DNA of 64,000 nt from Chryseobacterium aureum (lineage in GTDB: Bacteria > Bacteroidota > Bacteroidia > Flavobacteriales > Weeksellaceae), in NCBI RefSeq assembly GCF_003971235.1, contig NZ_CP034661.1:4898001-4962000 (forward strand), written 5' to 3'. Positions 1-64,000 of the stretch are shown here, piece by piece. The notes beneath the pieces are model-generated. The model did not search any database. It saw nothing but the letters and a program-made list of their open reading frames with translations, and had not been told where the DNA came from. The translations under genes and the position numbers were made by a program. The stretch's first letter is position 1; the number at the start of each line of letters is the position of its first letter.

Positions 1-1
1 A

Positions 2-121
2 CAGGATAATTCAACACCCGAAAAACAACTGAAAAATCTGGAATTTATACATTCATCAATAAAATATTTTATTGAGAATCCTGCCACAACCAATGAACAG
101 TTTAAGGAGCTGTTTATGTAA
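2..121 (+). CDS. C-terminal end of an unidentified protein (truncated by window edge)
   Basis: One frame is open from the first bases to a TAA at 119-121 and encodes the last 39 residues of a protein, ending EQFKELFM. The fragment is charged and helix-prone and shows no motif I recognise. Its start lies outside the window. It converges on the minus-strand membrane gene ending at 155. The fragment is short enough that chance openness cannot be excluded, although the composition looks coding. Confidence 0.45.
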   Translation, partial: QDNSTPEKQLKNLEFIHSSIKYFIENPATTNEQFKELFM

Positions 122-154
122 GTCATATAAAGAAAAGTTATTCAGGGTTGAAAG

Positions 155-871
155 TCAACAAATGATTATTTTAAACAACAGGGTAAAGAGGTAAAGTAAT
201 CCTGCACCAGCCGTCAGAAAAATAAAGATCATCACATACTCAAATATTCCCAGTTCTTTTCTGGAAGGCTTGTCCGGGGTAAGATAATATTGATCCATTG
301 TCTGTGAAGCTATTCTCAGATCCGGGCGAAAGTATTGAATCCCTTTTAAAAAATGACGGTATAGCTCAAATTGGTTGCTAAGGATCATTAATTCAAAATT
401 AAAATCTACAGCAGATGGTATCATTTTGCCTGATTCATTTTTCAGATAGATCTGCAGTATTGTTTTGCTGTATTTTAAAGTCTGCGTACTGTAGATGTAT
501 ACGTCTGCTGGTGCATTTAAAGCAGGATGTAGATCATCATACAATACAGTTGCAGTAACCTCATTGCGGTAATTGTAAAAAAAGGCTCCGTTTTCATTAA
601 TCACGATTTTTCTTACTTTTCGTTTTCTTTTGTACATCAAACCTTTTATCAATGCCAGACAGCAAAGTATGAGAATAATCTGGGCAAAAATGAGAAAACC
701 CATAATCGTAATATCATTTTTTACAGAGCTTCCGAAATTCTGATAGATGTTTTCAAAAACCACCGCGATGATTACCATAATCAGGAAAACCATTATCCAC
801 ATGAGGCCTGTTAAAAGCCATGTTAAAGGCTTATTGATTTTAGATTCTATACTCTGGAATTTTTCGGTCAT
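155..871 (-). CDS. Hypothetical membrane protein, paralogue of the upstream neighbour
   Basis: I do not recognise a named family. The 238-residue protein has two hydrophobic segments near the N-terminus (about residues 20-45 and 60-80), a soluble middle, and a C-terminal membrane segment. The soluble part holds a phrase (FRPDLRI) that recurs as FRPDLKI in the next gene, and the membrane layout is the same, so the two are probably paralogues. The reading frame extends to a TTG at 913, but that would overlap the preceding gene; the ATG at 871 gives a 13-bp gap after its stop and is preferred. Probably cotranscribed with 885-1589. Function unknown. Confidence 0.75.
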   Translation of the reverse strand: MTEKFQSIESKINKPLTWLLTGLMWIMVFLIMVIIAVVFENIYQNFGSSVKNDITIMGFLIFAQIILILCCLALIKGLMYKRKRKVRKIVINENGAFFYNYRNEVTATVLYDDLHPALNAPADVYIYSTQTLKYSKTILQIYLKNESGKMIPSAVDFNFELMILSNQFELYRHFLKGIQYFRPDLRIASQTMDQYYLTPDKPSRKELGIFEYVMIFIFLTAGAGLLYLFTLLFKIIIC

Positions 872-884
872 ATTAATTTGTGGT

Positions 885-1589
885 TCAGTTAATGAGAAAA
901 ACAATTCCGACAATAACTCCTATTATCATCAATGTTGCCAGAATAAGCAGCCAGCCTCCTGATGAAATACCTTTCCCACTGACTTTCCAGGTTTCTTTAT
1001 CAATGGAATAAGCCCGCAAAACCATCGGATCTATTTTTAAGTCCGGACGGAAGATCGTAATTCCACGGAAAAACTGTGCATACAGTGTAAATTTATTTTT
1101 TATGATCTTATAGGGAAGATTCATGTCAATACGTTTAGTGGTTTCCTTCTTTGTATCCTTTTGTAAAGTCACTTCCACCATGGGCACAATTCCTGACCCG
1201 GCAGGATTAATGGTATAAATATCAAAATCCCGTCGTGAAGACCGAAGTTCTGAATACAGTATCTGATCTGTTATTTCATTTTTCGAATCATAAAATAAAA
1301 GTCCGGTTTCATCAACTACAATTTTAGAGGCTGTCTTTTTTCTCCCGATGATATAGCTGATGGCAGGAATTAAAGTAAGTAATGAAATTCCCCAGGAAAG
1401 CAGGGCAGGATAAAGCATGGCTTCAAATCCTCTTTTATAAATTCCGTAAACAGGTCCCAAAACGAAAAGTAAAGTAAAAAGAATAAAGAGTACCAACAAA
1501 AGAGCGTTCAGAATGAGAGTTGCAAATAGATGGGTTGCAGACTCAACTCTTTGGAACGGAGATTCAGTATTCATTTTGTGAAGTTTCAT
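885..1589 (-). CDS. Hypothetical membrane protein, paralogue of the downstream neighbour
   Basis: This is a 234-residue protein with two N-terminal membrane segments (about residues 25-50 and 58-82), a soluble middle, and a C-terminal membrane helix (about 208-233). It shares topology and the FRPDLKI phrase with the next gene on the same strand, consistent with local duplication. A second ATG lies five codons in. The gene is transcribed away from the CPBP protease gene at 1685. No enzyme motif is visible and I assign no function. Confidence 0.75.
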   Translation of the reverse strand: MKLHKMNTESPFQRVESATHLFATLILNALLLVLFILFTLLFVLGPVYGIYKRGFEAMLYPALLSWGISLLTLIPAISYIIGRKKTASKIVVDETGLLFYDSKNEITDQILYSELRSSRRDFDIYTINPAGSGIVPMVEVTLQKDTKKETTKRIDMNLPYKIIKNKFTLYAQFFRGITIFRPDLKIDPMVLRAYSIDKETWKVSGKGISSGGWLLILATLMIIGVIVGIVFLIN

Positions 1590-1684
1590 GGATAAAGGAA
1601 CGAAAATAAGAAATTCCTTTTTTAGTTGCCCGTAGCAGTCAAAAAAATTATCTTTGTTTCTGATAAATTTTTTACAGAGAAAGG

Positions 1685-2515
1685 ATGGAAAATAGCAAAT
1701 ATCCTAAGTTTACTTTCACATGGTTGGGGGGTGTTACTTTGGTGGTTGGATTATTCGTGGGAACAATGGCTGTTTCTTTATTCAGCACTTTTTGGAAAGT
1801 TGTTTTCAAAGAAAACCTTGAGCTTAAAGACTGGTTTATTATGGTTGTGAATTCGGTAGGATTTCTATCTGCTATTGCCTTTTTTGACTTTTTCATCGTG
1901 AGGCGGACTACCCAAAAAAAGCTCAACTTCAATTTGTCATCAGTCAACTTTTCTACCTATCTTCTCATATTTCCCATGATGACCGGGATGATGTTTATTT
2001 CTGAATTTGTTGCCGCCCAGATTCCTACAACGGGTCCTTTTTTCGGCAGATTCTATGAGTATTTTACCCAACTGATGAGCCAGCTGACTGATAATCCTGT
2101 GATCATGATCATGATGACCGTGATTATGGCCCCGGTTTTTGAAGAGATTATATTCAGGGGAATTATCCAGAAAGGGTTAATTAATAAAGGAGTAGAACCC
2201 TGGAAAGCTATTTTGTACGCTTCCATTATTTTTGGAGTGGTTCACGGGAATCCGTGGCAGTTGATCAGTGCAGTGATGCTGGGATGCGTACTCGGATTGG
2301 TATATCATAAAACGAAATCTTTGCTGATGCCCATATTACTGCATGGATTTAATAATTTAATCCTGTCCCTGTTGGTGCTGTATGGTAAAGATGAAAGTTT
2401 TGCAAAAGTGCTGCATATTTCAGAATGGCTGGTTCTGGCAGCAGGAATTGTTCTTTTCTCTTTGTTCTACTATCTGTTTATGAAAAAGTATAAAGTACAT
2501 TATGCTGAAATGTAA
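1685..2515 (+). CDS. CPBP family intramembrane glutamic endopeptidase
   Basis: Polytopic membrane protein of 276 residues with about seven hydrophobic segments. The CPBP (Abi/CAAX protease) signature is complete: the EEIIFRG motif has its glutamates at residues 153-154 and arginine near 158, a second motif carries His187 (VVHGNPWQ), and a third carries His220 (LLHGFNN). In this family (Rce1-like) these residues form the intramembrane active site. Substrates of bacterial members are mostly unknown; some process peptides or CAAX-like proteins. It heads a forward run leading to rdgB 42 bp downstream. Confidence 0.93.
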   Translation: MENSKYPKFTFTWLGGVTLVVGLFVGTMAVSLFSTFWKVVFKENLELKDWFIMVVNSVGFLSAIAFFDFFIVRRTTQKKLNFNLSSVNFSTYLLIFPMMTGMMFISEFVAAQIPTTGPFFGRFYEYFTQLMSQLTDNPVIMIMMTVIMAPVFEEIIFRGIIQKGLINKGVEPWKAILYASIIFGVVHGNPWQLISAVMLGCVLGLVYHKTKSLLMPILLHGFNNLILSLLVLYGKDESFAKVLHISEWLVLAAGIVLFSLFYYLFMKKYKVHYAEM

Positions 2516-2557
2516 TTGGCCTGAGATAAAAAAGTAAAATTGAAAATGAATATAGAA

Positions 2558-3133
2558 ATGGAATTATTAGTCGCTACACACAACGAACATAAAAAAGAAG
2601 AAATCCAACAGATCCTGGGAAGTGACTGTATGGTGAAAAGCCTTACGGATTACAATATTCATGAAGAAATTGTGGAAGATGGAGATTCCTTTCATGCCAA
2701 CGCGCTGATCAAAGCAAAATACTGTTTTGAGAAAACAGGAATTCCAAGCTTGGGTGACGACAGTGGTCTGGTTGTAGAAGCTCTGGATGGAAGACCCGGA
2801 ATTTTTTCTGCCCGCTATGCCGGAGATCATGATTTTGCCAAAAATATTGAAAAGGTACTGGAAGAAATGCAGGGAATTGAAAACAGGAAAGCTTATTTTA
2901 TAACCGTTCTGTGCTATTATGATGAAAACGGAGCCCAATATTTTGAGGGAAGAGTTCACGGAAATTTATTAACCGAAAATAAAGGTTTCAAAGGGTTCGG
3001 GTATGATCCTATTTTTGTTCCGGAAGGCTATGAAAGGACCTTTGCAGAAATGGATCTGGCAGATAAAAATAAAATCAGCCACCGTAAACAGGCTCTGGAT
3101 TTATTTATGGATTTTTTAAAAGTAACCGATTAG
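2558..3133 (+). CDS. rdgB: RdgB/HAM1 family non-canonical purine NTP pyrophosphatase
   Basis: Hydrolyses dITP, dATP-deamination products and XTP to monophosphates plus diphosphate, keeping deaminated purines out of nucleic acids; cytosolic. The N-terminal MELLVATHNEHKKEEI matches the SxNxxK-type substrate loop, SLGDDSGL contains the catalytic acidic residues, and GFGYDPIF plus ISHRKQAL complete the family signature. At 191 residues it has the usual length. The frame continues upstream to an ATG at 2546 and a TTG at 2540; 2558 is chosen because family members begin at this point. Confidence 0.95.
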   Translation: MELLVATHNEHKKEEIQQILGSDCMVKSLTDYNIHEEIVEDGDSFHANALIKAKYCFEKTGIPSLGDDSGLVVEALDGRPGIFSARYAGDHDFAKNIEKVLEEMQGIENRKAYFITVLCYYDENGAQYFEGRVHGNLLTENKGFKGFGYDPIFVPEGYERTFAEMDLADKNKISHRKQALDLFMDFLKVTD

Positions 3134-3175
3134 ATTTAAATAGTAAAGGTAAATACCCATTTAGATTTTCTGTCG

Positions 3176-3183
3176 TACATTTG
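3176..3183 (+). promoter_or_regulatory. Predicted -7 promoter element for rnz
   Basis: TACATTTG matches the flavobacterial -7 consensus TAnnTTTG. It sits about 18 bp before the TTG start of rnz, so the transcript leader would be short (about 10-15 nt). No clean -33 TTG lies at the ideal spacing, so this is moderate evidence only. Confidence 0.5.
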
Positions 3184-3201
3184 TTATCATAAATTATTGA
3201 T

Positions 3202-4116
3202 TTGAGTACTTATTTAACAATATTAGGCTTTAACTCTGCTATTCCAACCATCAATACATCGCCCACAGCACAGCTGCTGGAAATGGAAGAAAGGCTCTTC
3301 CTGATAGATTGTGGAGAAGGTACACAGGTACAGCTGAGAAAGGCAAAAGCAAGATTTTCAAAAATCAATCATATTTTTATCTCCCACCTTCATGGAGATC
3401 ACTGTTTTGGACTTCCCGGGCTTATCGCTTCTTTCCGTCTTTTAGGAAGGGACACTCCTTTGCACGTCTATGGCCCGAAAGGTATTAAAAAGATGCTGGA
3501 AACCATTTTCCAGATTACGGAAACTCATCGCGGTTTTGAAGTGGTGTATCATGAGCTGGATAAAGATTATTCAGAAAAAATATATGAAGACAACAGAATA
3601 GAGGTATATACTATTCCGTTGGATCACCGGATTTACTGTAACGGTTATCTTTTTAAAGAAAAGCCGAAAGACAGGCATCTTAATATGAAAGAAATTGCCA
3701 AGTACAGTGAGATAGAAACCTGCGATTATCACAATATTAAAGCAGGGAAGGATTTTGTGCTGAGTGATGGATATGTTCTTAAAAATGAAGTTCTGACGCT
3801 TGAGCCCGCTCCATCTGTATCTTATGCATTTTGTAGTGATACCCGTTATCTTGAAAGTGTTATTCCGATTATTAAGAATGTAACAGTTCTTTACCATGAA
3901 GCGACATTTCTGCATGATCTTAAGGAAATGGCAGATTATACGGGACATACTACTGCAATGGAAGCTGCTACCATTGCACAGAAAGCTCAGGTTGGAAAAC
4001 TGATTTTAGGGCATTTTTCCAACAGATATGGAGATCTGACAGTATTTACTGATGAAGCCAGAGAAATTTTTCCCAATACATTTTTACCCAAAGCATTGGA
4101 AAGTGTAAAGATTTAA
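3202..4116 (+). CDS. rnz: Ribonuclease Z (tRNA 3'-processing endonuclease)
   Basis: Zinc-dependent beta-lactamase-fold endonuclease that removes 3' trailers from tRNA precursors. Its 304 residues show the short (bacterial) RNase Z architecture: the N-terminal LTILGFNSAIPT phrase, the metal motif HLHGDH with His62, His64, Asp66 and His67, an exosite-like insertion around residues 150-190, a later Asp in FCSDTRY, and a C-terminal His in LGHFSNRYG. The start is TTG: an in-frame TAA lies at 3190-3192 and no ATG is available. TIGR02757 follows 5 bp downstream. Confidence 0.95.
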   Translation: MSTYLTILGFNSAIPTINTSPTAQLLEMEERLFLIDCGEGTQVQLRKAKARFSKINHIFISHLHGDHCFGLPGLIASFRLLGRDTPLHVYGPKGIKKMLETIFQITETHRGFEVVYHELDKDYSEKIYEDNRIEVYTIPLDHRIYCNGYLFKEKPKDRHLNMKEIAKYSEIETCDYHNIKAGKDFVLSDGYVLKNEVLTLEPAPSVSYAFCSDTRYLESVIPIIKNVTVLYHEATFLHDLKEMADYTGHTTAMEAATIAQKAQVGKLILGHFSNRYGDLTVFTDEAREIFPNTFLPKALESVKI

Positions 4117-4121
4117 AAAAT

Positions 4122-4892
4122 ATGCTGAAATTTGAAGAACTGAGAGATTTTCTCAACGAAAAGGCAGATCAGTATAATGAACCCGATTTTATTGAAAATG
4201 ACCCGATACAGATTCCACATCGTTTCTCTTTAAAACAGGACATTGAGATTGCAGGATTTCTGGCAGCCACAATCTCCTGGGGAAACAGAAAATCGATCAT
4301 TAACTCTGCAGATAAAATGCTGGATATTATGGGGAATTCTCCCTATGATTTTGTGATGAATTATTCAGAGAAAGATCTGGAAAGCATTCAGGATAAAAGC
4401 ATTCACAGAACGTTTAATGGACAGGATTTTTCCTATTTCATCAGACAGTTCAACAGGATTTATAAAGAAAATGAAAGCCTGGAAAATCTGTTTAAAGTAA
4501 AAGAAGAGGAACATAATTTTCTTCACGCGATAGAAAGATTCAGAGACGGATTTCTGGAAACAGAAAAACACAGAAGCCATAAACATGTCAGTTCCCCTTA
4601 TAAAAATTCTTCTGCAAAAAGAATTATTATGTTTTTGAGATGGATGGTACGTAAAGATAAAAGAGGAGTAGACTTTGGAATCTGGGAGGATATAGATCCG
4701 AAAAACCTGTCTATTCCTCTGGATGTACATACCGGAAATATTTCCCGAAAACTGGGGTTGGTTTCCAGGACGCAGAATGACTGGAAAACGGTAGAAGAAT
4801 TGGATATGGCTATCAGAAAACTGGATGAAAAAGACCCGGCAAAGTATGATTTTGCCTTGTTTGGATTAGGAGTAACCAAAGAACTGTTGTAA
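4122..4892 (+). CDS. TIGR02757 family protein (DUF2400)
   Basis: The 256-residue cytosolic protein matches the TIGR02757 family, common in Bacteroidota. The phrases HRFSLKQDIEIAGFLAA and, near the C-terminus, DVHTGNISRKLGL are characteristic. The C-terminal half resembles the helix-hairpin-helix DNA-glycosylase fold, which has led others to suggest a DNA or RNA role, but no activity is established to my knowledge. It starts 5 bp after rnz and is surely cotranscribed with it. Confidence 0.88.
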   Translation: MLKFEELRDFLNEKADQYNEPDFIENDPIQIPHRFSLKQDIEIAGFLAATISWGNRKSIINSADKMLDIMGNSPYDFVMNYSEKDLESIQDKSIHRTFNGQDFSYFIRQFNRIYKENESLENLFKVKEEEHNFLHAIERFRDGFLETEKHRSHKHVSSPYKNSSAKRIIMFLRWMVRKDKRGVDFGIWEDIDPKNLSIPLDVHTGNISRKLGLVSRTQNDWKTVEELDMAIRKLDEKDPAKYDFALFGLGVTKELL

Positions 4893-4904
4893 AAAAGATA
4901 AAGG

Positions 4905-5441
4905 ATGAAAAAATATAACGAAAAAACAGAAGTTCTTGAAAAAATAGCGGACAGCATTACCTCATGGATAGGATCTATTCAGTCCCTGATAGTGCATACA
5001 CTGCTCTTTCTTACCTCGTTTTTGCTTCCGATGCTTAATATTGTAGATTTTGATAAGATGCTTCTTATTCTGACGACGGTACTTTCTCTGGAAGCCATTT
5101 ATCTGGCTATTTTTATTCAGATGTCTGTCAATAAAAGTCATGAGAAAATTGAAGATATCCAGGAAGATATTGAAGATATTCAGGAAGATATCGAAGAAAT
5201 CAGTGAGGATATTGAAGAGATTAGTGAAGATATCGAGGAAATTAATGAAGATATCGAAGACATTCAGGAAGATATCGAGGAAATTAATGAGGATGAAGAT
5301 GAAGAGGATCATAATGAAAGAGCGAAAAATGTAATACTGAAGAGCAATGTAAGCTCCAATAAGAATGAGATAAAAGCCTTAAAGGATATTATTTCACAGC
5401 TTCAAAATGAGATTGATCAATTGAAGAAAGATGATCAATAA
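4905..5441 (+). CDS. DUF1003-like membrane protein with heptad coiled-coil tail
   Basis: The first 90 residues resemble the DUF1003 membrane domain: an amphipathic lead (ADSITSWIGS), two transmembrane helices, and the phrase LEAIYLAIFIQMSVN. From about residue 82 to 130 comes a near-perfect seven-residue repeat of the type EDIEEIS/EDIQ, then an acidic linker (DEDEEDHNE) and a second short coiled coil (KALKDIISQLQNEIDQLKK). Function is unknown; a membrane-anchored, strongly acidic oligomerising rod is inferred. It starts 12 bp after the TIGR02757 gene and is closed by the terminator at 5470. Confidence 0.8.
   Translation: MKKYNEKTEVLEKIADSITSWIGSIQSLIVHTLLFLTSFLLPMLNIVDFDKMLLILTTVLSLEAIYLAIFIQMSVNKSHEKIEDIQEDIEDIQEDIEEISEDIEEISEDIEEINEDIEDIQEDIEEINEDEDEEDHNERAKNVILKSNVSSNKNEIKALKDIISQLQNEIDQLKKDDQ
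5148..5292 (+). repeat. 21-bp in-frame minisatellite encoding a heptad coiled coil
   Basis: About seven imperfect copies of a 21-bp unit of the form GAAGATATyGArGAwATyAr lie end to end. Each encodes seven residues. Variation falls mainly at third codon positions and at the Q/S/N position, as expected if the protein heptad is under selection. Confidence 0.85.
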
Positions 5442-5469
5442 TTCAGACATCGGCTATGAACATATAAAC

Positions 5470-5497
5470 CGGATCAGTACTTTGATCCGTCTTTTTT
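5470..5497 (+). terminator. Rho-independent terminator
   Basis: CGGATCA and TGATCCG form a 7-bp stem with a 6-nt loop (5470-5489), followed by TC and six T residues. It ends the rdgB-rnz-TIGR02757-DUF1003 run. Confidence 0.85.
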
Positions 5498-5618
5498 GCA
5501 TGAATTTTTGTTTTTAACAATTATGGAAAATTTAATAATAAAAAAAAATAATTGTGAATGTAGGCGTTGAATGAGAAAATAGTAATGGGTGAGAATGTTT
5601 TAGTATAATTTTTTTTGC

Positions 5619-5626
5619 TACATTTG
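5619..5626 (+). promoter_or_regulatory. Predicted -7 element for the first anchor-L surface gene
   Basis: TACATTTG matches TAnnTTTG and lies 17 bp before the start codon used at 5643. The intervening ATG at 5632 runs into a stop within five codons. Confidence 0.45.
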
Positions 5627-5642
5627 AACAAATGAAAATAAA

Positions 5643-8003
5643 ATGTTAATCTATAGACTAAAAAACTATTTTTTCCTTTTTTCTTTTTTATTGATTTCTG
5701 TTTCTGCATTTTCTCAAAAGGGACCAGTCAGAAAATCAGAAAAGATAAAGCCTTCTGCGGCGGCTCTCAGGGCTGGTGCATTTATAGATGTGAATGTACC
5801 GCCTTATACACCGTCCAACTATACTCCAGAGCAGTTGGTGAAGAATATTTTGATTAACGGCGGAACCAATTGTACAACAGCCAATGTAACCAATGTTACC
5901 GTATCTCCCAATCATGATGTGACAAACAGCAACAGATTTTGGGGATATTTTCATAAAGGGACCACCAACTTTCCCTTTACAGATGGTATCGTTCTGACAA
6001 CAGGATATGCTTCAGAAGCAGGTAATAACTATGTAGCTGCAGTAGGGCAGTCAGTAGGAACGGGCAGTGATGCTGATCTTGTAACAGCTACCGGAGCTAC
6101 CGTGAGTTTAACAGATGCTGTGGCACTTGAATTTGATTTCGTCCCGAATTCTAATCAGGTAAAATTTAATTACATATTCGTTTCAGATGAATATACTTCC
6201 AATTATCCCTGTACAGGCTATTCTGACGCATTTGCACTTCTGTTAAAGAAAGTGGGAGATCCTACCTATACAAACCTTGCGATATTGCCCGGTGGTGCAG
6301 GACCTGTGAGTGCAACCAATATTGTCCCTGCAGGAAACGGATTCAGCTGTGGACCTATCAATGCAAGTTATTTCGGGGCGCTGGCCAATCCGCACCTTGT
6401 TATTAATTATTTTGGGAGAACAACACCATTAACTGCTGTAGCCGATGTCATTCCGGGGCAGACCTATCATTTTAAAATGGTATTGGCAGACGCAAAAGAC
6501 CCTTCCCACGATTCTGCAGTATTCTTAGAAGGTGGATCATTTGATGTTGGAATTAAAATTGTAGATGAGGCAGGAGTCGTTTTACCAGGCAACATCAATA
6601 TGTGCGACAATACCCCGAAACAGTTGAAAGCTCAGGTAGCAGCGGTTCCGGGAATGACTTACCAATGGTATAAAGACGGAGTGGCTATTCCGGGAGCAAC
6701 CAATGCTGTTTATATTGCTAACCAGCCGGGAGTGTATACCGTAAAAGTGATGGTGCCCGGGAACCAGTGTCCCGGCGAAGCAACAATTACGATTATAGGA
6801 GGCACAAGTCCCACAGTACAGAATGCTGAGCTTAAGCTTTGTACAACCCCTACGCTCACTACATTTAATCTTGAAACCGCAAAACCTCTCATCAGTACAA
6901 CCACGGGAGCTGTATTCCGTTTCTATGCCAATCAGGCTGATGCACAGGCTCAGAATAACAGTTATATTACCAACCTTACCAGTTACACCGGAACAGATGG
7001 ACAGATCCTATATGTACTGGTTTCTAATGGGGCCTTTTGTAGTAAAATAGCCACCTTAACGTTAAGAAAAGAAGCAACGCCTACAGCTTTAGTAACAGCT
7101 CCAAGATTAAAAATCTGTGCCGGAGAATCTGTATTGCTTACCGCTACAGGCGGCGTAACCTATCAATGGAGTGATACTGCAAGTACTACAGGAGGAATAA
7201 GAACCGTAAGCCCTACCCAGACCACTACCTATACGGTATATGCTATCGGAGCACAGGGGTGTAAATCTTTACAGCCTGCCCGTATTACAATTGAAGTAGT
7301 ACCGGCTATTGTTTCCAACTTAAAAGGGGGGCATATCTGTCAGGGAGATAAAATTATCCTGGATGCAGGTTCAGGTCCTAATTATACTTACCAGTGGAGC
7401 AGCGGCGAAACCAGCCAGAGCATCACGGTAGGAACTCCGGGGGAATATACCGTAATGATCAGCAATGGAGTCTGTTCTAAAGAGTTCAAAACACAGGTGA
7501 TCAAAGCTGTAATTCCTGAAGTCATAAAAGTAGATTACAATGATAACGGTACAATGATTGTTACTGCAAGCAATCCAAGTAACGGTATCCTGGAATATTC
7601 GGTAGATAATGGGGTGACATGGCAGGCTTCCAATGTATTTAACAACGTCCCTAAAAATAAAGTAATTGCGATCAGAGTGAGGGTAAAATACACAAGCTGT
7701 GTAGGCTTCCTTGAATTCTTTACCTTTGTCATGAAAAACGTTATTACGCCAAACGGAGATAACGTTAATGATATTATCGATTTCAGCGGAGTGGTTAATT
7801 ATAAAGACTTCAGTGGAAAGGTTTTTGACCGTTACGGAAGAGAAGTGTTCAAAGCAGAGAAGATAAGACCTTATTGGGATGGATATTTCCAGGGTAAAAA
7901 ACTTCCTACCTCCACCTACTGGTACCAGGTAACCTTCGAAGATCCTGCCAGCAAAGAAATTACGGTAAAAACCGGATGGATATTGCTTAAAAATATAGAA
8001 TAA
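5643..8003 (+). CDS. Choice-of-anchor L, Ig-repeat surface protein with T9SS type B sorting domain (copy 1)
   Basis: Predicted exported adhesin-like protein of 786 residues. A signal peptide ends at SAFSQ (about residue 25). A choice-of-anchor L domain covers roughly residues 45-310 (IDVNVPPYTPSNYT, LPGGAGPVSATNI). About four Ig-like or PKD-like modules follow, rich in paired cysteines and Tyr-Gln-Trp phrases. From about residue 700 comes the gliding-motility-type C-terminal domain (ITPNGDNVNDIIDFSG to WILLKN), the type B T9SS export signal. The domain order matches the next two genes. Role inferred as surface structure or adhesion. No PorP/SprF partner gene lies beside it. Confidence 0.92.
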   Translation: MLIYRLKNYFFLFSFLLISVSAFSQKGPVRKSEKIKPSAAALRAGAFIDVNVPPYTPSNYTPEQLVKNILINGGTNCTTANVTNVTVSPNHDVTNSNRFWGYFHKGTTNFPFTDGIVLTTGYASEAGNNYVAAVGQSVGTGSDADLVTATGATVSLTDAVALEFDFVPNSNQVKFNYIFVSDEYTSNYPCTGYSDAFALLLKKVGDPTYTNLAILPGGAGPVSATNIVPAGNGFSCGPINASYFGALANPHLVINYFGRTTPLTAVADVIPGQTYHFKMVLADAKDPSHDSAVFLEGGSFDVGIKIVDEAGVVLPGNINMCDNTPKQLKAQVAAVPGMTYQWYKDGVAIPGATNAVYIANQPGVYTVKVMVPGNQCPGEATITIIGGTSPTVQNAELKLCTTPTLTTFNLETAKPLISTTTGAVFRFYANQADAQAQNNSYITNLTSYTGTDGQILYVLVSNGAFCSKIATLTLRKEATPTALVTAPRLKICAGESVLLTATGGVTYQWSDTASTTGGIRTVSPTQTTTYTVYAIGAQGCKSLQPARITIEVVPAIVSNLKGGHICQGDKIILDAGSGPNYTYQWSSGETSQSITVGTPGEYTVMISNGVCSKEFKTQVIKAVIPEVIKVDYNDNGTMIVTASNPSNGILEYSVDNGVTWQASNVFNNVPKNKVIAIRVRVKYTSCVGFLEFFTFVMKNVITPNGDNVNDIIDFSGVVNYKDFSGKVFDRYGREVFKAEKIRPYWDGYFQGKKLPTSTYWYQVTFEDPASKEITVKTGWILLKNIE

Positions 8004-8029
8004 TTTAAATCATATTAAATGATATTTAG

Positions 8030-8058
8030 AAAGACTGGCTGTTTTGTCAGTCTTTTTT
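8030..8058 (+). terminator. Rho-independent terminator
   Basis: AAAGACTGGC pairs with GTCAGTCTTT (one G-T pair) across a 6-nt loop and is followed by a T-rich tail. It separates the first and second surface-protein genes. Confidence 0.75.
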
Positions 8059-8133
8059 ATTATTTTGAAATAAACCAAGTTGATATTCTAAGATAAATAA
8101 ATTTGCGTTAGTAATAATGTAAATTATGTTAAC

Positions 8134-8165
8134 TTGAATTTCAATCAAAAAAAATAGTATTTTTG
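8134..8165 (+). promoter_or_regulatory. Predicted flavobacterial promoter of the second anchor-L gene
   Basis: TTG at 8134-8136 and TATTTTTG at 8158-8165 are separated by 21 bp, fitting the -33/-7 consensus. The start codon at 8182 lies 16 bp downstream. Confidence 0.6.
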
Positions 8166-8181
8166 TTTAAAATAATATAAA

Positions 8182-11100
8182 ATGTTAAATAGGAGGAGAG
8201 GAAATTTATTTTTAGCAATATTTCTGGCTTTCATAGGAAACTTTGTTTTGGCTCAAAAACAAAAAAGAGTAGAAATTGCTGCAAAACCTGGTGCTGCTTC
8301 TTTAAGGGCTGGTGTCTTTATTGACGTGAATGCACCAAGTTACCCGGAATCCGGCTATCCTATCACTCAATTGATAAAAGATGTCCTTATATCCGGAGGT
8401 ACGTGTACCAATTCCAGTGTAAGCAACGTAACCGTATCTCCCAACTTACCGGCCAGCAATCAGAACCGAAGCTGGGGATATTTCAATAAATCCAATACCA
8501 ATTTCCCGTTCAGCAAAGGAATTATACTTTCAACAGGGTATGCTGCAAAAGCAGGGAATACGTTCCAGGGAACCTTAAGTGATGATCTGGGAACAGGAGG
8601 TGATACAGATCTCGCCAGCGCTTTGGGGATCGGTAATAACAGTCTTACGAATGCTACTTCTATAGAGTTTGATTTCGTAGCGGCTTCTACAGAGATTACT
8701 TTCAGATATTTATTTGCCTCAAAAGAATATCAGCAGAACTTTCCGTGTACCATTACAGATGGTTTTGCCCTGTTGCTGAAAAAAGCAACAGATCCTAGTT
8801 ATACCAATCTTGCAGTGCTTCCCGGTGGAGCAGGACCTGTAAGCGTTACCAATATTCATCCGCAATATCAAAACTGCGGACCCAAAAACGAAGCCTATTA
8901 CGGCGGTACCAATACCGCTCAGATCGAAACTAATTTTAACGGACGTACCATTCCTCTTACCGCAAAAGCAACTGTAATTCCGGGAGAAACGTATCATTTC
9001 AAAATTGTTCTGGCAGATTATCAGGATCCTAACTTTGATTCAGCGGTGTTTCTGGAAGCAGGATCATTCGATATTGGAGTGAAAATTCTTGACCCTGCAG
9101 GAGTACAGCTTCCTCCGTCTGTCAATATGTGTGATAATACACCACAGACTTTTACCGCTTCAGTTCAGGGACCCAATATTACCTATCAATGGTACCTGGG
9201 AACCAACCCGATTGCAGGGGCAACCAATGCAAGTTATACAGCTACGCAGCCGGGTGTATATACCGTAAAAGTATTTATTCAGGGGAATTCATGTCCGGGA
9301 GAAGCTACCATTACAGTAGTGGGTGGTACATCTCCTACGGTTCAGAACGCAACCTTAACAGCTTGTTATGCTGCCGGAAATGCTACTTTTAATTTAACAT
9401 CAGCACAGGCTTCAATAAGCACGACTCCGGGAGCTGTGTTTTCATACTATACTACATTGGCAGATGCTAATGCAGGAAATGGCAATACAATTCCTAACCC
9501 GACAGCGTATCAGAGTGCGGGCGGAACCGTATATGTAAGAGTTGCCAATGGTTTCTGTGCAAAAGTTGCAGAATTACAGCTGGTAAAAGCACCACAAATG
9601 ATCCCTACTATTGCTCCACCAATAGTACTTACCTGTGCCAACTCTCAGACTACACTGGATGCCACAGCTTCAGTTTATCCGGCAGGTGCTACATTCAACT
9701 GGACCACTACAGGAGGAAATATTGTATCCGGAGGAACCACCTTAAATCCCGTGATCAATGCAGCCGGAACCTATACCTTAACCATAACAAAAGTTTACCA
9801 GCCTGGAAATGTCACCTGTACAGCGGTAGGGACTGTAACGGTAACAGGGAACAGTGCGCCGCCGGTTACCGGGCTTACAGCTAGTAAAATAAAAATCTGT
9901 AAAGGAGACTCTACAACATTGACTGCTTCAGGTGGGGCTACCTACAATTGGGGCAATGGTCTTACCGGAAATGGAAATACTCAGGTTGTTTCACCTACTG
10001 TTACCACCACTTATACGGTAACAGCGGTAGGAGCAAATGGCTGTGTATCTCAAAATCCTGCTACCATAACAATAGAAGTATCAGAACCTTTTACAGCACA
10101 AAATGCAATCCTTCATAAGTGTTATCAGCCAGGATTGGCTTTTAATCTTACTGAAGCACAACCTCAGATTACTGCTACTACAGGGGTTACTTTTACTTAT
10201 TATGTAAATCAGGCTGATGCCAATGCTGCTAACGGGAATTTTATTGTCAATCCTACAGCATATACACCACCGGCAAACCAGACAATATATGTGCTGGTAA
10301 GCAATGGAGGCTGTAGCTATGTAGTATCTCTTCAATTGTTGAAAACAGCTGAAACTACTCTTACGATTGCCGCACCACAAACAATTACCTGTACAACACC
10401 ACAGATTACAATCAATGCTTCTGCATCTGTTGTACCTGCCGGATCTACCATTGCATGGACAACAACAGGAGGAACGATTGTGTCAGGAGGTAATACGCTT
10501 ACCCCTGTAGTGAGTGCCGGAGGTACTTATACTTTAACCGTTACAAATGTTTCGCAGCCGGGAAATCTCAGCTGTACCTATACTTCAACCGTAACTGTAC
10601 AGGAAGATAAAGTGCAGCCGGTAGCCGCTGTAGTTTCATCACAGCCCCGTATTTGTGTAGGAGAATCTGTAACATTAACCGCTTCTGGAGGAGTAACGTA
10701 TAACTGGGGTAATGGTCTTACCGGAAACGGAAATACTCAGGTGGTTTCACCTACAGTAACTACTACCTATACTGTATTTGCCGTTGGGGCTAACGGGTGT
10801 ATCTCTGCTACAGCAGCAAGCATAACCGTTCAGGTAGGTCCTCCTATTGCAGGACTTACTGCATCAAAATTTAAAATCTGCGAAGGAGAATCTGTTACAT
10901 TAACGGCTTCGGGGGGAATTACCTATAACTGGATAGGTCTTACCGGAAATGGAAATACCCAGGTGGTTACACCTACCACAACAACAGAATACTCAGTATA
11001 TGCACTGGGAGGAAACGGTTGTAGTTCTGTAAACCCGGCGAAAGTTAAAATTGAAATTGTTCCGGCAATTGTTTCTACATTAAAAGATGTTTTTGTCTGC

Positions 11101-11760
11101 GCTGGAGATAAAGGAACTCTTGATGCCGGTTCAGGGCTCAATTATACTTATTTGTGGAGTACAGGAGCAACTACTCAGACCATAACGACTAACATTCCAG
11201 GTACCTATTCTGTGACAATCAGTAATGGGGTTTGTTCCAAAACATTCTCAGCTCAGCTGATTAACCCTGATCTTCCGCAGTTTACCAATGTTGTTTATGA
11301 TAATCATATTCTGACGCTTACAGCAAGTAATCCTACGGGAGGTGTTTTAGAATACTCAATAGACGGAGGATTAACATGGCAGCCATCCAATGTATTTTCA
11401 GGTATTTTGAATAATACAATGTATACACTGATGGTAAGAGTAAAAGGTGCTAAGTGCGGTACTTCACTGGACTATTTTACCTTTATTATCAGCAATGCCA
11501 TTACTCCTAATATGGATGGGGTAAATGATACCATAGATTTCTCAGGAATCAGCGGATATAAAGATTTTGCAGCTTCCATCTTTGACAGATACGGAGCCGA
11601 AGTATTCAAGGCTTCTAAAGGGAATGTCATATGGACCGGATCTTTAAAAGGAATTAACCTTCCTACTGCTACTTATTGGTATAGGGTACAATGGGAAAAT
11701 CCGGCCAGCAAGAAATTGGAACAACGTTCCGGCTGGATTCTTTTAAAGAACAGAAATTAG
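8182..11760 (+). CDS. Choice-of-anchor L, Ig-repeat surface protein with T9SS type B sorting domain (copy 2, expanded)
   Basis: The largest of the three paralogues (1192 residues). A signal peptide ends near NFVLAQ. The anchor L domain (about 45-310) carries the shared phrase LPGGAGPVSVTNIHP. Unlike its 785-786-residue neighbours it holds a duplicated block of about 252 residues: one unit starts near residue 387 (VQNATLTACY), the next near 639 (AQNAILHKCY), each ending in a TYNWGNGLTGNGNTQVVSP module, plus a third partial module. The C-terminal type B sorting domain starts near residue 1106 (AITPNMDGVNDTIDFSG). Probably displayed on or released from the cell surface; ligand unknown. Confidence 0.92.
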   Translation: MLNRRRGNLFLAIFLAFIGNFVLAQKQKRVEIAAKPGAASLRAGVFIDVNAPSYPESGYPITQLIKDVLISGGTCTNSSVSNVTVSPNLPASNQNRSWGYFNKSNTNFPFSKGIILSTGYAAKAGNTFQGTLSDDLGTGGDTDLASALGIGNNSLTNATSIEFDFVAASTEITFRYLFASKEYQQNFPCTITDGFALLLKKATDPSYTNLAVLPGGAGPVSVTNIHPQYQNCGPKNEAYYGGTNTAQIETNFNGRTIPLTAKATVIPGETYHFKIVLADYQDPNFDSAVFLEAGSFDIGVKILDPAGVQLPPSVNMCDNTPQTFTASVQGPNITYQWYLGTNPIAGATNASYTATQPGVYTVKVFIQGNSCPGEATITVVGGTSPTVQNATLTACYAAGNATFNLTSAQASISTTPGAVFSYYTTLADANAGNGNTIPNPTAYQSAGGTVYVRVANGFCAKVAELQLVKAPQMIPTIAPPIVLTCANSQTTLDATASVYPAGATFNWTTTGGNIVSGGTTLNPVINAAGTYTLTITKVYQPGNVTCTAVGTVTVTGNSAPPVTGLTASKIKICKGDSTTLTASGGATYNWGNGLTGNGNTQVVSPTVTTTYTVTAVGANGCVSQNPATITIEVSEPFTAQNAILHKCYQPGLAFNLTEAQPQITATTGVTFTYYVNQADANAANGNFIVNPTAYTPPANQTIYVLVSNGGCSYVVSLQLLKTAETTLTIAAPQTITCTTPQITINASASVVPAGSTIAWTTTGGTIVSGGNTLTPVVSAGGTYTLTVTNVSQPGNLSCTYTSTVTVQEDKVQPVAAVVSSQPRICVGESVTLTASGGVTYNWGNGLTGNGNTQVVSPTVTTTYTVFAVGANGCISATAASITVQVGPPIAGLTASKFKICEGESVTLTASGGITYNWIGLTGNGNTQVVTPTTTTEYSVYALGGNGCSSVNPAKVKIEIVPAIVSTLKDVFVCAGDKGTLDAGSGLNYTYLWSTGATTQTITTNIPGTYSVTISNGVCSKTFSAQLINPDLPQFTNVVYDNHILTLTASNPTGGVLEYSIDGGLTWQPSNVFSGILNNTMYTLMVRVKGAKCGTSLDYFTFIISNAITPNMDGVNDTIDFSGISGYKDFAASIFDRYGAEVFKASKGNVIWTGSLKGINLPTATYWYRVQWENPASKKLEQRSGWILLKNRN
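9340..11060 (+). repeat. Internal 252-residue module duplication within the second surface gene
   Basis: A block beginning at 9340 is repeated from 10096 (period 756 bp, in frame), and a shorter third copy of its last module lies near 10850-11060. The best conserved stretch, encoding GLTGNGNTQVV, recurs near 9958, 10714 and 10936. Protein-level similarity is obvious; DNA-level identity is patchy, so the duplication is not very recent. Confidence 0.75.
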
Positions 11761-11784
11761 AAATTCTTAGAATAAGAAATCAAT

Positions 11785-11822
11785 AACAAAATCTTTCAGC
11801 AATGGAGGATTTTGTTGTTTTT
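11785..11822 (+). terminator. Probable Rho-independent terminator
   Basis: AACAAAATC pairs with GATTTTGTT across a 14-nt loop, followed by GTTTTTA. It lies 25 bp after the second surface gene. The rest of the 288-bp gap to 12049 is AT-rich, with a TAAATTTG -7-like element at 12025. Confidence 0.6.
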
Positions 11823-12048
11823 AAGGATTTGCTTTATTGCGTTTTGTGAATTATTCAAAAATCGATGGCAGATATGCTAAAACGACTGTTAAAACAAGGC
11901 TACCACATTATGTATCATTTGAACGGATAGGGATTGATTAACGAAAAATTACTATAAAAGGGGCATGTTTTGATTTTTTGTCGTAAAAAATATAAATATG
12001 TGTATGAGATATTTAAAAAAAAATTAAATTTGTTGAAACAAAAATATT

Positions 12049-14406
12049 ATGAGAAGATATCTACCGCTTTGTTTATTTTTTTTAGTCATCTCGACTTGCC
12101 TATTTTCACAAGACCTGCCACCGAGGAAACCCGTAAAGGAGACTCCTACAGCAGCTTCCAGAAGAGCAGGGGTTTTTATTGATGTAAACGCTCCGTCATA
12201 CCCTGAGTCCAGTTATACGATAGAGAAAATGGTAAAAGATGTGTTGATCTCATCCGGAACCAATACCTGCCTTACTCCGAATGTGACCAATGTGAAGATT
12301 ACTCCTAATCATGCTGCAAGTAATGCAGACAGAGCCTGGGGATATTTTCATAAAGCAACCACCAATTTCCCGTTTAAAGACGGGCTTATCCTTTCTACAG
12401 GGTTTGCAAGAAGAGCAGGTAACACTTTTGAAGGTGCCCTTAATGATGTGAACGGTGGAGGATCAGATGCTGACCTTGCACAGGTAATCGGAGTAGTGGA
12501 AAGCAGACTGAATGATGCCGTTCTGCTGGAATTTGACTTCGTTCCTACAACCAGCCAAATTAAATTTAATTATCTGATTGCATCCGAGGAGTACACAGGA
12601 TCTTTCCCATGTACCTTTGCAGATGCATTTGCGATCCTGCTTAGACCTACTTCGGGTGGACCTTATGTAAATATGGCTGTACTTCCGGGAGGGGCAGGAC
12701 CGGTAAGTATTACCAATATTCACCCAGCAATACCTGGGAGTTGCGGTGCTGTAAACGAACAATATTTTGCAGGGTACAACACAGGTAACGTTGAAACCAA
12801 CTTTAACGGAAGAACAATTCCACTGACTGCTACAGCAACCGTCGTGGCAGGACAGCAATACCACTTTAAAATGGTAATTGCCGATTATAGTGACCACAGT
12901 TATGACTCTGCAGTATTTTTGGAAGGTGGATCTTTCAATATTGGTGTAGACCTTTTAGACCCTTCTGGTACCAAGCTGCCTTCAGATATCAATGTATGTG
13001 ATAATGTACCTCAGGTAATCACTGCTTCTGTAAACGATCCTAACCTTACCTACCAATGGTATTTTAATGGAACACCTGTACCTAACGCTACCACCAATAC
13101 AATTACAGCTGTACAGCCTGGTACCTATACCATCGAAGTAAGTGTTCCCGGTAATCCATGTCCTGGTAAAGCTACTATCCAGATTCACGGAGGAACAACC
13201 CCTCAGGCTCAGGATGCAACTTTACTGCTTTGTACCACACCAGATATTACTACTTTTGATTTAAGTACCATTACATCTACCATCAGCCCGACACCGGGAG
13301 CGATTTTTAAGTTCTACGAAAATCAGGCAGATGCAGTTGCACAGAATGGCAATTATATTCAAACTCCGTTAAATTATAACGGTAATGATGGCCAGATCCT
13401 GTATGTTCTTGTTTCTAATGGAGCATTCTGTAGTAAGATCGTACAACTGAAATTACTGAAAGAGGTAACCCCAACGGCAACAGTAAAATCTTCCAGAATA
13501 AAAATATGTCCGGGAGAATCTGTAACCCTTACCGCTGACGGAGGAGCTACTTACCAGTGGAGCAACTTTATGGGAACAGGTAATACACAGACCGTTACTT
13601 TATACCAGACTACAACATTTACCGTATATGCAATTGGAACCAAAGGATGTAAATCTCTTAACCCGGCAACCATAAGAATTGAGGTTACCCCGGAAATCAC
13701 TTCACCGTTAAAAGATGTTGAAATGTGTATTGGAGATAAAGTAACTCTTGATGCAGGTGCGGGACAAGGCTATAAATATCTTTGGAGTACAGGGGCTACA
13801 ACACAGAAAATTGATGTTGATCAATGGGGAATCTACTCCGTGGAAATCGATAATGGTATCTGTAAGAAAGTTTTCGAAGCAAAAGTATTGGGAGCAGCTA
13901 CTCCATTTGTTACAGCGATAAGCTATGAAAGTATCAAGAAAACAGTAACAATTACTGCTGAGAACCCACCCATGAACAATACGCCAAGTACCCTGGAGTA
14001 TTCTATTGATAACGAAATCACATGGCAGGCTTCAAATGTATTTACCAATCTTTTGGATAATACGAACTACACTGTTTTAGTAAGAAGAGTAGGTACACAT
14101 TGTATTGGCTCTCTTGAGTTCTTCACACTGCAGATCAATAATATTATTACTCCGAACGAAGACGGAATCAATGATGTGCTGGATCTTAAAGCGCTTGGAG
14201 ACTTTAAAAACTTTACGGGTTCTGTATATGACAGATATGGAGTAGAGATGTTCAGATTCTCAAAAGAAAACCCTGTCTGGGACGGAACAGTAGGAGGGAA
14301 GAGACTTCCTACAGCAACATACTGGTATAAGTTCAATTTTGAGTATCCAAAATCAAAAGCTCAGGTGAACTGGTCAGGATGGATCATGCTGAAAAACAGA
14401 AACTAG
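12049..14406 (+). CDS. Choice-of-anchor L, Ig-repeat surface protein with T9SS type B sorting domain (copy 3)
   Basis: Third paralogue, 785 residues. A signal peptide (ISTCLFSQ) precedes an anchor L domain (about 40-310) with the shared phrases GVFIDVNAPSYPESSYT and LPGGAGPVSITNIHP. Ig-like modules similar in order to copy 1 follow, and the type B sorting domain starts near residue 698 (IITPNEDGINDVLDL) and ends in GWIMLKNRN. It retains the short form, so copies 1 and 3 probably show the ancestral size. It ends before a strong bidirectional terminator shared with rsmA. Confidence 0.92.
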   Translation: MRRYLPLCLFFLVISTCLFSQDLPPRKPVKETPTAASRRAGVFIDVNAPSYPESSYTIEKMVKDVLISSGTNTCLTPNVTNVKITPNHAASNADRAWGYFHKATTNFPFKDGLILSTGFARRAGNTFEGALNDVNGGGSDADLAQVIGVVESRLNDAVLLEFDFVPTTSQIKFNYLIASEEYTGSFPCTFADAFAILLRPTSGGPYVNMAVLPGGAGPVSITNIHPAIPGSCGAVNEQYFAGYNTGNVETNFNGRTIPLTATATVVAGQQYHFKMVIADYSDHSYDSAVFLEGGSFNIGVDLLDPSGTKLPSDINVCDNVPQVITASVNDPNLTYQWYFNGTPVPNATTNTITAVQPGTYTIEVSVPGNPCPGKATIQIHGGTTPQAQDATLLLCTTPDITTFDLSTITSTISPTPGAIFKFYENQADAVAQNGNYIQTPLNYNGNDGQILYVLVSNGAFCSKIVQLKLLKEVTPTATVKSSRIKICPGESVTLTADGGATYQWSNFMGTGNTQTVTLYQTTTFTVYAIGTKGCKSLNPATIRIEVTPEITSPLKDVEMCIGDKVTLDAGAGQGYKYLWSTGATTQKIDVDQWGIYSVEIDNGICKKVFEAKVLGAATPFVTAISYESIKKTVTITAENPPMNNTPSTLEYSIDNEITWQASNVFTNLLDNTNYTVLVRRVGTHCIGSLEFFTLQINNIITPNEDGINDVLDLKALGDFKNFTGSVYDRYGVEMFRFSKENPVWDGTVGGKRLPTATYWYKFNFEYPKSKAQVNWSGWIMLKNRN

Positions 14407-14426
14407 AATTGATAATGTACTATAAA

Positions 14427-14462
14427 AGAAAGCCTTTCAAATTTTATTTTGAAAGGCTTTCT
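14427..14462. terminator. Bidirectional terminator between convergent genes
   Basis: A perfect 15-bp stem, AGAAAGCCTTTCAAA paired with its complement, encloses a 6-nt loop. It lies between the end of the third surface gene and the end of rsmA and can serve both strands. Confidence 0.85.
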
Positions 14463-14539
14463 GCTTTAACGGAGATCGTTTATTGTATCGTAAGCTCAGA
14501 AAAAGTTCCAGAGAAAGCAAGAACTTTTGTTAGCGGATA

Positions 14540-15310
14540 TTATTGATTTTCTTTCCAAAGATTAGCAAAATGTATAAAATCTGTTACACTCAGCTCTTCC
14601 GCTCTTTTGTCTAAAAATTCATGACCTTTTAAAGCTTCAGGAATATTTAAGGATTTCAATGCATTAGAAAGCTTCTTCCTTCTTTGGTTGAATCCTGTTT
14701 TTACAATCTGCTTAAACAGAACTTCATTGCCTGCAAGACCCTCTTTAGGGTTTCTTGTAAGGCGGATTACTCCGGATTTTACTTTAGGCGGCGGGTTAAA
14801 GACATTTTCATGTACTGTAAACATATAAGATACATCATAATAGGCCTGTATCAGTACAGAAAGAATACCGTAATCTTTAGTTCTTGGAACGGCCGCTGTT
14901 CTTTCGGCTACCTCTTTCTGGAACATTCCTACCATTTCAGGGATCAGCTCGTAATGATCCACAATCTGAAAAAGGATCTGTGATGAAATATTATACGGGA
15001 AATTACCAATGATAGCAATCTGCCCATCTTTAAGAAAACTGAAATCCTGCTTCAGGAAATCCCCTACAAAGGTATCTTCAGTAATCTTTGTATAGTTGTT
15101 TTTCAGGTATTCAATAGATTCTGTATCTATTTCTGCAAGGTACATATTCTGATCTTTTTCAAGAAGATATTTGGTAAGCACTCCCATTCCGGGACCTACT
15201 TCCATGATGTTGTTATAGTTCTCAAAACTAAGACCTTCTACTATTTTTCTTGCGATATTTTCATCCGTCAGAAAGTGCTGTCCGAGATGTTTTTTTGCTT
15301 TTACACTCAA
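14540..15310 (-). CDS. rsmA: 16S rRNA (adenine1518-N6/adenine1519-N6)-dimethyltransferase
   Basis: SAM-dependent enzyme (KsgA) that dimethylates two adjacent adenines in the 3'-terminal helix of 16S rRNA during small-subunit assembly. The 256 residues include KKHLGQHFL at the N-terminus, the SAM-binding motif EVGPGMGVLT, the catalytic NFPYNISS motif, and the FNQRRKKL C-terminal signature. The start is a TTG: an in-frame TAA lies three codons upstream and there is no nearer ATG, while the N-terminus fits the family. It is divergent from ftsX, sharing a 91-bp intergenic region. Confidence 0.96.
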   Translation of the reverse strand: MSVKAKKHLGQHFLTDENIARKIVEGLSFENYNNIMEVGPGMGVLTKYLLEKDQNMYLAEIDTESIEYLKNNYTKITEDTFVGDFLKQDFSFLKDGQIAIIGNFPYNISSQILFQIVDHYELIPEMVGMFQKEVAERTAAVPRTKDYGILSVLIQAYYDVSYMFTVHENVFNPPPKVKSGVIRLTRNPKEGLAGNEVLFKQIVKTGFNQRRKKLSNALKSLNIPEALKGHEFLDKRAEELSVTDFIHFANLWKENQ

Positions 15311-15401
15311 AGTTTTTTATGATTTTATTAACAGTGATTTTCTTTTTTTCGTCCCAAATTTCGGAAGATTTTTTCTATTTTAGCCAAAAATTTTAATATT
15401 A

Positions 15402-16301
15402 ATGGCTAAATCTGTAGATGAATTTAATAAGAAAAGGCTTCGGTCCAGCAATATTACAGTAGTGATAAGTATTGCCTTAGTGTTATTTTTGTTAGGATTA
15501 ATGGGGCTTATTCTGATTAATGCCCAGAAATATTCTGACTATATCAAAGAACAGTTGGTGGTAAACGCCTACTTTGATGAAAACTATGATGCTAAGGATT
15601 CTGTAAAAATTGCAAAACTGGAGAAAGAAACTTTTAAAAAGGTACAGATATTAGCTCCGGTAAAGAAGGCTACCTACATTTCCAGAGATATGGCAGCGAA
15701 AGAAGCAAAGAAAAGTATGGGAATTGACAGTGACGCCCTGTTTGAAGAAAATATTTTTCCTTCCTCTATTGAAGTTGCTTTAAAACCGGAATTCGTAGAT
15801 CCTGCCAAAATTGATGAAGCCATCAAAGAGATCAAATCCGTTCCGGGGATTGTAGATGTTAAAAATGACAGTACCTTAATGGTAGATGTGTACTATAACC
15901 TGAATAGAATATTAAAGTGGATCCTGGGATTCTCCATTCTGTTCCTGGTATTGGCGGTGGTATTGATCAACAACTCTATCCGTCTGAAAATATTCTCGAA
16001 GAGATTTATTATTAAAACAATGCAGCTTGTAGGAGCGAAAAGAAGATTCATCCTTAAACCTTTCATTGTAGAAGCTGTTATTTTAGGAGCCATTGGTTCC
16101 GTAATAGGTCTTCTTGCATTAGGAGGAGTCTGGTATTACTTCACAAGTCAGATTGGTTCTGCTTTTGTACAGGATAATAACCAGTATTTCTGGTTAGTAC
16201 TTCTGGTACTGGGAGTGGGAATCTTTATTTCTGTCTTAAGTACGGTTTTCGCTACATGGAGATTCTTAAAATCAAACGTTGACGATTTATATTACTCTTA
16301 A
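15402..16301 (+). CDS. ftsX: Cell division protein FtsX-like permease
   Basis: Membrane partner of the FtsE ATPase in the divisome; FtsEX controls peptidoglycan hydrolases. The 299-residue protein has an N-terminal membrane helix (about 20-43), a periplasmic domain (about 45-170), and three C-terminal membrane helices. The FtsX core phrase IKTMQLVGAKRRFILKPF is clear. No ftsE is present in the window; the two genes are often unlinked in Bacteroidota. A DUF3098 gene starts 2 bp after the stop, the typical arrangement in the phylum. Confidence 0.93.
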   Translation: MAKSVDEFNKKRLRSSNITVVISIALVLFLLGLMGLILINAQKYSDYIKEQLVVNAYFDENYDAKDSVKIAKLEKETFKKVQILAPVKKATYISRDMAAKEAKKSMGIDSDALFEENIFPSSIEVALKPEFVDPAKIDEAIKEIKSVPGIVDVKNDSTLMVDVYYNLNRILKWILGFSILFLVLAVVLINNSIRLKIFSKRFIIKTMQLVGAKRRFILKPFIVEAVILGAIGSVIGLLALGGVWYYFTSQIGSAFVQDNNQYFWLVLLVLGVGIFISVLSTVFATWRFLKSNVDDLYYS

Positions 16302-16303
16302 TC

Positions 16304-16600
16304 ATGAGCAAAAAAATAAACAAAATTTCCGCTTCAGACTTTGGAAATGAAGCTGAGGTACCTCAGGAAAATGCTTTCTATTTCGGACAGCAGAATTTCA
16401 AATGGATGCTGATAGGATTGGCTTTTATTGTAGTTGGATTTCTCCTGATGATGGGTCCGGATGCCAATACGGTAGACGGTAAATTTGATCCCAACTCATG
16501 GAATGACGGTATCTTTTCTATCAGAAGAATCAGAATAGCACCTCTGTTTGTTGTTATAGGATTTGTAATAGAAGTATACGCAATCTTAAAAAGAAAATAA
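16304..16600 (+). CDS. DUF3098 family small membrane protein
   Basis: A 98-residue protein with two membrane segments (about 32-51 and 78-94) linked by a short polar loop rich in Asp, Gly and Asn. It matches DUF3098, which in Bacteroidota nearly always follows ftsX. The 2-bp spacing implies translational coupling and a role near cell division; function not established. Confidence 0.88.
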   Translation: MSKKINKISASDFGNEAEVPQENAFYFGQQNFKWMLIGLAFIVVGFLLMMGPDANTVDGKFDPNSWNDGIFSIRRIRIAPLFVVIGFVIEVYAILKRK

Positions 16601-16620
16601 ATAAAATAATTTTATTTAAG

Positions 16621-16690
16621 GATTAAAAAATTTAAGAATTGAAAAATTCAAGCCATTGAGCGGTCTTTTTTATTCTTAAATTTTTTAATC
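16621..16690. repeat. Long AT-rich inverted repeat between DUF3098 and uppP
   Basis: GATTAAAAAATTTAAGAAT at 16621-16639 is repeated as an exact 19-bp reverse complement at 16672-16690, with a 32-nt loop containing a T-rich run. It lies 21 bp after the DUF3098 stop and 22 bp before uppP. It may act as a terminator or mRNA stabiliser, but the all-AT stem is unlike the GC-containing terminators elsewhere in the window. Confidence 0.7.
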
Positions 16691-16712
16691 TTTTTTAATT
16701 TTTTAAAAGAAT

Positions 16713-17531
16713 ATGGATTTAATCAAAGCAATTATTATTGCCATTGTAGAAGGGTTAACAGAGTATCTTCCAATTTCTTCTACCGCACACATGGGATTTA
16801 CCGCAAACCTTATGGGATTGGAAGAAACAGAGTTCTTAAAAATGTTTCAGGTATCTATTCAGTTTGGGGCTATTTTATCCGTTGTTGTAGCCTACTGGAA
16901 AAAGTTTTTTGACTTCAATAATATTAAATTCTATTTTAAACTGGCATTTGCTGTAGTACCTGCATTGGTTCTGGGATATTTATTCGATGATAAAATTGAA
17001 GCGGTACTTGGAAATCAGATTGCTATTTCTTCCGTATTGGTCTTAGGGGGTGTTGTTTTACTATTTGCTGATAAGTGGTTTAAAAACCCTAAAATTGATG
17101 ATGAAAAAGGAATTACTATAAAAAATGCAGTGACCATAGGTTTCTGGCAATGTCTTGCGATGATGCCGGGAACAAGCCGTAGTGCAGCTTCTATTATTGG
17201 AGGGATGGCACAGGGGCTTACCAGAAAAGCGGCTGCAGAATTCTCTTTCTTCCTTGCTGTACCTACCATGCTGGCCGTAACGGTTTATTCCGTTTTTGTA
17301 AAAACATGGGGAAAAGAAACGCCCAATCCGCAGAAAGGATATGAAATGATCATGGCTTCACAGGATCACATTATGATCTTTGTAATCGGGAACGTTGTAG
17401 CATTTATTGTAGCCCTTATCGCTATCAAAGCCTTTATTGGGGTACTTAATAAGTATGGATTTAAGCCTTGGGGCTGGTACCGTATCTTTGTTGGAGTTGC
17501 TCTTTTGATCTATTTTTATTTCTTTAAATAA
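16713..17531 (+). CDS. uppP: Undecaprenyl-diphosphate phosphatase
   Basis: Integral membrane enzyme (BacA) that dephosphorylates undecaprenyl diphosphate to recycle the lipid carrier for peptidoglycan and other envelope polymers. The 272 residues contain both family motifs: EGLTEYLPISSTAH (about 13-26) and PGTSRSAASIIGG (about 153-165), which supply the catalytic Glu, Ser, His and Arg residues. About eight membrane segments are visible. truB follows after 20 bp, suggesting a transcript with the downstream RNA-modification genes. Confidence 0.96.
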   Translation: MDLIKAIIIAIVEGLTEYLPISSTAHMGFTANLMGLEETEFLKMFQVSIQFGAILSVVVAYWKKFFDFNNIKFYFKLAFAVVPALVLGYLFDDKIEAVLGNQIAISSVLVLGGVVLLFADKWFKNPKIDDEKGITIKNAVTIGFWQCLAMMPGTSRSAASIIGGMAQGLTRKAAAEFSFFLAVPTMLAVTVYSVFVKTWGKETPNPQKGYEMIMASQDHIMIFVIGNVVAFIVALIAIKAFIGVLNKYGFKPWGWYRIFVGVALLIYFYFFK

Positions 17532-17551
17532 GAAATTATATTTACCCATTC

Positions 17552-18250
17552 ATGACTGCTGAAGAACTGAAATCAGGATATATATTTTTATTGGATAAGC
17601 CTTTGGACTGGACTTCCTTCCAGGCTGTCAATAAAATGAAATACAAGCTAAAAAGGGAATTTAACCTTCCCAAAAAATTTAAAATTGGACACGCCGGGAC
17701 TTTAGATCCAAGAGCTACAGGACTTTTGATTGTCTGCTGCGGGAAATTTACCAAGAAAATTCCTGAAATCCAGGATGCTCCCAAGGAGTACTGGACAGAG
17801 ATTAAAATTGGGATACAGACAGAATCTTATGATACTGAAAAACCAGAAATTCTTCCACAGGATATTTCCGATATTACTGAAGAACAGGTAAAAGAGGTTC
17901 TGGAAAAATTTGTGGGCGAAATTGAGCAGAAACCACCCGTTTATTCAGCCATTAAAATTGATGGAGAAAGAGCTTACAACCTTGCCAGGGCAGGAGAAGA
18001 AGTAGAAATGAAGGCCAGAAAAACAACGATCCATTATATCAAAGATGTTAAGATTGATTTTCCTTTGGTGAGTTTTACAGTAGGCTGTTCAAAAGGAACT
18101 TACATCAGAAGCCTTGCTCATGATATCGGGCAGGAATTAGGAGTGGGAGCTTATCTGACGCAATTAAGACGTACGAAAATTGGAGATTATGCTATTGAAA
18201 ATGCTACAGACCAATTTCTGAATAACGAGTACAGATTTGAAAGCCTATGA
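17552..18250 (+). CDS. truB: tRNA pseudouridine(55) synthase
   Basis: Isomerises U55 in the T-loop of tRNAs. The 232-residue protein carries the TruB start (FLLDKPLDWTS), the catalytic motif GHAGTLDPRATG with Asp52, the KPPVYSAIKIDG segment that contacts RNA, and CSKGTYIRSLAHDIG. It lacks a separate C-terminal PUA domain, giving a short form common in Bacteroidota. The stop overlaps the next start by 4 bp (ATGA), indicating translational coupling. Confidence 0.96.
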   Translation: MTAEELKSGYIFLLDKPLDWTSFQAVNKMKYKLKREFNLPKKFKIGHAGTLDPRATGLLIVCCGKFTKKIPEIQDAPKEYWTEIKIGIQTESYDTEKPEILPQDISDITEEQVKEVLEKFVGEIEQKPPVYSAIKIDGERAYNLARAGEEVEMKARKTTIHYIKDVKIDFPLVSFTVGCSKGTYIRSLAHDIGQELGVGAYLTQLRRTKIGDYAIENATDQFLNNEYRFESL

Positions 18251-18825
18251 AAATAAAATTATTCTTTTTCTTATTGACACTTTCTTTCTTTAAAGCGTTT
18301 TCTCAGGATTCGGAAACCGGAAAATCAAAAATGGATTTTTATTTTAATCCATCCCTGAATGCAGGATTTAATATCAATAAGAAAAATCAGACTAATAACT
18401 CGCAGTATTTGGAGAAAAGATCTTCACTTGGAAACCTTACTTATGGCATAACTGCAATAGGAGGATACAATTTTCTTCCTAACTTTGCAATAGGAACCGG
18501 AATTAAATACAGCTTTATACAGGATAATTATCATCTTATCTATTGGGTGATTCAGCCTAAAATTATTTTTTCTCCAGGCGAGAGACCCTTTTATATTGAT
18601 ATAAACTATGGAAAGCAACTGAACCGTTCTGCTGTCTCGAATACAGAATTTTGGGGTGGAAGATTGGGAATGCAGGTTTCCTATTCAAAAAGGCTGAGCC
18701 AGGAAGGAGGAATTGTCATTGAATCACATCAACTGAAAGAAGGAGCTGATGGCTTTTTTATAGGCTTAAGCTATGGAGTTACGATTTTCAGCAATAAAAA
18801 TTATACCGGTTACGGAAAGGACTAA
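18247..18825 (+). CDS. Small outer-membrane beta-barrel-like protein
   Basis: A 192-residue protein with a signal peptide ([14 protein letters not shown], cleavage near residue 20). The mature part alternates hydrophobic and polar residues and is rich in aromatic and glycine residues ([20 protein letters not shown]), as in small outer-membrane barrels. It is not a PorP/SprF protein as far as I can tell. It overlaps truB by 4 bp and the rluF start by 1 bp, so it is translated as part of that operon, though the link to RNA modification is not obvious. Confidence 0.75.
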
Positions 18826-19547
18826 TGGAAAAAACGCGTATCAATAAATATTTATCAGAAGCTGGATACTGTTCCAGAAGAGCAGCAGATAAGCTTTTGG
18901 AAGAAGGAAGAATAAAAATAAACGGAAAAATTCCTGAACTGGGAACCAAAGTTTCTGATGAAGACCTGGTAGAAGTAGACGGTAAACCAATACGAGAACC
19001 TCAGGAAAAACCAGTATATATTGCTTTCAATAAGCCGGTAGGAATTGTATGTACTACAGATACAAAACGCGAAAAAAATAATATTGTAGATTATATCAAT
19101 CATCCGAAAAGAATTTTCCCAATCGGTAGACTCGATAAGCCGAGTGAGGGGCTTATACTTCTTACAAGTGATGGTGATATCGTTAATAAAATTCTGAGAG
19201 CCCGTAATAATCACGAAAAAGAATACCTGGTTCGTGTAGATAAACCTATCACCCCTAGGTTTCTGGAAAAAATGAGAAATGGGGTTCCCATTTTGGATAC
19301 TGTAACCAAAAAATGTGAGGTGGAGAAGATTGATGATATGAATTTCAGAATTATTCTTACCCAGGGACTTAACAGACAGATCAGAAGAATGTGCGAATAT
19401 CTTGGATATGAGGTGAAAAAACTGAAGCGAATCCGTATCATGAATATCAAACTTGATCTCCCTATCGGTAAATGGAGAGACCTGACCGATGATGAAATGA
19501 ATATGCTGAAGACTTTGCTTACTGATTCAAGCAAAACAATAGATTAA
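18825..19547 (+). CDS. rluF: 23S rRNA pseudouridine synthase, RluF-like
   Basis: RsuA/RluB/E/F family enzyme. An S4 RNA-binding domain fills about residues 1-60 ([20 protein letters not shown]), followed by the catalytic domain with the motif [10 protein letters not shown] and Asp104. The phrases [24 protein letters not shown] and [18 protein letters not shown] match E. coli RluF closely, which modifies U2604 of 23S rRNA and U35 of tRNA-Tyr. Substrate assignment rests on that resemblance. It is the last gene of the uppP-truB run. Confidence 0.93.
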
Positions 19548-19710
19548 ACAATCATTTTTTAACATGTCCACTTTGATTCTTCTCTGTAATAATTGCAGAT
19601 AGGAGTAGATGTACTGATTTAATTATTTTTCACACTTTAGTGTAATATTTTTTTATTTTTCACAGGAAATGTATTATATTTAGAATAACAATACTTATAA
19701 CCTGGAAATC

Positions 19711-20931
19711 ATGAAAATTAAATTAAATTCAGTTGTTTTATTGGTTTTTTTAGCAGTATCAGCCGGTTGTCTAAATGATCATCACAATCAGGATCATCCA
19801 CATGATTCTTCTTTTTACATAGATTACAGAAGTTTAAAAGGATTACCGGACGGAATTGCCGTTATAGAACTCGATCCTGAAGCCCCCAACTTTGGAAATA
19901 TCAGCAGTAAGCTTGAATTGGGTATTGGTGTATTGCCACACCATATTTACTACAATCAGAATGCAAAAAAAATGTTCACCACAGCTTTGGGAGGCAGCTA
20001 TCTTTATGAAATAACCACAGGGAAAGATTCAAATGGACAACCCAAATTAGTCAGTGCAGCTCCTATTGATACCGGTGAAAATACCGTAGGAGAAAATTTA
20101 TTTTTCACCAATGACGGAAGATATTTTATGACCTTTATGGGTGGGGCAGGAGGCCCGAAAGATGGAAGTATTGGCGTTTTTAATGCTAATAATAAGCTCA
20201 TCAAAACTATTAAGGCCCCCATTCAGACAAATCCCAATCAGTTTATAATGTATCCACACGGTATTTCAGTGAATGAAGAAAAAGGATTAATGATGGTGAC
20301 TTCCACTATTCACCCGGATCTGACGACCGGAATGGGAAATACCTGTACTTTATTGGATTTGAATACTTATGAAATAAAGGAAACTTATCAGGTTGCGGAC
20401 TCACCGGCAGATATGTCTGCTCCAGTTGAGGTTCTATTACTTCGCGGAAAATTTCCACAGTATGCGCTTGCTACAACGATGCTTGGAGGTGATATCTGGA
20501 TGGCTCCATACAATGCTGCAACCAAAAAATATGATGCTTTTACCAAAGTATTTGACGGAAGCATGTACGGACTGGGATGGACGCTCGAAATGTATATTGA
20601 TGATTCAAACAAACTTTATGTAAGTTTTGCCGATCCTGGAAAAGTGCTTGTCTTTGATATTAACAATCTTCCCCAACTGAAACTTGTAAAGACTTTTGAT
20701 GCGGATAAAGGAGCTCATCATATGGCTTTCTTTAAAACCAAATCAGGAAAAGAGGTAGTAGCAGTACAAAATAATTTATTAGATATTCCTAATCTGAATT
20801 CCGGGACCATTACTATAATTGATATCAATACAGGAAAAAAACTAGGAACAGTGGATCTGCGTAATAAATATGGAATATTGCCGGAGTCAATTGAAGGAAC
20901 AAATGGTCCCAGCAATTATATGCATCATTAA
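19711..20931 (+). CDS. Beta-propeller lipoprotein, possibly selenium-binding-protein-like
   Basis: The 406-residue protein has a lipoprotein signal (AVSAGC, lipidated Cys20), then a His/Asp-rich linker (DHHNQDHPHD) and a repeating beta-rich body typical of a beta-propeller. Phrases such as LELGIGVLPHHIYYN and TTALGGSYLYEIT recall the SBP56/methanethiol oxidase superfamily, but I cannot confirm its metal-ligand pattern. The His-rich N-terminus could bind metal. It has its own transcription unit and sits just before the IS630 element. Function uncertain. Confidence 0.7.
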   Translation: MKIKLNSVVLLVFLAVSAGCLNDHHNQDHPHDSSFYIDYRSLKGLPDGIAVIELDPEAPNFGNISSKLELGIGVLPHHIYYNQNAKKMFTTALGGSYLYEITTGKDSNGQPKLVSAAPIDTGENTVGENLFFTNDGRYFMTFMGGAGGPKDGSIGVFNANNKLIKTIKAPIQTNPNQFIMYPHGISVNEEKGLMMVTSTIHPDLTTGMGNTCTLLDLNTYEIKETYQVADSPADMSAPVEVLLLRGKFPQYALATTMLGGDIWMAPYNAATKKYDAFTKVFDGSMYGLGWTLEMYIDDSNKLYVSFADPGKVLVFDINNLPQLKLVKTFDADKGAHHMAFFKTKSGKEVVAVQNNLLDIPNLNSGTITIIDINTGKKLGTVDLRNKYGILPESIEGTNGPSNYMHH

Positions 20932-21013
20932 CTTTGCAATAACCTTTAACCAATAAAGAATTTCAAAAAAGGATAAACACTTTTAAACTTTTCTTAGTAG
21001 TTTCTCTATGTTA

Positions 21014-21040
21014 AGTACCCGTCATTAATTATTCATCATT
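21014..21040 (+). repeat. IS630 left terminal inverted repeat
   Basis: 27 bp beginning AGTACCC and ending ATTCATCATT. About 20 of 27 positions match the complement of the right end. A TA precedes it. Confidence 0.85.
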
Positions 21041-21058
21041 CTTTTATAACTTTAATGG

Positions 21059-21499
21059 ATGAAATTTATATATGTTTGTGAAGGAGAGCTTGAAACCCTT
21101 AAAATGATGTCAAGTCATCATCAAAACTCGTTTGTTCGGGAACGTGCCCAAGCAGTGATCATGAATCATAATGGTATTAAATCACAACAAATTGCAGAGG
21201 TTTTATCAGTGAAAGTAAGGGCAGTTTATTCATGGCTAAAATCATATCAGGAATACGGATTCATAGGACTTTACACAAAAAAAGGACAAGGAAGGAAAAG
21301 TATTTTTTTCACCCTTGGTTCAGAAGACCAAAAGCGTATTTTGGATAAAATAGATCAGGGTGATTCGGTGAAAGAAACCACATGTTTTATCAATGAAAAT
21401 TTTTCTGAAAATGTTAGTGAAAGAATGCTGAAAACCTTTCTAAAAAAAAGGGTATATATGGAAAAGAATAAGATGTTGTCTCAAGCCTCTTCAAAATAA
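21059..21499 (+). CDS. IS630 transposase, N-terminal helix-turn-helix part
   Basis: Encodes the DNA-binding half (146 residues as read in frame). The HTH region GIKSQQIAEVLSVKVRAVYSW lies around residues 40-60, followed by a winged-type segment with KKGQGRKS. At 21442-21449 the frame meets eight consecutive A residues; after this point the frame diverges from the family and soon ends at 21499. A one-base change of register at the A8 run joins it to the DDE half, which would make one transposase of about 330 residues. Confidence 0.85.
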   Translation: MKFIYVCEGELETLKMMSSHHQNSFVRERAQAVIMNHNGIKSQQIAEVLSVKVRAVYSWLKSYQEYGFIGLYTKKGQGRKSIFFTLGSEDQKRILDKIDQGDSVKETTCFINENFSENVSERMLKTFLKKRVYMEKNKMLSQASSK

Positions 21500-22058
21500 G
21501 GAAGAATACCTGCTGAAAGCAGAACAGCTAAAGAATCTAATGTGTCTCTCGAAAGAAGGTTATTTGGATCTATATTTCGCTGATGAGAGCGGCTTTTCTT
21601 TAACTCCTTCCATTTCCTACCATTGGCAACAGAAAAACGAAAATGTGAAAATTGTTCCGAAACACAGTAAAAGAATCAATGTTTTTGGGATAATCTCGCA
21701 GGATAATAACCTATTCCAACGTCATCATAAGGGAAAAATTACTTCTGATTTTGTTATTGGTGCAATTGATGAGTTTTCAGACACCACTATAAAGAAGACT
21801 GTTATTTGTTTGGATAATGCACGGATCCATCATTCTAAGGAGTTTCAGGCACAGATTGCAAGATGGAAGGAGTTGGATATTGAGATTTTTTATCTCCCAA
21901 AATACAGCCCACATCTAAATTCTATTGAGGTTCTTTGGAGAAAAATAAAGTATGAATGGCTTCGTGCAAGGGATTATCTCTCTGAAGAAACACTTGAAAA
22001 AGCATTGGACAGGATCTTTTCAGAGTTTGGAAATACATACACCATAAAATTTAATTAA
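21444..22058 (+). CDS. IS630 transposase, DDE catalytic part (frameshifted)
   Basis: Continues the transposase in the +1 frame; the frame opens at 21444 just inside the A8 run, and its first ATG is at 21540. It contains the RNase H-like catalytic triad: Asp in YFADESGF, Asp in VICLDNARIHH, and Glu in HLNSIEVLWRKIK. Production of full-length enzyme needs +1 (or -2) slippage at the A8 run, by transcriptional or translational slippage, or the copy carries a single-base insertion. Several IS630 members are expressed through frameshifting. Confidence 0.85.
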   Translation, partial: KKGYIWKRIRCCLKPLQNKEEYLLKAEQLKNLMCLSKEGYLDLYFADESGFSLTPSISYHWQQKNENVKIVPKHSKRINVFGIISQDNNLFQRHHKGKITSDFVIGAIDEFSDTTIKKTVICLDNARIHHSKEFQAQIARWKELDIEIFYLPKYSPHLNSIEVLWRKIKYEWLRARDYLSEETLEKALDRIFSEFGNTYTIKFN

Positions 22059-22059
22059 A

Positions 22060-22086
22060 AATGATGAATAATTTAGGGAAGGCACT
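22060..22086 (+). repeat. IS630 right terminal inverted repeat
   Basis: 27 bp beginning AATGATGAAT and ending AAGGCACT, complementary to the left end. The following TA is the target duplication. Confidence 0.85.
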
Positions 22087-23348
22087 TATTTAATATAGAG
22101 TCTCATTCTTTCTTCATACTCAGGCTTTAGTTTTAAAAGTTTCCATATTTTTTTATCATCTGGATTACTGATTCTGTAGAAAATGATTTTGTCTGCAGAA
22201 TATTTGAAATAGGGATGATTTTTGAGCCAGTCTTCCGGAGCATCTGCCAAAGAATATTTAGGAACATTGGAAGTATTAAGCGGTGCTGTAGAAATTAATT
22301 TTTGAACAAGATCCTGATCGATATTGTAAGTGCTTAAAATCTGCTGTTTATTCATGAAACCTCCCAGCTTCTTTCTAAACCCGATTATTGATCCGGCACT
22401 TTTTTCATCCAGACCAAATTCAATCAGCTGCCTGAATGTAATTGTATTCAGATCCGTTTTCGAAAAATCTGTATTTTCCTGTTGTTTTTCCTGAATGTTA
22501 ATGTAAGGTTTTATTTCCTGGAATTTCTCAGAGGAAATCACAAAACATTTTTCGAGATCTTCCGGACTTTTAAAACTTCCCCGCAAATTTTTATCCCGGT
22601 AATTGACGATGGTGAGACTCTGTTTCTCTGAGAAACCTAAAGTTTTCCATCCTTCAATATCAAGTTGATTCGGATCAAAAGCATGATATTGAATTTGGGT
22701 TTTAACCGCATTGTTTTTTGCAAAATTTCTGAAATTTTCAGGCGTTTTTTCCGGTAATACCAGATAAGGTCGAAGCTTACTGTAATTTTCCGGTGAAATA
22801 ATAAAGCATTCTCTAAATTTCTCTTTACTGATAAAGCTTCCACCAAGATAATTCTTATATTTTATAATAGCTTCGGCCTGGCGTTCACTGAATCCCATTC
22901 TGAGCCAATCGTTGGCCGAAAACTCATCAGGATTGAATCTTCCTGTGATGGAAAGTTCTTTTTTACTGGTGTTGCGGTATTCTTTAGATCTTCCTCCTTC
23001 AGCTATTTCCGGAAGTAATATAAAAGAGGCCAATTCACTGAATTTTTCTTCAGAAATAGCATAGCATTTTTTCAATTGCTCCTTACTGGTAAATTTTCCA
23101 CCCAATATATCTTTGTACTTAAGAATGGTAATACTCTGTTTCTCCGAAAATCCCAGTTTTATCCATTGCTCTTTATCCAAAGCATTGGGATCAAAATCTG
23201 ATACATCAGCAATCGCTGTAGAAGCTGAAATAAACTTTACATCAGGAAAAGGTTCTTTTGCCCGGCTTGTATACTTCTGATAGGCGAATAGTATAGTCAG
23301 CAATGCGACCATAAATGCCAGTTTCCGGTAATCGTTTTTTCTCATCAT
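22086..23348 (-). CDS. Membrane-anchored protein with tandem helix-hairpin-helix repeats
   Basis: A 420-residue protein with one N-terminal membrane segment (about residues 10-26) and four tandem repeats of about 75-90 residues. Each contains a phrase like GFSEKQSITILKYKD followed by LGG.F.SKE.L..C..IS, the ComEA-type helix-hairpin-helix pattern. A degenerate fifth unit closes the protein. Such domains usually bind DNA backbone or mediate protein contacts; the membrane anchor would place them outside the cytoplasm, as for ComEA, but a competence role is only a guess. The IS630 element lies exactly at its stop codon without changing it. Confidence 0.82.
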   Translation of the reverse strand: MMRKNDYRKLAFMVALLTILFAYQKYTSRAKEPFPDVKFISASTAIADVSDFDPNALDKEQWIKLGFSEKQSITILKYKDILGGKFTSKEQLKKCYAISEEKFSELASFILLPEIAEGGRSKEYRNTSKKELSITGRFNPDEFSANDWLRMGFSERQAEAIIKYKNYLGGSFISKEKFRECFIISPENYSKLRPYLVLPEKTPENFRNFAKNNAVKTQIQYHAFDPNQLDIEGWKTLGFSEKQSLTIVNYRDKNLRGSFKSPEDLEKCFVISSEKFQEIKPYINIQEKQQENTDFSKTDLNTITFRQLIEFGLDEKSAGSIIGFRKKLGGFMNKQQILSTYNIDQDLVQKLISTAPLNTSNVPKYSLADAPEDWLKNHPYFKYSADKIIFYRISNPDDKKIWKLLKLKPEYEERMRLYIK

Positions 23349-23583
23349 TTGGTAAACATATTAATAAAAGCAATGCATGGCAATAGCTGAGAATGAATTG
23401 ATTAATGATTTGTTTTAAAATTATCAGTTATGATTTAAAACGTAATATAAAAATTCTCTTTTCCGTGATGTAATTTCTTGTTTGAGAAAGGAATAGGCTC
23501 ATTGTATGTTCTCTGGTTTTTATTTTTAATACGACAGGTTTTGTCGTTGTTATGAAATAATTTTACATCGTGGAGGAATTGAA

Positions 23584-23939
23584 ATGATTACAGCAAGGGC
23601 AATGGACCCTCAGGCTTTCTCATTGGAAAATAAAATAGTTACCCTCTTCCAGCCAAAACTCCCGATTTACAGTTTTTTTCAACTTCTGAAGAATTTTATG
23701 ATTATCAGAAAAATCAATACATTTACCAATATAAGATCACTTAGGAAATGTAAGAGTGAGCTTTGGAAGAAACAGCACAGGTGTTCTTGAAAAGACAGGT
23801 GCTAATGATTATTATCCTTTTGGGATGAAACACCTGAAAACGGGTAATGCTTTATTTGGTCAGGGAACTTATAAAAATTATAAGTACAAGGGGAAGGAAT
23901 TACGGGAAAGTGGTATGTTCCAGTTTGGGATGTGCCTAA
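23584..23939 (+). pseudogene. Decayed RHS-repeat core fragment
   Basis: The sequence reads through three frames as the end of an RHS repeat-associated core: AMDPQAFSLEN (frame at 23584), then KTPDLQFFSTSEEFYDYQKN, then from about 23735 DHLGNVRVSFGRNS, DYYPFGMKHLKTGN and YKYKGKELRESGMFQFG. The last change is explained by loss of one G in the codon for Asp before HLGNVRVSF. Nothing resembling the long upstream RHS repeats is present, so this is an orphan 3' remnant, not a working gene. Confidence 0.8.
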
Positions 23940-24069
23940 AAATAATTTTATGTTTCAAGGTAATATGAAAGTATCAGATCTAACCGTTGAACAATTACAA
24001 AGAATAAATAGATTATATAAAGCAGGCAAATTGAATAAAAAAGAAAGTAATCCCGCATATGAGAAATGA
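23902..24069 (+). pseudogene. Possible remnant of an RHS C-terminal tip
   Basis: In the frame ending at the TGA 24067-24069 a coding-like stretch of about 55 residues begins around TGKWYVPVWDVPKNNFMF and ends KAGKLNKKESNPAYEK. It directly follows the decayed RHS core, where polymorphic-toxin tips sit, and its stop overlaps the ATG of the next gene by 4 bp (ATGA). I see no known toxin fold. Calling it a toxin tip is inference from position. Confidence 0.4.
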
Positions 24070-24464
24070 AAAAATTAGCTTATTTAATAGTACTTATTAT
24101 TCTTTCTTGTAAAGAAAATAAAAATATTCCTTTAGCAGAAAAACAGATTAATAATTTAGCTGTAGAAATACCTACGGAAAGATTTTATATAGAATTAATT
24201 GATTATTACCCAGCTTTAGATAGTGCTCAATCAAATTTTTATATAATAAAAAATATTCATAATAATGACACAATGTATGTGTTAAATAATCTGCCAATAT
24301 ATGATTTTATTAAAAACTATAAAGGTATTGATAATACTACAATAACTTTAGAGAAAGGGAACTTTAGAGAAAGCAAAGAAAATTATATTGTTAAAATTCC
24401 CACAGAATATAATATAGATCATAAAAAAATTTATTTAGGACAACTTATAAATTTAGTTGATTAA
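24066..24464 (+). CDS. Small lipoprotein, candidate orphan immunity protein
   Basis: A 132-residue protein with a lipoprotein signal (LIVLIILSC, Cys15). The mature part is acidic and rich in Asn, Ile and Tyr, with no motif I recognise. The start overlaps the stop of the RHS tip remnant by 4 bp. Polymorphic-toxin immunity genes normally follow the tip immediately, and lipoprotein immunity proteins occur for periplasm-acting toxins. The region is more AT-rich than the neighbouring housekeeping genes, which fits transfer. Function inferred only from position. Confidence 0.6.
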   Translation: MKKLAYLIVLIILSCKENKNIPLAEKQINNLAVEIPTERFYIELIDYYPALDSAQSNFYIIKNIHNNDTMYVLNNLPIYDFIKNYKGIDNTTITLEKGNFRESKENYIVKIPTEYNIDHKKIYLGQLINLVD

Positions 24465-24536
24465 ATATTTTTATACATAAAGAAAAAAATATGGCTTCAA
24501 CCGCGAGCAAGAGTTTCGCTTCACTCATATCCAAAA

Positions 24537-24582
24537 ATACAAGATAAAAACCACCGCCAGGACAGTGGTTTTTATCTTGTAT
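24537..24582. terminator. Strong hairpin, probable bidirectional terminator
   Basis: A perfect 18-bp stem (24537-24554 with 24565-24582) contains A-rich and T-rich runs on either side of a GTGG/CCAC core, with a 10-nt loop. It lies 72 bp after the lipoprotein gene and abuts the remnant at 24586. Confidence 0.75.
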
Positions 24583-24585
24583 GTC

Positions 24586-24654
24586 TTACTTATCAGGCAA
24601 TTTTTCCAACCTGCTCATCATTTCATCCTTTTCCTTCAGCATACGTTCTACAAT
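24586..24654 (-). pseudogene. C-terminal remnant, probably of a small HTH regulator
   Basis: The minus strand reads IVERMLKEKDEMMSRLEKLPDK and a stop, a helical tail of the sort that ends many short XRE-type regulators in this group. An in-frame stop lies immediately upstream and no HTH domain remains. The gap from here to 24874 holds nothing else I can identify. Confidence 0.35.
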
Positions 24655-24874
24655 TTAATAGCTGATATTTTTTTAAAATGAGTTGTTATTTTATATTTGC
24701 GGATCAAAAACGATTAGTTCAATGCGGGCGCTGTAAACTTAATTTTCTACTCTTTTAAAAAGCAGATAAAAAATCTTCTTTTTAGTAAAGGGTATTCCAA
24801 TAACGATACTTTGCTGTCAATTGTCATCGGTTTGGATAACAGCCATTTATGGAAAATGTCAAAAAACAGATAAT

Positions 24875-25246
24875 ATGAATATAGCTTTACAGATAATACT
24901 CCTTGTCATCATTTTTTCAACTTCAGTATCCTTAATGTTAGGAAAAAATATAGGGTCATCTAAAAGATTCAGGATAAGCTGGGGGGTCGCGTTGATAGAT
25001 CTTTTAGTGATCCTGGTCTTTTTTGAGCTAAAGCAATCTATTCTCCTTTATATCACATTTACAACAGTAATCGTAATCTTTACACTCGGATTAAGGAATC
25101 TTGTAAATAATTATAATAAAAATTCATTAAGTCCGAATGATTTTAGACAAAGATTCGCAAATTTTTTTGCTTATTTTTTACTTTTCTTTTTGATGATGCT
25201 TACAGTGGGTGTTTTGAAAAATATTGTATATGATTCTCCCTTATAA
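24875..25246 (+). CDS. Hypothetical four-helix membrane protein
   Basis: A 123-residue protein with four predicted membrane helices (about 3-20, 32-50, 54-72 and 97-117) and a short charged loop near residues 75-95 (NNYNKNSLSPNDFRQRF). The frame runs further upstream, but the ATG at 24875 directly precedes the first hydrophobic segment and is the best start. Family not recognised. It stands alone between the RHS remnant and merR. Confidence 0.6.
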   Translation: MNIALQIILLVIIFSTSVSLMLGKNIGSSKRFRISWGVALIDLLVILVFFELKQSILLYITFTTVIVIFTLGLRNLVNNYNKNSLSPNDFRQRFANFFAYFLLFFLMMLTVGVLKNIVYDSPL

Positions 25247-25343
25247 TCATTGTTGTTTTCCTATTGGGATCGTAATGTATTACCTCTCATCAACGTTAGC
25301 AATCATGGTTTCAATTATAGTGTGTTATTTAATATAAAGTCAA

Positions 25344-25387
25344 AATAAAAACCTCCGGTACAATTCATTGCACCGGAGGTTTTTATT
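25344..25387. terminator. Bidirectional terminator
   Basis: A long stem, AATAAAAACCTCCGGTACAAT paired with its near-complement (one mismatch), has a 2-nt loop. A-rich and T-rich flanks allow it to serve both the membrane gene and merR, which converge here. Confidence 0.85.
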
Positions 25388-25400
25388 ATTTTCAAAGAAA

Positions 25401-25745
25401 TTATTCACTATCCCTTTCTCCTAGAGATTCTTTCAGCTTGATGAGTTCAGCTTTTACAAATTCCAGACGGTCGATGAGGGTGATGGTTTCGGAAATTTTA
25501 CTGTTGGTGGTCAGGGCGATACGAGCACCGTCCAGCGTGTATCCCTTTTCTTTTACCAGGTGGTAGATCATCTGAAGGTTTTTGATGTCTTCAGGAGTGA
25601 AATATCGGTTCCCTTTTCTGTTTTTTTTAGGTTTGATGATAGGGAATTCCTGTTCCCAGTAACGTATTAATGAAGTGTTTACATCGAATGCTTTGGCTAC
25701 TTCTCCTATAGAATAATACAGTTTATCAGGTAAATTTATTTTCAT
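25401..25745 (-). CDS. MerR family transcriptional regulator
   Basis: A 114-residue DNA-binding protein. The HTH YYSIGEVAKAFDVNTSLIRYW occupies about residues 9-29, followed by the MerR wing (NRKGNRYFTPEDIKNLQMIYHLVKE) and a short dimerisation helix. There is no C-terminal cysteine cluster or drug-binding domain, so it is the short form conserved in Flavobacteriia whose effector is unknown. The frame extends upstream to 25766, but the ATG at 25745 matches the usual N-terminus. Confidence 0.9.
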   Translation of the reverse strand: MKINLPDKLYYSIGEVAKAFDVNTSLIRYWEQEFPIIKPKKNRKGNRYFTPEDIKNLQMIYHLVKEKGYTLDGARIALTTNSKISETITLIDRLEFVKAELIKLKESLGERDSE

Positions 25746-25929
25746 TTTACGGCTCCTAAACCTCAAAGATAAAAATTTTTTAAAGTTGTAGCCAAATATA
25801 TTGTAAAAAGTACTCTATGACTTTCATCCTAAAAGAGGGGTGAATTTTATTCATAAATAAGTGATAAAAAATTAAAAATAAGTCTGATTTTTTAATATCT
25901 TAGACACAATTAAACCAAATTACAATGAT

Positions 25930-28611
25930 ATGAAACATTATTTCTTTATTTTCTTACTGTTGATCCCTTTTTTAGGGTTTTCACAGTGGACAAGAACTGA
26001 GGTCAGGTCTCAGAAGATTAAAAAATCACAGGAAAAATTAGAATTTTCAGGGTTGTATGCATTAAATGCAGATCAGCTTAAACAGACACTTAAAAATGCT
26101 CCGGTACGTTTTTCAAGTGACAAAGGAGTGATTATTTCCCTTCCGGCAGCAAATGGAAAGCTTGAAAAATTTCAGGTATGGGAATACTCCAACATGGCTC
26201 CTGAATTACAGGCAAAATTCCCTGAAATCAGGTCTTATGTAGGAACAGGTGTGGAAGATCCTTCTGTATATGTAAGATTCAGTCTTTCTCCCGTTGGTTT
26301 TTCATCCATGACAACAAGATCCGGAATCTCCGAATTTATTGAACCCTACACGGAAGACAGATCAGTATATGCAGTTTTTGATTCCAATGCAAGAAGAGGA
26401 CAGGACAAAGAACCCTTTGAATGTCTTACCCCCAATAAACCGGAAAACAAAAATTCTGAAAAAAAAAATAATGCTGCCAATAAAAAAATGGCAGGTTTCA
26501 ATGTGTTCAGACTTGCGCTTACCTGTACCGCTGAATATGCACAGTACCATCTTACAGCAGCAGGAACACCTTCAGGAGCACCAGAAGCACAAAAGAAGGC
26601 TGTGGTATTGGCAGCAATGAATACCACGCTCACACGTCTGAATGGTGTCTTTGAAAAAGATCTTTCCCTTCATTTTAACCTGGTGGCCAATAATGACGCT
26701 GTCATTTTTGTAGATACAGCTGCACCGGGATACCCTTACACCGCATCAGACGAGCAGAATCAGGCGGGGCAGACCACCATTACCAACCTTATTGGTGCTG
26801 CCAATTATGATATGGGACATATCTTTGACCGTGAAGACGGAAACGGATATGCTCCGGGAGATATCTGCAATGATGCCACCAAAGCAATGGGGTGGACAGC
26901 CAGCAATTATCCTGAAGGAGATAATTTTGACATCGATTACGTAGCGCACGAAATGGGGCACCAGCTGGGCGCTAACCATACATTCAGCTACAGTACAGCG
27001 TCAGGTAATCTGGCATCGCTGGTGGAGCCGGGAAGTGGTTCTACCATTATGGCGTATACAGGAATTACAAGCAACTATGATGTACAGTTTAATTCCAATG
27101 ATTATTTCCACGGATTCAGTGTACAGGAAATTAAAACCAACATAAACAGTGTCACATGTGGTACCAATACGCCTTTTGTGAATCCAGCTCCTTCTATTAA
27201 TGCCGGGGCAGATTATGTGATCCCGAAATCTACTGCATTTGTACTTAAAGGAACTTCTACGGATGCCAATACAGCCTCTTATACATATACATGGGAACAG
27301 ATGGATTCCGGTTCGTCTCAGACAGGAAATAATTCTATTCCTTATCTGAACAAACCTACCGGACCTACCTTCAGATCTATAAGCCCGGTAACCACTCCGG
27401 TAAGATATTTCCCGGACTTTAATAAAGTATTGGCAGGGGTTCTTACAACAAAATGGGAAACAGTTTCAGGAGTAGGAAGAAATCTTAATTTTGCCCTGAC
27501 TGTAAGAAATAATAACGTTGCCGCCCCTCAAACCAGTAATGATGCGATGATGGTAACCGTAAATAATGCTTCGGGACCATTTAAAGTAACTGCTCCCGCA
27601 TTTGGACAGTCTGCCGGTTCAGGTTCTACACTGAATGTTACATGGGATGTAGCCAATACCACACAGGCTCCTGTAAGCACGGCAAATGTAAATATTAAGT
27701 TATCTAAAGACGGTGGACAGACATTTACTACTATTGCAGCCAATACGCCTAACGACGGAAGCGAGCAGGTTACAATTCCGGCGGGATCTACGACTGCCAA
27801 TGCCTATATTATGGTAGAAGCTGTAGGAAATATCTACTACGCGGTAAGCCCAAGCTTTGTGATTGATTATTCTGTAGAAGGGGAAAGCTGTACTACTTAT
27901 ACTTATGGCGGTCCGGCAGTTCCTATTACGGACGGTCCCGGAGGAAATGCTGCTATTGCATCACCAATGGTTTCAGCGCCTATGACCGTTAATAATCCTG
28001 GAATTATTACAAAAATTAAAGTAACCCCTTCCGTTACCCATACTTATGTGAGTGATGTGTCATTGGGAATAGAAGGACCTTTGGGAACATCTGCCCTCAT
28101 CTGGCACAGACAATGTGGTTCTCAGGATAATATAACAGCAACGTTCAGTGATACAGGAAATACTGTTGCTTGTGCTACTCCTATTCAGGGAGAAGTTAAA
28201 TCTAATGAATCATTGGGTATTTTTGTAGGACATCCTGCACAGGGACAGTGGAAGTTGTTTGCATCGGATAATTATACTGGAGATACAGGAACGATTAATG
28301 GCTGGACGCTTCAGGTATGTACCCGTCAGACCCAGTCATTAGGAATTAAAGAATCCAGCTCTCCATTGGCAGATGATATTAAGATTTATCCTAATCCAAG
28401 TGATGGGAACTTCTTCATTAAATCGCAGAATATAAAAGGAGATGTGAAAGTAAATATGTTTGATTCCAGCGGAAGATTAATCTATTCTTCAGCGTACAGG
28501 AGTGAAGGAAACAACACCAGAGAGTTTAATGTAAATGTTCCTAAAGGAGTTTATGTGATCAGCATCAATTCTTCAAAAGGTATTTACAACAGTAAACTTA
28601 TCATCAAATAA
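25930..28611 (+). CDS. Secreted zinc metalloprotease (reprolysin-like) with P-domain and T9SS type A signal
   Basis: An 893-residue exported protease. A signal peptide ends near GFSQ (residue 18). A propeptide covers about 20-180. The metzincin zinc motif HEMGHQLGANH (His340, Glu341, His344, His350) is followed by a Met-turn (IMAYTG). An Ig-like region (about 410-640) precedes a proprotein-convertase P-domain (about 655-800; VSDVSLGIEGPLGTSALIW). The C-terminus (IKIYPNPSDGNFFIK to YNSKLIIK) is a type A T9SS sorting signal. Expected to act outside the cell on protein substrates. Confidence 0.94.
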   Translation: MKHYFFIFLLLIPFLGFSQWTRTEVRSQKIKKSQEKLEFSGLYALNADQLKQTLKNAPVRFSSDKGVIISLPAANGKLEKFQVWEYSNMAPELQAKFPEIRSYVGTGVEDPSVYVRFSLSPVGFSSMTTRSGISEFIEPYTEDRSVYAVFDSNARRGQDKEPFECLTPNKPENKNSEKKNNAANKKMAGFNVFRLALTCTAEYAQYHLTAAGTPSGAPEAQKKAVVLAAMNTTLTRLNGVFEKDLSLHFNLVANNDAVIFVDTAAPGYPYTASDEQNQAGQTTITNLIGAANYDMGHIFDREDGNGYAPGDICNDATKAMGWTASNYPEGDNFDIDYVAHEMGHQLGANHTFSYSTASGNLASLVEPGSGSTIMAYTGITSNYDVQFNSNDYFHGFSVQEIKTNINSVTCGTNTPFVNPAPSINAGADYVIPKSTAFVLKGTSTDANTASYTYTWEQMDSGSSQTGNNSIPYLNKPTGPTFRSISPVTTPVRYFPDFNKVLAGVLTTKWETVSGVGRNLNFALTVRNNNVAAPQTSNDAMMVTVNNASGPFKVTAPAFGQSAGSGSTLNVTWDVANTTQAPVSTANVNIKLSKDGGQTFTTIAANTPNDGSEQVTIPAGSTTANAYIMVEAVGNIYYAVSPSFVIDYSVEGESCTTYTYGGPAVPITDGPGGNAAIASPMVSAPMTVNNPGIITKIKVTPSVTHTYVSDVSLGIEGPLGTSALIWHRQCGSQDNITATFSDTGNTVACATPIQGEVKSNESLGIFVGHPAQGQWKLFASDNYTGDTGTINGWTLQVCTRQTQSLGIKESSSPLADDIKIYPNPSDGNFFIKSQNIKGDVKVNMFDSSGRLIYSSAYRSEGNNTREFNVNVPKGVYVISINSSKGIYNSKLIIK

Positions 28612-28636
28612 CAACCCTTATAATAACAGATAAAGA

Positions 28637-28663
28637 GGATCGGTATATACCGGTCCTTTTTTT
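28637..28663 (+). terminator. Rho-independent terminator
   Basis: GGATCGGTA pairs with TACCGGTCC (one G-T pair) around a 2-nt loop, followed by seven T residues. Ends the metalloprotease transcript. Confidence 0.85.
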
Positions 28664-28702
28664 GTCTAAATTTGTGAATCCTTAAGATGCAATTAATTAT
28701 AG

Positions 28703-29584
28703 ATGAATCCGATCTCAGTTCTTCATATCAATCTTTTTCAGGCCGGTAAAAATACTTCAGATTTTTATTTTAATACAATGAAAAATCATTTGGTGGTAGG
28801 ACACCGTCATATTGAAAAGCCTCACAGGCATGATTTCTACGCGGCAGTTCTTTTTACCCGGGGAACAGGAGTACATGAAATTGATTTCCAGAAATATGAG
28901 GTTTCTGAAGGAAGCCTTTTCTTTTTGTCACCGGGACAGATTCACAGCTGGGAACTTTCAGAAGACATAGAAGGCTATATTTTCTTTTGTTCTCAGGAGT
29001 TTTATGAAATGCATTATGTGAATCAGAAACTGAGAAATTTTCCCTTTTTCGGATCTGTATCCTTTCCAAGAAAACTGCAGTTAGATGCTTCGGAACTGAA
29101 GAAAAATGTGGCTTTGTTTCAGGAACTGGGAAAAGAACATCAGGCGAAAAATATGATGAAAGAAGGCATGATTTTGTCATTAATGTCTCAGATTTTCATC
29201 AATGCCACCCGATTATTTTCAAAAGACTTTGATGCTATGGATTCCACTGCCGGGCTATCCTATTTTAAACACTATCAGGATTTTGAAAATCTGATCGAAC
29301 AGCATTTTGCAGAACATAAATCAATTGCCTATTATTCTTCTTTAATGGGAATTTCCTCTAAACATGTAAACAGGATCGTACAGACGGTTGTTCAGAAAAC
29401 AGCTACAGATGTGATTACAGAAAGAGTAGTGCTGGAAGCCAAAAGAATGCTGATGTATCTGGATGAAAGTCTCGTAGAAATTGCTTTTCGTTTAGGGTAT
29501 GAAGAGTATTCTTACTTTGTAAGAGTATTCCGGAAAAGCTCCGGAATGACTCCTACTCAGTTTATGAGGAAATATAAGGCCTAA
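28703..29584 (+). CDS. AraC family transcriptional regulator with cupin sensor
   Basis: A 293-residue regulator. The N-terminal cupin-like ligand domain (about 25-110) contains HRHDFYAAVLFTRG and the FFLSPGQIHSWEL phrase. The C-terminal 100 residues form the double-HTH AraC DNA-binding domain (VVLEAKRMLMYLDESLVEIA, then GYEEYSYFVRVFRKSSGMTPTQF). Ligand unknown. It is followed by a 180-bp repeat-rich intergenic region with ccoG convergent, so its target is not evident from context. Confidence 0.92.
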   Translation: MNPISVLHINLFQAGKNTSDFYFNTMKNHLVVGHRHIEKPHRHDFYAAVLFTRGTGVHEIDFQKYEVSEGSLFFLSPGQIHSWELSEDIEGYIFFCSQEFYEMHYVNQKLRNFPFFGSVSFPRKLQLDASELKKNVALFQELGKEHQAKNMMKEGMILSLMSQIFINATRLFSKDFDAMDSTAGLSYFKHYQDFENLIEQHFAEHKSIAYYSSLMGISSKHVNRIVQTVVQKTATDVITERVVLEAKRMLMYLDESLVEIAFRLGYEEYSYFVRVFRKSSGMTPTQFMRKYKA

Positions 29585-29601
29585 TGAGTTTAAAGTTCAA
29601 A

Positions 29602-29676
29602 GTTTAATGTTTAATGTTTAATGTTTGGATGAGAGGTTGTTCTGAACCACCCCGTCAAAAATTCTTTGAATTTTTG
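29602..29676. repeat. Short tandem repeat and small hairpin in intergenic spacer
   Basis: GTTTAAT-type units repeat about three times at 29602-29625. At 29656-29676 CAAAAATTC pairs with GAATTTTTG around TTT. The sequence beyond, rich in CCACC and AATCCC, looks like dispersed noncoding repeat material. Confidence 0.5.
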
Positions 29677-29764
29677 CCACCCCTCCAGAGGATGGGAATT
29701 AGGGAAACCTCAACTACTTTTCCTAATCCCTAATCCCTGCCACCTATTACCTATCATCCGCCAC

Positions 29765-31207
29765 CTACAAAGCTAACTTAAATGGCCCTTCGAAAGTGGT
29801 TTCAAAAGAATCTACCAGAGTTCCTTTTTCATCAAAAACTCCAATGACCATATTTTGTTTTGAGAATTTGATATCTTCTTCAGGAAAAGAAATGTTGATG
29901 TTTCCTTTGAGAATTTCATCTCCCTTTAATATAATTTTTTCAGAACCAAAATAAGTGATTTCTGCATTCGCAGGGGTGATGACTTTGATGGTAAGGGTTT
30001 TCTTCTCATTCGATTTATTCAGAAGCGTATAGATGAAAGTATTGGTGATTTTACCATCTTTAATAAAGAATGTAGAACCCGCCGGTTTAATGAATTTTGC
30101 TTCCATAGATCCACGGTCGTACATTAAAAATCCAAGAAATCCGATAAGTAATGCCAGAATAACAGTGGTGGCTTTCATTCTCGGAGTAAACCTGAACTTG
30201 TCCTGATTTTCAATTTCGGCTTCTGTTGCGTAGCGAACTAATCCTTTAGGCAGGCCTACTTTTTCCATCACTTCATCACAAGCATCAATGCATGCTGTAC
30301 AGTTTACACATTCCAGCTGCTGGCCGTTTCTGATATCAATTCCTGTAGGGCACACTGCCACACACTGGTTACAGTCTATGCAATCTCCTTTTCCTGAGGC
30401 TTTTCTATCTTCATTATTTCTCCATTTTGCCCGGCCTTCACCTCTTTTAAAATCATAATATACATTGATGGTCTGTTTGTCGATCAATACCCCCTGAAGC
30501 CTTCCATATGGGCAGACCAACGTACAAACCTGTTCACGGAGCCATGCAAAAACAAAGTAAAAAGCCATGGTGAAAAATAGCATAACGGTAAATTTCAGTG
30601 AGTGTTCGGCGGGTCCTTCACTCATAATACGGAAAACCTCTTCGTATCCCACAATATACATGAACATAAAGTGGGAAATGATGAGTGAAATTAAGAGAAA
30701 AACAGACCATTTAGTAAGTCTTTTTCGGAGTTTTTCGCTGTCCCATTCCTGTCTGTCGAGTTTCATCTGCTTATTTCTGTCTCCTTCAATCCAGTATTCA
30801 ATTTTACGGAAAACCATTTCCATAAAAAGAGTCTGAGGACACAGCCATCCGCAGAAGATTCTTCCGAAAACTACCGTAAACAGCATAACAAAAATGACAG
30901 AAGTTACTGCTCCCAGAGCAAGAATGAAAAAATCCTGCAAATAAAACGGCTGTCCGAGAATAAAGAATTTTCTGTCGATAACATTAATAAGCAGAAAAGG
31001 ATTATTATTGATCTTTACGAAGGGTAATCCGAAAAATAAGGCAAGTAGAAAATAGCTGGTGTAATTCCTGTAGTTGGTATATTTTCCTTTGGGCTTTCTT
31101 GGAAAAATCCATTTCCTTTTTCCGGTTTCATCCATCGTTCCCACGGAATTTCTGAAATCTTCATTTTCAATTTCCAAAGACTTGATATGGTTAGACTCTG
31201 CGCTCAT
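29765..31207 (-). CDS. ccoG: Cytochrome c oxidase accessory protein CcoG (FixG/RdxA-like)
   Basis: Membrane iron-sulfur protein needed for cbb3-type oxidase biogenesis, with a role in copper reduction reported in proteobacteria. The 480 residues show a cytoplasmic N-terminus, about four membrane helices before residue 230, two 4Fe-4S clusters (CIDCNQCVAVCPTG and CVNCTACIDACDEV), a further helix (about 345-362), and a C-terminal Ig-like domain. An extra membrane-side motif CGWLCPQTLF is present. The remaining cco genes are not in the window, so the gene is separated from its operon or lies just beyond it. Confidence 0.94.
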   Translation of the reverse strand: MSAESNHIKSLEIENEDFRNSVGTMDETGKRKWIFPRKPKGKYTNYRNYTSYFLLALFFGLPFVKINNNPFLLINVIDRKFFILGQPFYLQDFFILALGAVTSVIFVMLFTVVFGRIFCGWLCPQTLFMEMVFRKIEYWIEGDRNKQMKLDRQEWDSEKLRKRLTKWSVFLLISLIISHFMFMYIVGYEEVFRIMSEGPAEHSLKFTVMLFFTMAFYFVFAWLREQVCTLVCPYGRLQGVLIDKQTINVYYDFKRGEGRAKWRNNEDRKASGKGDCIDCNQCVAVCPTGIDIRNGQQLECVNCTACIDACDEVMEKVGLPKGLVRYATEAEIENQDKFRFTPRMKATTVILALLIGFLGFLMYDRGSMEAKFIKPAGSTFFIKDGKITNTFIYTLLNKSNEKKTLTIKVITPANAEITYFGSEKIILKGDEILKGNINISFPEEDIKFSKQNMVIGVFDEKGTLVDSFETTFEGPFKLAL

Positions 31208-31461
31208 TGTTGTATGCTATAAAAGTATTTTGGTACAATTTTCATCCGGATTCATCTTTTTTTTATGATATTTTTCAAGAAAAAAAGTAATTAATCCTGT
31301 TACTGCAAAGCTCCGGATTATATCTTTTTACCACTAATATGATCTACTTATAAAATAGTACAATAAGGACATTCTGTATATTTAAATTTTATTGTATCAT
31401 AATGAGAAAATATTTTGAAACCTGTGAGCCATATTGTAAATTGCGGTTTTAAAAATGAAGC

Positions 31462-32355
31462 ATGAAGAATATCTTTAAAATAAGTATGATTGGTTTGGTT
31501 TTCGCATTGGTAAACTGTCAATCAGTAAATTATAGTAAAATGTTTTATGAAGGAGTACAGCCGGAAATGGTTTCCGACAAGTTCAGTTTCACAGAAGGAC
31601 CTTCAGCAGATCAGGAAGGGAATGTTTACTTTACGGACCAGCCGAACGATAAGATTTATTATTGGGACTGGAAAAGTAATAAGGTTATAGAGTTTTTAGA
31701 TAAAACAGGAAGGGCAAACGGAACGCATTTCGATAAAGACGGATACTTGATTACCTGTTCTGACGACCAGGGAGAGATCTGGAAAATTTCAAAGGATAAA
31801 AAAGTAGAAGTTCTGCTTAAAGGTTTTGAAGGGAAAAGACTGAACGGGCCTAATGATGTATGGAATGACGAAACCGGAGGTATGTATTTTACCGATCCTC
31901 TGTATGAAAGAGATTACTGGATTGGTTTTAAACAGGAAATTCAGCATAAAAGCCTTTACTATAGGGATAAAGCCGGAAAAGTGACCAAGCTTGATACGTT
32001 CACCCAGCCCAACGGAATTGTAGGAAGTGAGAAACTGAAGAAATTATATATTTCTGATATTGATGCCGGAAAAACCTACGTATATGATATACTGGGCAAT
32101 GGGAAGCTGTCTGAGAAAAAGTTATTCTGCGAAATGGGATCAGACGGAATGGAACTGGACAAGCATGGAAATCTTTATCTGACCGGAGATGGAGTGCATG
32201 TTTTTAACCGTTTGGGGAAAAAGATTTATCATATTCCTATTCCGGAAAAATGGACCTCTAATGTTGCTTTTGGCGGAAAAAACAATAATATACTTTTTAT
32301 CACGGCCTCAAAATCTGTGTATACATTCCCTACAAGAGTAAGAGGTATTAAATAA
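31462..32355 (+). CDS. SMP-30/gluconolactonase-like lipoprotein
   Basis: A 297-residue beta-propeller of the SMP-30/gluconolactonase/LRE family. A lipoprotein signal ends in ALVNC (Cys19). Family phrases include FTEGPSADQEGNVYFTDQ, LNGPNDVWNDETGGMYFTDP and QPNGIVGS, which provide the metal-binding Glu, Asn and Asp residues. Likely a periplasmic or outer-membrane lactonase acting on sugar lactones, but the substrate is not shown by sequence. It forms a single-gene unit. Confidence 0.9.
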   Translation: MKNIFKISMIGLVFALVNCQSVNYSKMFYEGVQPEMVSDKFSFTEGPSADQEGNVYFTDQPNDKIYYWDWKSNKVIEFLDKTGRANGTHFDKDGYLITCSDDQGEIWKISKDKKVEVLLKGFEGKRLNGPNDVWNDETGGMYFTDPLYERDYWIGFKQEIQHKSLYYRDKAGKVTKLDTFTQPNGIVGSEKLKKLYISDIDAGKTYVYDILGNGKLSEKKLFCEMGSDGMELDKHGNLYLTGDGVHVFNRLGKKIYHIPIPEKWTSNVAFGGKNNNILFITASKSVYTFPTRVRGIK

Positions 32356-32362
32356 TTTTCGT

Positions 32363-32438
32363 GTCATTGCGAGGAGCATGGCGACGAAGCAATCTCTTTT
32401 CATTACCTATGAGATTGCTTCACTTTGTTCGCAATGAC
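32363..32438. repeat. Dispersed palindromic intergenic repeat
   Basis: GTCATTGCGA at the left is mirrored by TCGCAATGAC at the right, and GAAGCAATCTC by GAGATTGCTTC. The whole forms an imperfect 76-bp dyad between convergent genes, of the kind found many times in Bacteroidota genomes. It could also help terminate both transcripts. Confidence 0.75.
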
Positions 32439-32453
32439 AATGGAGTGGAAGGA

Positions 32454-33761
32454 CTAATAAGCAATCTCCATTTTCACTTTCTTTCCTTTCAGTTTTTCGT
32501 TCTGGAGCTTTCTTAAAAGGGCATTAACTTTATTTCTGGAAACAGCAACGTAAGAGGTAGTATCTTTTACTTCAATGATTCCTACATCTTCTTTTTGCAG
32601 CTCTCCTTTTTTTAACAGGTATCCTACAATATCTACTTTGTTCACTTTATCTTTTTTTCCGGCACTGATATAAACAGTCTGGAAAGGTGTTTTCTGGGGA
32701 ACTTTAGTGAATCCGGCAACACTTTCTTCCGGTGTATTGCTTTTAATGAACGGGAAGTTTTCTTCCTCTGTCATGATCAGGTATACAAAGCCTTTGGCGT
32801 TCATTCTGGCGGTACGTCCGTTTCTGTGGATGAAAGCATCTTCTTTGGGAGGAAGCTGGTAATGAACAATGGATTCCACTTCAGGAATATCGAGTCCGCG
32901 GGCAGCCAGATCGGTGGTAATGAGAATTCTTGCAGAATCATTTCTGAATTTCAGAAGAGCACGCTCTCTTTCGTCCTGCTCCATACCGCCGTGGAAGGTT
33001 TCTCTGTCGATCCCCATCTGATGAAGAAGTTCAGAGATGCGGTCTACAGCTTCACGGTGGTTACAGAAGATCAAAGTTCTCTTGTTTCCTATTTTACAGA
33101 CCAGATTAAAAAGAGTATCCAGTTTTTCCTCAGGAATTGTCATTACTTTCCTAAGCTGAAGATCTGGTTTTACATCATTTTCTTTAAGGAAACTGATGAC
33201 TTTTTCATCTTTTAAGCCTGTAAAAGCTGGAATATCATCCATGGCTGTGGCAGACGTTAAAATTCTTTGAGAAAGTCCTTTTAAAGAATGGGAAATAAAT
33301 TCCATATCATCATGAAATCCCAGTTCCAATGCTTTGTCGAATTCATCAAGAACCAATGTTTTGATGGTCTTCGGATCAAAATTATTATTTCTTAAATGAT
33401 AGGTAATTCTTCCCGGAGTTCCGATAAGTACGGCAGGAGCTTCAATTAAATTATTTACCTCAATTTTTTTATCATGTCCGCCATAGCATACAGATACCTT
33501 GAAATCTGTACCCATGGCTTTAAAAACCTGTTCAATCTGTAAAGCCAGTTCCCGGGCAGGAACTAATATCAATGCCTGAACTCCCTGAATATTTTTTTTC
33601 AGGTTCCTCAATACCGGAAATAAAAAAGCAAGAGTCTTTCCTGATCCTGTAGGAGACAGCAAAACAATGTCTGTATTGTTTTCAGACGCTTTATAAGCAG
33701 ATTTCTGCATCTGATTCATGTCCTGAATCTGCAGCTTTTGATAGATTGGTTGTAATTCCAT
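32454..33761 (-). CDS. dbpA: DEAD-box RNA helicase, DbpA-like
   Basis: A 435-residue ATP-dependent RNA helicase. RecA domain 1 carries Walker A SPTGSGKT, PARELALQ, and DEFD in place of DEAD; motif III is SAT. RecA domain 2 ends with the motif VI region IHRNGRTAR. The final 75 residues (VYISAGKKDKVNKVDIVGYLL to KVKMEIAY) are the DbpA RNA-binding domain, which in E. coli targets hairpin 92 of 23S rRNA. A role in large-subunit assembly is therefore likely. The symbol follows domain architecture. Confidence 0.9.
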   Translation of the reverse strand: MELQPIYQKLQIQDMNQMQKSAYKASENNTDIVLLSPTGSGKTLAFLFPVLRNLKKNIQGVQALILVPARELALQIEQVFKAMGTDFKVSVCYGGHDKKIEVNNLIEAPAVLIGTPGRITYHLRNNNFDPKTIKTLVLDEFDKALELGFHDDMEFISHSLKGLSQRILTSATAMDDIPAFTGLKDEKVISFLKENDVKPDLQLRKVMTIPEEKLDTLFNLVCKIGNKRTLIFCNHREAVDRISELLHQMGIDRETFHGGMEQDERERALLKFRNDSARILITTDLAARGLDIPEVESIVHYQLPPKEDAFIHRNGRTARMNAKGFVYLIMTEEENFPFIKSNTPEESVAGFTKVPQKTPFQTVYISAGKKDKVNKVDIVGYLLKKGELQKEDVGIIEVKDTTSYVAVSRNKVNALLRKLQNEKLKGKKVKMEIAY

Positions 33762-33902
33762 GGTGCAAAGGTAGTGAATTTAGGTGGTGTTGAGTGGGAG
33801 AGTGGTGAGTTTGAGATTTTGAAGGGTTGAGTGGCAGGCGTTTTAAAGTAATAGGGTTGGGGAGGGATAAGCTAGTATTGTTCTTTTTTAATTCTGTGTT
33901 GC

Positions 33903-33989
33903 TGTCATTCCGAATGAAGCGCAGCGAAATGAAGAATCTCATTTCGTCTTCTACTTATTATGGATGTTTCTACTCTGCTCAACATGAGA
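33903..33989. repeat. Dispersed intergenic repeat
   Basis: GTCATTCCGAATGAAGCGCAGCG to CTGCTCAACATGA resembles the common Bacteroidota intergenic repeat that begins GTCATTCCGA and ends near AACATGA. The surrounding 33762-34125 stretch, between dbpA and rpsA, otherwise shows nothing codable. Confidence 0.5.
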
Positions 33990-34125
33990 TACCTACTACA
34001 AACTGTTTTAAATTAATTTAGAATAAGGCAAAAATCCTCTGTCATGTTTAGTGCAGTCAAAGCATTCCTTAATCAAGGTGTTGATTTTTAAATATATAAG
34101 TTGAATATGAGTAGGGTGAAATCTA

Positions 34126-34156
34126 TTGTTTATCTTAAATAAAATTCTTATCTTTG
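34126..34156 (+). promoter_or_regulatory. Predicted rpsA promoter with long leader
   Basis: TTG at 34126-34128 and TATCTTTG at 34149-34156 are spaced by 20 bp, a strong match to the flavobacterial promoter. Transcription would start near 34163, leaving a leader of about 115 nt in which GGTTTGAA (34178-34185) can pair with TTCAAACC (34236-34243). Confidence 0.75.
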
Positions 34157-34277
34157 CACCCACTTTTGTGGCGAAAAGGTTTGAAGAGTAAATTACTTAC
34201 AATTAATTACTTCCGTATTTTTTAATCTGCATTTATTCAAACCGTTAAAAAAGAAGGAATACAAATTTTATTAGAAA

Positions 34278-36068
34278 ATGTCAAAAGAGACAAATTCAGC
34301 AGAGGTTATTTTAAACCAAAACGTAGCACCAGAACAATTTGATTGGGATTCATTCGAATCAGGTCTTGATGCAGATGCGAGAAAAGAAAAAAGCGATTTA
34401 GAAGAAATCTACAACGGATCATTAAACAACCTGGACGATAACGACGTTCTAATTGGTAAAGTTGTAAGATTAACAGATAAAGAAGCTATCGTAGACATCA
34501 ACTTCAAATCTGAAGGTGTTATCTCTCTAAACGAATTCCGTTACAACCAAGGCCTGAAAGTAGGTGATGAGGTAGAAGTAATGGTTGACAAGAGAGAGGA
34601 CAAAACTGGACAATTACAGTTATCTCACAGAAAAGCAAGAACGCTTAAAGCTTGGGATAAAGTAAACGAACTTCACGAAACTGGAGAAATCGTTAACGGT
34701 TTTGTTAAATCCAGAACTAAAGGTGGTATGATCGTTGACGTTCACGGAATCGAAGCATTCTTACCTGGTTCTCAAATTGACGTTAAGCCAATTAAAGATT
34801 ACGATCAGTTCGTAGGAAAAACTATGGAGTTCAAAGTTGTGAAAATCAACCCAGAGTTCAAAAACGTAGTAGTATCTCACAAAGCATTGATCGAAGCAGA
34901 TATCGAAGGTCAGAAAAAAGAAATCATCGCTCAGCTTGAAAAAGGTCAGGTTCTTGAGGGAACTGTTAAGAACATTACTTCTTACGGTGTATTCATTGAC
35001 TTAGGAGGGGTAGATGGATTAATCCACATTACAGACCTTTCTTGGTCTAGAGTGAACCACCCATCTGAAATCCTTGAGGACGGACAGACTGTGAAAGTGG
35101 TAATCCTTGATTTCGATGATGAGAAAACAAGAATCCAATTAGGTATGAAGCAATTAGAAGCTCATCCTTGGGATGCTCTTTCTGCTGACCTGAAAGTAGG
35201 AGACAAAGTAAAAGGAAAAGTAGTAGTTCTTGCTGACTATGGTGCATTCGTAGAAATTGCTCCAGGTGTAGAAGGATTAATCCACGTTTCTGAAATGTCT
35301 TGGTCTACTCACTTAAGATCTGCCGGAGATTTCGTAAAAGTAGGTGATGAAGTAGAAGCTGAAGTATTAACTTTAGATAGAGAAGAAAGAAAAATTTCTC
35401 TTGGTATCAAGCAATTGTCTAAAGATCCATGGGAAAACATCGAAGCTAAGTATCCGGTAGGATCTCAGCATGTAGGAACTGTAAGAAACTTCACTAACTT
35501 TGGTGTATTCGTAGAGTTAGAAGAAGGTATCGACGGATTAATCTACATCTCTGATCTTTCTTGGACTAAGAAAATCAAGCACCCATCTGAGTTCTGCGCA
35601 GTAGGTGATAAATTAGACGTTGTAGTTCTTGAATTAGATATCCAGGCTAGAAGACTATCTCTAGGTCACAAGCAATTGACTGAAAACCCATGGGATAAAT
35701 TCGAAACTAAATATGCTGAAGGAACTATCCACGCTGGTAAAGCTGTAGAAGTTCACGATAAAGGAGCTTCTGTTCAATTCGAAGATGCTGAAGTAGAAGC
35801 ATTCTGCCCTTCAAGATTATTAGAGAAAGAAGATGGATCTAAAATCAAAAAAGGTGAAGATGCTCAGTTCAAAGTAATCGAATTCAACAAAGAATTCAAG
35901 AGAGTAGTAGTATCTCACACAGGTATCTTCAGAGACGAAGAAAAGAAAAACGTAAAAGAAGCTTCTTCTAGAAACGTAACTTCTTCTTCTAACAACGAAG
36001 AAAGATCTACTCTTGGAGACATCGATGCATTAGCAGAGTTGAAAAGAAAAATGGAAGAAGGTAAATAG
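34278..36068 (+). CDS. rpsA: 30S ribosomal protein S1
   Basis: A 596-residue mRNA-binding ribosomal protein. Six S1 (OB-fold) repeats are visible at about residues 57-125, 143-207, 224-292, 309-378, 394-463 and 480-550; repeats three to five carry the signature GAFVEIAPGVEGLIHVSEMSW and variants. The C-terminal tail is charged and serine-rich. Codon choice is notably uniform compared with neighbours, as expected for a highly expressed gene. It has its own strong promoter and terminator. Confidence 0.97.
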   Translation: MSKETNSAEVILNQNVAPEQFDWDSFESGLDADARKEKSDLEEIYNGSLNNLDDNDVLIGKVVRLTDKEAIVDINFKSEGVISLNEFRYNQGLKVGDEVEVMVDKREDKTGQLQLSHRKARTLKAWDKVNELHETGEIVNGFVKSRTKGGMIVDVHGIEAFLPGSQIDVKPIKDYDQFVGKTMEFKVVKINPEFKNVVVSHKALIEADIEGQKKEIIAQLEKGQVLEGTVKNITSYGVFIDLGGVDGLIHITDLSWSRVNHPSEILEDGQTVKVVILDFDDEKTRIQLGMKQLEAHPWDALSADLKVGDKVKGKVVVLADYGAFVEIAPGVEGLIHVSEMSWSTHLRSAGDFVKVGDEVEAEVLTLDREERKISLGIKQLSKDPWENIEAKYPVGSQHVGTVRNFTNFGVFVELEEGIDGLIYISDLSWTKKIKHPSEFCAVGDKLDVVVLELDIQARRLSLGHKQLTENPWDKFETKYAEGTIHAGKAVEVHDKGASVQFEDAEVEAFCPSRLLEKEDGSKIKKGEDAQFKVIEFNKEFKRVVVSHTGIFRDEEKKNVKEASSRNVTSSSNNEERSTLGDIDALAELKRKMEEGK

Positions 36069-36092
36069 TCTTTGAACCATTCATACATAAGG

Positions 36093-36118
36093 AGCCGCTC
36101 ATTTGAGCGGCTTTTTTT
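36093..36118 (+). terminator. Rho-independent terminator of rpsA
   Basis: AGCCGCTCA pairs perfectly with TGAGCGGCT around TT (36093-36112), followed by a T-run. Confidence 0.92.
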
Positions 36119-36445
36119 ATGTCTATATAATAACGGTAAAGGAAAAAAGAGGATACTTGTTCTTTTGTTGTCAGAAAATGAAGATTTTCAGTAAAAACCG
36201 TAAAAAGAGCGTCGGGAATATTCATTGGCTGATGATTGTATTCAATGAAATAATTACATCAAAAAAATCTAAAAGCATGGTAAATATAATGTGTCAGGAG
36301 TAAATATATTATGATGTTCTCCTTATTGAGAAATATGCAAAATCAATTTAATTTTTCTATTTTATTTGTATTGAATTATTTTTGAATTTTGATTAAAAAA
36401 AATAATGATAATTTGTGAATTATTTGTAGATTAGCGACTTTAATA
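36119..36445. other. Noncoding spacer
   Basis: This 327-bp AT-rich stretch between the rpsA terminator and the M36 protease shows no convincing gene. A short forward frame crosses the terminator and has no recognisable protein character. The last 100 bp presumably contain the protease promoter, but I see no clean TAnnTTTG. Confidence 0.6.
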
Positions 36446-39082
36446 ATGGATATGAAAAATAAAGCTCTACCTCTTTTATTTGCAGTGTTTTCTGCATTTC
36501 CTACGGTATTATTTGGACAAGACAATGAAAAACTGATTAAAGATTATATTTCTCAAAATAAAATAAGGGAATATAAGAAGTCTGATCTTAACAATATCAT
36601 TATTGATAATGTAGATCCTTCAAAATCACTGAACGGGAATGTTGTGAAATTTTTACAGACCTATAATGGCCTGCCAATATACAGCTCTGTAGGAACAGCA
36701 TTGATTAAGGACAATAAAATTGTTTATTACACCGATAATTTTGTAAAAGATTATACTGCATCTACATCAGGTACAGCTGTTATTAATAAAGGTACAGCAC
36801 TTCAAAAGATTGCTGAAGATCTTAAGAATCCTGATATTGCCAATTTTACGATTCTGGAATATCTTGAAAAAACTCAGAAAAAATCTACCTCTGCTCACCA
36901 GAGACTGGTGTATGCAAACGATGAAAGCGGAAACCTTCGCCTGGCATATGAATATACCTTAATGGAGCCAAAATCTCCAAACTACTGGAATATTTTGGTA
37001 GATGCCGGCAACGGGAATATCCTGGTAAAAAATAATCTTACAGTATCTTGTAATTTCCATCATGATGCTTACAGTTCAGATGCTGATTATAGCCATGCAG
37101 ATCATTTTGAGAATACATTGGCAGGTCCTCAGAACAGCATCGTACAAAATAATATCCCTTTTCTTGTACCGGATAATGCAACATATAATGTATTTCCATT
37201 GCCTATTGAAGCGCCTACATTTGGTTCAAGATCTGTTCTTACCAACCCGTGGCTTCTGAATGCCTCTCCTGAAGGATGGCACTCTGACGGGGTAAATCAT
37301 TATACAGTTACGAGAGGAAATAACGTTTTTGCTTACGAAGATGTGGCAGGAACAGCTCTGACGGCTCCTAATTATCTTACCGGAACTCCGGCAGAAGGAG
37401 GGGCTACCAGAAACTTTAATTTCCCTTTTGATATCAACGAAGCGCCTGTAAACAACAGAAATGCGGCTATCACCAATTTATTTTATCTGAATAACAAAAT
37501 TCACGATGTTTTTTATCAGTTCGGATTTACAGAATCTGCAAAGAACTTTCAGCAGAATAATTTTGGAATCGGGCCTGTAGGAGGAGATGATGATTCTGTA
37601 TATGCAGAGGCACAGGATGGAAGCGGATTAAATAATGCTAATTTCTCTTCACCAGCAGATGGTTATACTCCCAGAATGCAGATGTATCTATGGTCATCTA
37701 TAGGTAGAATCGTCTATTACAATGCGCCTAGTGCTGCTGTTTCCCGTACACCGGGAGCTGGAACGGCTCAGTTTGGTATGCCGGTACCCATGAACGGTAT
37801 AACAGGGGATGTAGCATTGTCTCCCGTTTTAGATGGGTGTACCGCTTTGCCTGCAGGTTCATTGACAGAAAAAATTGGTTTGGTTGAAAGAGGAACGTGT
37901 GCTTTTGCCATTAAAGTAAAAAATCTTCAGGACGCAGGTGCCAAGGCTGCTATTGTTTATAATAATGCAGCTAATGGGGCTACTCTAAGTAACATGTCGG
38001 GTAATGATCCTACTATCACTATTCCTTCAGTGCTTATTATTAATTCCGAAGGAGAATATATAAAATCTCAGCTTGCAGCAAATACCAACGTAAATATTAC
38101 ACTCAAAGGAAATATGACGCCGGACGGAAGCTTTGATAATGGTATTGTGATCCATGAATATGGCCACGGAATATCCAACAGAATGACAGGTACAGGATCT
38201 GCATGTCTGAATTCCAGTGTAAGTAAAGAGCAAATGGGAGAAGGGTGGTCTGATTTCTTTGCCCTAATGCTGACAAACAAAGCCGGAGATAATGCTACCG
38301 TAGCAAGAGGTACAGGTACTTACGCATTAGGTCAGGCAATTACAGGAGGTGGTATCAGACCTGCAAAATATTCAACCAACCTTTCAGTTAACGGATATAC
38401 CTATGGAAATACCAACGGAATGGAATACAACAACGGAACGGCAATAGTTCCGGATGTACACTCTATCGGTTTTGTGTGGGCTACCATGTTATGGGATCTT
38501 CACTGGAAGTATGTTGAAAAATATGGATACTCTTCAGATGTATTGTCTGCAACTCCTAACGGAAGTACAAAAGTACTGCAATTGGTAACAGATGCCCTGA
38601 AGCTTCAGGGATGTAACCCTAGTTTTATTGACGGAAGAAATGCAATATTGGCAGCGGAACTGGCAACTACACAAGGACAGGATAAATGTATGATCTGGGG
38701 TGTTTTTGCAAGAAGAGGATTAGGGGTGAATGCTTCAGCCGGAGTTAAAAATAACATTAACGACCAGATTCAGGACTTTAATGTACCGGAAGAATGTGCA
38801 TTATTAGCTACCAGTGAAGTAAATGCAGATAAAAACAAAAATATCTCTATCTATCCGAACCCGGCTAAAGATGAGTTCTATATTAAATTCCCAAGCAATA
38901 CTTTAGGAAAAGTAAGTGTAGAAATGTATGATATGTCTGGAAAACTGGTTTCTTCTGAAGATAAAATTTCACCGGATGCCAAAAAAGCCATCTCTACAAG
39001 CAATTTGGTAAACGGAACTTATATGGTTAAAATCAAAGGACTTGGTTTTGAAGCGTCTTCAAAAGTAATGGTAAAAAAATAA
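36446..39082 (+). CDS. Secreted M36 (fungalysin) metalloprotease with PA insert and T9SS type A signal
   Basis: An 878-residue exported zinc protease. A signal peptide ends at VLFGQ. An FTP-type propeptide (about 30-200) precedes the catalytic domain, which is interrupted by a PA domain (about 430-545; DGCTALPAGSLTEKIGLVERG). The zinc motif HEYGHG (His570, Glu571, His574) and a downstream GEGWSDFF with the third ligand follow. The C-terminus (ISIYPNPAKDEFYIKF to SSKVMVKK) is a type A sorting signal. An ATG two codons downstream (36452) is an equally good start. Confidence 0.94.
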   Translation: MDMKNKALPLLFAVFSAFPTVLFGQDNEKLIKDYISQNKIREYKKSDLNNIIIDNVDPSKSLNGNVVKFLQTYNGLPIYSSVGTALIKDNKIVYYTDNFVKDYTASTSGTAVINKGTALQKIAEDLKNPDIANFTILEYLEKTQKKSTSAHQRLVYANDESGNLRLAYEYTLMEPKSPNYWNILVDAGNGNILVKNNLTVSCNFHHDAYSSDADYSHADHFENTLAGPQNSIVQNNIPFLVPDNATYNVFPLPIEAPTFGSRSVLTNPWLLNASPEGWHSDGVNHYTVTRGNNVFAYEDVAGTALTAPNYLTGTPAEGGATRNFNFPFDINEAPVNNRNAAITNLFYLNNKIHDVFYQFGFTESAKNFQQNNFGIGPVGGDDDSVYAEAQDGSGLNNANFSSPADGYTPRMQMYLWSSIGRIVYYNAPSAAVSRTPGAGTAQFGMPVPMNGITGDVALSPVLDGCTALPAGSLTEKIGLVERGTCAFAIKVKNLQDAGAKAAIVYNNAANGATLSNMSGNDPTITIPSVLIINSEGEYIKSQLAANTNVNITLKGNMTPDGSFDNGIVIHEYGHGISNRMTGTGSACLNSSVSKEQMGEGWSDFFALMLTNKAGDNATVARGTGTYALGQAITGGGIRPAKYSTNLSVNGYTYGNTNGMEYNNGTAIVPDVHSIGFVWATMLWDLHWKYVEKYGYSSDVLSATPNGSTKVLQLVTDALKLQGCNPSFIDGRNAILAAELATTQGQDKCMIWGVFARRGLGVNASAGVKNNINDQIQDFNVPEECALLATSEVNADKNKNISIYPNPAKDEFYIKFPSNTLGKVSVEMYDMSGKLVSSEDKISPDAKKAISTSNLVNGTYMVKIKGLGFEASSKVMVKK

Positions 39083-39101
39083 TTTACTTATGATCAATTA
39101 T

Positions 39102-39134
39102 AAAATCGCCACAAGCAAAGCTTGTGGCGATTTT
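39102..39134 (+). terminator. Strong terminator hairpin
   Basis: AAAATCGCCACAAGC and its exact complement form a 15-bp stem with an AAA loop, 19 bp after the M36 gene, ending in a T-rich run. Confidence 0.88.
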
Positions 39135-39208
39135 ATTTATCTATTACTATGCATGCTTTAAAATGGTTTAATTTATATATTGTACCTTTGCAGGCTGTTA
39201 AAAAAATT

Positions 39209-40186
39209 ATGAAGAAGAAAAATATACTAAAAGGTGTTTTATTTGTAGGGATTGGAGCTAGTATATACGGTATGTTGGCCACATTTGTAAAAATGGCTTA
39301 CCATGATGGTTTTACCACCTCGGAAGTAACTACCTCCCAATTTGTATTAGGTTTAGTAGGACTTTTGATCCTTAACTTTATTCAGACCCTAACCTCCAAA
39401 CAGAAATTATCACTCCCAAGTTCTAAAGAAGTAAGAATGCTGCTGCTTGCAGGAACTTCATTGGGAGGAACAAGTTTATTCTATTATATAGCGGTACAAT
39501 ATATCAATGTTTCTATTGCTATTGTATTACTGATGCAGTCTGTATGGTTCAGCGTGGTGGTGGAAAGTATTATTACAAAAAAACTGCCCAATGCCAGAAA
39601 AGTAATTTCTGTAATTATTGTATTGCTGGGAACCGTTCTGGCAACGAATCTTATTAATATGGAAATAGAGCTGGACTGGCATGGCGTATTCTGGGGCCTG
39701 ATGGCGGCAGCTTCATATACTTTGACAATGTTTACGTCTAATACACTGGCTACCCATCTTCCGGTTTTCAGAAAGAGTATTATTATGCTTGCGGGCGGTT
39801 CTGTAGTTGTTTTTGCATTTTTATTCTTTGCCCAGATAGGACCGATGTATTTTGATGGTTTAAAATCATTGTACTTACATTTCACAGACAATACAGAACA
39901 TATCCATTCATTTAACTATTCAATATTCCTGACGTACGGGTTTGTATTAGCGCTGTTTGGAACAATTATACCCCCTATTTTATTTAACGTAGGATTTCCG
40001 AATGCAGGGTTGGGGCTGGGAAGTATCGTTTCTTCACTGGAGCTTCCTGTTTCCGTTACCATGGCTTTTGTTTTACTGGGAGAAAAAGTATTTTTCATCC
40101 AATGGGTAGGAATTGTTCTTATTCTTTTCGCTATTGTTCTGATGAATTTACCTTCCCGGAAAGAAAAAGAAGTTTCAGTGGCATAA
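39209..40186 (+). CDS. EamA family (DMT superfamily) transporter
   Basis: A 325-residue membrane protein with about ten helices in two EamA halves (about 5-140 and 160-315). The signature GASIYGMLATFVKMAY and the late LPVSVTMAFVLLGEK typify drug/metabolite exporters. Substrate unknown. The frame extends upstream into the terminator at 39102-39134, so a start there is unlikely; the ATG at 39209 immediately precedes the first helix. Confidence 0.88.
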   Translation: MKKKNILKGVLFVGIGASIYGMLATFVKMAYHDGFTTSEVTTSQFVLGLVGLLILNFIQTLTSKQKLSLPSSKEVRMLLLAGTSLGGTSLFYYIAVQYINVSIAIVLLMQSVWFSVVVESIITKKLPNARKVISVIIVLLGTVLATNLINMEIELDWHGVFWGLMAAASYTLTMFTSNTLATHLPVFRKSIIMLAGGSVVVFAFLFFAQIGPMYFDGLKSLYLHFTDNTEHIHSFNYSIFLTYGFVLALFGTIIPPILFNVGFPNAGLGLGSIVSSLELPVSVTMAFVLLGEKVFFIQWVGIVLILFAIVLMNLPSRKEKEVSVA

Positions 40187-40222
40187 AGATTTTAAAAATA
40201 TTTTAACTAAAAATAACAATTG

Positions 40223-40252
40223 AAACCGTTCCATTTGGAGCGGTTTTTTTTT
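40223..40252 (+). terminator. Rho-independent terminator
   Basis: AAACCGTTCC pairs with GGAGCGGTTT (one G-T pair) around ATTT, followed by a T-run. Confidence 0.82.
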
Positions 40253-40278
40253 AATTTTAATCTTTAAATAAAAGTTTA

Positions 40279-41271
40279 ATGAAACATTTCAGAAATATAA
40301 TGGCCGCTTTTACAGTAACGGTCTCAGGTTTTATGTTGTCACAGGTAAGACCTCTGGATGCAATGCTGTCTGATTATCAATATCCTTACGAAGTCCATTT
40401 TCTTAATTTAAAATCTCAGGGAGAAGATTTGAAAATGGCTTATATGGATGTAAAGCCGCAAAAAGCCAATGGGAAAACAATCATGCTTCTTCACGGGAAA
40501 AACTTTAATGGTGCCTATTGGGAAAGAACAGCTAAAGACCTTTCTGCTAAAGGCTTCAGGGTAGTAATTCCGGATCAGATAGGATTTGGAAAATCTTCAA
40601 AACCCCATGCATACCAGTTTTCTTTTTCGCAGCTGGCAGAAAATACGAAAGGAATTCTGGATGAGCTGAAAATTGATAAAGCAATTGTGCTGGGCCATTC
40701 AATGGGAGGAATGGTAGCCACCAGGTTTACGTTACTATATCCTGAGAAAGTGCAGAAACTGATTCTTGAAAACCCGATAGGGCTGGAAGATTATAAGACT
40801 TTTGCAGCCTATCAGACCATTGATCAGGCCTATCAGTCCGAACTTAAAAATACCGCTGAAATCTATAAAAACTACCAGCTGAAGTTCTATTATGATAACA
40901 AGTGGAAAGAAGAATATCAGCCCTGGCTTGATCTGATAGCAGGGTGGACACTTCATAAAGATTATCCTCAGGTAGCATGGGATGCAGCACTTACTTCTGA
41001 TATGATTTATAACCAGCCCGTTTGCTATGAATTTAAAAACATCAGAGTTCCCACATTGCTTATCATTGGTACAAGAGACAGAACAGCGATAGGAAAGGAC
41101 AGAGCACCTAAAGAACTTCAGCCAAAAATGGGGCAGTATCAGGAATTAGGAAAGAAAACCCAGCGGGAAATTGCCGGGTCAAAGCTCGTAGAAATTGAAA
41201 ATGTAGGGCACCTTCCACATATTGAAGTTTACCCGAAATTCATTGAAGCACTCTATAATTTTATTCAATAA
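40279..41271 (+). CDS. Exported alpha/beta hydrolase
   Basis: A 330-residue alpha/beta-hydrolase-fold enzyme. An N-terminal signal-like segment (about 1-22) suggests export. The oxyanion region is MLLHGKNFNGAYW, the nucleophile elbow GHSMGG has Ser141, an acid lies in the IIGTRDRTA segment, and the catalytic His is in VGHLPHIE near residue 312. The fold covers esterases, lipases and haloperoxidase-like enzymes, and sequence does not reveal which substrate is used. It stands alone after the terminator at 40223. Confidence 0.88.
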   Translation: MKHFRNIMAAFTVTVSGFMLSQVRPLDAMLSDYQYPYEVHFLNLKSQGEDLKMAYMDVKPQKANGKTIMLLHGKNFNGAYWERTAKDLSAKGFRVVIPDQIGFGKSSKPHAYQFSFSQLAENTKGILDELKIDKAIVLGHSMGGMVATRFTLLYPEKVQKLILENPIGLEDYKTFAAYQTIDQAYQSELKNTAEIYKNYQLKFYYDNKWKEEYQPWLDLIAGWTLHKDYPQVAWDAALTSDMIYNQPVCYEFKNIRVPTLLIIGTRDRTAIGKDRAPKELQPKMGQYQELGKKTQREIAGSKLVEIENVGHLPHIEVYPKFIEALYNFIQ

Positions 41272-41358
41272 ACCCATTGCTAATCATAAAACATTTTGAA
41301 ACATTAAGTTTGTAGATAATTACAATCAATAAATCGGTTCTTATCACTTTCATTAAAC

Positions 41359-42504
41359 TTAATGTTTCTTTTTATTTTCCAAAAATAGTATTGTGAAAAC
41401 ACCAATGCCGGAAAACAGGACACAAGAAATTCCCAGGTGCTGTATAAAACCAATGCTTATCAATCCTGAGCCTATCAACATATAATAGATCAGTCCTAAG
41501 AGAGCGCCGGCACTTCCTGTTTCATTTTTATAATTGATGAGTGCTGTACTCAAAATATTTGGAATAGCCGTACTGAATGCCATCACAATAAAAAAATAGG
41601 GAAGTAAAAAGTAAATTCCTTTATTTCCAAGAATCCATACGAAAACAGACGCTGCAAATGCTGTAATTATACTTACCTTAACTAAGAATTCAGGCTGTAT
41701 ATTCCTAAAGAGCATATACCTGTTAAGTTTCGCGCCTGCAAATATCCCACCTGCCAGTACAATACTGCTGTATCCAAACGCATACGCAGGATAATGATGT
41801 TGTTTAAAAATAAACGGTGCCAGCGAGTAGTACGAAAACAGCAGAACATTAAAACTCATGATTAATAAACAGCATCTGATGATCTCCTGATCCTGAATCA
41901 TCCGCTTGAACAGACCCGCTAAAGTGCTGATATTGATTTTTTTTACTGAATGATGAGTTTCAGAAATTTTTTGCCTCGAAAGAATAAAGAAAAGGATAGC
42001 CAGTACAGATAAGGTGAGGAATACTCCCTGATGTCCGGCAGCAGACACCAATACTGAACCTGTAATCATGCCTACTATAGGGCTTATAGAAAGGCCGATT
42101 CCAACCCAGGAAAATACTTTACTGAGATTATCTTTATCAAAGCTGTCTCTTAAAATGGTTTGGGTTACAATAGAACCTACAGAAATTCCAAAAGCAGAAA
42201 TTATTCTGGCGGCAAGAAAAACAATAAAATCGGGAGCGAAAATTGCTGCCAATGCTCCTATTCCATAAGTGATAAGACCATATTCCAGTGATTTTTTTCT
42301 TCCTACTCTGTCACATTGAATACCCCAAAATGCCACTCCCAAAGCAAACGCTATAAAGTATAAACTGATGGTCAATGTAACCGATTCTTCTTTCACTCCA
42401 AATTTTTCCTGTACCATGGGTAAGACCGGACTGTACATGGTTTCTACGAACTGGGGAAGCATTACCAGCAAGGTCAACAGCCATATAGGATTTGTCTTTT
42501 TCAT
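41359..42504 (-). CDS. MFS transporter, Bcr/CflA-like drug exporter
   Basis: A 381-residue polytopic protein with about twelve helices. The loop 2-3 motif CDRVGRKKSLEYG is the MFS motif A, and the N-terminal organisation (SPVLPMVQEKFGVKE) fits the Bcr/CflA drug:H+ antiporter branch. The frame reaches a TTG at 42516, but that codon lies within a promoter-like ACTTTGC, so ATG at 42504 is preferred. It is divergent from an AraC regulator 75 bp away, a common arrangement for a locally regulated efflux gene. Confidence 0.88.
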   Translation of the reverse strand: MKKTNPIWLLTLLVMLPQFVETMYSPVLPMVQEKFGVKEESVTLTISLYFIAFALGVAFWGIQCDRVGRKKSLEYGLITYGIGALAAIFAPDFIVFLAARIISAFGISVGSIVTQTILRDSFDKDNLSKVFSWVGIGLSISPIVGMITGSVLVSAAGHQGVFLTLSVLAILFFILSRQKISETHHSVKKINISTLAGLFKRMIQDQEIIRCCLLIMSFNVLLFSYYSLAPFIFKQHHYPAYAFGYSSIVLAGGIFAGAKLNRYMLFRNIQPEFLVKVSIITAFAASVFVWILGNKGIYFLLPYFFIVMAFSTAIPNILSTALINYKNETGSAGALLGLIYYMLIGSGLISIGFIQHLGISCVLFSGIGVFTILFLENKKKH

Positions 42505-42579
42505 TTTTTTCTGCAAAGTTTCTAAAAAAACAATGTATATTTATAATGGTATAAAAACAAAAAACATCAAAAATAAGAC

Positions 42580-43362
42580 ATGGCAGTATTGAAACAGAAT
42601 GAGGAATTTGATGCCGATTCTATACAGGAGAAAGTAGTAGGAATAGCTTCAGATATGGTACTGCATGACTCTGGTTTTCATTTTCATACAACGAAGGCCC
42701 AGCTGTTATATGCGCCTTCAGGTTGTATGACGGTGACTACTTCAGACAGGCAATTGATTCTGCCTCCTTTCCGCATGCTTTGGATTCCGTCAGGTGAAGT
42801 GCATCGTGTTAATTTTCGCAATATTGTCGCTTACAGATCCATCTATTTTGATGCAGGTTATGCTTCAAAATATATCAATACCGGCCTCAGGATTTTACAT
42901 GTAAACCCTTTACTGAAGGAAATTATAGAAAGGATTTGCTTTTGGGAATGGACTCCTCTTACAAATGATCAGACTCATCTTTTAAAAGTATTCTGGGATG
43001 AAATGCAAAACGCTCCGGAAGAAAAGCTGGAACTCACAATGCCGCAGGATCGCCGTTTTAAAGAAATTTCAGAAAACTGGACCCAGCGTGATTCTATGCC
43101 TCCTATGCTGAAAGAGCTCGCAGAGAAAACAGGAGTGGTAGAAAAAACCATCAGTCGTATTTTTAAAAAAGAGACTGGATTATCTTATCAGGATTGGCGG
43201 CAGCAATGGCGTTTGCAGCGTTCTATTGAGCTTTTGGTGGAAGGAAATTCCATAGGGGAGGTATCTCATATCCTGGACTTCTCTTCAGACAGTGCTTTTA
43301 TTGAGTTTTTCAAAAAACATACAGGCTCTACTCCTTTGCAGTACCTTATGAAAAACGGATAA
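42580..43362 (+). CDS. AraC family regulator, divergent from the MFS exporter
   Basis: A 260-residue regulator with an N-terminal cupin (about 30-95; HFHTTKAQLLYAPSG, MLWIPSGEVHRVNF) and a C-terminal AraC double HTH (VVEKTISRIFKKETGLSYQDW, then FSSDSAFIEFFKKHTGSTPLQY). The cupin-first architecture resembles AraC members that control adjacent transporters. It shares a 75-bp intergenic region with the MFS gene and probably represses or activates it. Confidence 0.9.
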   Translation: MAVLKQNEEFDADSIQEKVVGIASDMVLHDSGFHFHTTKAQLLYAPSGCMTVTTSDRQLILPPFRMLWIPSGEVHRVNFRNIVAYRSIYFDAGYASKYINTGLRILHVNPLLKEIIERICFWEWTPLTNDQTHLLKVFWDEMQNAPEEKLELTMPQDRRFKEISENWTQRDSMPPMLKELAEKTGVVEKTISRIFKKETGLSYQDWRQQWRLQRSIELLVEGNSIGEVSHILDFSSDSAFIEFFKKHTGSTPLQYLMKNG

Positions 43363-43546
43363 TATGTTGCCGCCAATAAGGCGTCGTGACAATTGTATAA
43401 AGAAATTTAAAAACACTTTTACTCCAAAATTATTTCTTGTCCTATGCCAAGTGTATTGCTTAATAATTTGCTTACACTTGTAGATCCAATTATATACATC
43501 ATTTCAGGATTTAACATTTATCGGTGTAAAAAATAAAATAGATGCT

Positions 43547-43990
43547 ATGGACAATTACAATACTACCCTTGAACTAAAAGCTACGGCGGAGAATATCTAT
43601 GAAGCTCTTGTTTATCAAATTCCTCGCTGGTGGACAGAACTGTTTACCGGATCATCCGCGCAGACCGGGGATCTGTTTACCGTAAGATTTGGAGATGAAA
43701 TTCATAAGACAATGCGGATCAAAGAAGCAATACCCCATTCAAGGCTGATCTGGTATGTTGAAGATTCGCTAATTGCCCTTCCTGAATTAAAAAATCAGAC
43801 CGAGTGGATTGGGACAAGGATAGTCTGGGAAATGAAACAAAAGGAAAACAGCAGTTTGCTTCAGCTTACGCATTTAGGATTAAATCCGGCTGTGGAATGT
43901 TATGCCATTTGTTCCGGTGGCTGGGATCAGTTTATCGGAAGTCTGAAACTCTTTCTGGAAACCGGAAACGGAACTCCCTACAGAAAGTAA
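43547..43990 (+). CDS. SRPBCC domain protein
   Basis: A 147-residue single-domain protein with the START-like SRPBCC fold (also called AHSA1-like): NTTLELKATAENIYEALV, the tryptophan-containing PRWWTELFTG, and the terminal helix GGWDQFIGSLKLFLETGNG. These proteins bind hydrophobic ligands in a deep cavity; no ligand can be named. It lies downstream of the AraC gene but with a 184-bp gap, so cotranscription is unlikely. Confidence 0.85.
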   Translation: MDNYNTTLELKATAENIYEALVYQIPRWWTELFTGSSAQTGDLFTVRFGDEIHKTMRIKEAIPHSRLIWYVEDSLIALPELKNQTEWIGTRIVWEMKQKENSSLLQLTHLGLNPAVECYAICSGGWDQFIGSLKLFLETGNGTPYRK

Positions 43991-44004
43991 AAATAGTGAT
44001 ACAA

Positions 44005-44040
44005 AAAAAGAGACTGTTTATAAGTAAACAGCCTCTTTTT
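44005..44040. terminator. Bidirectional terminator
   Basis: AAAAAGAGACTGTTTA pairs with TAAACAGCCTCTTTTT (one mismatch) around TAAG. It lies between the convergent SRPBCC and rplS genes. Confidence 0.85.
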
Positions 44041-44059
44041 GTATGTATTGTTGTCTGAA

Positions 44060-44416
44060 TTATTTCTTCTTGTAAGCAGCGTCTTTGATTCTTGCTTTTT
44101 TACCTCTAAGGTCTCTGAAGTAGTAAATTCTAGCTCTTCTAACTCTACCTCTTCTATCAACTTCAATCTTCTGAAGTGCAGGCATGTTAATAGGGAATAC
44201 TCTCTCTACACCTACATCACCACTCATTTTTCTGATGGTAAAAGTTTTTGTAGATCCAGTACCTCTTAGTTGGATAACTGTTCCTTTGAAGAACTGAGTT
44301 CTGGTTTTTTGTCCTTCTTTAATTTCGTAATACACCGTAATGGTATCACCTGCTTTGAATTCAGGGAATTCTTTTTTCGCAATGTACTTGTCTTGTACGT
44401 ACTTTAATAAATCCAT
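44060..44416 (-). CDS. rplS: 50S ribosomal protein L19
   Basis: A 118-residue ribosomal protein at the 30S-50S interface. The KEFPEFKAGDTITVYYEI start, IQLRGTGSTKTFTIRK, and VGVERVFPINMPALQKIEV are diagnostic of L19. The C-terminal RRARIYYFRDLRGKKARIK completes the family. In many bacteria rplS sits in an rpsP-rimM-trmD operon; here it is alone, with its own promoter and leader. Confidence 0.97.
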   Translation of the reverse strand: MDLLKYVQDKYIAKKEFPEFKAGDTITVYYEIKEGQKTRTQFFKGTVIQLRGTGSTKTFTIRKMSGDVGVERVFPINMPALQKIEVDRRGRVRRARIYYFRDLRGKKARIKDAAYKKK

Positions 44417-44517
44417 TATTAATAAAATAAAATGTTAAAGCTAAGCAACTTACACGTTCTTCGTCAGAGGTTGAATAACAGGTTGCAAATGTACAAAATA
44501 GTTTTTGAATATGCCAA
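44417..44517 (-). promoter_or_regulatory. rplS promoter and candidate leader
   Basis: On the minus strand TTG (44515-44517) and TACATTTG (44486-44493) are spaced by 21 bp. The transcript would have a leader of about 65 nt in which TGTTA near the 5' end can pair with TAACA near the start codon, enclosing CTCTGACGAAGAACGTGTAAG. Autogenous L19 leaders have, as I recall, been proposed for Flavobacteria; identity with that motif needs a covariance-model search. Confidence 0.55.
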
Positions 44518-44712
44518 ATAATTAATGTACTAAAAACTATAATTTTTTTACTCCTTTTTTGCTGAAAACTTAACGGTTTCTTCAAAATACCATCAGACAG
44601 AGTTTATATGAGAAATCTACTTTTGCCCGAAGTAAAAAATCTGAGCAGTGATTTTTTAATGAACTGATTTACCATTCGAAATTCTATATGTTATTTTAAA
44701 ACGAAAACGATT

Positions 44713-47451
44713 ATGAAACATTATTTCTTCTTTTTTTGTTTCGCGGTTCAGATGGCTTTCGGGCAGGTTTTGTATCCTTATCTGCAAAACCCGACTCCAA
44801 ATTCTATGATCGTCAATTGGAAAACAGCTTCCAATAACGAAACAACAGTGATCTACGGAGACTCTCCAACCAACCTGAGTGTTACGGTAACGGGAACCAC
44901 CAATATCTTCTCAGATACCGGATATAACAACAACTATTATTATCACACGGCAAAGATTAATAATCTGCAGCCCAATACCAAATACTACTATAAAATTAAA
45001 ACAGGAACAAGTGAGTCTGCTGTTTATAATTTCAGAACACTTCCTTTGCCGGGGCAGCCGGTCACTGCCAACGGGAAAATCCGTTTCCTTATTATGGGAG
45101 ACAACCAGATCAAAGCAGAGCCGAGATATGATACGCTTACTTTGAATGCCTATAAAAAATTAAAAGAAAAGTTTGGAGCTGCTTCAGATCCTTCTGATAA
45201 CATCGCGCTTACCTTCATGGTGGGTGATCAGGTAGACGTTGGTACGCTGGATCATTATGAGAATGTTCACTTCAAAAAGAATATCAAATTATCCCCCTAT
45301 CTGCCCATCCAGACAACGGTAGGAAACCATGAAACCTATGGAACAATGGGAATGAATTCCTACTATGCTCACTTTTATATTGACGAAATCAGTTATAAAG
45401 GAATAAGCTCGGGGAATGAAAATTATTATGCCCAGCAGGCAGGAAATGTATTGTTTGTAAGTTTAAGTTCAGAACATACGGGATCTGCTCAGCAGACGTG
45501 GCTTCAGCAGGTTTTAACCGCGGCTAACAATGATCCCACAGTAGACTGGATTATTTCTTTAAGCCACAGACCTTATCAGGCTGAACAGTATGTAGGGGAT
45601 ATTTCTACATGGGTAAGAGAAAATGCGGTACCGCTTCTGGTAACTTCAGATAAGTATTTAATGCATGTAGGAGCTCACCATCATCTGTATCACAGAGGCC
45701 AGCTAAAAAATACACCCAACTATCAGATTATTTCTGGAGGAACGGCTTGGGATCAGTATTGGGGAATGTCTAATGAACAGGATTTTGATGATGTTCAGAA
45801 AACCTTAACCGACTGGACATACCAGATTGTGGAAGTGGATATTCCCACAGGAAAAGTGGACATTGAATGTTATTCCATCGGTGGTGTGTACAACAAGAAA
45901 AACAATGTGCTTGTAGATGCTTTCCACAGATATAAAAACCAGCCTAAACCGGCCAAACCATCCATCACAAACAATTTCGCAGGTACTACTACTTTACCAT
46001 TAACATTGAATGGAAGTGCATTCTCTTCTTCAAACGGAGAACTTTTAAATACCACACAGTTTCTGATCAGCAAAACTGCGGATTTCTCTGTGATTGAAAA
46101 AGAATTCTACCGCGATTTTGAAAACTGGTTCGGGAAAGACGGGAACGGAACTCCTGATAAAACCAAAAACCTGAATGACGGAGTGGATATTACAAAAGCA
46201 ACGTTGGCTGCAAACTCTATTCCTAATGGCATCTACTATGTAAAAACACGGTACAGAGACAGAAACCTTGAGTGGAGCGACTGGAGCGATGTAAAGCAGT
46301 TCGAAATTACAGGAAGCGTGGTTTCCAATCCTACATTCACTTTAAACAAAGCAGAATATGCCCAGAATGAAGCGATCACAGCTACTTATACAGGAGGCCC
46401 TGGAAATCAGCAGGATTGGGTAGGCATCTATAAGAAAGGACAGACTCCGGCCACCAGCACTTCTCAGGGATATATTTATACGAATGGACAAACTGCCGGT
46501 ACAGCCACTTTCACTAATGGTTTGGCAAATAAGGGTCAGTACTTTGCAGGATTCTTTGCGAATGGCGGTTATACAGAAATCACAGCAAGAAAAAATTTCT
46601 ATGTAGGCCCGAAAGTACAGCTTCAGGCAACTGCTGATACCTATCCGGTAGGTGGAACGGTGGTCATTAATTTTACCAATGGTCCGAACCTTCAGAAAGA
46701 CTGGATTGGAATTTATAAAATGGGACAGACTCCGGGAACTACTGCTTCCATCAAATGGAGCTATGTAACAACGGCTTCGGGAACGCTTAATTTCACGGGA
46801 CTTCCGAAAGGATATTATTATGCTCAGTACCTGCTGGAGGACGGATATAACGGAATCGGCGAAAAAGTCTTCTTTAAAGTAGGGGATATTGTGACGGATC
46901 TATGGATTAACAAACCTGTGTATACGTTAGGAGAAAATATTACTGCTTCATGGACAGATTCACCGGGAATCATCAAAGACTGGTTAGGAATTTATCCTCA
47001 AAATGTTCAGACACCGGATGATAACTTTGTTTCTTATACGTATTTTGATGGCGTTACCCAAGGAACGAAAACAATTCAGGGAACAGCGGTGCCAGCCACT
47101 CCGGGAAACTATTACATGGTTATGTTTACCAATGATTCTTATACGGAAGTGTCCAACAGGGTACAGTTTCAGGTGGCTTCACCTACTTTGGGAACTGAAG
47201 AAACAAGAAGCACAGAAAAGAATGTAGTGCTCTATCCAAACCCAACCAAACCGGGACAGCCTACTTTTATTAAGAGCGATTACCCGATTGAAAAAATTGA
47301 ATTGGTATCAGCTTCAGGAGAACTGCTTTATGTATCGAAAAATATCAATAACCAGCGTTTCTCTCTGGTCAATGAAAACCTTCCGGCAGGCGTTTATTTT
47401 GTAAAAGTACACGGAAGAAAGCTATTTACTTTAAAACTGATCATTCAGTAA
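44713..47451 (+). CDS. Exported purple-acid-phosphatase-like metallophosphoesterase with T9SS type A signal
   Basis: A 912-residue secreted phosphoesterase. A short signal peptide ends near AFGQ. A fibronectin III-like N-terminal domain (about 20-115) leads to the catalytic domain with metal ligands in GDNQIKAE (Asp130), GDQVD (Asp172), GNHET (Asn205, His206), SHRPY and GAHHHLYH. Beta-sandwich modules follow (about 440-820), three of them sharing phrases of the form DWVGIYKKGQTP. The C-terminal signal (VVLYPNPTKPGQ to LKLIIQ) is type A. Probably scavenges phosphate from organic esters. Confidence 0.92.
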   Translation: MKHYFFFFCFAVQMAFGQVLYPYLQNPTPNSMIVNWKTASNNETTVIYGDSPTNLSVTVTGTTNIFSDTGYNNNYYYHTAKINNLQPNTKYYYKIKTGTSESAVYNFRTLPLPGQPVTANGKIRFLIMGDNQIKAEPRYDTLTLNAYKKLKEKFGAASDPSDNIALTFMVGDQVDVGTLDHYENVHFKKNIKLSPYLPIQTTVGNHETYGTMGMNSYYAHFYIDEISYKGISSGNENYYAQQAGNVLFVSLSSEHTGSAQQTWLQQVLTAANNDPTVDWIISLSHRPYQAEQYVGDISTWVRENAVPLLVTSDKYLMHVGAHHHLYHRGQLKNTPNYQIISGGTAWDQYWGMSNEQDFDDVQKTLTDWTYQIVEVDIPTGKVDIECYSIGGVYNKKNNVLVDAFHRYKNQPKPAKPSITNNFAGTTTLPLTLNGSAFSSSNGELLNTTQFLISKTADFSVIEKEFYRDFENWFGKDGNGTPDKTKNLNDGVDITKATLAANSIPNGIYYVKTRYRDRNLEWSDWSDVKQFEITGSVVSNPTFTLNKAEYAQNEAITATYTGGPGNQQDWVGIYKKGQTPATSTSQGYIYTNGQTAGTATFTNGLANKGQYFAGFFANGGYTEITARKNFYVGPKVQLQATADTYPVGGTVVINFTNGPNLQKDWIGIYKMGQTPGTTASIKWSYVTTASGTLNFTGLPKGYYYAQYLLEDGYNGIGEKVFFKVGDIVTDLWINKPVYTLGENITASWTDSPGIIKDWLGIYPQNVQTPDDNFVSYTYFDGVTQGTKTIQGTAVPATPGNYYMVMFTNDSYTEVSNRVQFQVASPTLGTEETRSTEKNVVLYPNPTKPGQPTFIKSDYPIEKIELVSASGELLYVSKNINNQRFSLVNENLPAGVYFVKVHGRKLFTLKLIIQ

Positions 47452-47477
47452 GATAAGCTGAGTGCAATTATCATTGT

Positions 47478-47509
47478 AGAGGCTGCCAGCAATGGCAGCC
47501 TCTTTTTTA
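47478..47509 (+). terminator. Terminator of the metallophosphoesterase gene
   Basis: AGAGGCTGCCA and TGGCAGCCTCT form an 11-bp stem with a GCAA loop, followed by a T-run. Confidence 0.88.
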
Positions 47510-47558
47510 TTGAATTATCCATCATTATCCGTAAAAATCTGTGCTGGCGGCGGGCAAA

Positions 47559-47592
47559 TAAAAAGCAGTTTCCAATTGAAACTGCCTTTATT
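47559..47592 (-). terminator. Terminator of the minus-strand MORN-like gene
   Basis: AAAGCAGTTTC pairs with GAAACTGCCTTT (one bulge), lying 11 bp beyond the minus-strand stop with an A-rich flank on the plus strand. Confidence 0.65.
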
Positions 47593-47602
47593 ACATAAAT
47601 GA

Positions 47603-49132
47603 TTAATCAAAATAGTACAAATCATCCTCGCTCAGCATCGCCGGATTTTCTGTGGATGAATACTCTTCCGGTACATCGGCCAGCGTCTTGGTTTCCTGAA
47701 TAAGTTTTCCATCTGTATCATAAAGCTTTAAAAGTATCCATTTCCCGCTGCGTTCAAGCTCTTTAGAGCCGTTTAATGTGGTTAACTTTATTTTTCCGGA
47801 TTGAAGAATCCCTGATTTGACAGAAGATTTACCGGCAGGTTTTCCTTTCATATACTGTACAATCTGTGCCGTGAAGAAATAATTACCCTCTTCCTCATTC
47901 AAAGGCTGGTTATAGGTGTATAAAACGGTACCTTTATTATCGTAGATGGTGGCATCATAAGCGGTTTGCTTAGCATTTAATTTCTTTTCGGATTTCAGCT
48001 TTTTCTCTTCATGATATATTTTGGTATTCACTACGATACCTTCCTTATATTGGGTCTCGGTGAGTCCTTCATAAGAGGTTCCATTGTAGGGCATGTCATC
48101 ACTATAGGTGAGTGTAGATTTCAGTTTTCCGTCAGGACTGTAGTATTTGATCTCCTGTGTCACATCGTCTTTCAGTGTTTTTTCTGAGGATAATTTTCCT
48201 GCCTCATCAAAATATTTACTTACAGTCAGGCTTCCGTTTTTGTAAACATCAATAGCTGAAATTTGGGTATAATCATAGTTAAGCTGAAAATCTTCACCAT
48301 CCATAGGCTTAAAAGCATCATTTTCTTTATCATATTGATATACAAGATGTCCTATTTTCTTACCGGATTCATCGTAAGTGTTTTTATAGCCGTCTTTTTT
48401 GTTATTTCTCTGTTCCTGCAGGAGCTTTCCGTTTTTAGAATATACAACGCCTTCTTTTACGCTGCCGTCACTTTTATATTTTTCAATTTTAGAAATTCTC
48501 ATGGGATTCGGGTAGTAATCTACGAGAAGGGTTTCTCCGGAACCTGAAGGAGCCGTCCCTATAAGTTTCCCTTTTTCATCATAATATTTGGTTTCGGTAC
48601 CGCCGTCTTTGGTTGAGTAGTTTTCGTATCTTATTCCTTTTATATCTTCATCATAAACAATTGTTTTTACAGGTAAAGAATTCTCATAGGTGGTAATGCT
48701 GTTGTAAAAATATTCGCTTTCAGGATCCTTATAAAGAAATGCTTTTCCATCGAAAGTGCCGTCAGCCTTATAATTTACATCTTCTGTAAGCCTTCCTTTT
48801 TCGTCATAAGACTGAGAAACTCCCAGCTGATTACCCTTCGAAAATGTTGTTATGGTCATTACTTTTCCTTCCGGAGTATACCAGGTTACCTTTCCGTCGA
48901 AAACTTCATGGTTTGGGGTAGTGTCGGAAGCAAGCCCTTCCATCTGGAGTTTTCCGTCCTTGTAAAAATCTTTGATGAGAGTGAGCTTTCCTTTTGGCGT
49001 TGTTTCACGGTAATATTCCATTTTATCCTGAGTGGTTTTCTCCCAGTTTTCATCGAAATACGTTTTTTCCTGTGCATATACGCTGGCACTCAGGACCAGG
49101 GCAAGTAATGCTGAGGTCAATAATTTTTTCAT
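47603..49132 (-). CDS. Exported MORN-like (YwqK-type) repeat protein
   Basis: A 509-residue protein with a signal peptide (LLALVLSASVYAQ) and many degenerate repeats of about 20-25 residues with the pattern YYDEKGKL.G or YKNGSLTVSKYFDEAGKL. These are of the type annotated as MORN-like or YwqK repeats. Such repeats form extended beta structures and are frequent in Bacteroidota; the family label antitoxin sometimes attached to YwqK does not apply by evidence here. Probably periplasmic or surface exposed; function unknown. Confidence 0.8.
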   Translation of the reverse strand: MKKLLTSALLALVLSASVYAQEKTYFDENWEKTTQDKMEYYRETTPKGKLTLIKDFYKDGKLQMEGLASDTTPNHEVFDGKVTWYTPEGKVMTITTFSKGNQLGVSQSYDEKGRLTEDVNYKADGTFDGKAFLYKDPESEYFYNSITTYENSLPVKTIVYDEDIKGIRYENYSTKDGGTETKYYDEKGKLIGTAPSGSGETLLVDYYPNPMRISKIEKYKSDGSVKEGVVYSKNGKLLQEQRNNKKDGYKNTYDESGKKIGHLVYQYDKENDAFKPMDGEDFQLNYDYTQISAIDVYKNGSLTVSKYFDEAGKLSSEKTLKDDVTQEIKYYSPDGKLKSTLTYSDDMPYNGTSYEGLTETQYKEGIVVNTKIYHEEKKLKSEKKLNAKQTAYDATIYDNKGTVLYTYNQPLNEEEGNYFFTAQIVQYMKGKPAGKSSVKSGILQSGKIKLTTLNGSKELERSGKWILLKLYDTDGKLIQETKTLADVPEEYSSTENPAMLSEDDLYYFD

Positions 49133-49496
49133 GTTTTTGTTGAAATTTGATTAATATTATAATGAATGTGATGGTCTGTCTGCGGAAGACTAAATAAAGC
49201 AGATAATGATGTTCGTATAGAATAATTTTTACATTAAAATTGTGTTTAAATTATATTCAAAGACAATAAAATTTACTTGATTTTCATCTTTGAGGCTTCA
49301 AATATAAATCGAATTGACGAGAAATAAAACAAAAAATGAACAGACTTGTTCGGTTTTTTGCGTAACTTTTTGATTATGTTATTTTTAAATCGTAAAAAAT
49401 GCTGTTTATAAAATGTATGAAATTCAGTACTGCTTCCATTCATAAGATATACCAGAAAATTTATTAAATTTAGCCAACAGAAAAATCTAATATTTC
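49133..49496. other. AT-rich divergent promoter region
   Basis: This 364-bp stretch separates the MORN-like gene from scoA. It contains no gene-like frame. A TAAATTTA close to scoA (about 49465) resembles the -7 element, but the -33 partner is not clear. Confidence 0.5.
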
Positions 49497-50198
49497 ATGA
49501 TAGATAAAAGAGTAAAAAATGCAAAGGAGGCCATTGAAGGAATTAAAGATGGAATGACACTGATGCTTGGCGGATTCGGACTTTGCGGAATCCCTGAAAA
49601 CTCAATAAATGCTTTGGTAGAAAGTGATGTGAAAGATCTTACCTGTATTTCAAACAATGCCGGAGTAGATGATTTCGGGTTAGGATTACTGCTTCACAAA
49701 AGACAGATTAAAAAGATGATCTCTTCTTATGTAGGCGAAAATGCCGAGTTTGAAAGACAGATGCTTTCAGGTGAACTGGACGTAGAACTTACGCCGCAAG
49801 GAACTTTAGCAGAAAAATGCAGAGCCGCGCAGGCAGGAATTCCTGCTTTTTATACCCCTGCAGGTTACGGAACTGAAGTAGCAGAAGGAAAGGAAGTGAA
49901 AGAATTTAAAGGTAAGCCCCATATTCTGGAACACGCGTATGATGCAGATTTTTCTATCGTAAAAGCATGGAAAGGCGATCATGCAGGAAACCTTATTTTC
50001 AAAGGGTCTGCAAGAAATTTCAACCATCCGATGGCCGGTGCTGCTAAAATTACCATTGCTGAAGTAGAAGAACTGGTAGAGCCTGGACAATTGGATCCTA
50101 ACGAGATTCATATTCCGGGAATTATGATTCAGAGAATTTTCCAGGGAGAAAAATTTGAAAAAAGAATTGAGCAGAGAACAGTAAGAACTAAAGAATAA
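49497..50198 (+). CDS. scoA: 3-oxoacid CoA-transferase subunit A
   Basis: The alpha subunit (233 residues) of succinyl-CoA:acetoacetate CoA-transferase. Family features include [15 protein letters not shown] near the N-terminus, [16 protein letters not shown], and [14 protein letters not shown]. The enzyme activates acetoacetate to acetoacetyl-CoA using succinyl-CoA and is used in ketone-body and butyrate-type metabolism. Its usual partner scoB is not adjacent: an antisense ABC exporter gene of 1.8 kb lies between. A terminator follows directly. Confidence 0.95.
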
Positions 50199-50216
50199 GT
50201 TCAAACAATAAAAATA

Positions 50217-50246
50217 AAAGCGCTGAACCTACATTCAGCGCTTTTT
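50217..50246. terminator. Bidirectional terminator
   Basis: AAAAGCGCTGAA and TTCAGCGCTTTT form a 12-bp stem around a 6-nt loop, between the convergent scoA and ABC genes. It would stop scoA transcription before scoB. Confidence 0.88.
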
Positions 50247-52049
50247 CTATGCTTGGGGAGAAAGGGTTTTCCTTTCTCCGATCTGTTGTCTCCACATGGC
50301 GTAGTAAAGTCCTTTTTCGTCAATAAGATTGGTATGGGAACCTGTTTCTACCACCTGTCCGCGCTCAAGAACATAAATTTTGTCTGCATGCATAATCGTA
50401 CTTAAACGGTGTGCAATAAGAACGGTGATCTGTTCTCGCTCCTTCGAAATATCTTTAATGGTGGTTGTAATTTCTTCTTCAGTAATACTGTCCAGTGCAG
50501 AAGTAGCCTCGTCAAAAATTAAAAGATGAGGTTTTCTTAAAAGCGCTCTTGCAATGGCAATTCTTTGCTTTTCACCGCCGCTCAGTTTCAGGCCGCCTTC
50601 ACCAATAATGGTTTCAATTCCTTTTTCAGCTCTTTCCAGCAATGCAGTACAGCTCGATTTCTGTAAAGCAACCGCCAGTTCCTCTTCAGTAGCAGAAGGA
50701 TTCACGAAAAGAAGATTTTCTTTAATGGTTCCTGCAAATAACTGGGTATCCTGCGTTACAAAACCAATCTGATTTCTCAGCTCATCAAAATCAAATTCTT
50801 TTCCATTAATTCCGTTATAAAAAATATTACCTTCCTGAGGCCTGTACAATCCTACCAACAGTTTTACCAGGGTACTTTTACCGGAACCGCTCGGTCCTAC
50901 AAAAGCAATCGTCTCACCGTTTTTAAGATCAAAAGAAATATTATTTAGCGCTTTATACTGAGCAGACTGATGCTTGAAAGAAACATGTTTGAATTCCAGT
51001 TCTTCAATCGCTCCGATTTTTTTAGGATGAAGAGGTTTTTCTTCCACCTCTTTTTTCATCAAACGGTCGAAATTCTGAAGAGAGGCCTCTGCTTCACGGT
51101 AAGAAATAATAATATTCCCGATTTCCTGCATAGGCCCGAAGATAAAGAACCCGTAAAACATCAGAGACAGGTACTGACCCGGAGTCACAATATTTTTAAA
51201 AATTAAATACAGTAAAGTCAGCGTAATCATCTGCTGCAGAAAATTAACCATCGTTCCCTGAATAAAGCTTAAAGAACGGATGCTTTTCACTTTTCTCAGT
51301 TCCAGACCAAGAATTTTGTAGGTATTGTTATTTAAACGGATTACTTCCTGGTTGGTTAATCCTAAACTTTTCACAATTTCAATATTTCTAAGACTTTCTG
51401 TAGTACTTCCGGCTAAAGCAGTGGTTTCAGTCACGATATTTTTCTGTATTACTTTTATTCTCTTGCTTAATAAATTGGTAACAATGGCAATCAGAAAAAT
51501 TCCACAGATATAAACAGGCATAATAGACCAGTGCAGACGGATGGCATATACTGAAACGAAAATTATACTCACCAGAATTCCAAAGAAAATATTAATGAAA
51601 TTCGTAATGAACTTCACTGTATCTTCTCTTACTTTCGTTAAAATAGACAGGGTTTCACCACTTCTCTGGTCCTCAAATTCCTGGTAAGGCAAAGCCATGG
51701 AATGCTTTAAACCGTCGGTAAATATTTTCGCACCAAACTTTTGGGTAATTACGCTTACCACATAGTCCTGAAAAGCTTTGGCAATTCTGCTTATCATGGC
51801 CGTTCCAATGAGCAGTCCAAGGAAATAAAAAGCCCCGTGATAGGCAGAGCTTCCGTACAGATATTCATTTAGATTTCTGGGTAAAAGTTTTTCTTTATCA
51901 AAAAAGTTAGGGTGGGTAACCAGCTGATCAAGAATATTCCCTGTGATAGCCGGAGCAAATAAAGAAAAAACCTGGTTGATAGTAGCCAACAACAAAGAAA
52001 TAAGGATCAGCCACTGGTAAGGTTTAAGATATTTAAAAAGTATTTTCAT
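50247..52049 (-). CDS. ABC transporter ATP-binding/permease protein (exporter type)
   Basis: A 600-residue half-transporter fusing a six-helix membrane domain (about 1-320) to an ATPase domain (about 350-595). Walker A is GPSGSGKST, the signature is LSGGEKQRIAIARAL, Walker B is LLIFDEATSALD, and the H-loop is LIAHRLST. It belongs to the lipid/multidrug exporter (MsbA-like) group and would act as a homodimer. It lies antisense between scoA and scoB. Substrate unknown. Confidence 0.92.
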   Translation of the reverse strand: MKILFKYLKPYQWLILISLLLATINQVFSLFAPAITGNILDQLVTHPNFFDKEKLLPRNLNEYLYGSSAYHGAFYFLGLLIGTAMISRIAKAFQDYVVSVITQKFGAKIFTDGLKHSMALPYQEFEDQRSGETLSILTKVREDTVKFITNFINIFFGILVSIIFVSVYAIRLHWSIMPVYICGIFLIAIVTNLLSKRIKVIQKNIVTETTALAGSTTESLRNIEIVKSLGLTNQEVIRLNNNTYKILGLELRKVKSIRSLSFIQGTMVNFLQQMITLTLLYLIFKNIVTPGQYLSLMFYGFFIFGPMQEIGNIIISYREAEASLQNFDRLMKKEVEEKPLHPKKIGAIEELEFKHVSFKHQSAQYKALNNISFDLKNGETIAFVGPSGSGKSTLVKLLVGLYRPQEGNIFYNGINGKEFDFDELRNQIGFVTQDTQLFAGTIKENLLFVNPSATEEELAVALQKSSCTALLERAEKGIETIIGEGGLKLSGGEKQRIAIARALLRKPHLLIFDEATSALDSITEEEITTTIKDISKEREQITVLIAHRLSTIMHADKIYVLERGQVVETGSHTNLIDEKGLYYAMWRQQIGERKTLSPQA

Positions 52050-52128
52050 CCTGTTAAAAAATAATGGAGCAAAATTACAGATATTATTTTAACTAACAGT
52101 GTTAATTGTTGAATAGAACAAAGCTCTT

Positions 52129-52156
52129 TTGTATTCAAGTGAAAATAATTAAATTG
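52129..52156 (+). promoter_or_regulatory. Predicted promoter of scoB
   Basis: TTG at 52129-52131 and TAAATTG at 52150-52156 are spaced by 18 bp. This would let scoB be transcribed independently of scoA, in line with the terminator after scoA. Confidence 0.45.
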
Positions 52157-52173
52157 CAGTCTAAGTTTTTATT

Positions 52174-52827
52174 ATGCTTACAAAAGAACAAATTGCCAAA
52201 AGAATTTCAAAAGAACTGAAAGATCGTTATTATGTAAACCTGGGAATTGGAATTCCTACTTTGGTTGCCAACTATGTTCCGGAAGGTATTTCCGTAGAAT
52301 TCCAGAGTGAGAACGGAGTATTGGGAATGGGCCCTTTCCCTTTTGAAGGAGAAGAAGATGCTGATATCATTAATGCCGGGAAACAGACCATTACTATTCT
52401 GGAAGGAGGTTCATTCTTCGATTCAGCCTTCAGTTTCGGGATGATTCGTGGACAGAAAGTAGACCTTACCATTCTGGGGGCCATGGAAGTTTCAGAAAAC
52501 GGAGATATTGCCAACTGGAAAATTCCCGGAAAAATGGTGAAAGGAATGGGAGGAGCAATGGATCTTGTAGCTTCTGCTGAAAATATAATCGTTGCCATGA
52601 TGCACGTAAACAAAGCAGGAGAAAGTAAAATCCTTAAGAAATGTACACTTCCTTTAACGGGCGTAAACTGCGTAAAAAAAGTAGTTACTGAATTGGCGGT
52701 TCTGGATGTCACTCCGGAAGGATTCAGGCTGGTGGAAAGAGCACCGGGCGTTTCAGTAGAAGACATTATCAAAGCTACAGAAGCTGACCTGATTATTGAA
52801 GGAGAAATTCCTGAAATGCAGTTTTGA
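52174..52827 (+). CDS. scoB: 3-oxoacid CoA-transferase subunit B
   Basis: The beta subunit (217 residues) containing the catalytic glutamate, Glu46 in the motif SENGVLGMGPFP, which forms the enzyme-CoA thioester. NLGIGIPTLVANYVP precedes it, and GGAMDLVASAENIIV is also typical. It must pair with scoA, located 2 kb upstream beyond the antisense ABC gene. A perfect 20-bp hairpin closes its transcript just before the tandem-repeat array. Confidence 0.95.
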   Translation: MLTKEQIAKRISKELKDRYYVNLGIGIPTLVANYVPEGISVEFQSENGVLGMGPFPFEGEEDADIINAGKQTITILEGGSFFDSAFSFGMIRGQKVDLTILGAMEVSENGDIANWKIPGKMVKGMGGAMDLVASAENIIVAMMHVNKAGESKILKKCTLPLTGVNCVKKVVTELAVLDVTPEGFRLVERAPGVSVEDIIKATEADLIIEGEIPEMQF

Positions 52828-52840
52828 TCTGTTTAAAAAA

Positions 52841-52883
52841 TATACAAGTTTCGGCCTCACAAAGTGAGGCCGAAACTTGTATA
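52841..52883 (+). terminator. Very strong hairpin after scoB
   Basis: TATACAAGTTTCGGCCTCAC is followed after AAA by its exact 20-base complement. The stem is perfect, though the downstream T-run is weak. It forms the left border of the repeat array. Confidence 0.8.
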
Positions 52884-52902
52884 AGACGTCAGAAATAACA
52901 CA

Positions 52903-54840
52903 ACATAGGAAATCGTAGCGTTAAAAAAATAAGTCCTGTGAACGTTAAGAAAATTCTCCTGTCCGAAGCGCGAGACAAATTCGGAACCGATTAAGAAATA
53001 GTGACTTCGCGCAAGTTGAGAATTTTTAGAGAACAGGAATTATTTTTAGCGTAGAGCTCCAGGTCTTGAATTTTTGATTCTTTTGTTTCAAGACAAAAGA
53101 AATTAAAACAAAAAGCTATTTCATCATAAAAATAATCTGCTTATCATGTAAGCTATGATCAATATTTCTATTGTTGGCCTTAAAAATGACATAGGAGATC
53201 GCAGCGTTAAAAAAATAATTTCTGAGAACGTTAAAAAAATTCTCCTGTCCGAAGCGCGAGACAAATTCGGAACCGATTAAGAAATAGTGACTTCGCGCAA
53301 GTTGAGAATTTTTAGAGAACAGGAATTATTTTTAGCGTAGAGCTCCAGGTCTTGAATTTTTGATTCTTTTGTTTCAAGACAAAAGAAATTAAAACAAAAA
53401 GCTATTTCATCATAAAAATAATCTGCTTATCATGTAAGCTATGATCAATATTTCTATTGTTGGCCTTAAAAATGACATAGGAGATCGCAGCGTTAAAAAA
53501 ATAATTCCTGAGAACGTTAAGAAAATTCTCCTGTCCGAAGCGCGAGACAAATTCGGAACCGATTAAGAAATAGTGACTTCGCGCAAGTTTAGAATTTTTA
53601 GAGAACAGGACTTATTTTTAGCGTAGAGCTCCAGGTCTTGAACTTTTGTTTCTTTTGTTTCAAGACAAAAGAAATTAAAACAAAAAATCTGACTCGTCAT
53701 AATATAACTCTTCATCAATTAAAATTTGGATTAAGATTTCTATAATTGACCTTAAAAATGACATAGGACTCGCAGCGTTAAAAAAATAATTCCTGTGAAC
53801 GTTAAGAAAATTCTCCTGTCCGAAGCGCGAGACAAATTCGGAACCGATTAAGAAATAGTGACTTCGCGCAAGTTTAGAATTTTTAGAGAACAGGACTTAT
53901 TTTTAGCGTAGAGCTCCAGGTCTTGAACTTTTGTTTCTTTTGTTTCAAGACAAAAGAAATTAAAACAAAAAATCTGACTCGTCATAATATAACTCTTCAT
54001 CAATTAAAATTTGGATTAAGATTTCTATAATTGACCTTAAAAATGACATAGGAACTCGCAGCGTTAAAAAAATAATTCCTGTGAACGTTAAAAAATTCTC
54101 CTGTCCGAAGCGCGAGACAAATTCGGAACCGATTAAGAAATAGTGACTTCGCGCAAGTTGAGAATTTTTAGAGAACAGGACTTATTTTTAGCGTAGAGAT
54201 CCAGGTCTTGAACTTTTGTTTCTTTTGTTTCAAGACAAAAGAAATTAAAACAAAAAATCTGACTCGTCATAATATAACTCTTCATCAATTAAAATTTGGA
54301 TTAAGATTTCTATAATTGACCTTAAAAATGACATAGGAACTCGCAGCGTTAAAAAAATAATTCCTGTGAACGTTAAAAAATTCTCCTGTCCGAAGCGCGA
54401 GACAAATTCGGAACCGATTAAGAAATAGTGACTTCGCGCAAGTTGAGAATTTTTAGAGAACAGGACTTATTTTTAGCGTAGAGATCCAGGTCTTGAACTT
54501 TTGTTTCTTTTGTTTCAAGACAAAAGAAATTAAAACAAAAAATCTGACTCGTCATAATATAACTCTTCATCAATTAAAATTTGGATTAAGATTTCTATAA
54601 TTGACCTTAAAAATGACATAGGAACTCGCAGCGTTAAAAAAATAATTCCTGTGAACGTTAAAAAATTCTCCTGTCCGAAGCGCGAGACAAATTCGGAACC
54701 GATTAAGAAATAGTGACTTCGCGCAAGTTGAGAATTTTTAGAGAACAGGACTTATTTTTAGCGTAGAGATCCAGGTCTTGAACTTTTGTTTCTTTTGTTT
54801 CAAGACAAAAGAAATTAAAAAACAAAAAAGCTGCTTCATC
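52903..54840. repeat. Array of seven 285-286 bp tandem repeats (noncoding)
   Basis: Units begin with ACATAGGA at 52903, 53189, 53475, 53761, 54046, 54331 and 54616, a period of 286 bp for the first three steps and 285 for the last three. Each unit has a conserved core with dyad symmetry and a variable tail. Copies 1-2, 3-4 and 5-7 share diagnostic bases, and copies 5 and 6 appear identical. The last unit is cut short near 54840, where the DUF4197 terminator begins. No reading frame of useful length is shared by all units. Confidence 0.93.
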
Positions 54841-54854
54841 ATGAAACAGCTTTT
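54826..54854 (-). terminator. Terminator of the DUF4197 gene
   Basis: AAAAGCTGCTTCA and TGAAACAGCTTTT pair with one mismatch around TCA. On the minus strand it lies 21 bp after the stop and merges with the end of the last repeat unit. Confidence 0.75.
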
Positions 54855-54875
54855 ATATATTTAGTCTAATCTTAT

Positions 54876-55697
54876 TTATTTCCCATCCTGAGCCCCAAAC
54901 ACTTTCTGTAAAATGCTGGTAGTTCTCATGGCAGGTGTATTTCTGATTCCGCTTTCTTTATCTGCAACCATTTTAAATACGCCATTAATGGTTTCTGTAG
55001 TAACATATTCGTTAAGGTCAGTCGTTACAGCCTGTCCGGTAAACGTATTGTACTTGGAAATCAGGTTTTTCCAAAGGGTGTCAGCTCCTACCTTTCCTAA
55101 AGAAGCTTTTACTTTAGGTTGAAAAGCATTGAACAGCTGAGTCTGGGTTTTTCCCTGCAGATAGCTGGTTGCAGCATTATTACTGCCCAATAAAATATTT
55201 TTGGCATCGGTAATCGTCATGGAAGTAATGGCATTTGTGAAAATAGGAGCAGCTTCTGTGACGGCATCTTCAGCAGCTCTGTTCAGCAGTTTCACGCCTT
55301 CATCAGCAAGACTTCCCATTCCTATGGAACGCAGAGTGGTGTCAATCTTTCTTAATTTTTCAGGCATTAAAATTTTTACCGCTTCATTTTTGAAAAAGCC
55401 GTCAGTAACAGCCAGTTTTTTTACCCCGTCAGTTACCCCCATGCTTAAGGCTTCCTTTAACCCTGAGGAAATCTGAGTAGATGTAAGACTTCCGAGGTTG
55501 ACAGGTGAATTATTGGATTTAACAGAAGTGTTGGTTGCTGTGGCAGTAGGCGTTGTTGCGGTGCCATGATTTTTTACGGGAATATTAAGGTCTACACCGG
55601 TCTCATTTTTAACAGTAGATTTTAGGATATCCAGAAGCTGTGCCTGTGTTGAAATTGAGAATAATAATCCTGCTGACAGAAAGATACTTTTTTTCAT
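54876..55697 (-). CDS. DUF4197 domain protein, exported
   Basis: A 273-residue protein with a signal peptide (LFSISTQAQ, cleavage near 20), a Thr/Ser/Asn-rich linker (about 45-68), and a mostly helical DUF4197 domain (about 75-270) with GLKEALSMGVTDGVKKLAVTDG near its start. DUF4197 proteins are periplasmic or lipoproteins in proteobacteria and Bacteroidota with no assigned function. Monocistronic, and divergent from the GH20 gene. Confidence 0.88.
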   Translation of the reverse strand: MKKSIFLSAGLLFSISTQAQLLDILKSTVKNETGVDLNIPVKNHGTATTPTATATNTSVKSNNSPVNLGSLTSTQISSGLKEALSMGVTDGVKKLAVTDGFFKNEAVKILMPEKLRKIDTTLRSIGMGSLADEGVKLLNRAAEDAVTEAAPIFTNAITSMTITDAKNILLGSNNAATSYLQGKTQTQLFNAFQPKVKASLGKVGADTLWKNLISKYNTFTGQAVTTDLNEYVTTETINGVFKMVADKESGIRNTPAMRTTSILQKVFGAQDGK

Positions 55698-56001
55698 CGT
55701 ATTTTTTTACAAATTTAAACCTTTTAATATTCAAAGTCATCTAAAGGTATCAAAAAGCAAACCATAAATTAACAGCTTGATGCCCTTACCATTCAACCAT
55801 TAAGAAAGTATACAGAAATAATACGTGTTAAAAGAAAATCATAGATTTTTTTCTATGGGGCTTAACTTAATATTGTTATGCACAGGTAAATTACTTAATG
55901 ATTCACTTGGGTTGTTGTTAAGTATCTGTTAATCAGTTTAGTGAAAATAATGCTTAAGTTTTGAAAAATAATTATCTTAGCTCTAACCTTAATCCCATCC
56001 A
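55698..56001. other. Divergent promoter region
   Basis: This 304-bp AT-rich stretch separates DUF4197 (minus) from the GH20 gene (plus). I see no gene and no clear promoter pair; TTATCTTAG near 55972 is a weak -7-like element for the GH20 gene. Confidence 0.45.
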
Positions 56002-58266
56002 ATGATACGGACCTTTTTAGCATTTTTTATATTGATTTCAAACGTGATTTTTGCCCAGAATACATTAAATCTAATTCCTTATCCAGAAAAAGTTCAACTT
56101 TTACAGGGAGAATTTACAATCCCGGATACTTTTATATTAAGTGATCATCTGCCGAAAGAAGAGACCAAATACTTCAAAAAACGGCTAGGCTCTCAGCTGG
56201 AATTTCAATATGCTCAGAAGGGAGGAGATGTCCATTTGACAAATTCTATCATTTCTCAGGCTTCAGGAGCAGATGCAGAACAGAAAAAAGAGTATTATTC
56301 ACTGGAAATTTCTCCAAAGCAGATTCATATTAAATCTTATACCCAGCAAGGGTATTTTCTGGCGCTGCAAACATTAATTCAGATTATTGATCAGTACAGG
56401 GATACTAAGAAAATCCCGGTAATGAAGATTGAAGATCAGCCGAAGTTTGCATGGAGAGGGATGCATCTGGATGTTTGCCGTCACTTTTTCACAGTGGATG
56501 AGGTAAAACAGTATATTGATTATCTGGCCATGTATAAGCTGAATACTTTCCACTGGCATTTGACGGATGATCAGGGGTGGAGAATTGAGATCAAAAAATA
56601 TCCAAAGCTTACGCAGATCGGATCAAAACGTAAAGAATCTATGATCGGAGCGTATGTTGATAATACATTTGACGGGCAGCCCTACGGCCCCTATTTTTAT
56701 ACTCAGCAAGAGATAAAAGATGTGGTGAAATATGCACAGGAAAGATATATTACAGTAGTTCCGGAGATAGAAATGCCCGGACATGCATTGGCAGCCTTGT
56801 CTGCATATCCTGAGCTCGCGTGCACAAAAGGACCTTTCGAATCTGCTACAAAATGGGGCGTTTTTGATGACGTTTTCTGCCCGAAAGATGAAACATTTGC
56901 ATTTCTTGAGAACGTTCTGGATGAGGTGATGCAATTATTTCCTTCCAAGTACATTCATATCGGCGGTGACGAGTGCCCGAAAACAAGATGGAAAGAATGT
57001 GCACACTGCCAGGAACTGATCAGGAAAAATAACTTAAAAGATGAGCATGGCTTACAAAGCTACTTTATTCACCGGATTGAAAAATATGTCAACAGTAAAG
57101 GCCGAAAAATTATTGGCTGGGACGAAATTTTAGAAGGCGGGCTGGCTCCGAATGCAGCAGTAATGAGCTGGACAGGTGTAAACGGAGGTATTGAAGCCGC
57201 AAAATCAAAACACTTTGCCGTAATGACCCCTGGTGCATATTGTTATTTTGACCACTACCAGGGAGATCCGCAATCTGAGCCTAACGCTTTTGGCGGTTTT
57301 ACCCCTTTGGAAAAAGTCTACTCTTACAATCCTGTTCCTTCTGAACTGAATGCAGAGCAGGCCAAATACATTATGGGAGTTCAGGCTAATCTGTGGACGG
57401 AATATATTTTAGATTTTAAGCATGTTCAGTACATGATTTTCCCAAGATTAATGGCACTTTCTGAAGTAGGATGGGGAACATCAGATGCTAAAAAATATAA
57501 AGAATTTGAAAACAGGGTGATCAGCCAGTTTAAAGTACTGGATCATATGCAGGTGAACTATGCCAAAAGTATTTATAACATCATTGGAAAGGTAGTTCCT
57601 TCCAATAACGGAATTGCATATGAGCTATCGACCTCACAGAATTCAAGCGGAATCAGATATACTCTGGACGGGACAATTCCTGCAGTCCATTCTAAAACCT
57701 ATCAGAATGCCGTTCAGATACCTAATTCTCTAACGATTAAGTCTGCCTATTTCGAAGAAGGTCAAATGAAAAGTGCTGTGTCTACACAGGAATTTACAGT
57801 TTCAAAGACAACCGGAAAAAAAATAACTCTTGAACAGCAGCCTAATGAAAATTATTCTTTTGGAGGAGCCTTTACATTGGTAGATGGGATTATCGGAAAT
57901 GTAAAACAGTTGGGTAAAACATGGCTGGGCTTTCAGGGGAAAGATGTTGTGGCAACAATAGATTTTGGGAAGAAAACAGCTTTCACAGAAGTGTATTTTA
58001 ATACCCTTGAAAATAAAGGAAGCTGGATACATCTGGCTAAATCTGCAAAGGTTTTTGTATCCGATGATAACAAGGATTTTAAACTGATTAAAGAAATCGG
58101 GACCGCAGAAATTCAGGATGCCCGGGGAAAAATTAAAGTAAATATAGGAACTCAGAATGCAAAATATCTGAAAGTCAATATAGAAAATGCAGGTATTATT
58201 CCGGCAGGAAATCCCGGAGCAGATTCCAAAGCATGGTTGTTTGTTGATGAAATTGGCGTAAATTAG
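56002..58266 (+). CDS. Beta-N-acetylhexosaminidase, GH20
   Basis: A 754-residue exported glycoside hydrolase that removes terminal GlcNAc or GalNAc. A signal peptide ends near VIFAQ. The GH20b domain (about 20-140) precedes the catalytic barrel (about 145-500) with HWHLTDDQGWRIEIKKYP, and the catalytic pair Asp323-Glu324 in HIGGDECPKTRW. The C-terminal region includes a chitobiase-type FN3/CBM-like portion and a discoidin-like segment ending KAWLFVDEIGVN. It ends 7 bp before a Crp/Fnr gene. Likely used on chitin or glycoprotein glycans. Confidence 0.95.
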   Translation: MIRTFLAFFILISNVIFAQNTLNLIPYPEKVQLLQGEFTIPDTFILSDHLPKEETKYFKKRLGSQLEFQYAQKGGDVHLTNSIISQASGADAEQKKEYYSLEISPKQIHIKSYTQQGYFLALQTLIQIIDQYRDTKKIPVMKIEDQPKFAWRGMHLDVCRHFFTVDEVKQYIDYLAMYKLNTFHWHLTDDQGWRIEIKKYPKLTQIGSKRKESMIGAYVDNTFDGQPYGPYFYTQQEIKDVVKYAQERYITVVPEIEMPGHALAALSAYPELACTKGPFESATKWGVFDDVFCPKDETFAFLENVLDEVMQLFPSKYIHIGGDECPKTRWKECAHCQELIRKNNLKDEHGLQSYFIHRIEKYVNSKGRKIIGWDEILEGGLAPNAAVMSWTGVNGGIEAAKSKHFAVMTPGAYCYFDHYQGDPQSEPNAFGGFTPLEKVYSYNPVPSELNAEQAKYIMGVQANLWTEYILDFKHVQYMIFPRLMALSEVGWGTSDAKKYKEFENRVISQFKVLDHMQVNYAKSIYNIIGKVVPSNNGIAYELSTSQNSSGIRYTLDGTIPAVHSKTYQNAVQIPNSLTIKSAYFEEGQMKSAVSTQEFTVSKTTGKKITLEQQPNENYSFGGAFTLVDGIIGNVKQLGKTWLGFQGKDVVATIDFGKKTAFTEVYFNTLENKGSWIHLAKSAKVFVSDDNKDFKLIKEIGTAEIQDARGKIKVNIGTQNAKYLKVNIENAGIIPAGNPGADSKAWLFVDEIGVN

Positions 58267-58273
58267 AATAAAA

Positions 58274-58915
58274 ATGCAGGACGATACCGTACTTTCTTCA
58301 GAATTCTCATCATCACCGGATCTGGTGGAAAAGCTGTATCAGTATGGTACAACGAAAAATTACCGTGAAGGAGCGGTTATTTTAGATGAAAATGCTTCCA
58401 TCCGTTCCATTCCTATTGTGATGAAAGGAATGCTGAAAGTCATCAGGACAGAAGAAGACGGACGTGAGATTTTATTATATTACATTAAGGCCGGAGAAAG
58501 CTGTATCATGTCTTTTCTGGGCGGAATGCACAATGAAAAAAGCATTGTAAGGGCAGAGATAGAAGAAGATGCAGAAATTCTTTTCTTACCCATAGACAAA
58601 GTGTCTTTATTCATCAAAGAACATCCGGAGTGGCTGGATTATATCTTCAGGCTTTACCATAAAAGATTTGAAGAGCTGCTGGATATTATCAACGCCATTG
58701 CCTTCAAAAAAGTAGACGAACGGCTGCTCAGTCTCTTGCAGAAAAAATCCGGGCTCACCGGGTCTGAAACTATTCATACCACCCATGAGCAGCTGGCAAA
58801 TGAGTTGGGAACTGCAAGAGTAGTTGTGTCCAGGCTCCTGAAACAGCTGGAAGAAGACGGAAAACTGAAACTGGGAAGAAATAAAATTACGCTTCTGAAA
58901 ATCCTCAATCCATAA
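58274..58915 (+). CDS. Crp/Fnr family regulator with a single cysteine, linked to sulfur genes
   Basis: A 213-residue regulator with a cyclic-nucleotide-binding-like sensor (about 15-125), a long dimer helix (about 125-150) and a winged HTH (THEQLANELGTARVVVSRLLKQL). It has only one cysteine, Cys77 in GESCIMSF, so it cannot bind an Fnr-type cluster. Bacteroidota Crp/Fnr proteins of this type usually sit beside tauE, an MBL-rhodanese gene and yeeE, as here. I infer control of that set, possibly through Cys77 oxidation or persulfidation. It starts 7 bp after the GH20 stop. Confidence 0.9.
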   Translation: MQDDTVLSSEFSSSPDLVEKLYQYGTTKNYREGAVILDENASIRSIPIVMKGMLKVIRTEEDGREILLYYIKAGESCIMSFLGGMHNEKSIVRAEIEEDAEILFLPIDKVSLFIKEHPEWLDYIFRLYHKRFEELLDIINAIAFKKVDERLLSLLQKKSGLTGSETIHTTHEQLANELGTARVVVSRLLKQLEEDGKLKLGRNKITLLKILNP

Positions 58916-58987
58916 CATTCTTTTAATTTAGTAAAAGAAATAGCTGCCTTTTTGAGGCTTTCAGTATTTATTCGCTTTAAAAATCCC

Positions 58988-59012
58988 CTTATGTAACAAA
59001 AGTAGCTGTAGA
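58988..59012 (+). promoter_or_regulatory. Candidate operator before tauE (25-bp repeat, copy 1)
   Basis: CTTATGTAACAAAAGTAGCT plus GTAGA, identical to 59860-59884. It ends 48 bp before the tauE start and has partial dyad symmetry (GnnAC-N4-GTnnC). Candidate Crp/Fnr site of the neighbouring regulator. Confidence 0.6.
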
Positions 59013-59060
59013 TGTCTGCCCGCTTTCTCATTTTTGCATGAGAATTATTTCAACAGTACA

Positions 59061-59855
59061 ATGGAAATTATTGGGTATACAGCAGCCGTTTTAATAGGGA
59101 TTTCTTTAGGCTTAATCGGAGGAGGAGGAAGTATTCTTACCATTCCCGTCCTCGTTTATCTTTTTGGGCTTGAGACTTTTATCGCTACGGAATACTCACT
59201 TTTTATAGTGGGAATAAGCAGCCTGGTGGGGTCTGTATCATATTTTAAAAAGGGTCTGATCCATTTTAGGATGGCTTTCATATTTGGAATTCCTTCTGTA
59301 ATTTCCATATTTCTCACCAGGATGTACCTCCTTCCCTTAATTCCTGAAGAGGTACTGACCATACAGAACTTTACAGTTACCAGAAATATCTTTTTACTGC
59401 TCATTTTTGCGGGCTTAATGATTCTGGCTTCTTACAAGATGATAAGAAAAAACACTTCGGAAAAGCCTTATGCAGTTCAGATCGATAAGAAGAGTGCTTT
59501 TCTGGCGGCAGGGCAGGGTACAATAGTTGGTGTATTAACGGGACTGGTAGGGGCCGGAGGTGGTTTTATGATCATTCCTGCATTGGTTAATCTTTTAAAA
59601 ATTCCCATGAAGATGGCGATAGGCACTTCATTGGTCATCATTTCCCTCAATTCTTTAATCGGATTTTTTTCTTCTTTGAATCATGCCATAATAGATTGGC
59701 AACTGTTGGTCTCTATTACAGCGATCGCCATCGTCGGAATTATAATAGGTTCGCAATTATCAAAAAAAATAGACGGGAAAAAGCTGAAACCTGCATTCGG
59801 ATGGTTTATCCTGATCATGGGGATTTACATTCTTGTCAAAGAAATCTTTCTATAA
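59061..59855 (+). CDS. TauE/SafE family sulfite or sulfoacetate exporter
   Basis: A 264-residue membrane protein with about eight helices. The repeated signature IGISLGLIGGGGSILTIPVLVY near the start and GVLTGLVGAGGGFMIIPALV in the middle is typical of TauE/SafE (DUF81) transporters. In this locus it probably exports sulfite, a product of persulfide oxidation. The frame extends to a TTG at 59034, but the ATG at 59061 matches the family start and lies properly downstream of the 25-bp repeat. Confidence 0.92.
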   Translation: MEIIGYTAAVLIGISLGLIGGGGSILTIPVLVYLFGLETFIATEYSLFIVGISSLVGSVSYFKKGLIHFRMAFIFGIPSVISIFLTRMYLLPLIPEEVLTIQNFTVTRNIFLLLIFAGLMILASYKMIRKNTSEKPYAVQIDKKSAFLAAGQGTIVGVLTGLVGAGGGFMIIPALVNLLKIPMKMAIGTSLVIISLNSLIGFFSSLNHAIIDWQLLVSITAIAIVGIIIGSQLSKKIDGKKLKPAFGWFILIMGIYILVKEIFL

Positions 59856-59859
59856 ATTT

Positions 59860-59884
59860 CTTATGTAACAAAAGTAGCTGTAGA
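59860..59884 (+). promoter_or_regulatory. Candidate operator before the MBL-rhodanese operon (25-bp repeat, copy 2)
   Basis: Exact copy of 58988-59012, ending 53 bp before the start of the MBL-rhodanese gene. It begins 4 bp after the tauE stop. Confidence 0.6.
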
Positions 59885-59937
59885 GGAAAAACAAAAATTG
59901 GAGATTTGTATCATCATAATATGAAAAATAGAAAACA

Positions 59938-61359
59938 ATGAAAATAGAACAGATTTATACCGGTTGCCTTGCACAGGGCGCCTACTATATTACTTCAGCC
60001 GGTGAAGCTGCAATTATTGATCCTTTAAGAGAAACACAGCCTTATATCAGCAGACTGAAAGAAGACGGGGTTCAGTTGAAATATATTTTTGAAACCCATT
60101 TTCATGCAGATTTCGTGAGCGGCCATCTGGATCTAAGCCATAAAACCGGAGCTCCAATCGTTTACGGGCCTACAGCCAATCCTGAATTCGAAGCAATCAT
60201 CGCAAAAGATGGGCAGGTATTTGAATTGGGAAATATTAAAATCAAAGTTCTTCATACACCTGGGCATACCCTTGAAAGTTCATGTTACCTGCTGATCGAC
60301 GAAAGCGGAATTGAAAAAATGCTTTTCAGTGGTGATACTTTATTCCTCGGAGATGTAGGACGCCCTGATCTGGCACAAAAAGGAGCCGATATGGCTCAGG
60401 AAGAACTGGTTGGACTCTTGTATGATAGTTTATATCATAAAATTTTACCATTAAATAATGATATTATCATTTATCCGGCTCACGGTGCCGGCTCTGCCTG
60501 TGGTAAAAATATGCAGCAAGAAACAGCAGATACATTGGGAAATCAGAAAAGAACCAATTATGCCTTGAATCAAAAAGACAGACAAAGTTTTATAAAAGAA
60601 GTCACTGCCGGACTCTTGCCTCCGCCCGCATATTTCGGGATGAATGTGATGATGAATAAAAAAGGGTATAGCAGTTTTGAAGAAGTTCTTTCACAAGGTT
60701 TACATGCCTTTTCGCCTGAACAGTTTGAGGAAATTGCAGAAGCTTCCGGAGCCTTAATTTTGGATGTGAGAACCGGAAGTGAATTTGTCAAAGGTTTTAT
60801 TCCGAATGCCGTCAATATAGGACTGGATGGTGATTTTGCCCCTTGGGTAGGTGCTTTAATTGCTGATGTAAACCAACCTATTCTGCTGGTCACAGAAAAA
60901 GGGACAGAAGAAGAAGCTGTAACCCGATTGAGCAGGGTAGGATTTGATCATATTTTAGGATTTTTGAAAGGAAGCTTTGAAGCCTGGAAAAAGAGCGGAA
61001 AAGAAACTGACTTTGTGAACCGTATCTCTGCCAAGCAGTTTGAAGCAGAACTAAAAGAAAAAGAAGCAAAAATAATAGATATAAGAAAAGAAAGTGAATA
61101 TAATGCGGAACATATTCATGAAGCTTACAACAAACCCCTAGCGTACATCAATGAATGGATTCATACGGTAGATCCATCCGGGCATTTTTACATGCATTGT
61201 GGCAGCGGATACAGAAGTACCATAGCGGCAAGCATTCTTCAGGCAAGAGGATACCGTAATTTTTCCGAAATTGAAGGAGGTTTTAAAGCAATTGCCTCCA
61301 CAGGAATTCCTAAAAGTGATTATGTGTGTCAAACTAAAATTTTGAATAAATTAGATTAA
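59938..61359 (+). CDS. MBL-fold persulfide dioxygenase-like protein fused to two rhodanese domains
   Basis: A 473-residue protein. The metallo-beta-lactamase domain (about 1-250) has [20 protein letters not shown] and [16 protein letters not shown], as in ETHE1-type persulfide dioxygenases that turn glutathione or related persulfides into sulfite. Two rhodanese domains follow: the first (about 275-350) lacks an active-site cysteine, while the second (about 365-465) has the active loop CGSGYRS with Cys421. It likely moves and oxidises sulfane sulfur. The yeeE genes follow as an operon. Confidence 0.92.
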
Positions 61360-61368
61360 AAATAAAAA

Positions 61369-61932
61369 ATGTTGGAGATAATAAAAGAACCATGGCCTTG
61401 GTATGTGGCAGGTCCGTTAATCGGGCTTACCGTTCCGGCTTTGCTGATTATGGGAAATAAATCCTTTGGTATAAGCTCTTCCCTAAGGCATATCTGTGCG
61501 GCCTGTATACCTGCCAATGTGAATTTTTTCAGATACGACTGGAAAAAAGAAGCCTGGAATTTATTTTTTGTACTGGGTATCTTTTTTGGAGGTATGATTG
61601 CTGCCCATTTTTTAGTGAATCCCAATGAAATAACAGTACATCCCAATCTGAAAGCAGAACTGGCTGGCTACGGAATAACAGATTACAGCAATCTGGTTCC
61701 CGTACAACTGATGAATTTTGAAAGTCTGCTGACGATCAGAGGATTTATTACTATGGTTGTAGGCGGATTTCTGGTAGGCTTTGGAACCAGATATGCAGGA
61801 GGCTGTACCAGCGGACATGCCATTATGGGGCTTTCCAATTTACAGTGGCCGTCTTTGGTAGCAACAATCTGTTTTATGATCGGAGGATTTTTAATGGCTA
61901 ATGTAATATTGCCTCTCATTCTTACCCTGTAA
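61369..61932 (+). CDS. YeeE/YedE family sulfur transporter, first half
   Basis: A 187-residue membrane protein with about five helices. The motif [17 protein letters not shown] supplies the conserved cysteine of the YeeE family (thiosulfate uptake in E. coli), and [12 protein letters not shown] adds two more. It starts 9 bp after the MBL-rhodanese gene. With the next gene it makes a split transporter similar to PmpA/PmpB-type pairs; thiosulfate or sulfane sulfur is the likely substrate by family. Confidence 0.9.
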
Positions 61933-61960
61933 TTAAATTTTAAAAGAAACAAGTTTTATC

Positions 61961-62446
61961 ATGACAAAAGAACAGCAACAGGATATCAATCAACATAATT
62001 TGGGTGTGAACAAAAATGTTCGGGTCCACCATTGGTATCATCATCTTAAATACCTGGTTGCAGGAATCATCTTCGGGATTATTTTTGTGAAAGCAGAAGT
62101 GATCAGCTGGTTCAGAATACAGGAAATGTTCCGGCTGCAGTCTTTTCATATGTATGGAATCATTGGAAGCGCTGTATTGGTGGGCATGATTTCTGTAGGG
62201 CTGATCAAAAAATTCAATATAAAAACAATAGATGGTGAACCGATCACACTGACTCCCAAAAAGTTTAATAAAGGTCAGATCTATGGGGGATTGATATTTG
62301 GTTTTGGCTGGGCCATTACAGGGGCCTGCCCCGGGCCTTTGTTTGCACAGATCGGAACAGGAGCATTAGCCGTATCCGTTACCCTATTAAGTGCTATTGC
62401 AGGAACGTGGGTATACGGCTATGTCCGGGATAAATTACCACATTAA
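61961..62446 (+). CDS. YeeE/YedE-like (DUF6691) sulfur transporter, second half
   Basis: A 161-residue membrane protein with about four helices and the conserved phrase GWAITGACPGPLFAQIGTG, giving the key cysteine of the second YeeE half. The N-terminus is polar and histidine-rich (NVRVHHWYHHLKY). It lies 28 bp after the first half and is the last gene before a terminator at 62510. Confidence 0.9.
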   Translation: MTKEQQQDINQHNLGVNKNVRVHHWYHHLKYLVAGIIFGIIFVKAEVISWFRIQEMFRLQSFHMYGIIGSAVLVGMISVGLIKKFNIKTIDGEPITLTPKKFNKGQIYGGLIFGFGWAITGACPGPLFAQIGTGALAVSVTLLSAIAGTWVYGYVRDKLPH

Positions 62447-62509
62447 AAAAGATCATGATGATGCTTGGAACAAAATAATATCATCCGTTTTTCTTCATTG
62501 ACAGTACAT

Positions 62510-62543
62510 AAAGACTGCAGATCATTTTCTGTAGTCTTTTTAC
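62510..62543 (+). terminator. Terminator of the sulfur operon
   Basis: AAAGACTGCAGA pairs with TCTGTAGTCTTT (one G-T pair) around a 6-nt loop, followed by T-rich sequence. Confidence 0.83.
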
Positions 62544-62592
62544 TTTTCTACCAGCCGGAAAATTGTTAATTTGTAGGCCTAATAAACCTGAT

Positions 62593-63585
62593 ATGCAAAG
62601 TAGACGAAACTTTATTAAAAAAACCGCTGCAGCCTCTCTTGCACTTGCTGTGAATCCTCTGGATGTAATCGCTAAAGATATTCCTGAAAATCCTAAAGTA
62701 ATCAACAAACCCATTGTTCTTTCTACTTGGAATTTCGGATTAAAAGCCAACGAGGAAGCCTGGACAATCCTTGGAAAAGGAGGAAAAGCTCTGGATGCGG
62801 TCGAAAAAGGAGTCCGTCTCGTAGAATTAGACCCTAAAGAAAGAAGTGTTGGATACGGAGGTCGTCCGGACAGAGATGGAAGAGTAACACTGGATGCCTG
62901 TATTATGGATGAAAACTATAATATCGGTTCCGTTGCATGTCTTGAACACGTTAAAAACCCTATTTCTGTTGCCAGAGCAGTAATGGAAAAAACACCGCAC
63001 GTAATGCTGGTAGGAGATGGAGCATTGCAGTTTGCCCTTTCACAGGGATTTAAAAAAGAAAACCTTCTCACTCCCGAATCAGAAAAAGAATGGAAAGAAT
63101 GGTTAAAAACCAGCCAGTATAAGCCTGTTGCCAATATTGAAAACCATGATACCATAGGAATGATCGCTTTGGATGCGCAGGGCAATCTTTCCGGTGCCTG
63201 TACAACAAGCGGAATGGCTTTCAAAATGCACGGCAGAGTAGGAGATTCCCCGATTATCGGAGCAGGTCTGTTTGTAGATAATGAAGTTGGAGCCGCTACA
63301 GCTACCGGTCATGGCGAAGAAGTAATAAGAACAGTGGGAACCCATCTGGTGGTTGAACTGATGAGACAAGGCAGAAATCCACAGGAAGCCTGCAAAGAAG
63401 CCGTGGAGAGAATTGTAAAAATCAATCAGCGAAGAAACAAAAACCTGAAAGATATCCAGGTAGGTTTTATAGCCATCAATAAAAAGGGAGAATATGGATC
63501 TTACTGTATTCAGGACGGCTTCAACTTTGCTGTTTACGATCAGAAAGGAAACCGCCTTGAAAAACCTGAATTTGCTTTAAAATAA
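62593..63585 (+). CDS. Tat-exported N4-(beta-N-acetylglucosaminyl)-L-asparaginase
   Basis: A 330-residue glycosylasparaginase precursor that cleaves the GlcNAc-Asn link of N-glycoproteins. The N-terminus MQSRRNFIKKTAAASLALA is a twin-arginine signal. The autocatalytic site HDTIGM has Thr187, which becomes the N-terminal nucleophile after self-cleavage; the CTTSGM and GSYCIQDGF regions complete the fold. A TTG at 62563 is an alternative start, but the ATG at 62593 begins the Tat signal. It may cooperate with the GH20 enzyme in glycoprotein degradation. Confidence 0.93.
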   Translation: MQSRRNFIKKTAAASLALAVNPLDVIAKDIPENPKVINKPIVLSTWNFGLKANEEAWTILGKGGKALDAVEKGVRLVELDPKERSVGYGGRPDRDGRVTLDACIMDENYNIGSVACLEHVKNPISVARAVMEKTPHVMLVGDGALQFALSQGFKKENLLTPESEKEWKEWLKTSQYKPVANIENHDTIGMIALDAQGNLSGACTTSGMAFKMHGRVGDSPIIGAGLFVDNEVGAATATGHGEEVIRTVGTHLVVELMRQGRNPQEACKEAVERIVKINQRRNKNLKDIQVGFIAINKKGEYGSYCIQDGFNFAVYDQKGNRLEKPEFALK

Positions 63586-63722
63586 TTGTATAATAAAAGC
63601 AAGAAATAACCAGAGTTATAAATAAATTTTATCGGAGATAAAATCCTTGCGACCTAAAAGAATGCTACAGGAAAAATCTTTGTGCCTTTGCGTTATTCCA
63701 ACAAAAATTAAAAATTCAATAG

Positions 63723-63776
63723 AAATGGGCTTTAGCCCATTTAAACAAATTAATGACACCAATTGGCTTTAGCCAA
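63723..63776. repeat. Two small palindromes in intergenic spacer
   Basis: AAATGGGCTTTAGCCCATTT (63723-63742) and TTGGCTTTAGCCAA (63763-63776) are both palindromic around GGCTTTAGCC. They resemble a dispersed short repeat family of Bacteroidota. Confidence 0.65.
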
Positions 63777-63788
63777 AACATAACAAAT

Positions 63789-64000
63789 ATGAAAAGAACG
63801 ATGATGGCTTCCTTATTTCTCATCATAGCATGTAAGGAAGAAAAGAAGGAGATTAAAACAGTCGTAGAACCACAGCAAACAGAAAGGAAAATGGTTCAGA
63901 ACAATCAATCCAATGAAGCAGAAGAAGCGAAAAAGTGGTTAGAAAAAAGCATTTTAGATTATTTTAAAGCCGATATTGGAAACGGAGAAAAGAATTTGCA
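63789..64000 (+). CDS. Lipoprotein, truncated by window edge
   Basis: The frame encodes a lipoprotein signal (LFLIIAC, Cys15) followed by a Lys/Glu-rich helical stretch (KEEKKEIKTVVEPQQTERKM), then EEAKKWLEKSILDYF, and runs off the end of the window. The family cannot be told from the 70 residues visible. Confidence 0.7.
   Translation, partial: MKRTMMASLFLIIACKEEKKEIKTVVEPQQTERKMVQNNQSNEAEEAKKWLEKSILDYFKADIGNGEKNL

Follow-up and report, generated by a model that had tools for sequence, protein, structure and literature searches.

A tandem array of seven copies of a structured, non-coding element was identified in the window, a 64,000-nucleotide stretch of the Chryseobacterium aureum chromosome. 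The array could be explained as locally amplified copies of a dispersed, non-coding and non-autonomous mobile repeat which would be handled as a folded single strand, a reading to which we give about an even chance. The element is apparently a family new to description. It was not described in the literature on repeats and MITEs in Chryseobacterium, Flavobacterium and Bacteroidota, which was covered through open-licence papers, and an earlier description elsewhere is possible.

The array fills the gap between scoB, encoding 3-oxoacid CoA-transferase subunit B (52174..52827, plus strand; TIGR02428, 328 bits over the cut-off), and a convergent downstream gene of a DUF4197 protein (54876..55697, minus strand; PF13852, 249.6 bits). 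The seven units are arranged head-to-tail with a period of 285-286 nt (spacing of 286 for units 1-3 and 285 for units 4-7). Tandem Repeats Finder reported 52903-54833 in the window with a period of 285, 6.8 copies and 97% matches, in agreement with the original prediction, all seven unit starts of which were exact. The same prediction had taken the whole 285 bp as the structured unit, which was right for the structure and too wide for its extent: each unit is composed of a structured core of 201-202 nt, beginning two bases before the predicted start (TGACATAGG, or CAACATAGG in unit 1) and ending in ...CAAGACAAAAGAAA, and a spacer of 84 nt, with only unit 7 consisting of the 201-nt core (to 54814) and no spacer behind it.

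With R1, a covariance model trained on eleven C. aureum copies, the cores were located on the plus strand at 52901..53102 (copy 1, 232.7 bits), 53187..53388 (copy 2, 227.9 bits), 53473..53674 (copy 3, 223.7 bits), 53759..53959 (copy 4, 225.3 bits), 54044..54244 (copy 5), 54329..54529 (copy 6) and 54614..54814 (copy 7), the last three with 230.2 bits each. Core identity among the seven copies was 94-100%, and units 5, 6 and 7 were mutually identical. The spacers, to which no strand was assigned, were of type A (53103..53186 and 53389-53472) or type B (53675..53758, 53960-54043, 54245-54328 and 54530-54613), each of 84 nt. Every copy is terminated by the 3' module seen in copy 7 (TCTTGAACTTTTGTTTCTTTTGTTTCAAGACAAAAGAA, 54776..54813, plus strand), a hairpin TTCTTTTGT/ACAAAAGAA with the loop TTCAAG, and a 24-nt motif of this hairpin has 7 occurrences in the window, where 0.01 would be expected. 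A terminator-like inverted repeat around AAGTTTCGGCCTCACAAAGTGAGGCCGAAACTT (52847..52885, plus strand) lies behind scoB and precedes the array, and the same hairpin was present in related species. At the other side, the predicted fold AAAAGCTGTTTC..GAAGCAGCTTTT (54824..54850, minus strand) probably serves the DUF4197 gene as its terminator. Within the array no ORF reaches 80 aa, so the array is non-coding and a coding array was rejected. An assembly artefact or array collapse, by which the prediction might have failed, is unlikely because the genome is one contig and orthologous arrays of 2-4 copies exist in other assemblies.

In its folded state the displayed strand is a single long, interrupted hairpin, which GAC/GTC closes and whose head varies; the 3' hairpin comes after it. 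The ends of the element are fixed, as YGACnTAGG... (5') and ...RCAAAAGAA(C) (3'). The complementary blocks named in the original prediction do pair, with z = -5.8 for the RNA fold of unit 7 (54616-54860; 0 of 200 shuffles as stable) and z = -3.6 for its DNA fold. Covariation, too, bore the predicted structure out. In an alignment of 146 distinct copies, which was fitted to the covariance model and thereby favours structure, standard pairs occupied 94.1% of cells, 36 of 54 pairs were changed on both sides, and the covariation score was 0.356 against at most 0.093 in slid-structure controls and 0.139 in shuffles. Independently, RNAalifold gave 22 pairs changed on both sides among six copies.

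The six-nucleotide loop of the 3' hairpin was complementary to a hexamer just upstream, between the two hairpins, in 139 of 141 copies. The versions were mostly CTTGAA/TTCAAG, with CTTGAT/ATCAAG and CTTGAC/GTCAAG also present, and in the copies of genome G341 the whole pair was replaced by GGCGAT/ATCGCT. This contact, a pseudoknot or kissing interaction, is confirmed by this complete replacement in distant copies. In covarying pairs G.T was found 189 times and A.C 21 times (p ~ 6e-35, counting cells), and selection therefore acts on the fold of the displayed strand and not on a symmetric duplex or cruciform. By comparison of the aligned copies, the fold is maintained through compensatory change across Bacteroidota.

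The C. aureum genome (one contig, 5.07 Mb) contains 14 copies at six loci, which are the window array (7), a three-copy array behind ilvA (4775615-4776535; ilvA by TIGR02079) and single copies at 4200927, 2563789, 1258339 and 1247380, with identity down to ~70% among them. By BLAST the element was found in 26 of 39 relatives, including nearly all congeners, and when the search was widened to Bacteroidota, 59 of 296 sampled genomes scored with R1. An exact-motif scan of public sequences gave loci in Chryseobacterium, Cloacibacterium, Kaistella, Halpernia, Riemerella, Capnocytophaga, Segetibacter, Saprospiraceae and others, most of which contain the whole element by R1. Neither a blastn search of phages and plasmids with one unit nor a scan of a viral collection for one exact motif gave a match. 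In Rfam no family passed the gathering cut-off for the window element or its distant members. A sub-threshold match, BTnc231 (RF04180; 31.9 bits against a cut-off of 80.4), covered the end of copy 7 and the neighbouring terminator, and was treated as chance: it lay far below the gathering score, involved copy 7 only and did not reach the gathering threshold in distant members. An association with tRNA, suspected from a GGTTCGAATCC string near one locus (L024), was rejected, with no tRNA found there.

Two related observations were made in the same searches. In Mucilaginibacter and other MAGs (L129, L131, L162, L103) the 3' pseudoknot module is preceded by another 5' hairpin, which is GC-rich (GACGGAAAACC...GGTTTTTTCCGTC); these loci may represent a sister family in which the body has been swapped. 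Another repeat, TGTCATGCTGAGC..GTCGAAGCAT, was present in the same intergenic regions of several species (L402, L244, L437).

Similar repeats in other Bacteroidota had been thought to occur singly and not as an array, which did not hold, as arrays of 2-7 copies are common in the genus. The fetched regions contained 102 sites, 68 with a single copy and 34 with arrays of 2-7, each array always head-to-tail. At the scoB locus seven copies in C. aureum correspond to 4, 3, 2 and 2 in close relatives, in which the spacers are homologous but diverged, and concerted evolution is therefore indicated. Spacers include pieces of the adjoining flanks. The scoB array of G004 holds units of the ilvA-array type, spacer included, and at argC-argD the flanks are shared by G065 and G004, with different element subfamilies between them; copies thus exchange by recombination. 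The tree of copies contained clades by locus as well as clades by genome, reflecting both inheritance and exchange, and it therefore gives no date for the spread.

Genes may also be included in a repeated unit. In G011 (L068, 4000-8000) three tandem copies of a small cupin-like gene (named from sequence only, with no Pfam match) have element copies between them, an element-associated gene duplication. Apart from this, copies in G341 (L285-L286, C1 597-629 kb) stand behind most genes of a radical-SAM/glycosyltransferase-like cluster, in the direction of the genes and with cassette-like spacing. Two groups of clustered copies in G140 (L293, C19) lie antisense in a capsule/O-antigen-type cluster.

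The scoB site was occupied in about 22 of 50 congeners, and remnants, for example an isolated 3' hairpin, persist in others. Of 50 genomes, 31 have the element at one shared position in the argC-argD gap, with 17-85 nt left to the argD start at the loci measured, and in other genomes it was found between argE and argH (both assigned by sequence alone); C. aureum has no copy between argC and argD. One clean empty site was seen, in the argC-argD gap of G061, where the junction ATTCGA^TTAATTAAAAC lies exactly at the element position of relatives, with no target duplication. Copies in G341, compared by eye, share both ends in unrelated flanks, again with no visible target duplication. Both observations together point to a discrete insertable unit. 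For the locus at 1247380, the search for an empty site gave decayed or rearranged sites only. Copies decay at inherited sites, with remnants only at many of them, and the insertions in Chryseobacterium are mostly old and common to the genus, so that mobility would be slow or past. In a Saprospiraceae MAG (CALLXF01; L140, L111, L143, L160, L089) the element was observed within a larger MITE whose terminal inverted repeats read GGC(T/A)CTATGTYGAT.., and this carrier has an 8-bp target duplication, AACTATTT, at L140.

The orientation of the element follows replication. The GC skew of the C. aureum genome switches sign near 0.75 and 3.2 Mb, and the displayed strand was the G-rich leading strand, which corresponds to the lagging-strand template, at six of six loci; 57% of the genes sampled in this genome are on the leading strand. 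Across nine complete genomes, with the test anchored on dnaA and the skew checked in G040 and G043, 47 of 53 loci agreed, and 49 of 53 after a local GC skew check, with which two of the six exceptions, both in G002, were in agreement; orthologous sites were counted repeatedly and are not independent in this test, and its p-values are indicative only. Convergent gaps are informative because both flanking genes point at the element and gene direction cannot decide, and there 17 of 18 loci were on the leading strand. Reviews give the same signature for single-strand transposons: IS200/IS605 elements are reported to leave and enter the template of the lagging strand when they transpose, so that their orientation follows replication (PMC5371812, PMC6006769).

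Among the candidates of the original prediction, the nonautonomous mobile unit fits best, given the fixed ends in unrelated flanks, the clean empty site, the dispersal and the replication-linked strand bias; a protein-binding array would leave the single copies at most loci unexplained. Under the mobile reading, an enzyme supplied in trans would recognise the folded strand while it is single-stranded, most simply in the form of DNA exposed at the fork during replication, like that of IS200/IS605 (HUH) elements, and this putative enzyme would occasionally move or excise the element. Arrays could then be built and homogenised by ordinary homologous recombination among the copies, or by the reintegration of circles that carry an element and its spacer. 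Copies do multiply head-to-tail, and adjoining DNA is carried along. The array itself is probably no device but a by-product. Against this reading stand the lack of a linked transposase, the single clean empty site and the mostly old, genus-wide insertions.

The main rival would give the element a task in the cell as a transcribed RNA, acting between cistrons or in 3'-UTRs in mRNA processing, stability or differential expression, or released as a small RNA, with arrays raising its dosage; we regard this as possible but on the whole unlikely. A strand-specific fold with covariation, as in cellular structured RNAs, is present, and both the pseudoknot and the richness of the fold in G.U pairs are typical of RNA. 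Tandem neighbours are mostly co-oriented with the element (39 ++ against 9 --; 22:4 among leading-strand loci), a sense bias which an explanation by replication alone does not require and which counts against the mobile reading, and divergent gaps are avoided (1 against 37 convergent). The operon positions at argC-argD and argE-argH would also suit such a role, but the closest relatives differ freely in the presence of the element at the loci compared (C. aureum lacks the argC-argD copy), so the element is dispensable. It also counts against a cellular RNA that the strand follows replication even between convergent genes, that copies lie antisense in the capsule-type cluster of G140, that the window array stands beyond the scoB terminator, or that remnants only are left at many sites.

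No transposase, recombinase or reverse transcriptase linked to the element was found. IS200-type Y1 transposases (PF01797) were rejected as the partner, as their counts are unrelated to copy number: no Y1 hit accompanies the copies of G010 and G019, and G057 has four Y1 hits and no copies. The flanks of Y1 genes carry other hairpins. REP-type transposases (NF047646) were rejected likewise, as their presence does not track copy number. Unrelated hairpin repeats of their own were observed beside transposases at L493 (the G341 REP locus) and at the Y1 loci L322 and L321 (GTCAGGTCCTCAGACCTGATGG; AGTCCCGAAGGGACG; CCCCGAGGCAAGCCTCGAGGTAT).

It is improbable that the element is an unusual REP/REPIN serving as substrate of the Bacteroidetes-specific TnpA_REP subclass 2.6 (RAYT group 5). 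Genes of this published subclass are reported to have 'atypical secondary structures' on either side, of which the genome holds further copies and which are said to lack the GT[AG]G foot (PMC6006769). NF047646 genes, candidate members of the subclass, are present in many element-bearing genomes, with 11 matches in G341. But in 30 loci with NF047646 hits, taken with flanks of 1.5 kb, R1 found no element, nor did a motif scan in 23 of them; one inspected locus was flanked by a different hairpin repeat; and C. aureum has only weak, class-1-like hits despite its 14 copies. Like REP, BIME and REPIN sequences with TnpA_REP (RAYT), the element is intergenic, multicopy, structured, often clustered and non-autonomous, but those are 21-65 nt long against about 200 nt here, and the element consensus does not show a 20-60-nt hairpin preceded by a GT[AG]G foot.

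That the array is a local amplification of a dead repeat with no present function is very improbable. The variable copy number, the many decayed sites and the spacers that evolve in concert would suit it, but the compensatory change across the phylum and the near-perfect retention of the pseudoknot require selection on the fold, at least in the spreading lineage. Hardly probable at all is an integron-like, attC-type recombination site with spacers or genes as cassettes: the folded single strand with two conserved boxes, variable head and replication-strand sensitivity, the same-orientation series with intervening genes in G341 and G011 and the movement of units between loci with their spacers recall it, but the boxes CGTTAAGAAAAT / ATTTTTAGC are direct, whereas the RYYYAAC/GTTRRRY core of attC is inverted and its motifs are absent, most copies are single, orientation and spacing between genes are irregular and give no regular cassettes, and no integrase was seen among the neighbouring genes listed.

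Returning to the mobile repeat, a close likeness is to IS200/IS605 and their non-autonomous derivatives (HUH, TnpA Y1), which share with the element the lack of terminal inverted repeats and of a visible target duplication, the subterminal hairpins and, by the orientation rule reported for that family (PMC5371812, PMC6006769), the folded strand on the lagging-strand template. Unlike them, the element has neither linked tnpA or tnpB nor a cognate TnpA Y1 in cis or tracking its copies, and in place of two small end hairpins it has one hairpin of ~160 nt and a pseudoknotted hairpin.

ERIC, NEMIS and their like are transcribed MITEs of Proteobacteria, imperfect-hairpin repeats of 100-200 bp at gene ends and inside operons. 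The element is also an imperfect-hairpin repeat at gene ends and in operons, but ERIC and NEMIS have terminal inverted repeats with TA duplication, and the element, with the ends GAC.. / ..AAAAGAA and no target duplication, has neither and is no classical MITE; in contrast to them it has a conserved pseudoknot, is oriented by replication and forms arrays. It resembles REP, ERIC or IS200-derived repeats in kind, and the full set of defining features of any of them is missing.

An elaborate fold with hundreds of compensatory cells and no protein of its own means that something recognises the element. Tentatively, these repeats may be phylum-wide minimal mobile elements, with a pseudoknotted fold of ~200 nt as sole content, on which an enzyme family not so far known for such structures would act while they are single strands at the replication fork, and which would seed arrays and gene duplications in Bacteroidota. 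The family accounts for the intergenic repeats that recur, and the arrays that vary, in Chryseobacterium and its relatives and can duplicate genes, as with the cupin-like gene array of G011, and identifying its partner would reveal either a new single-strand mobility route or a common RNA element of Bacteroidota.
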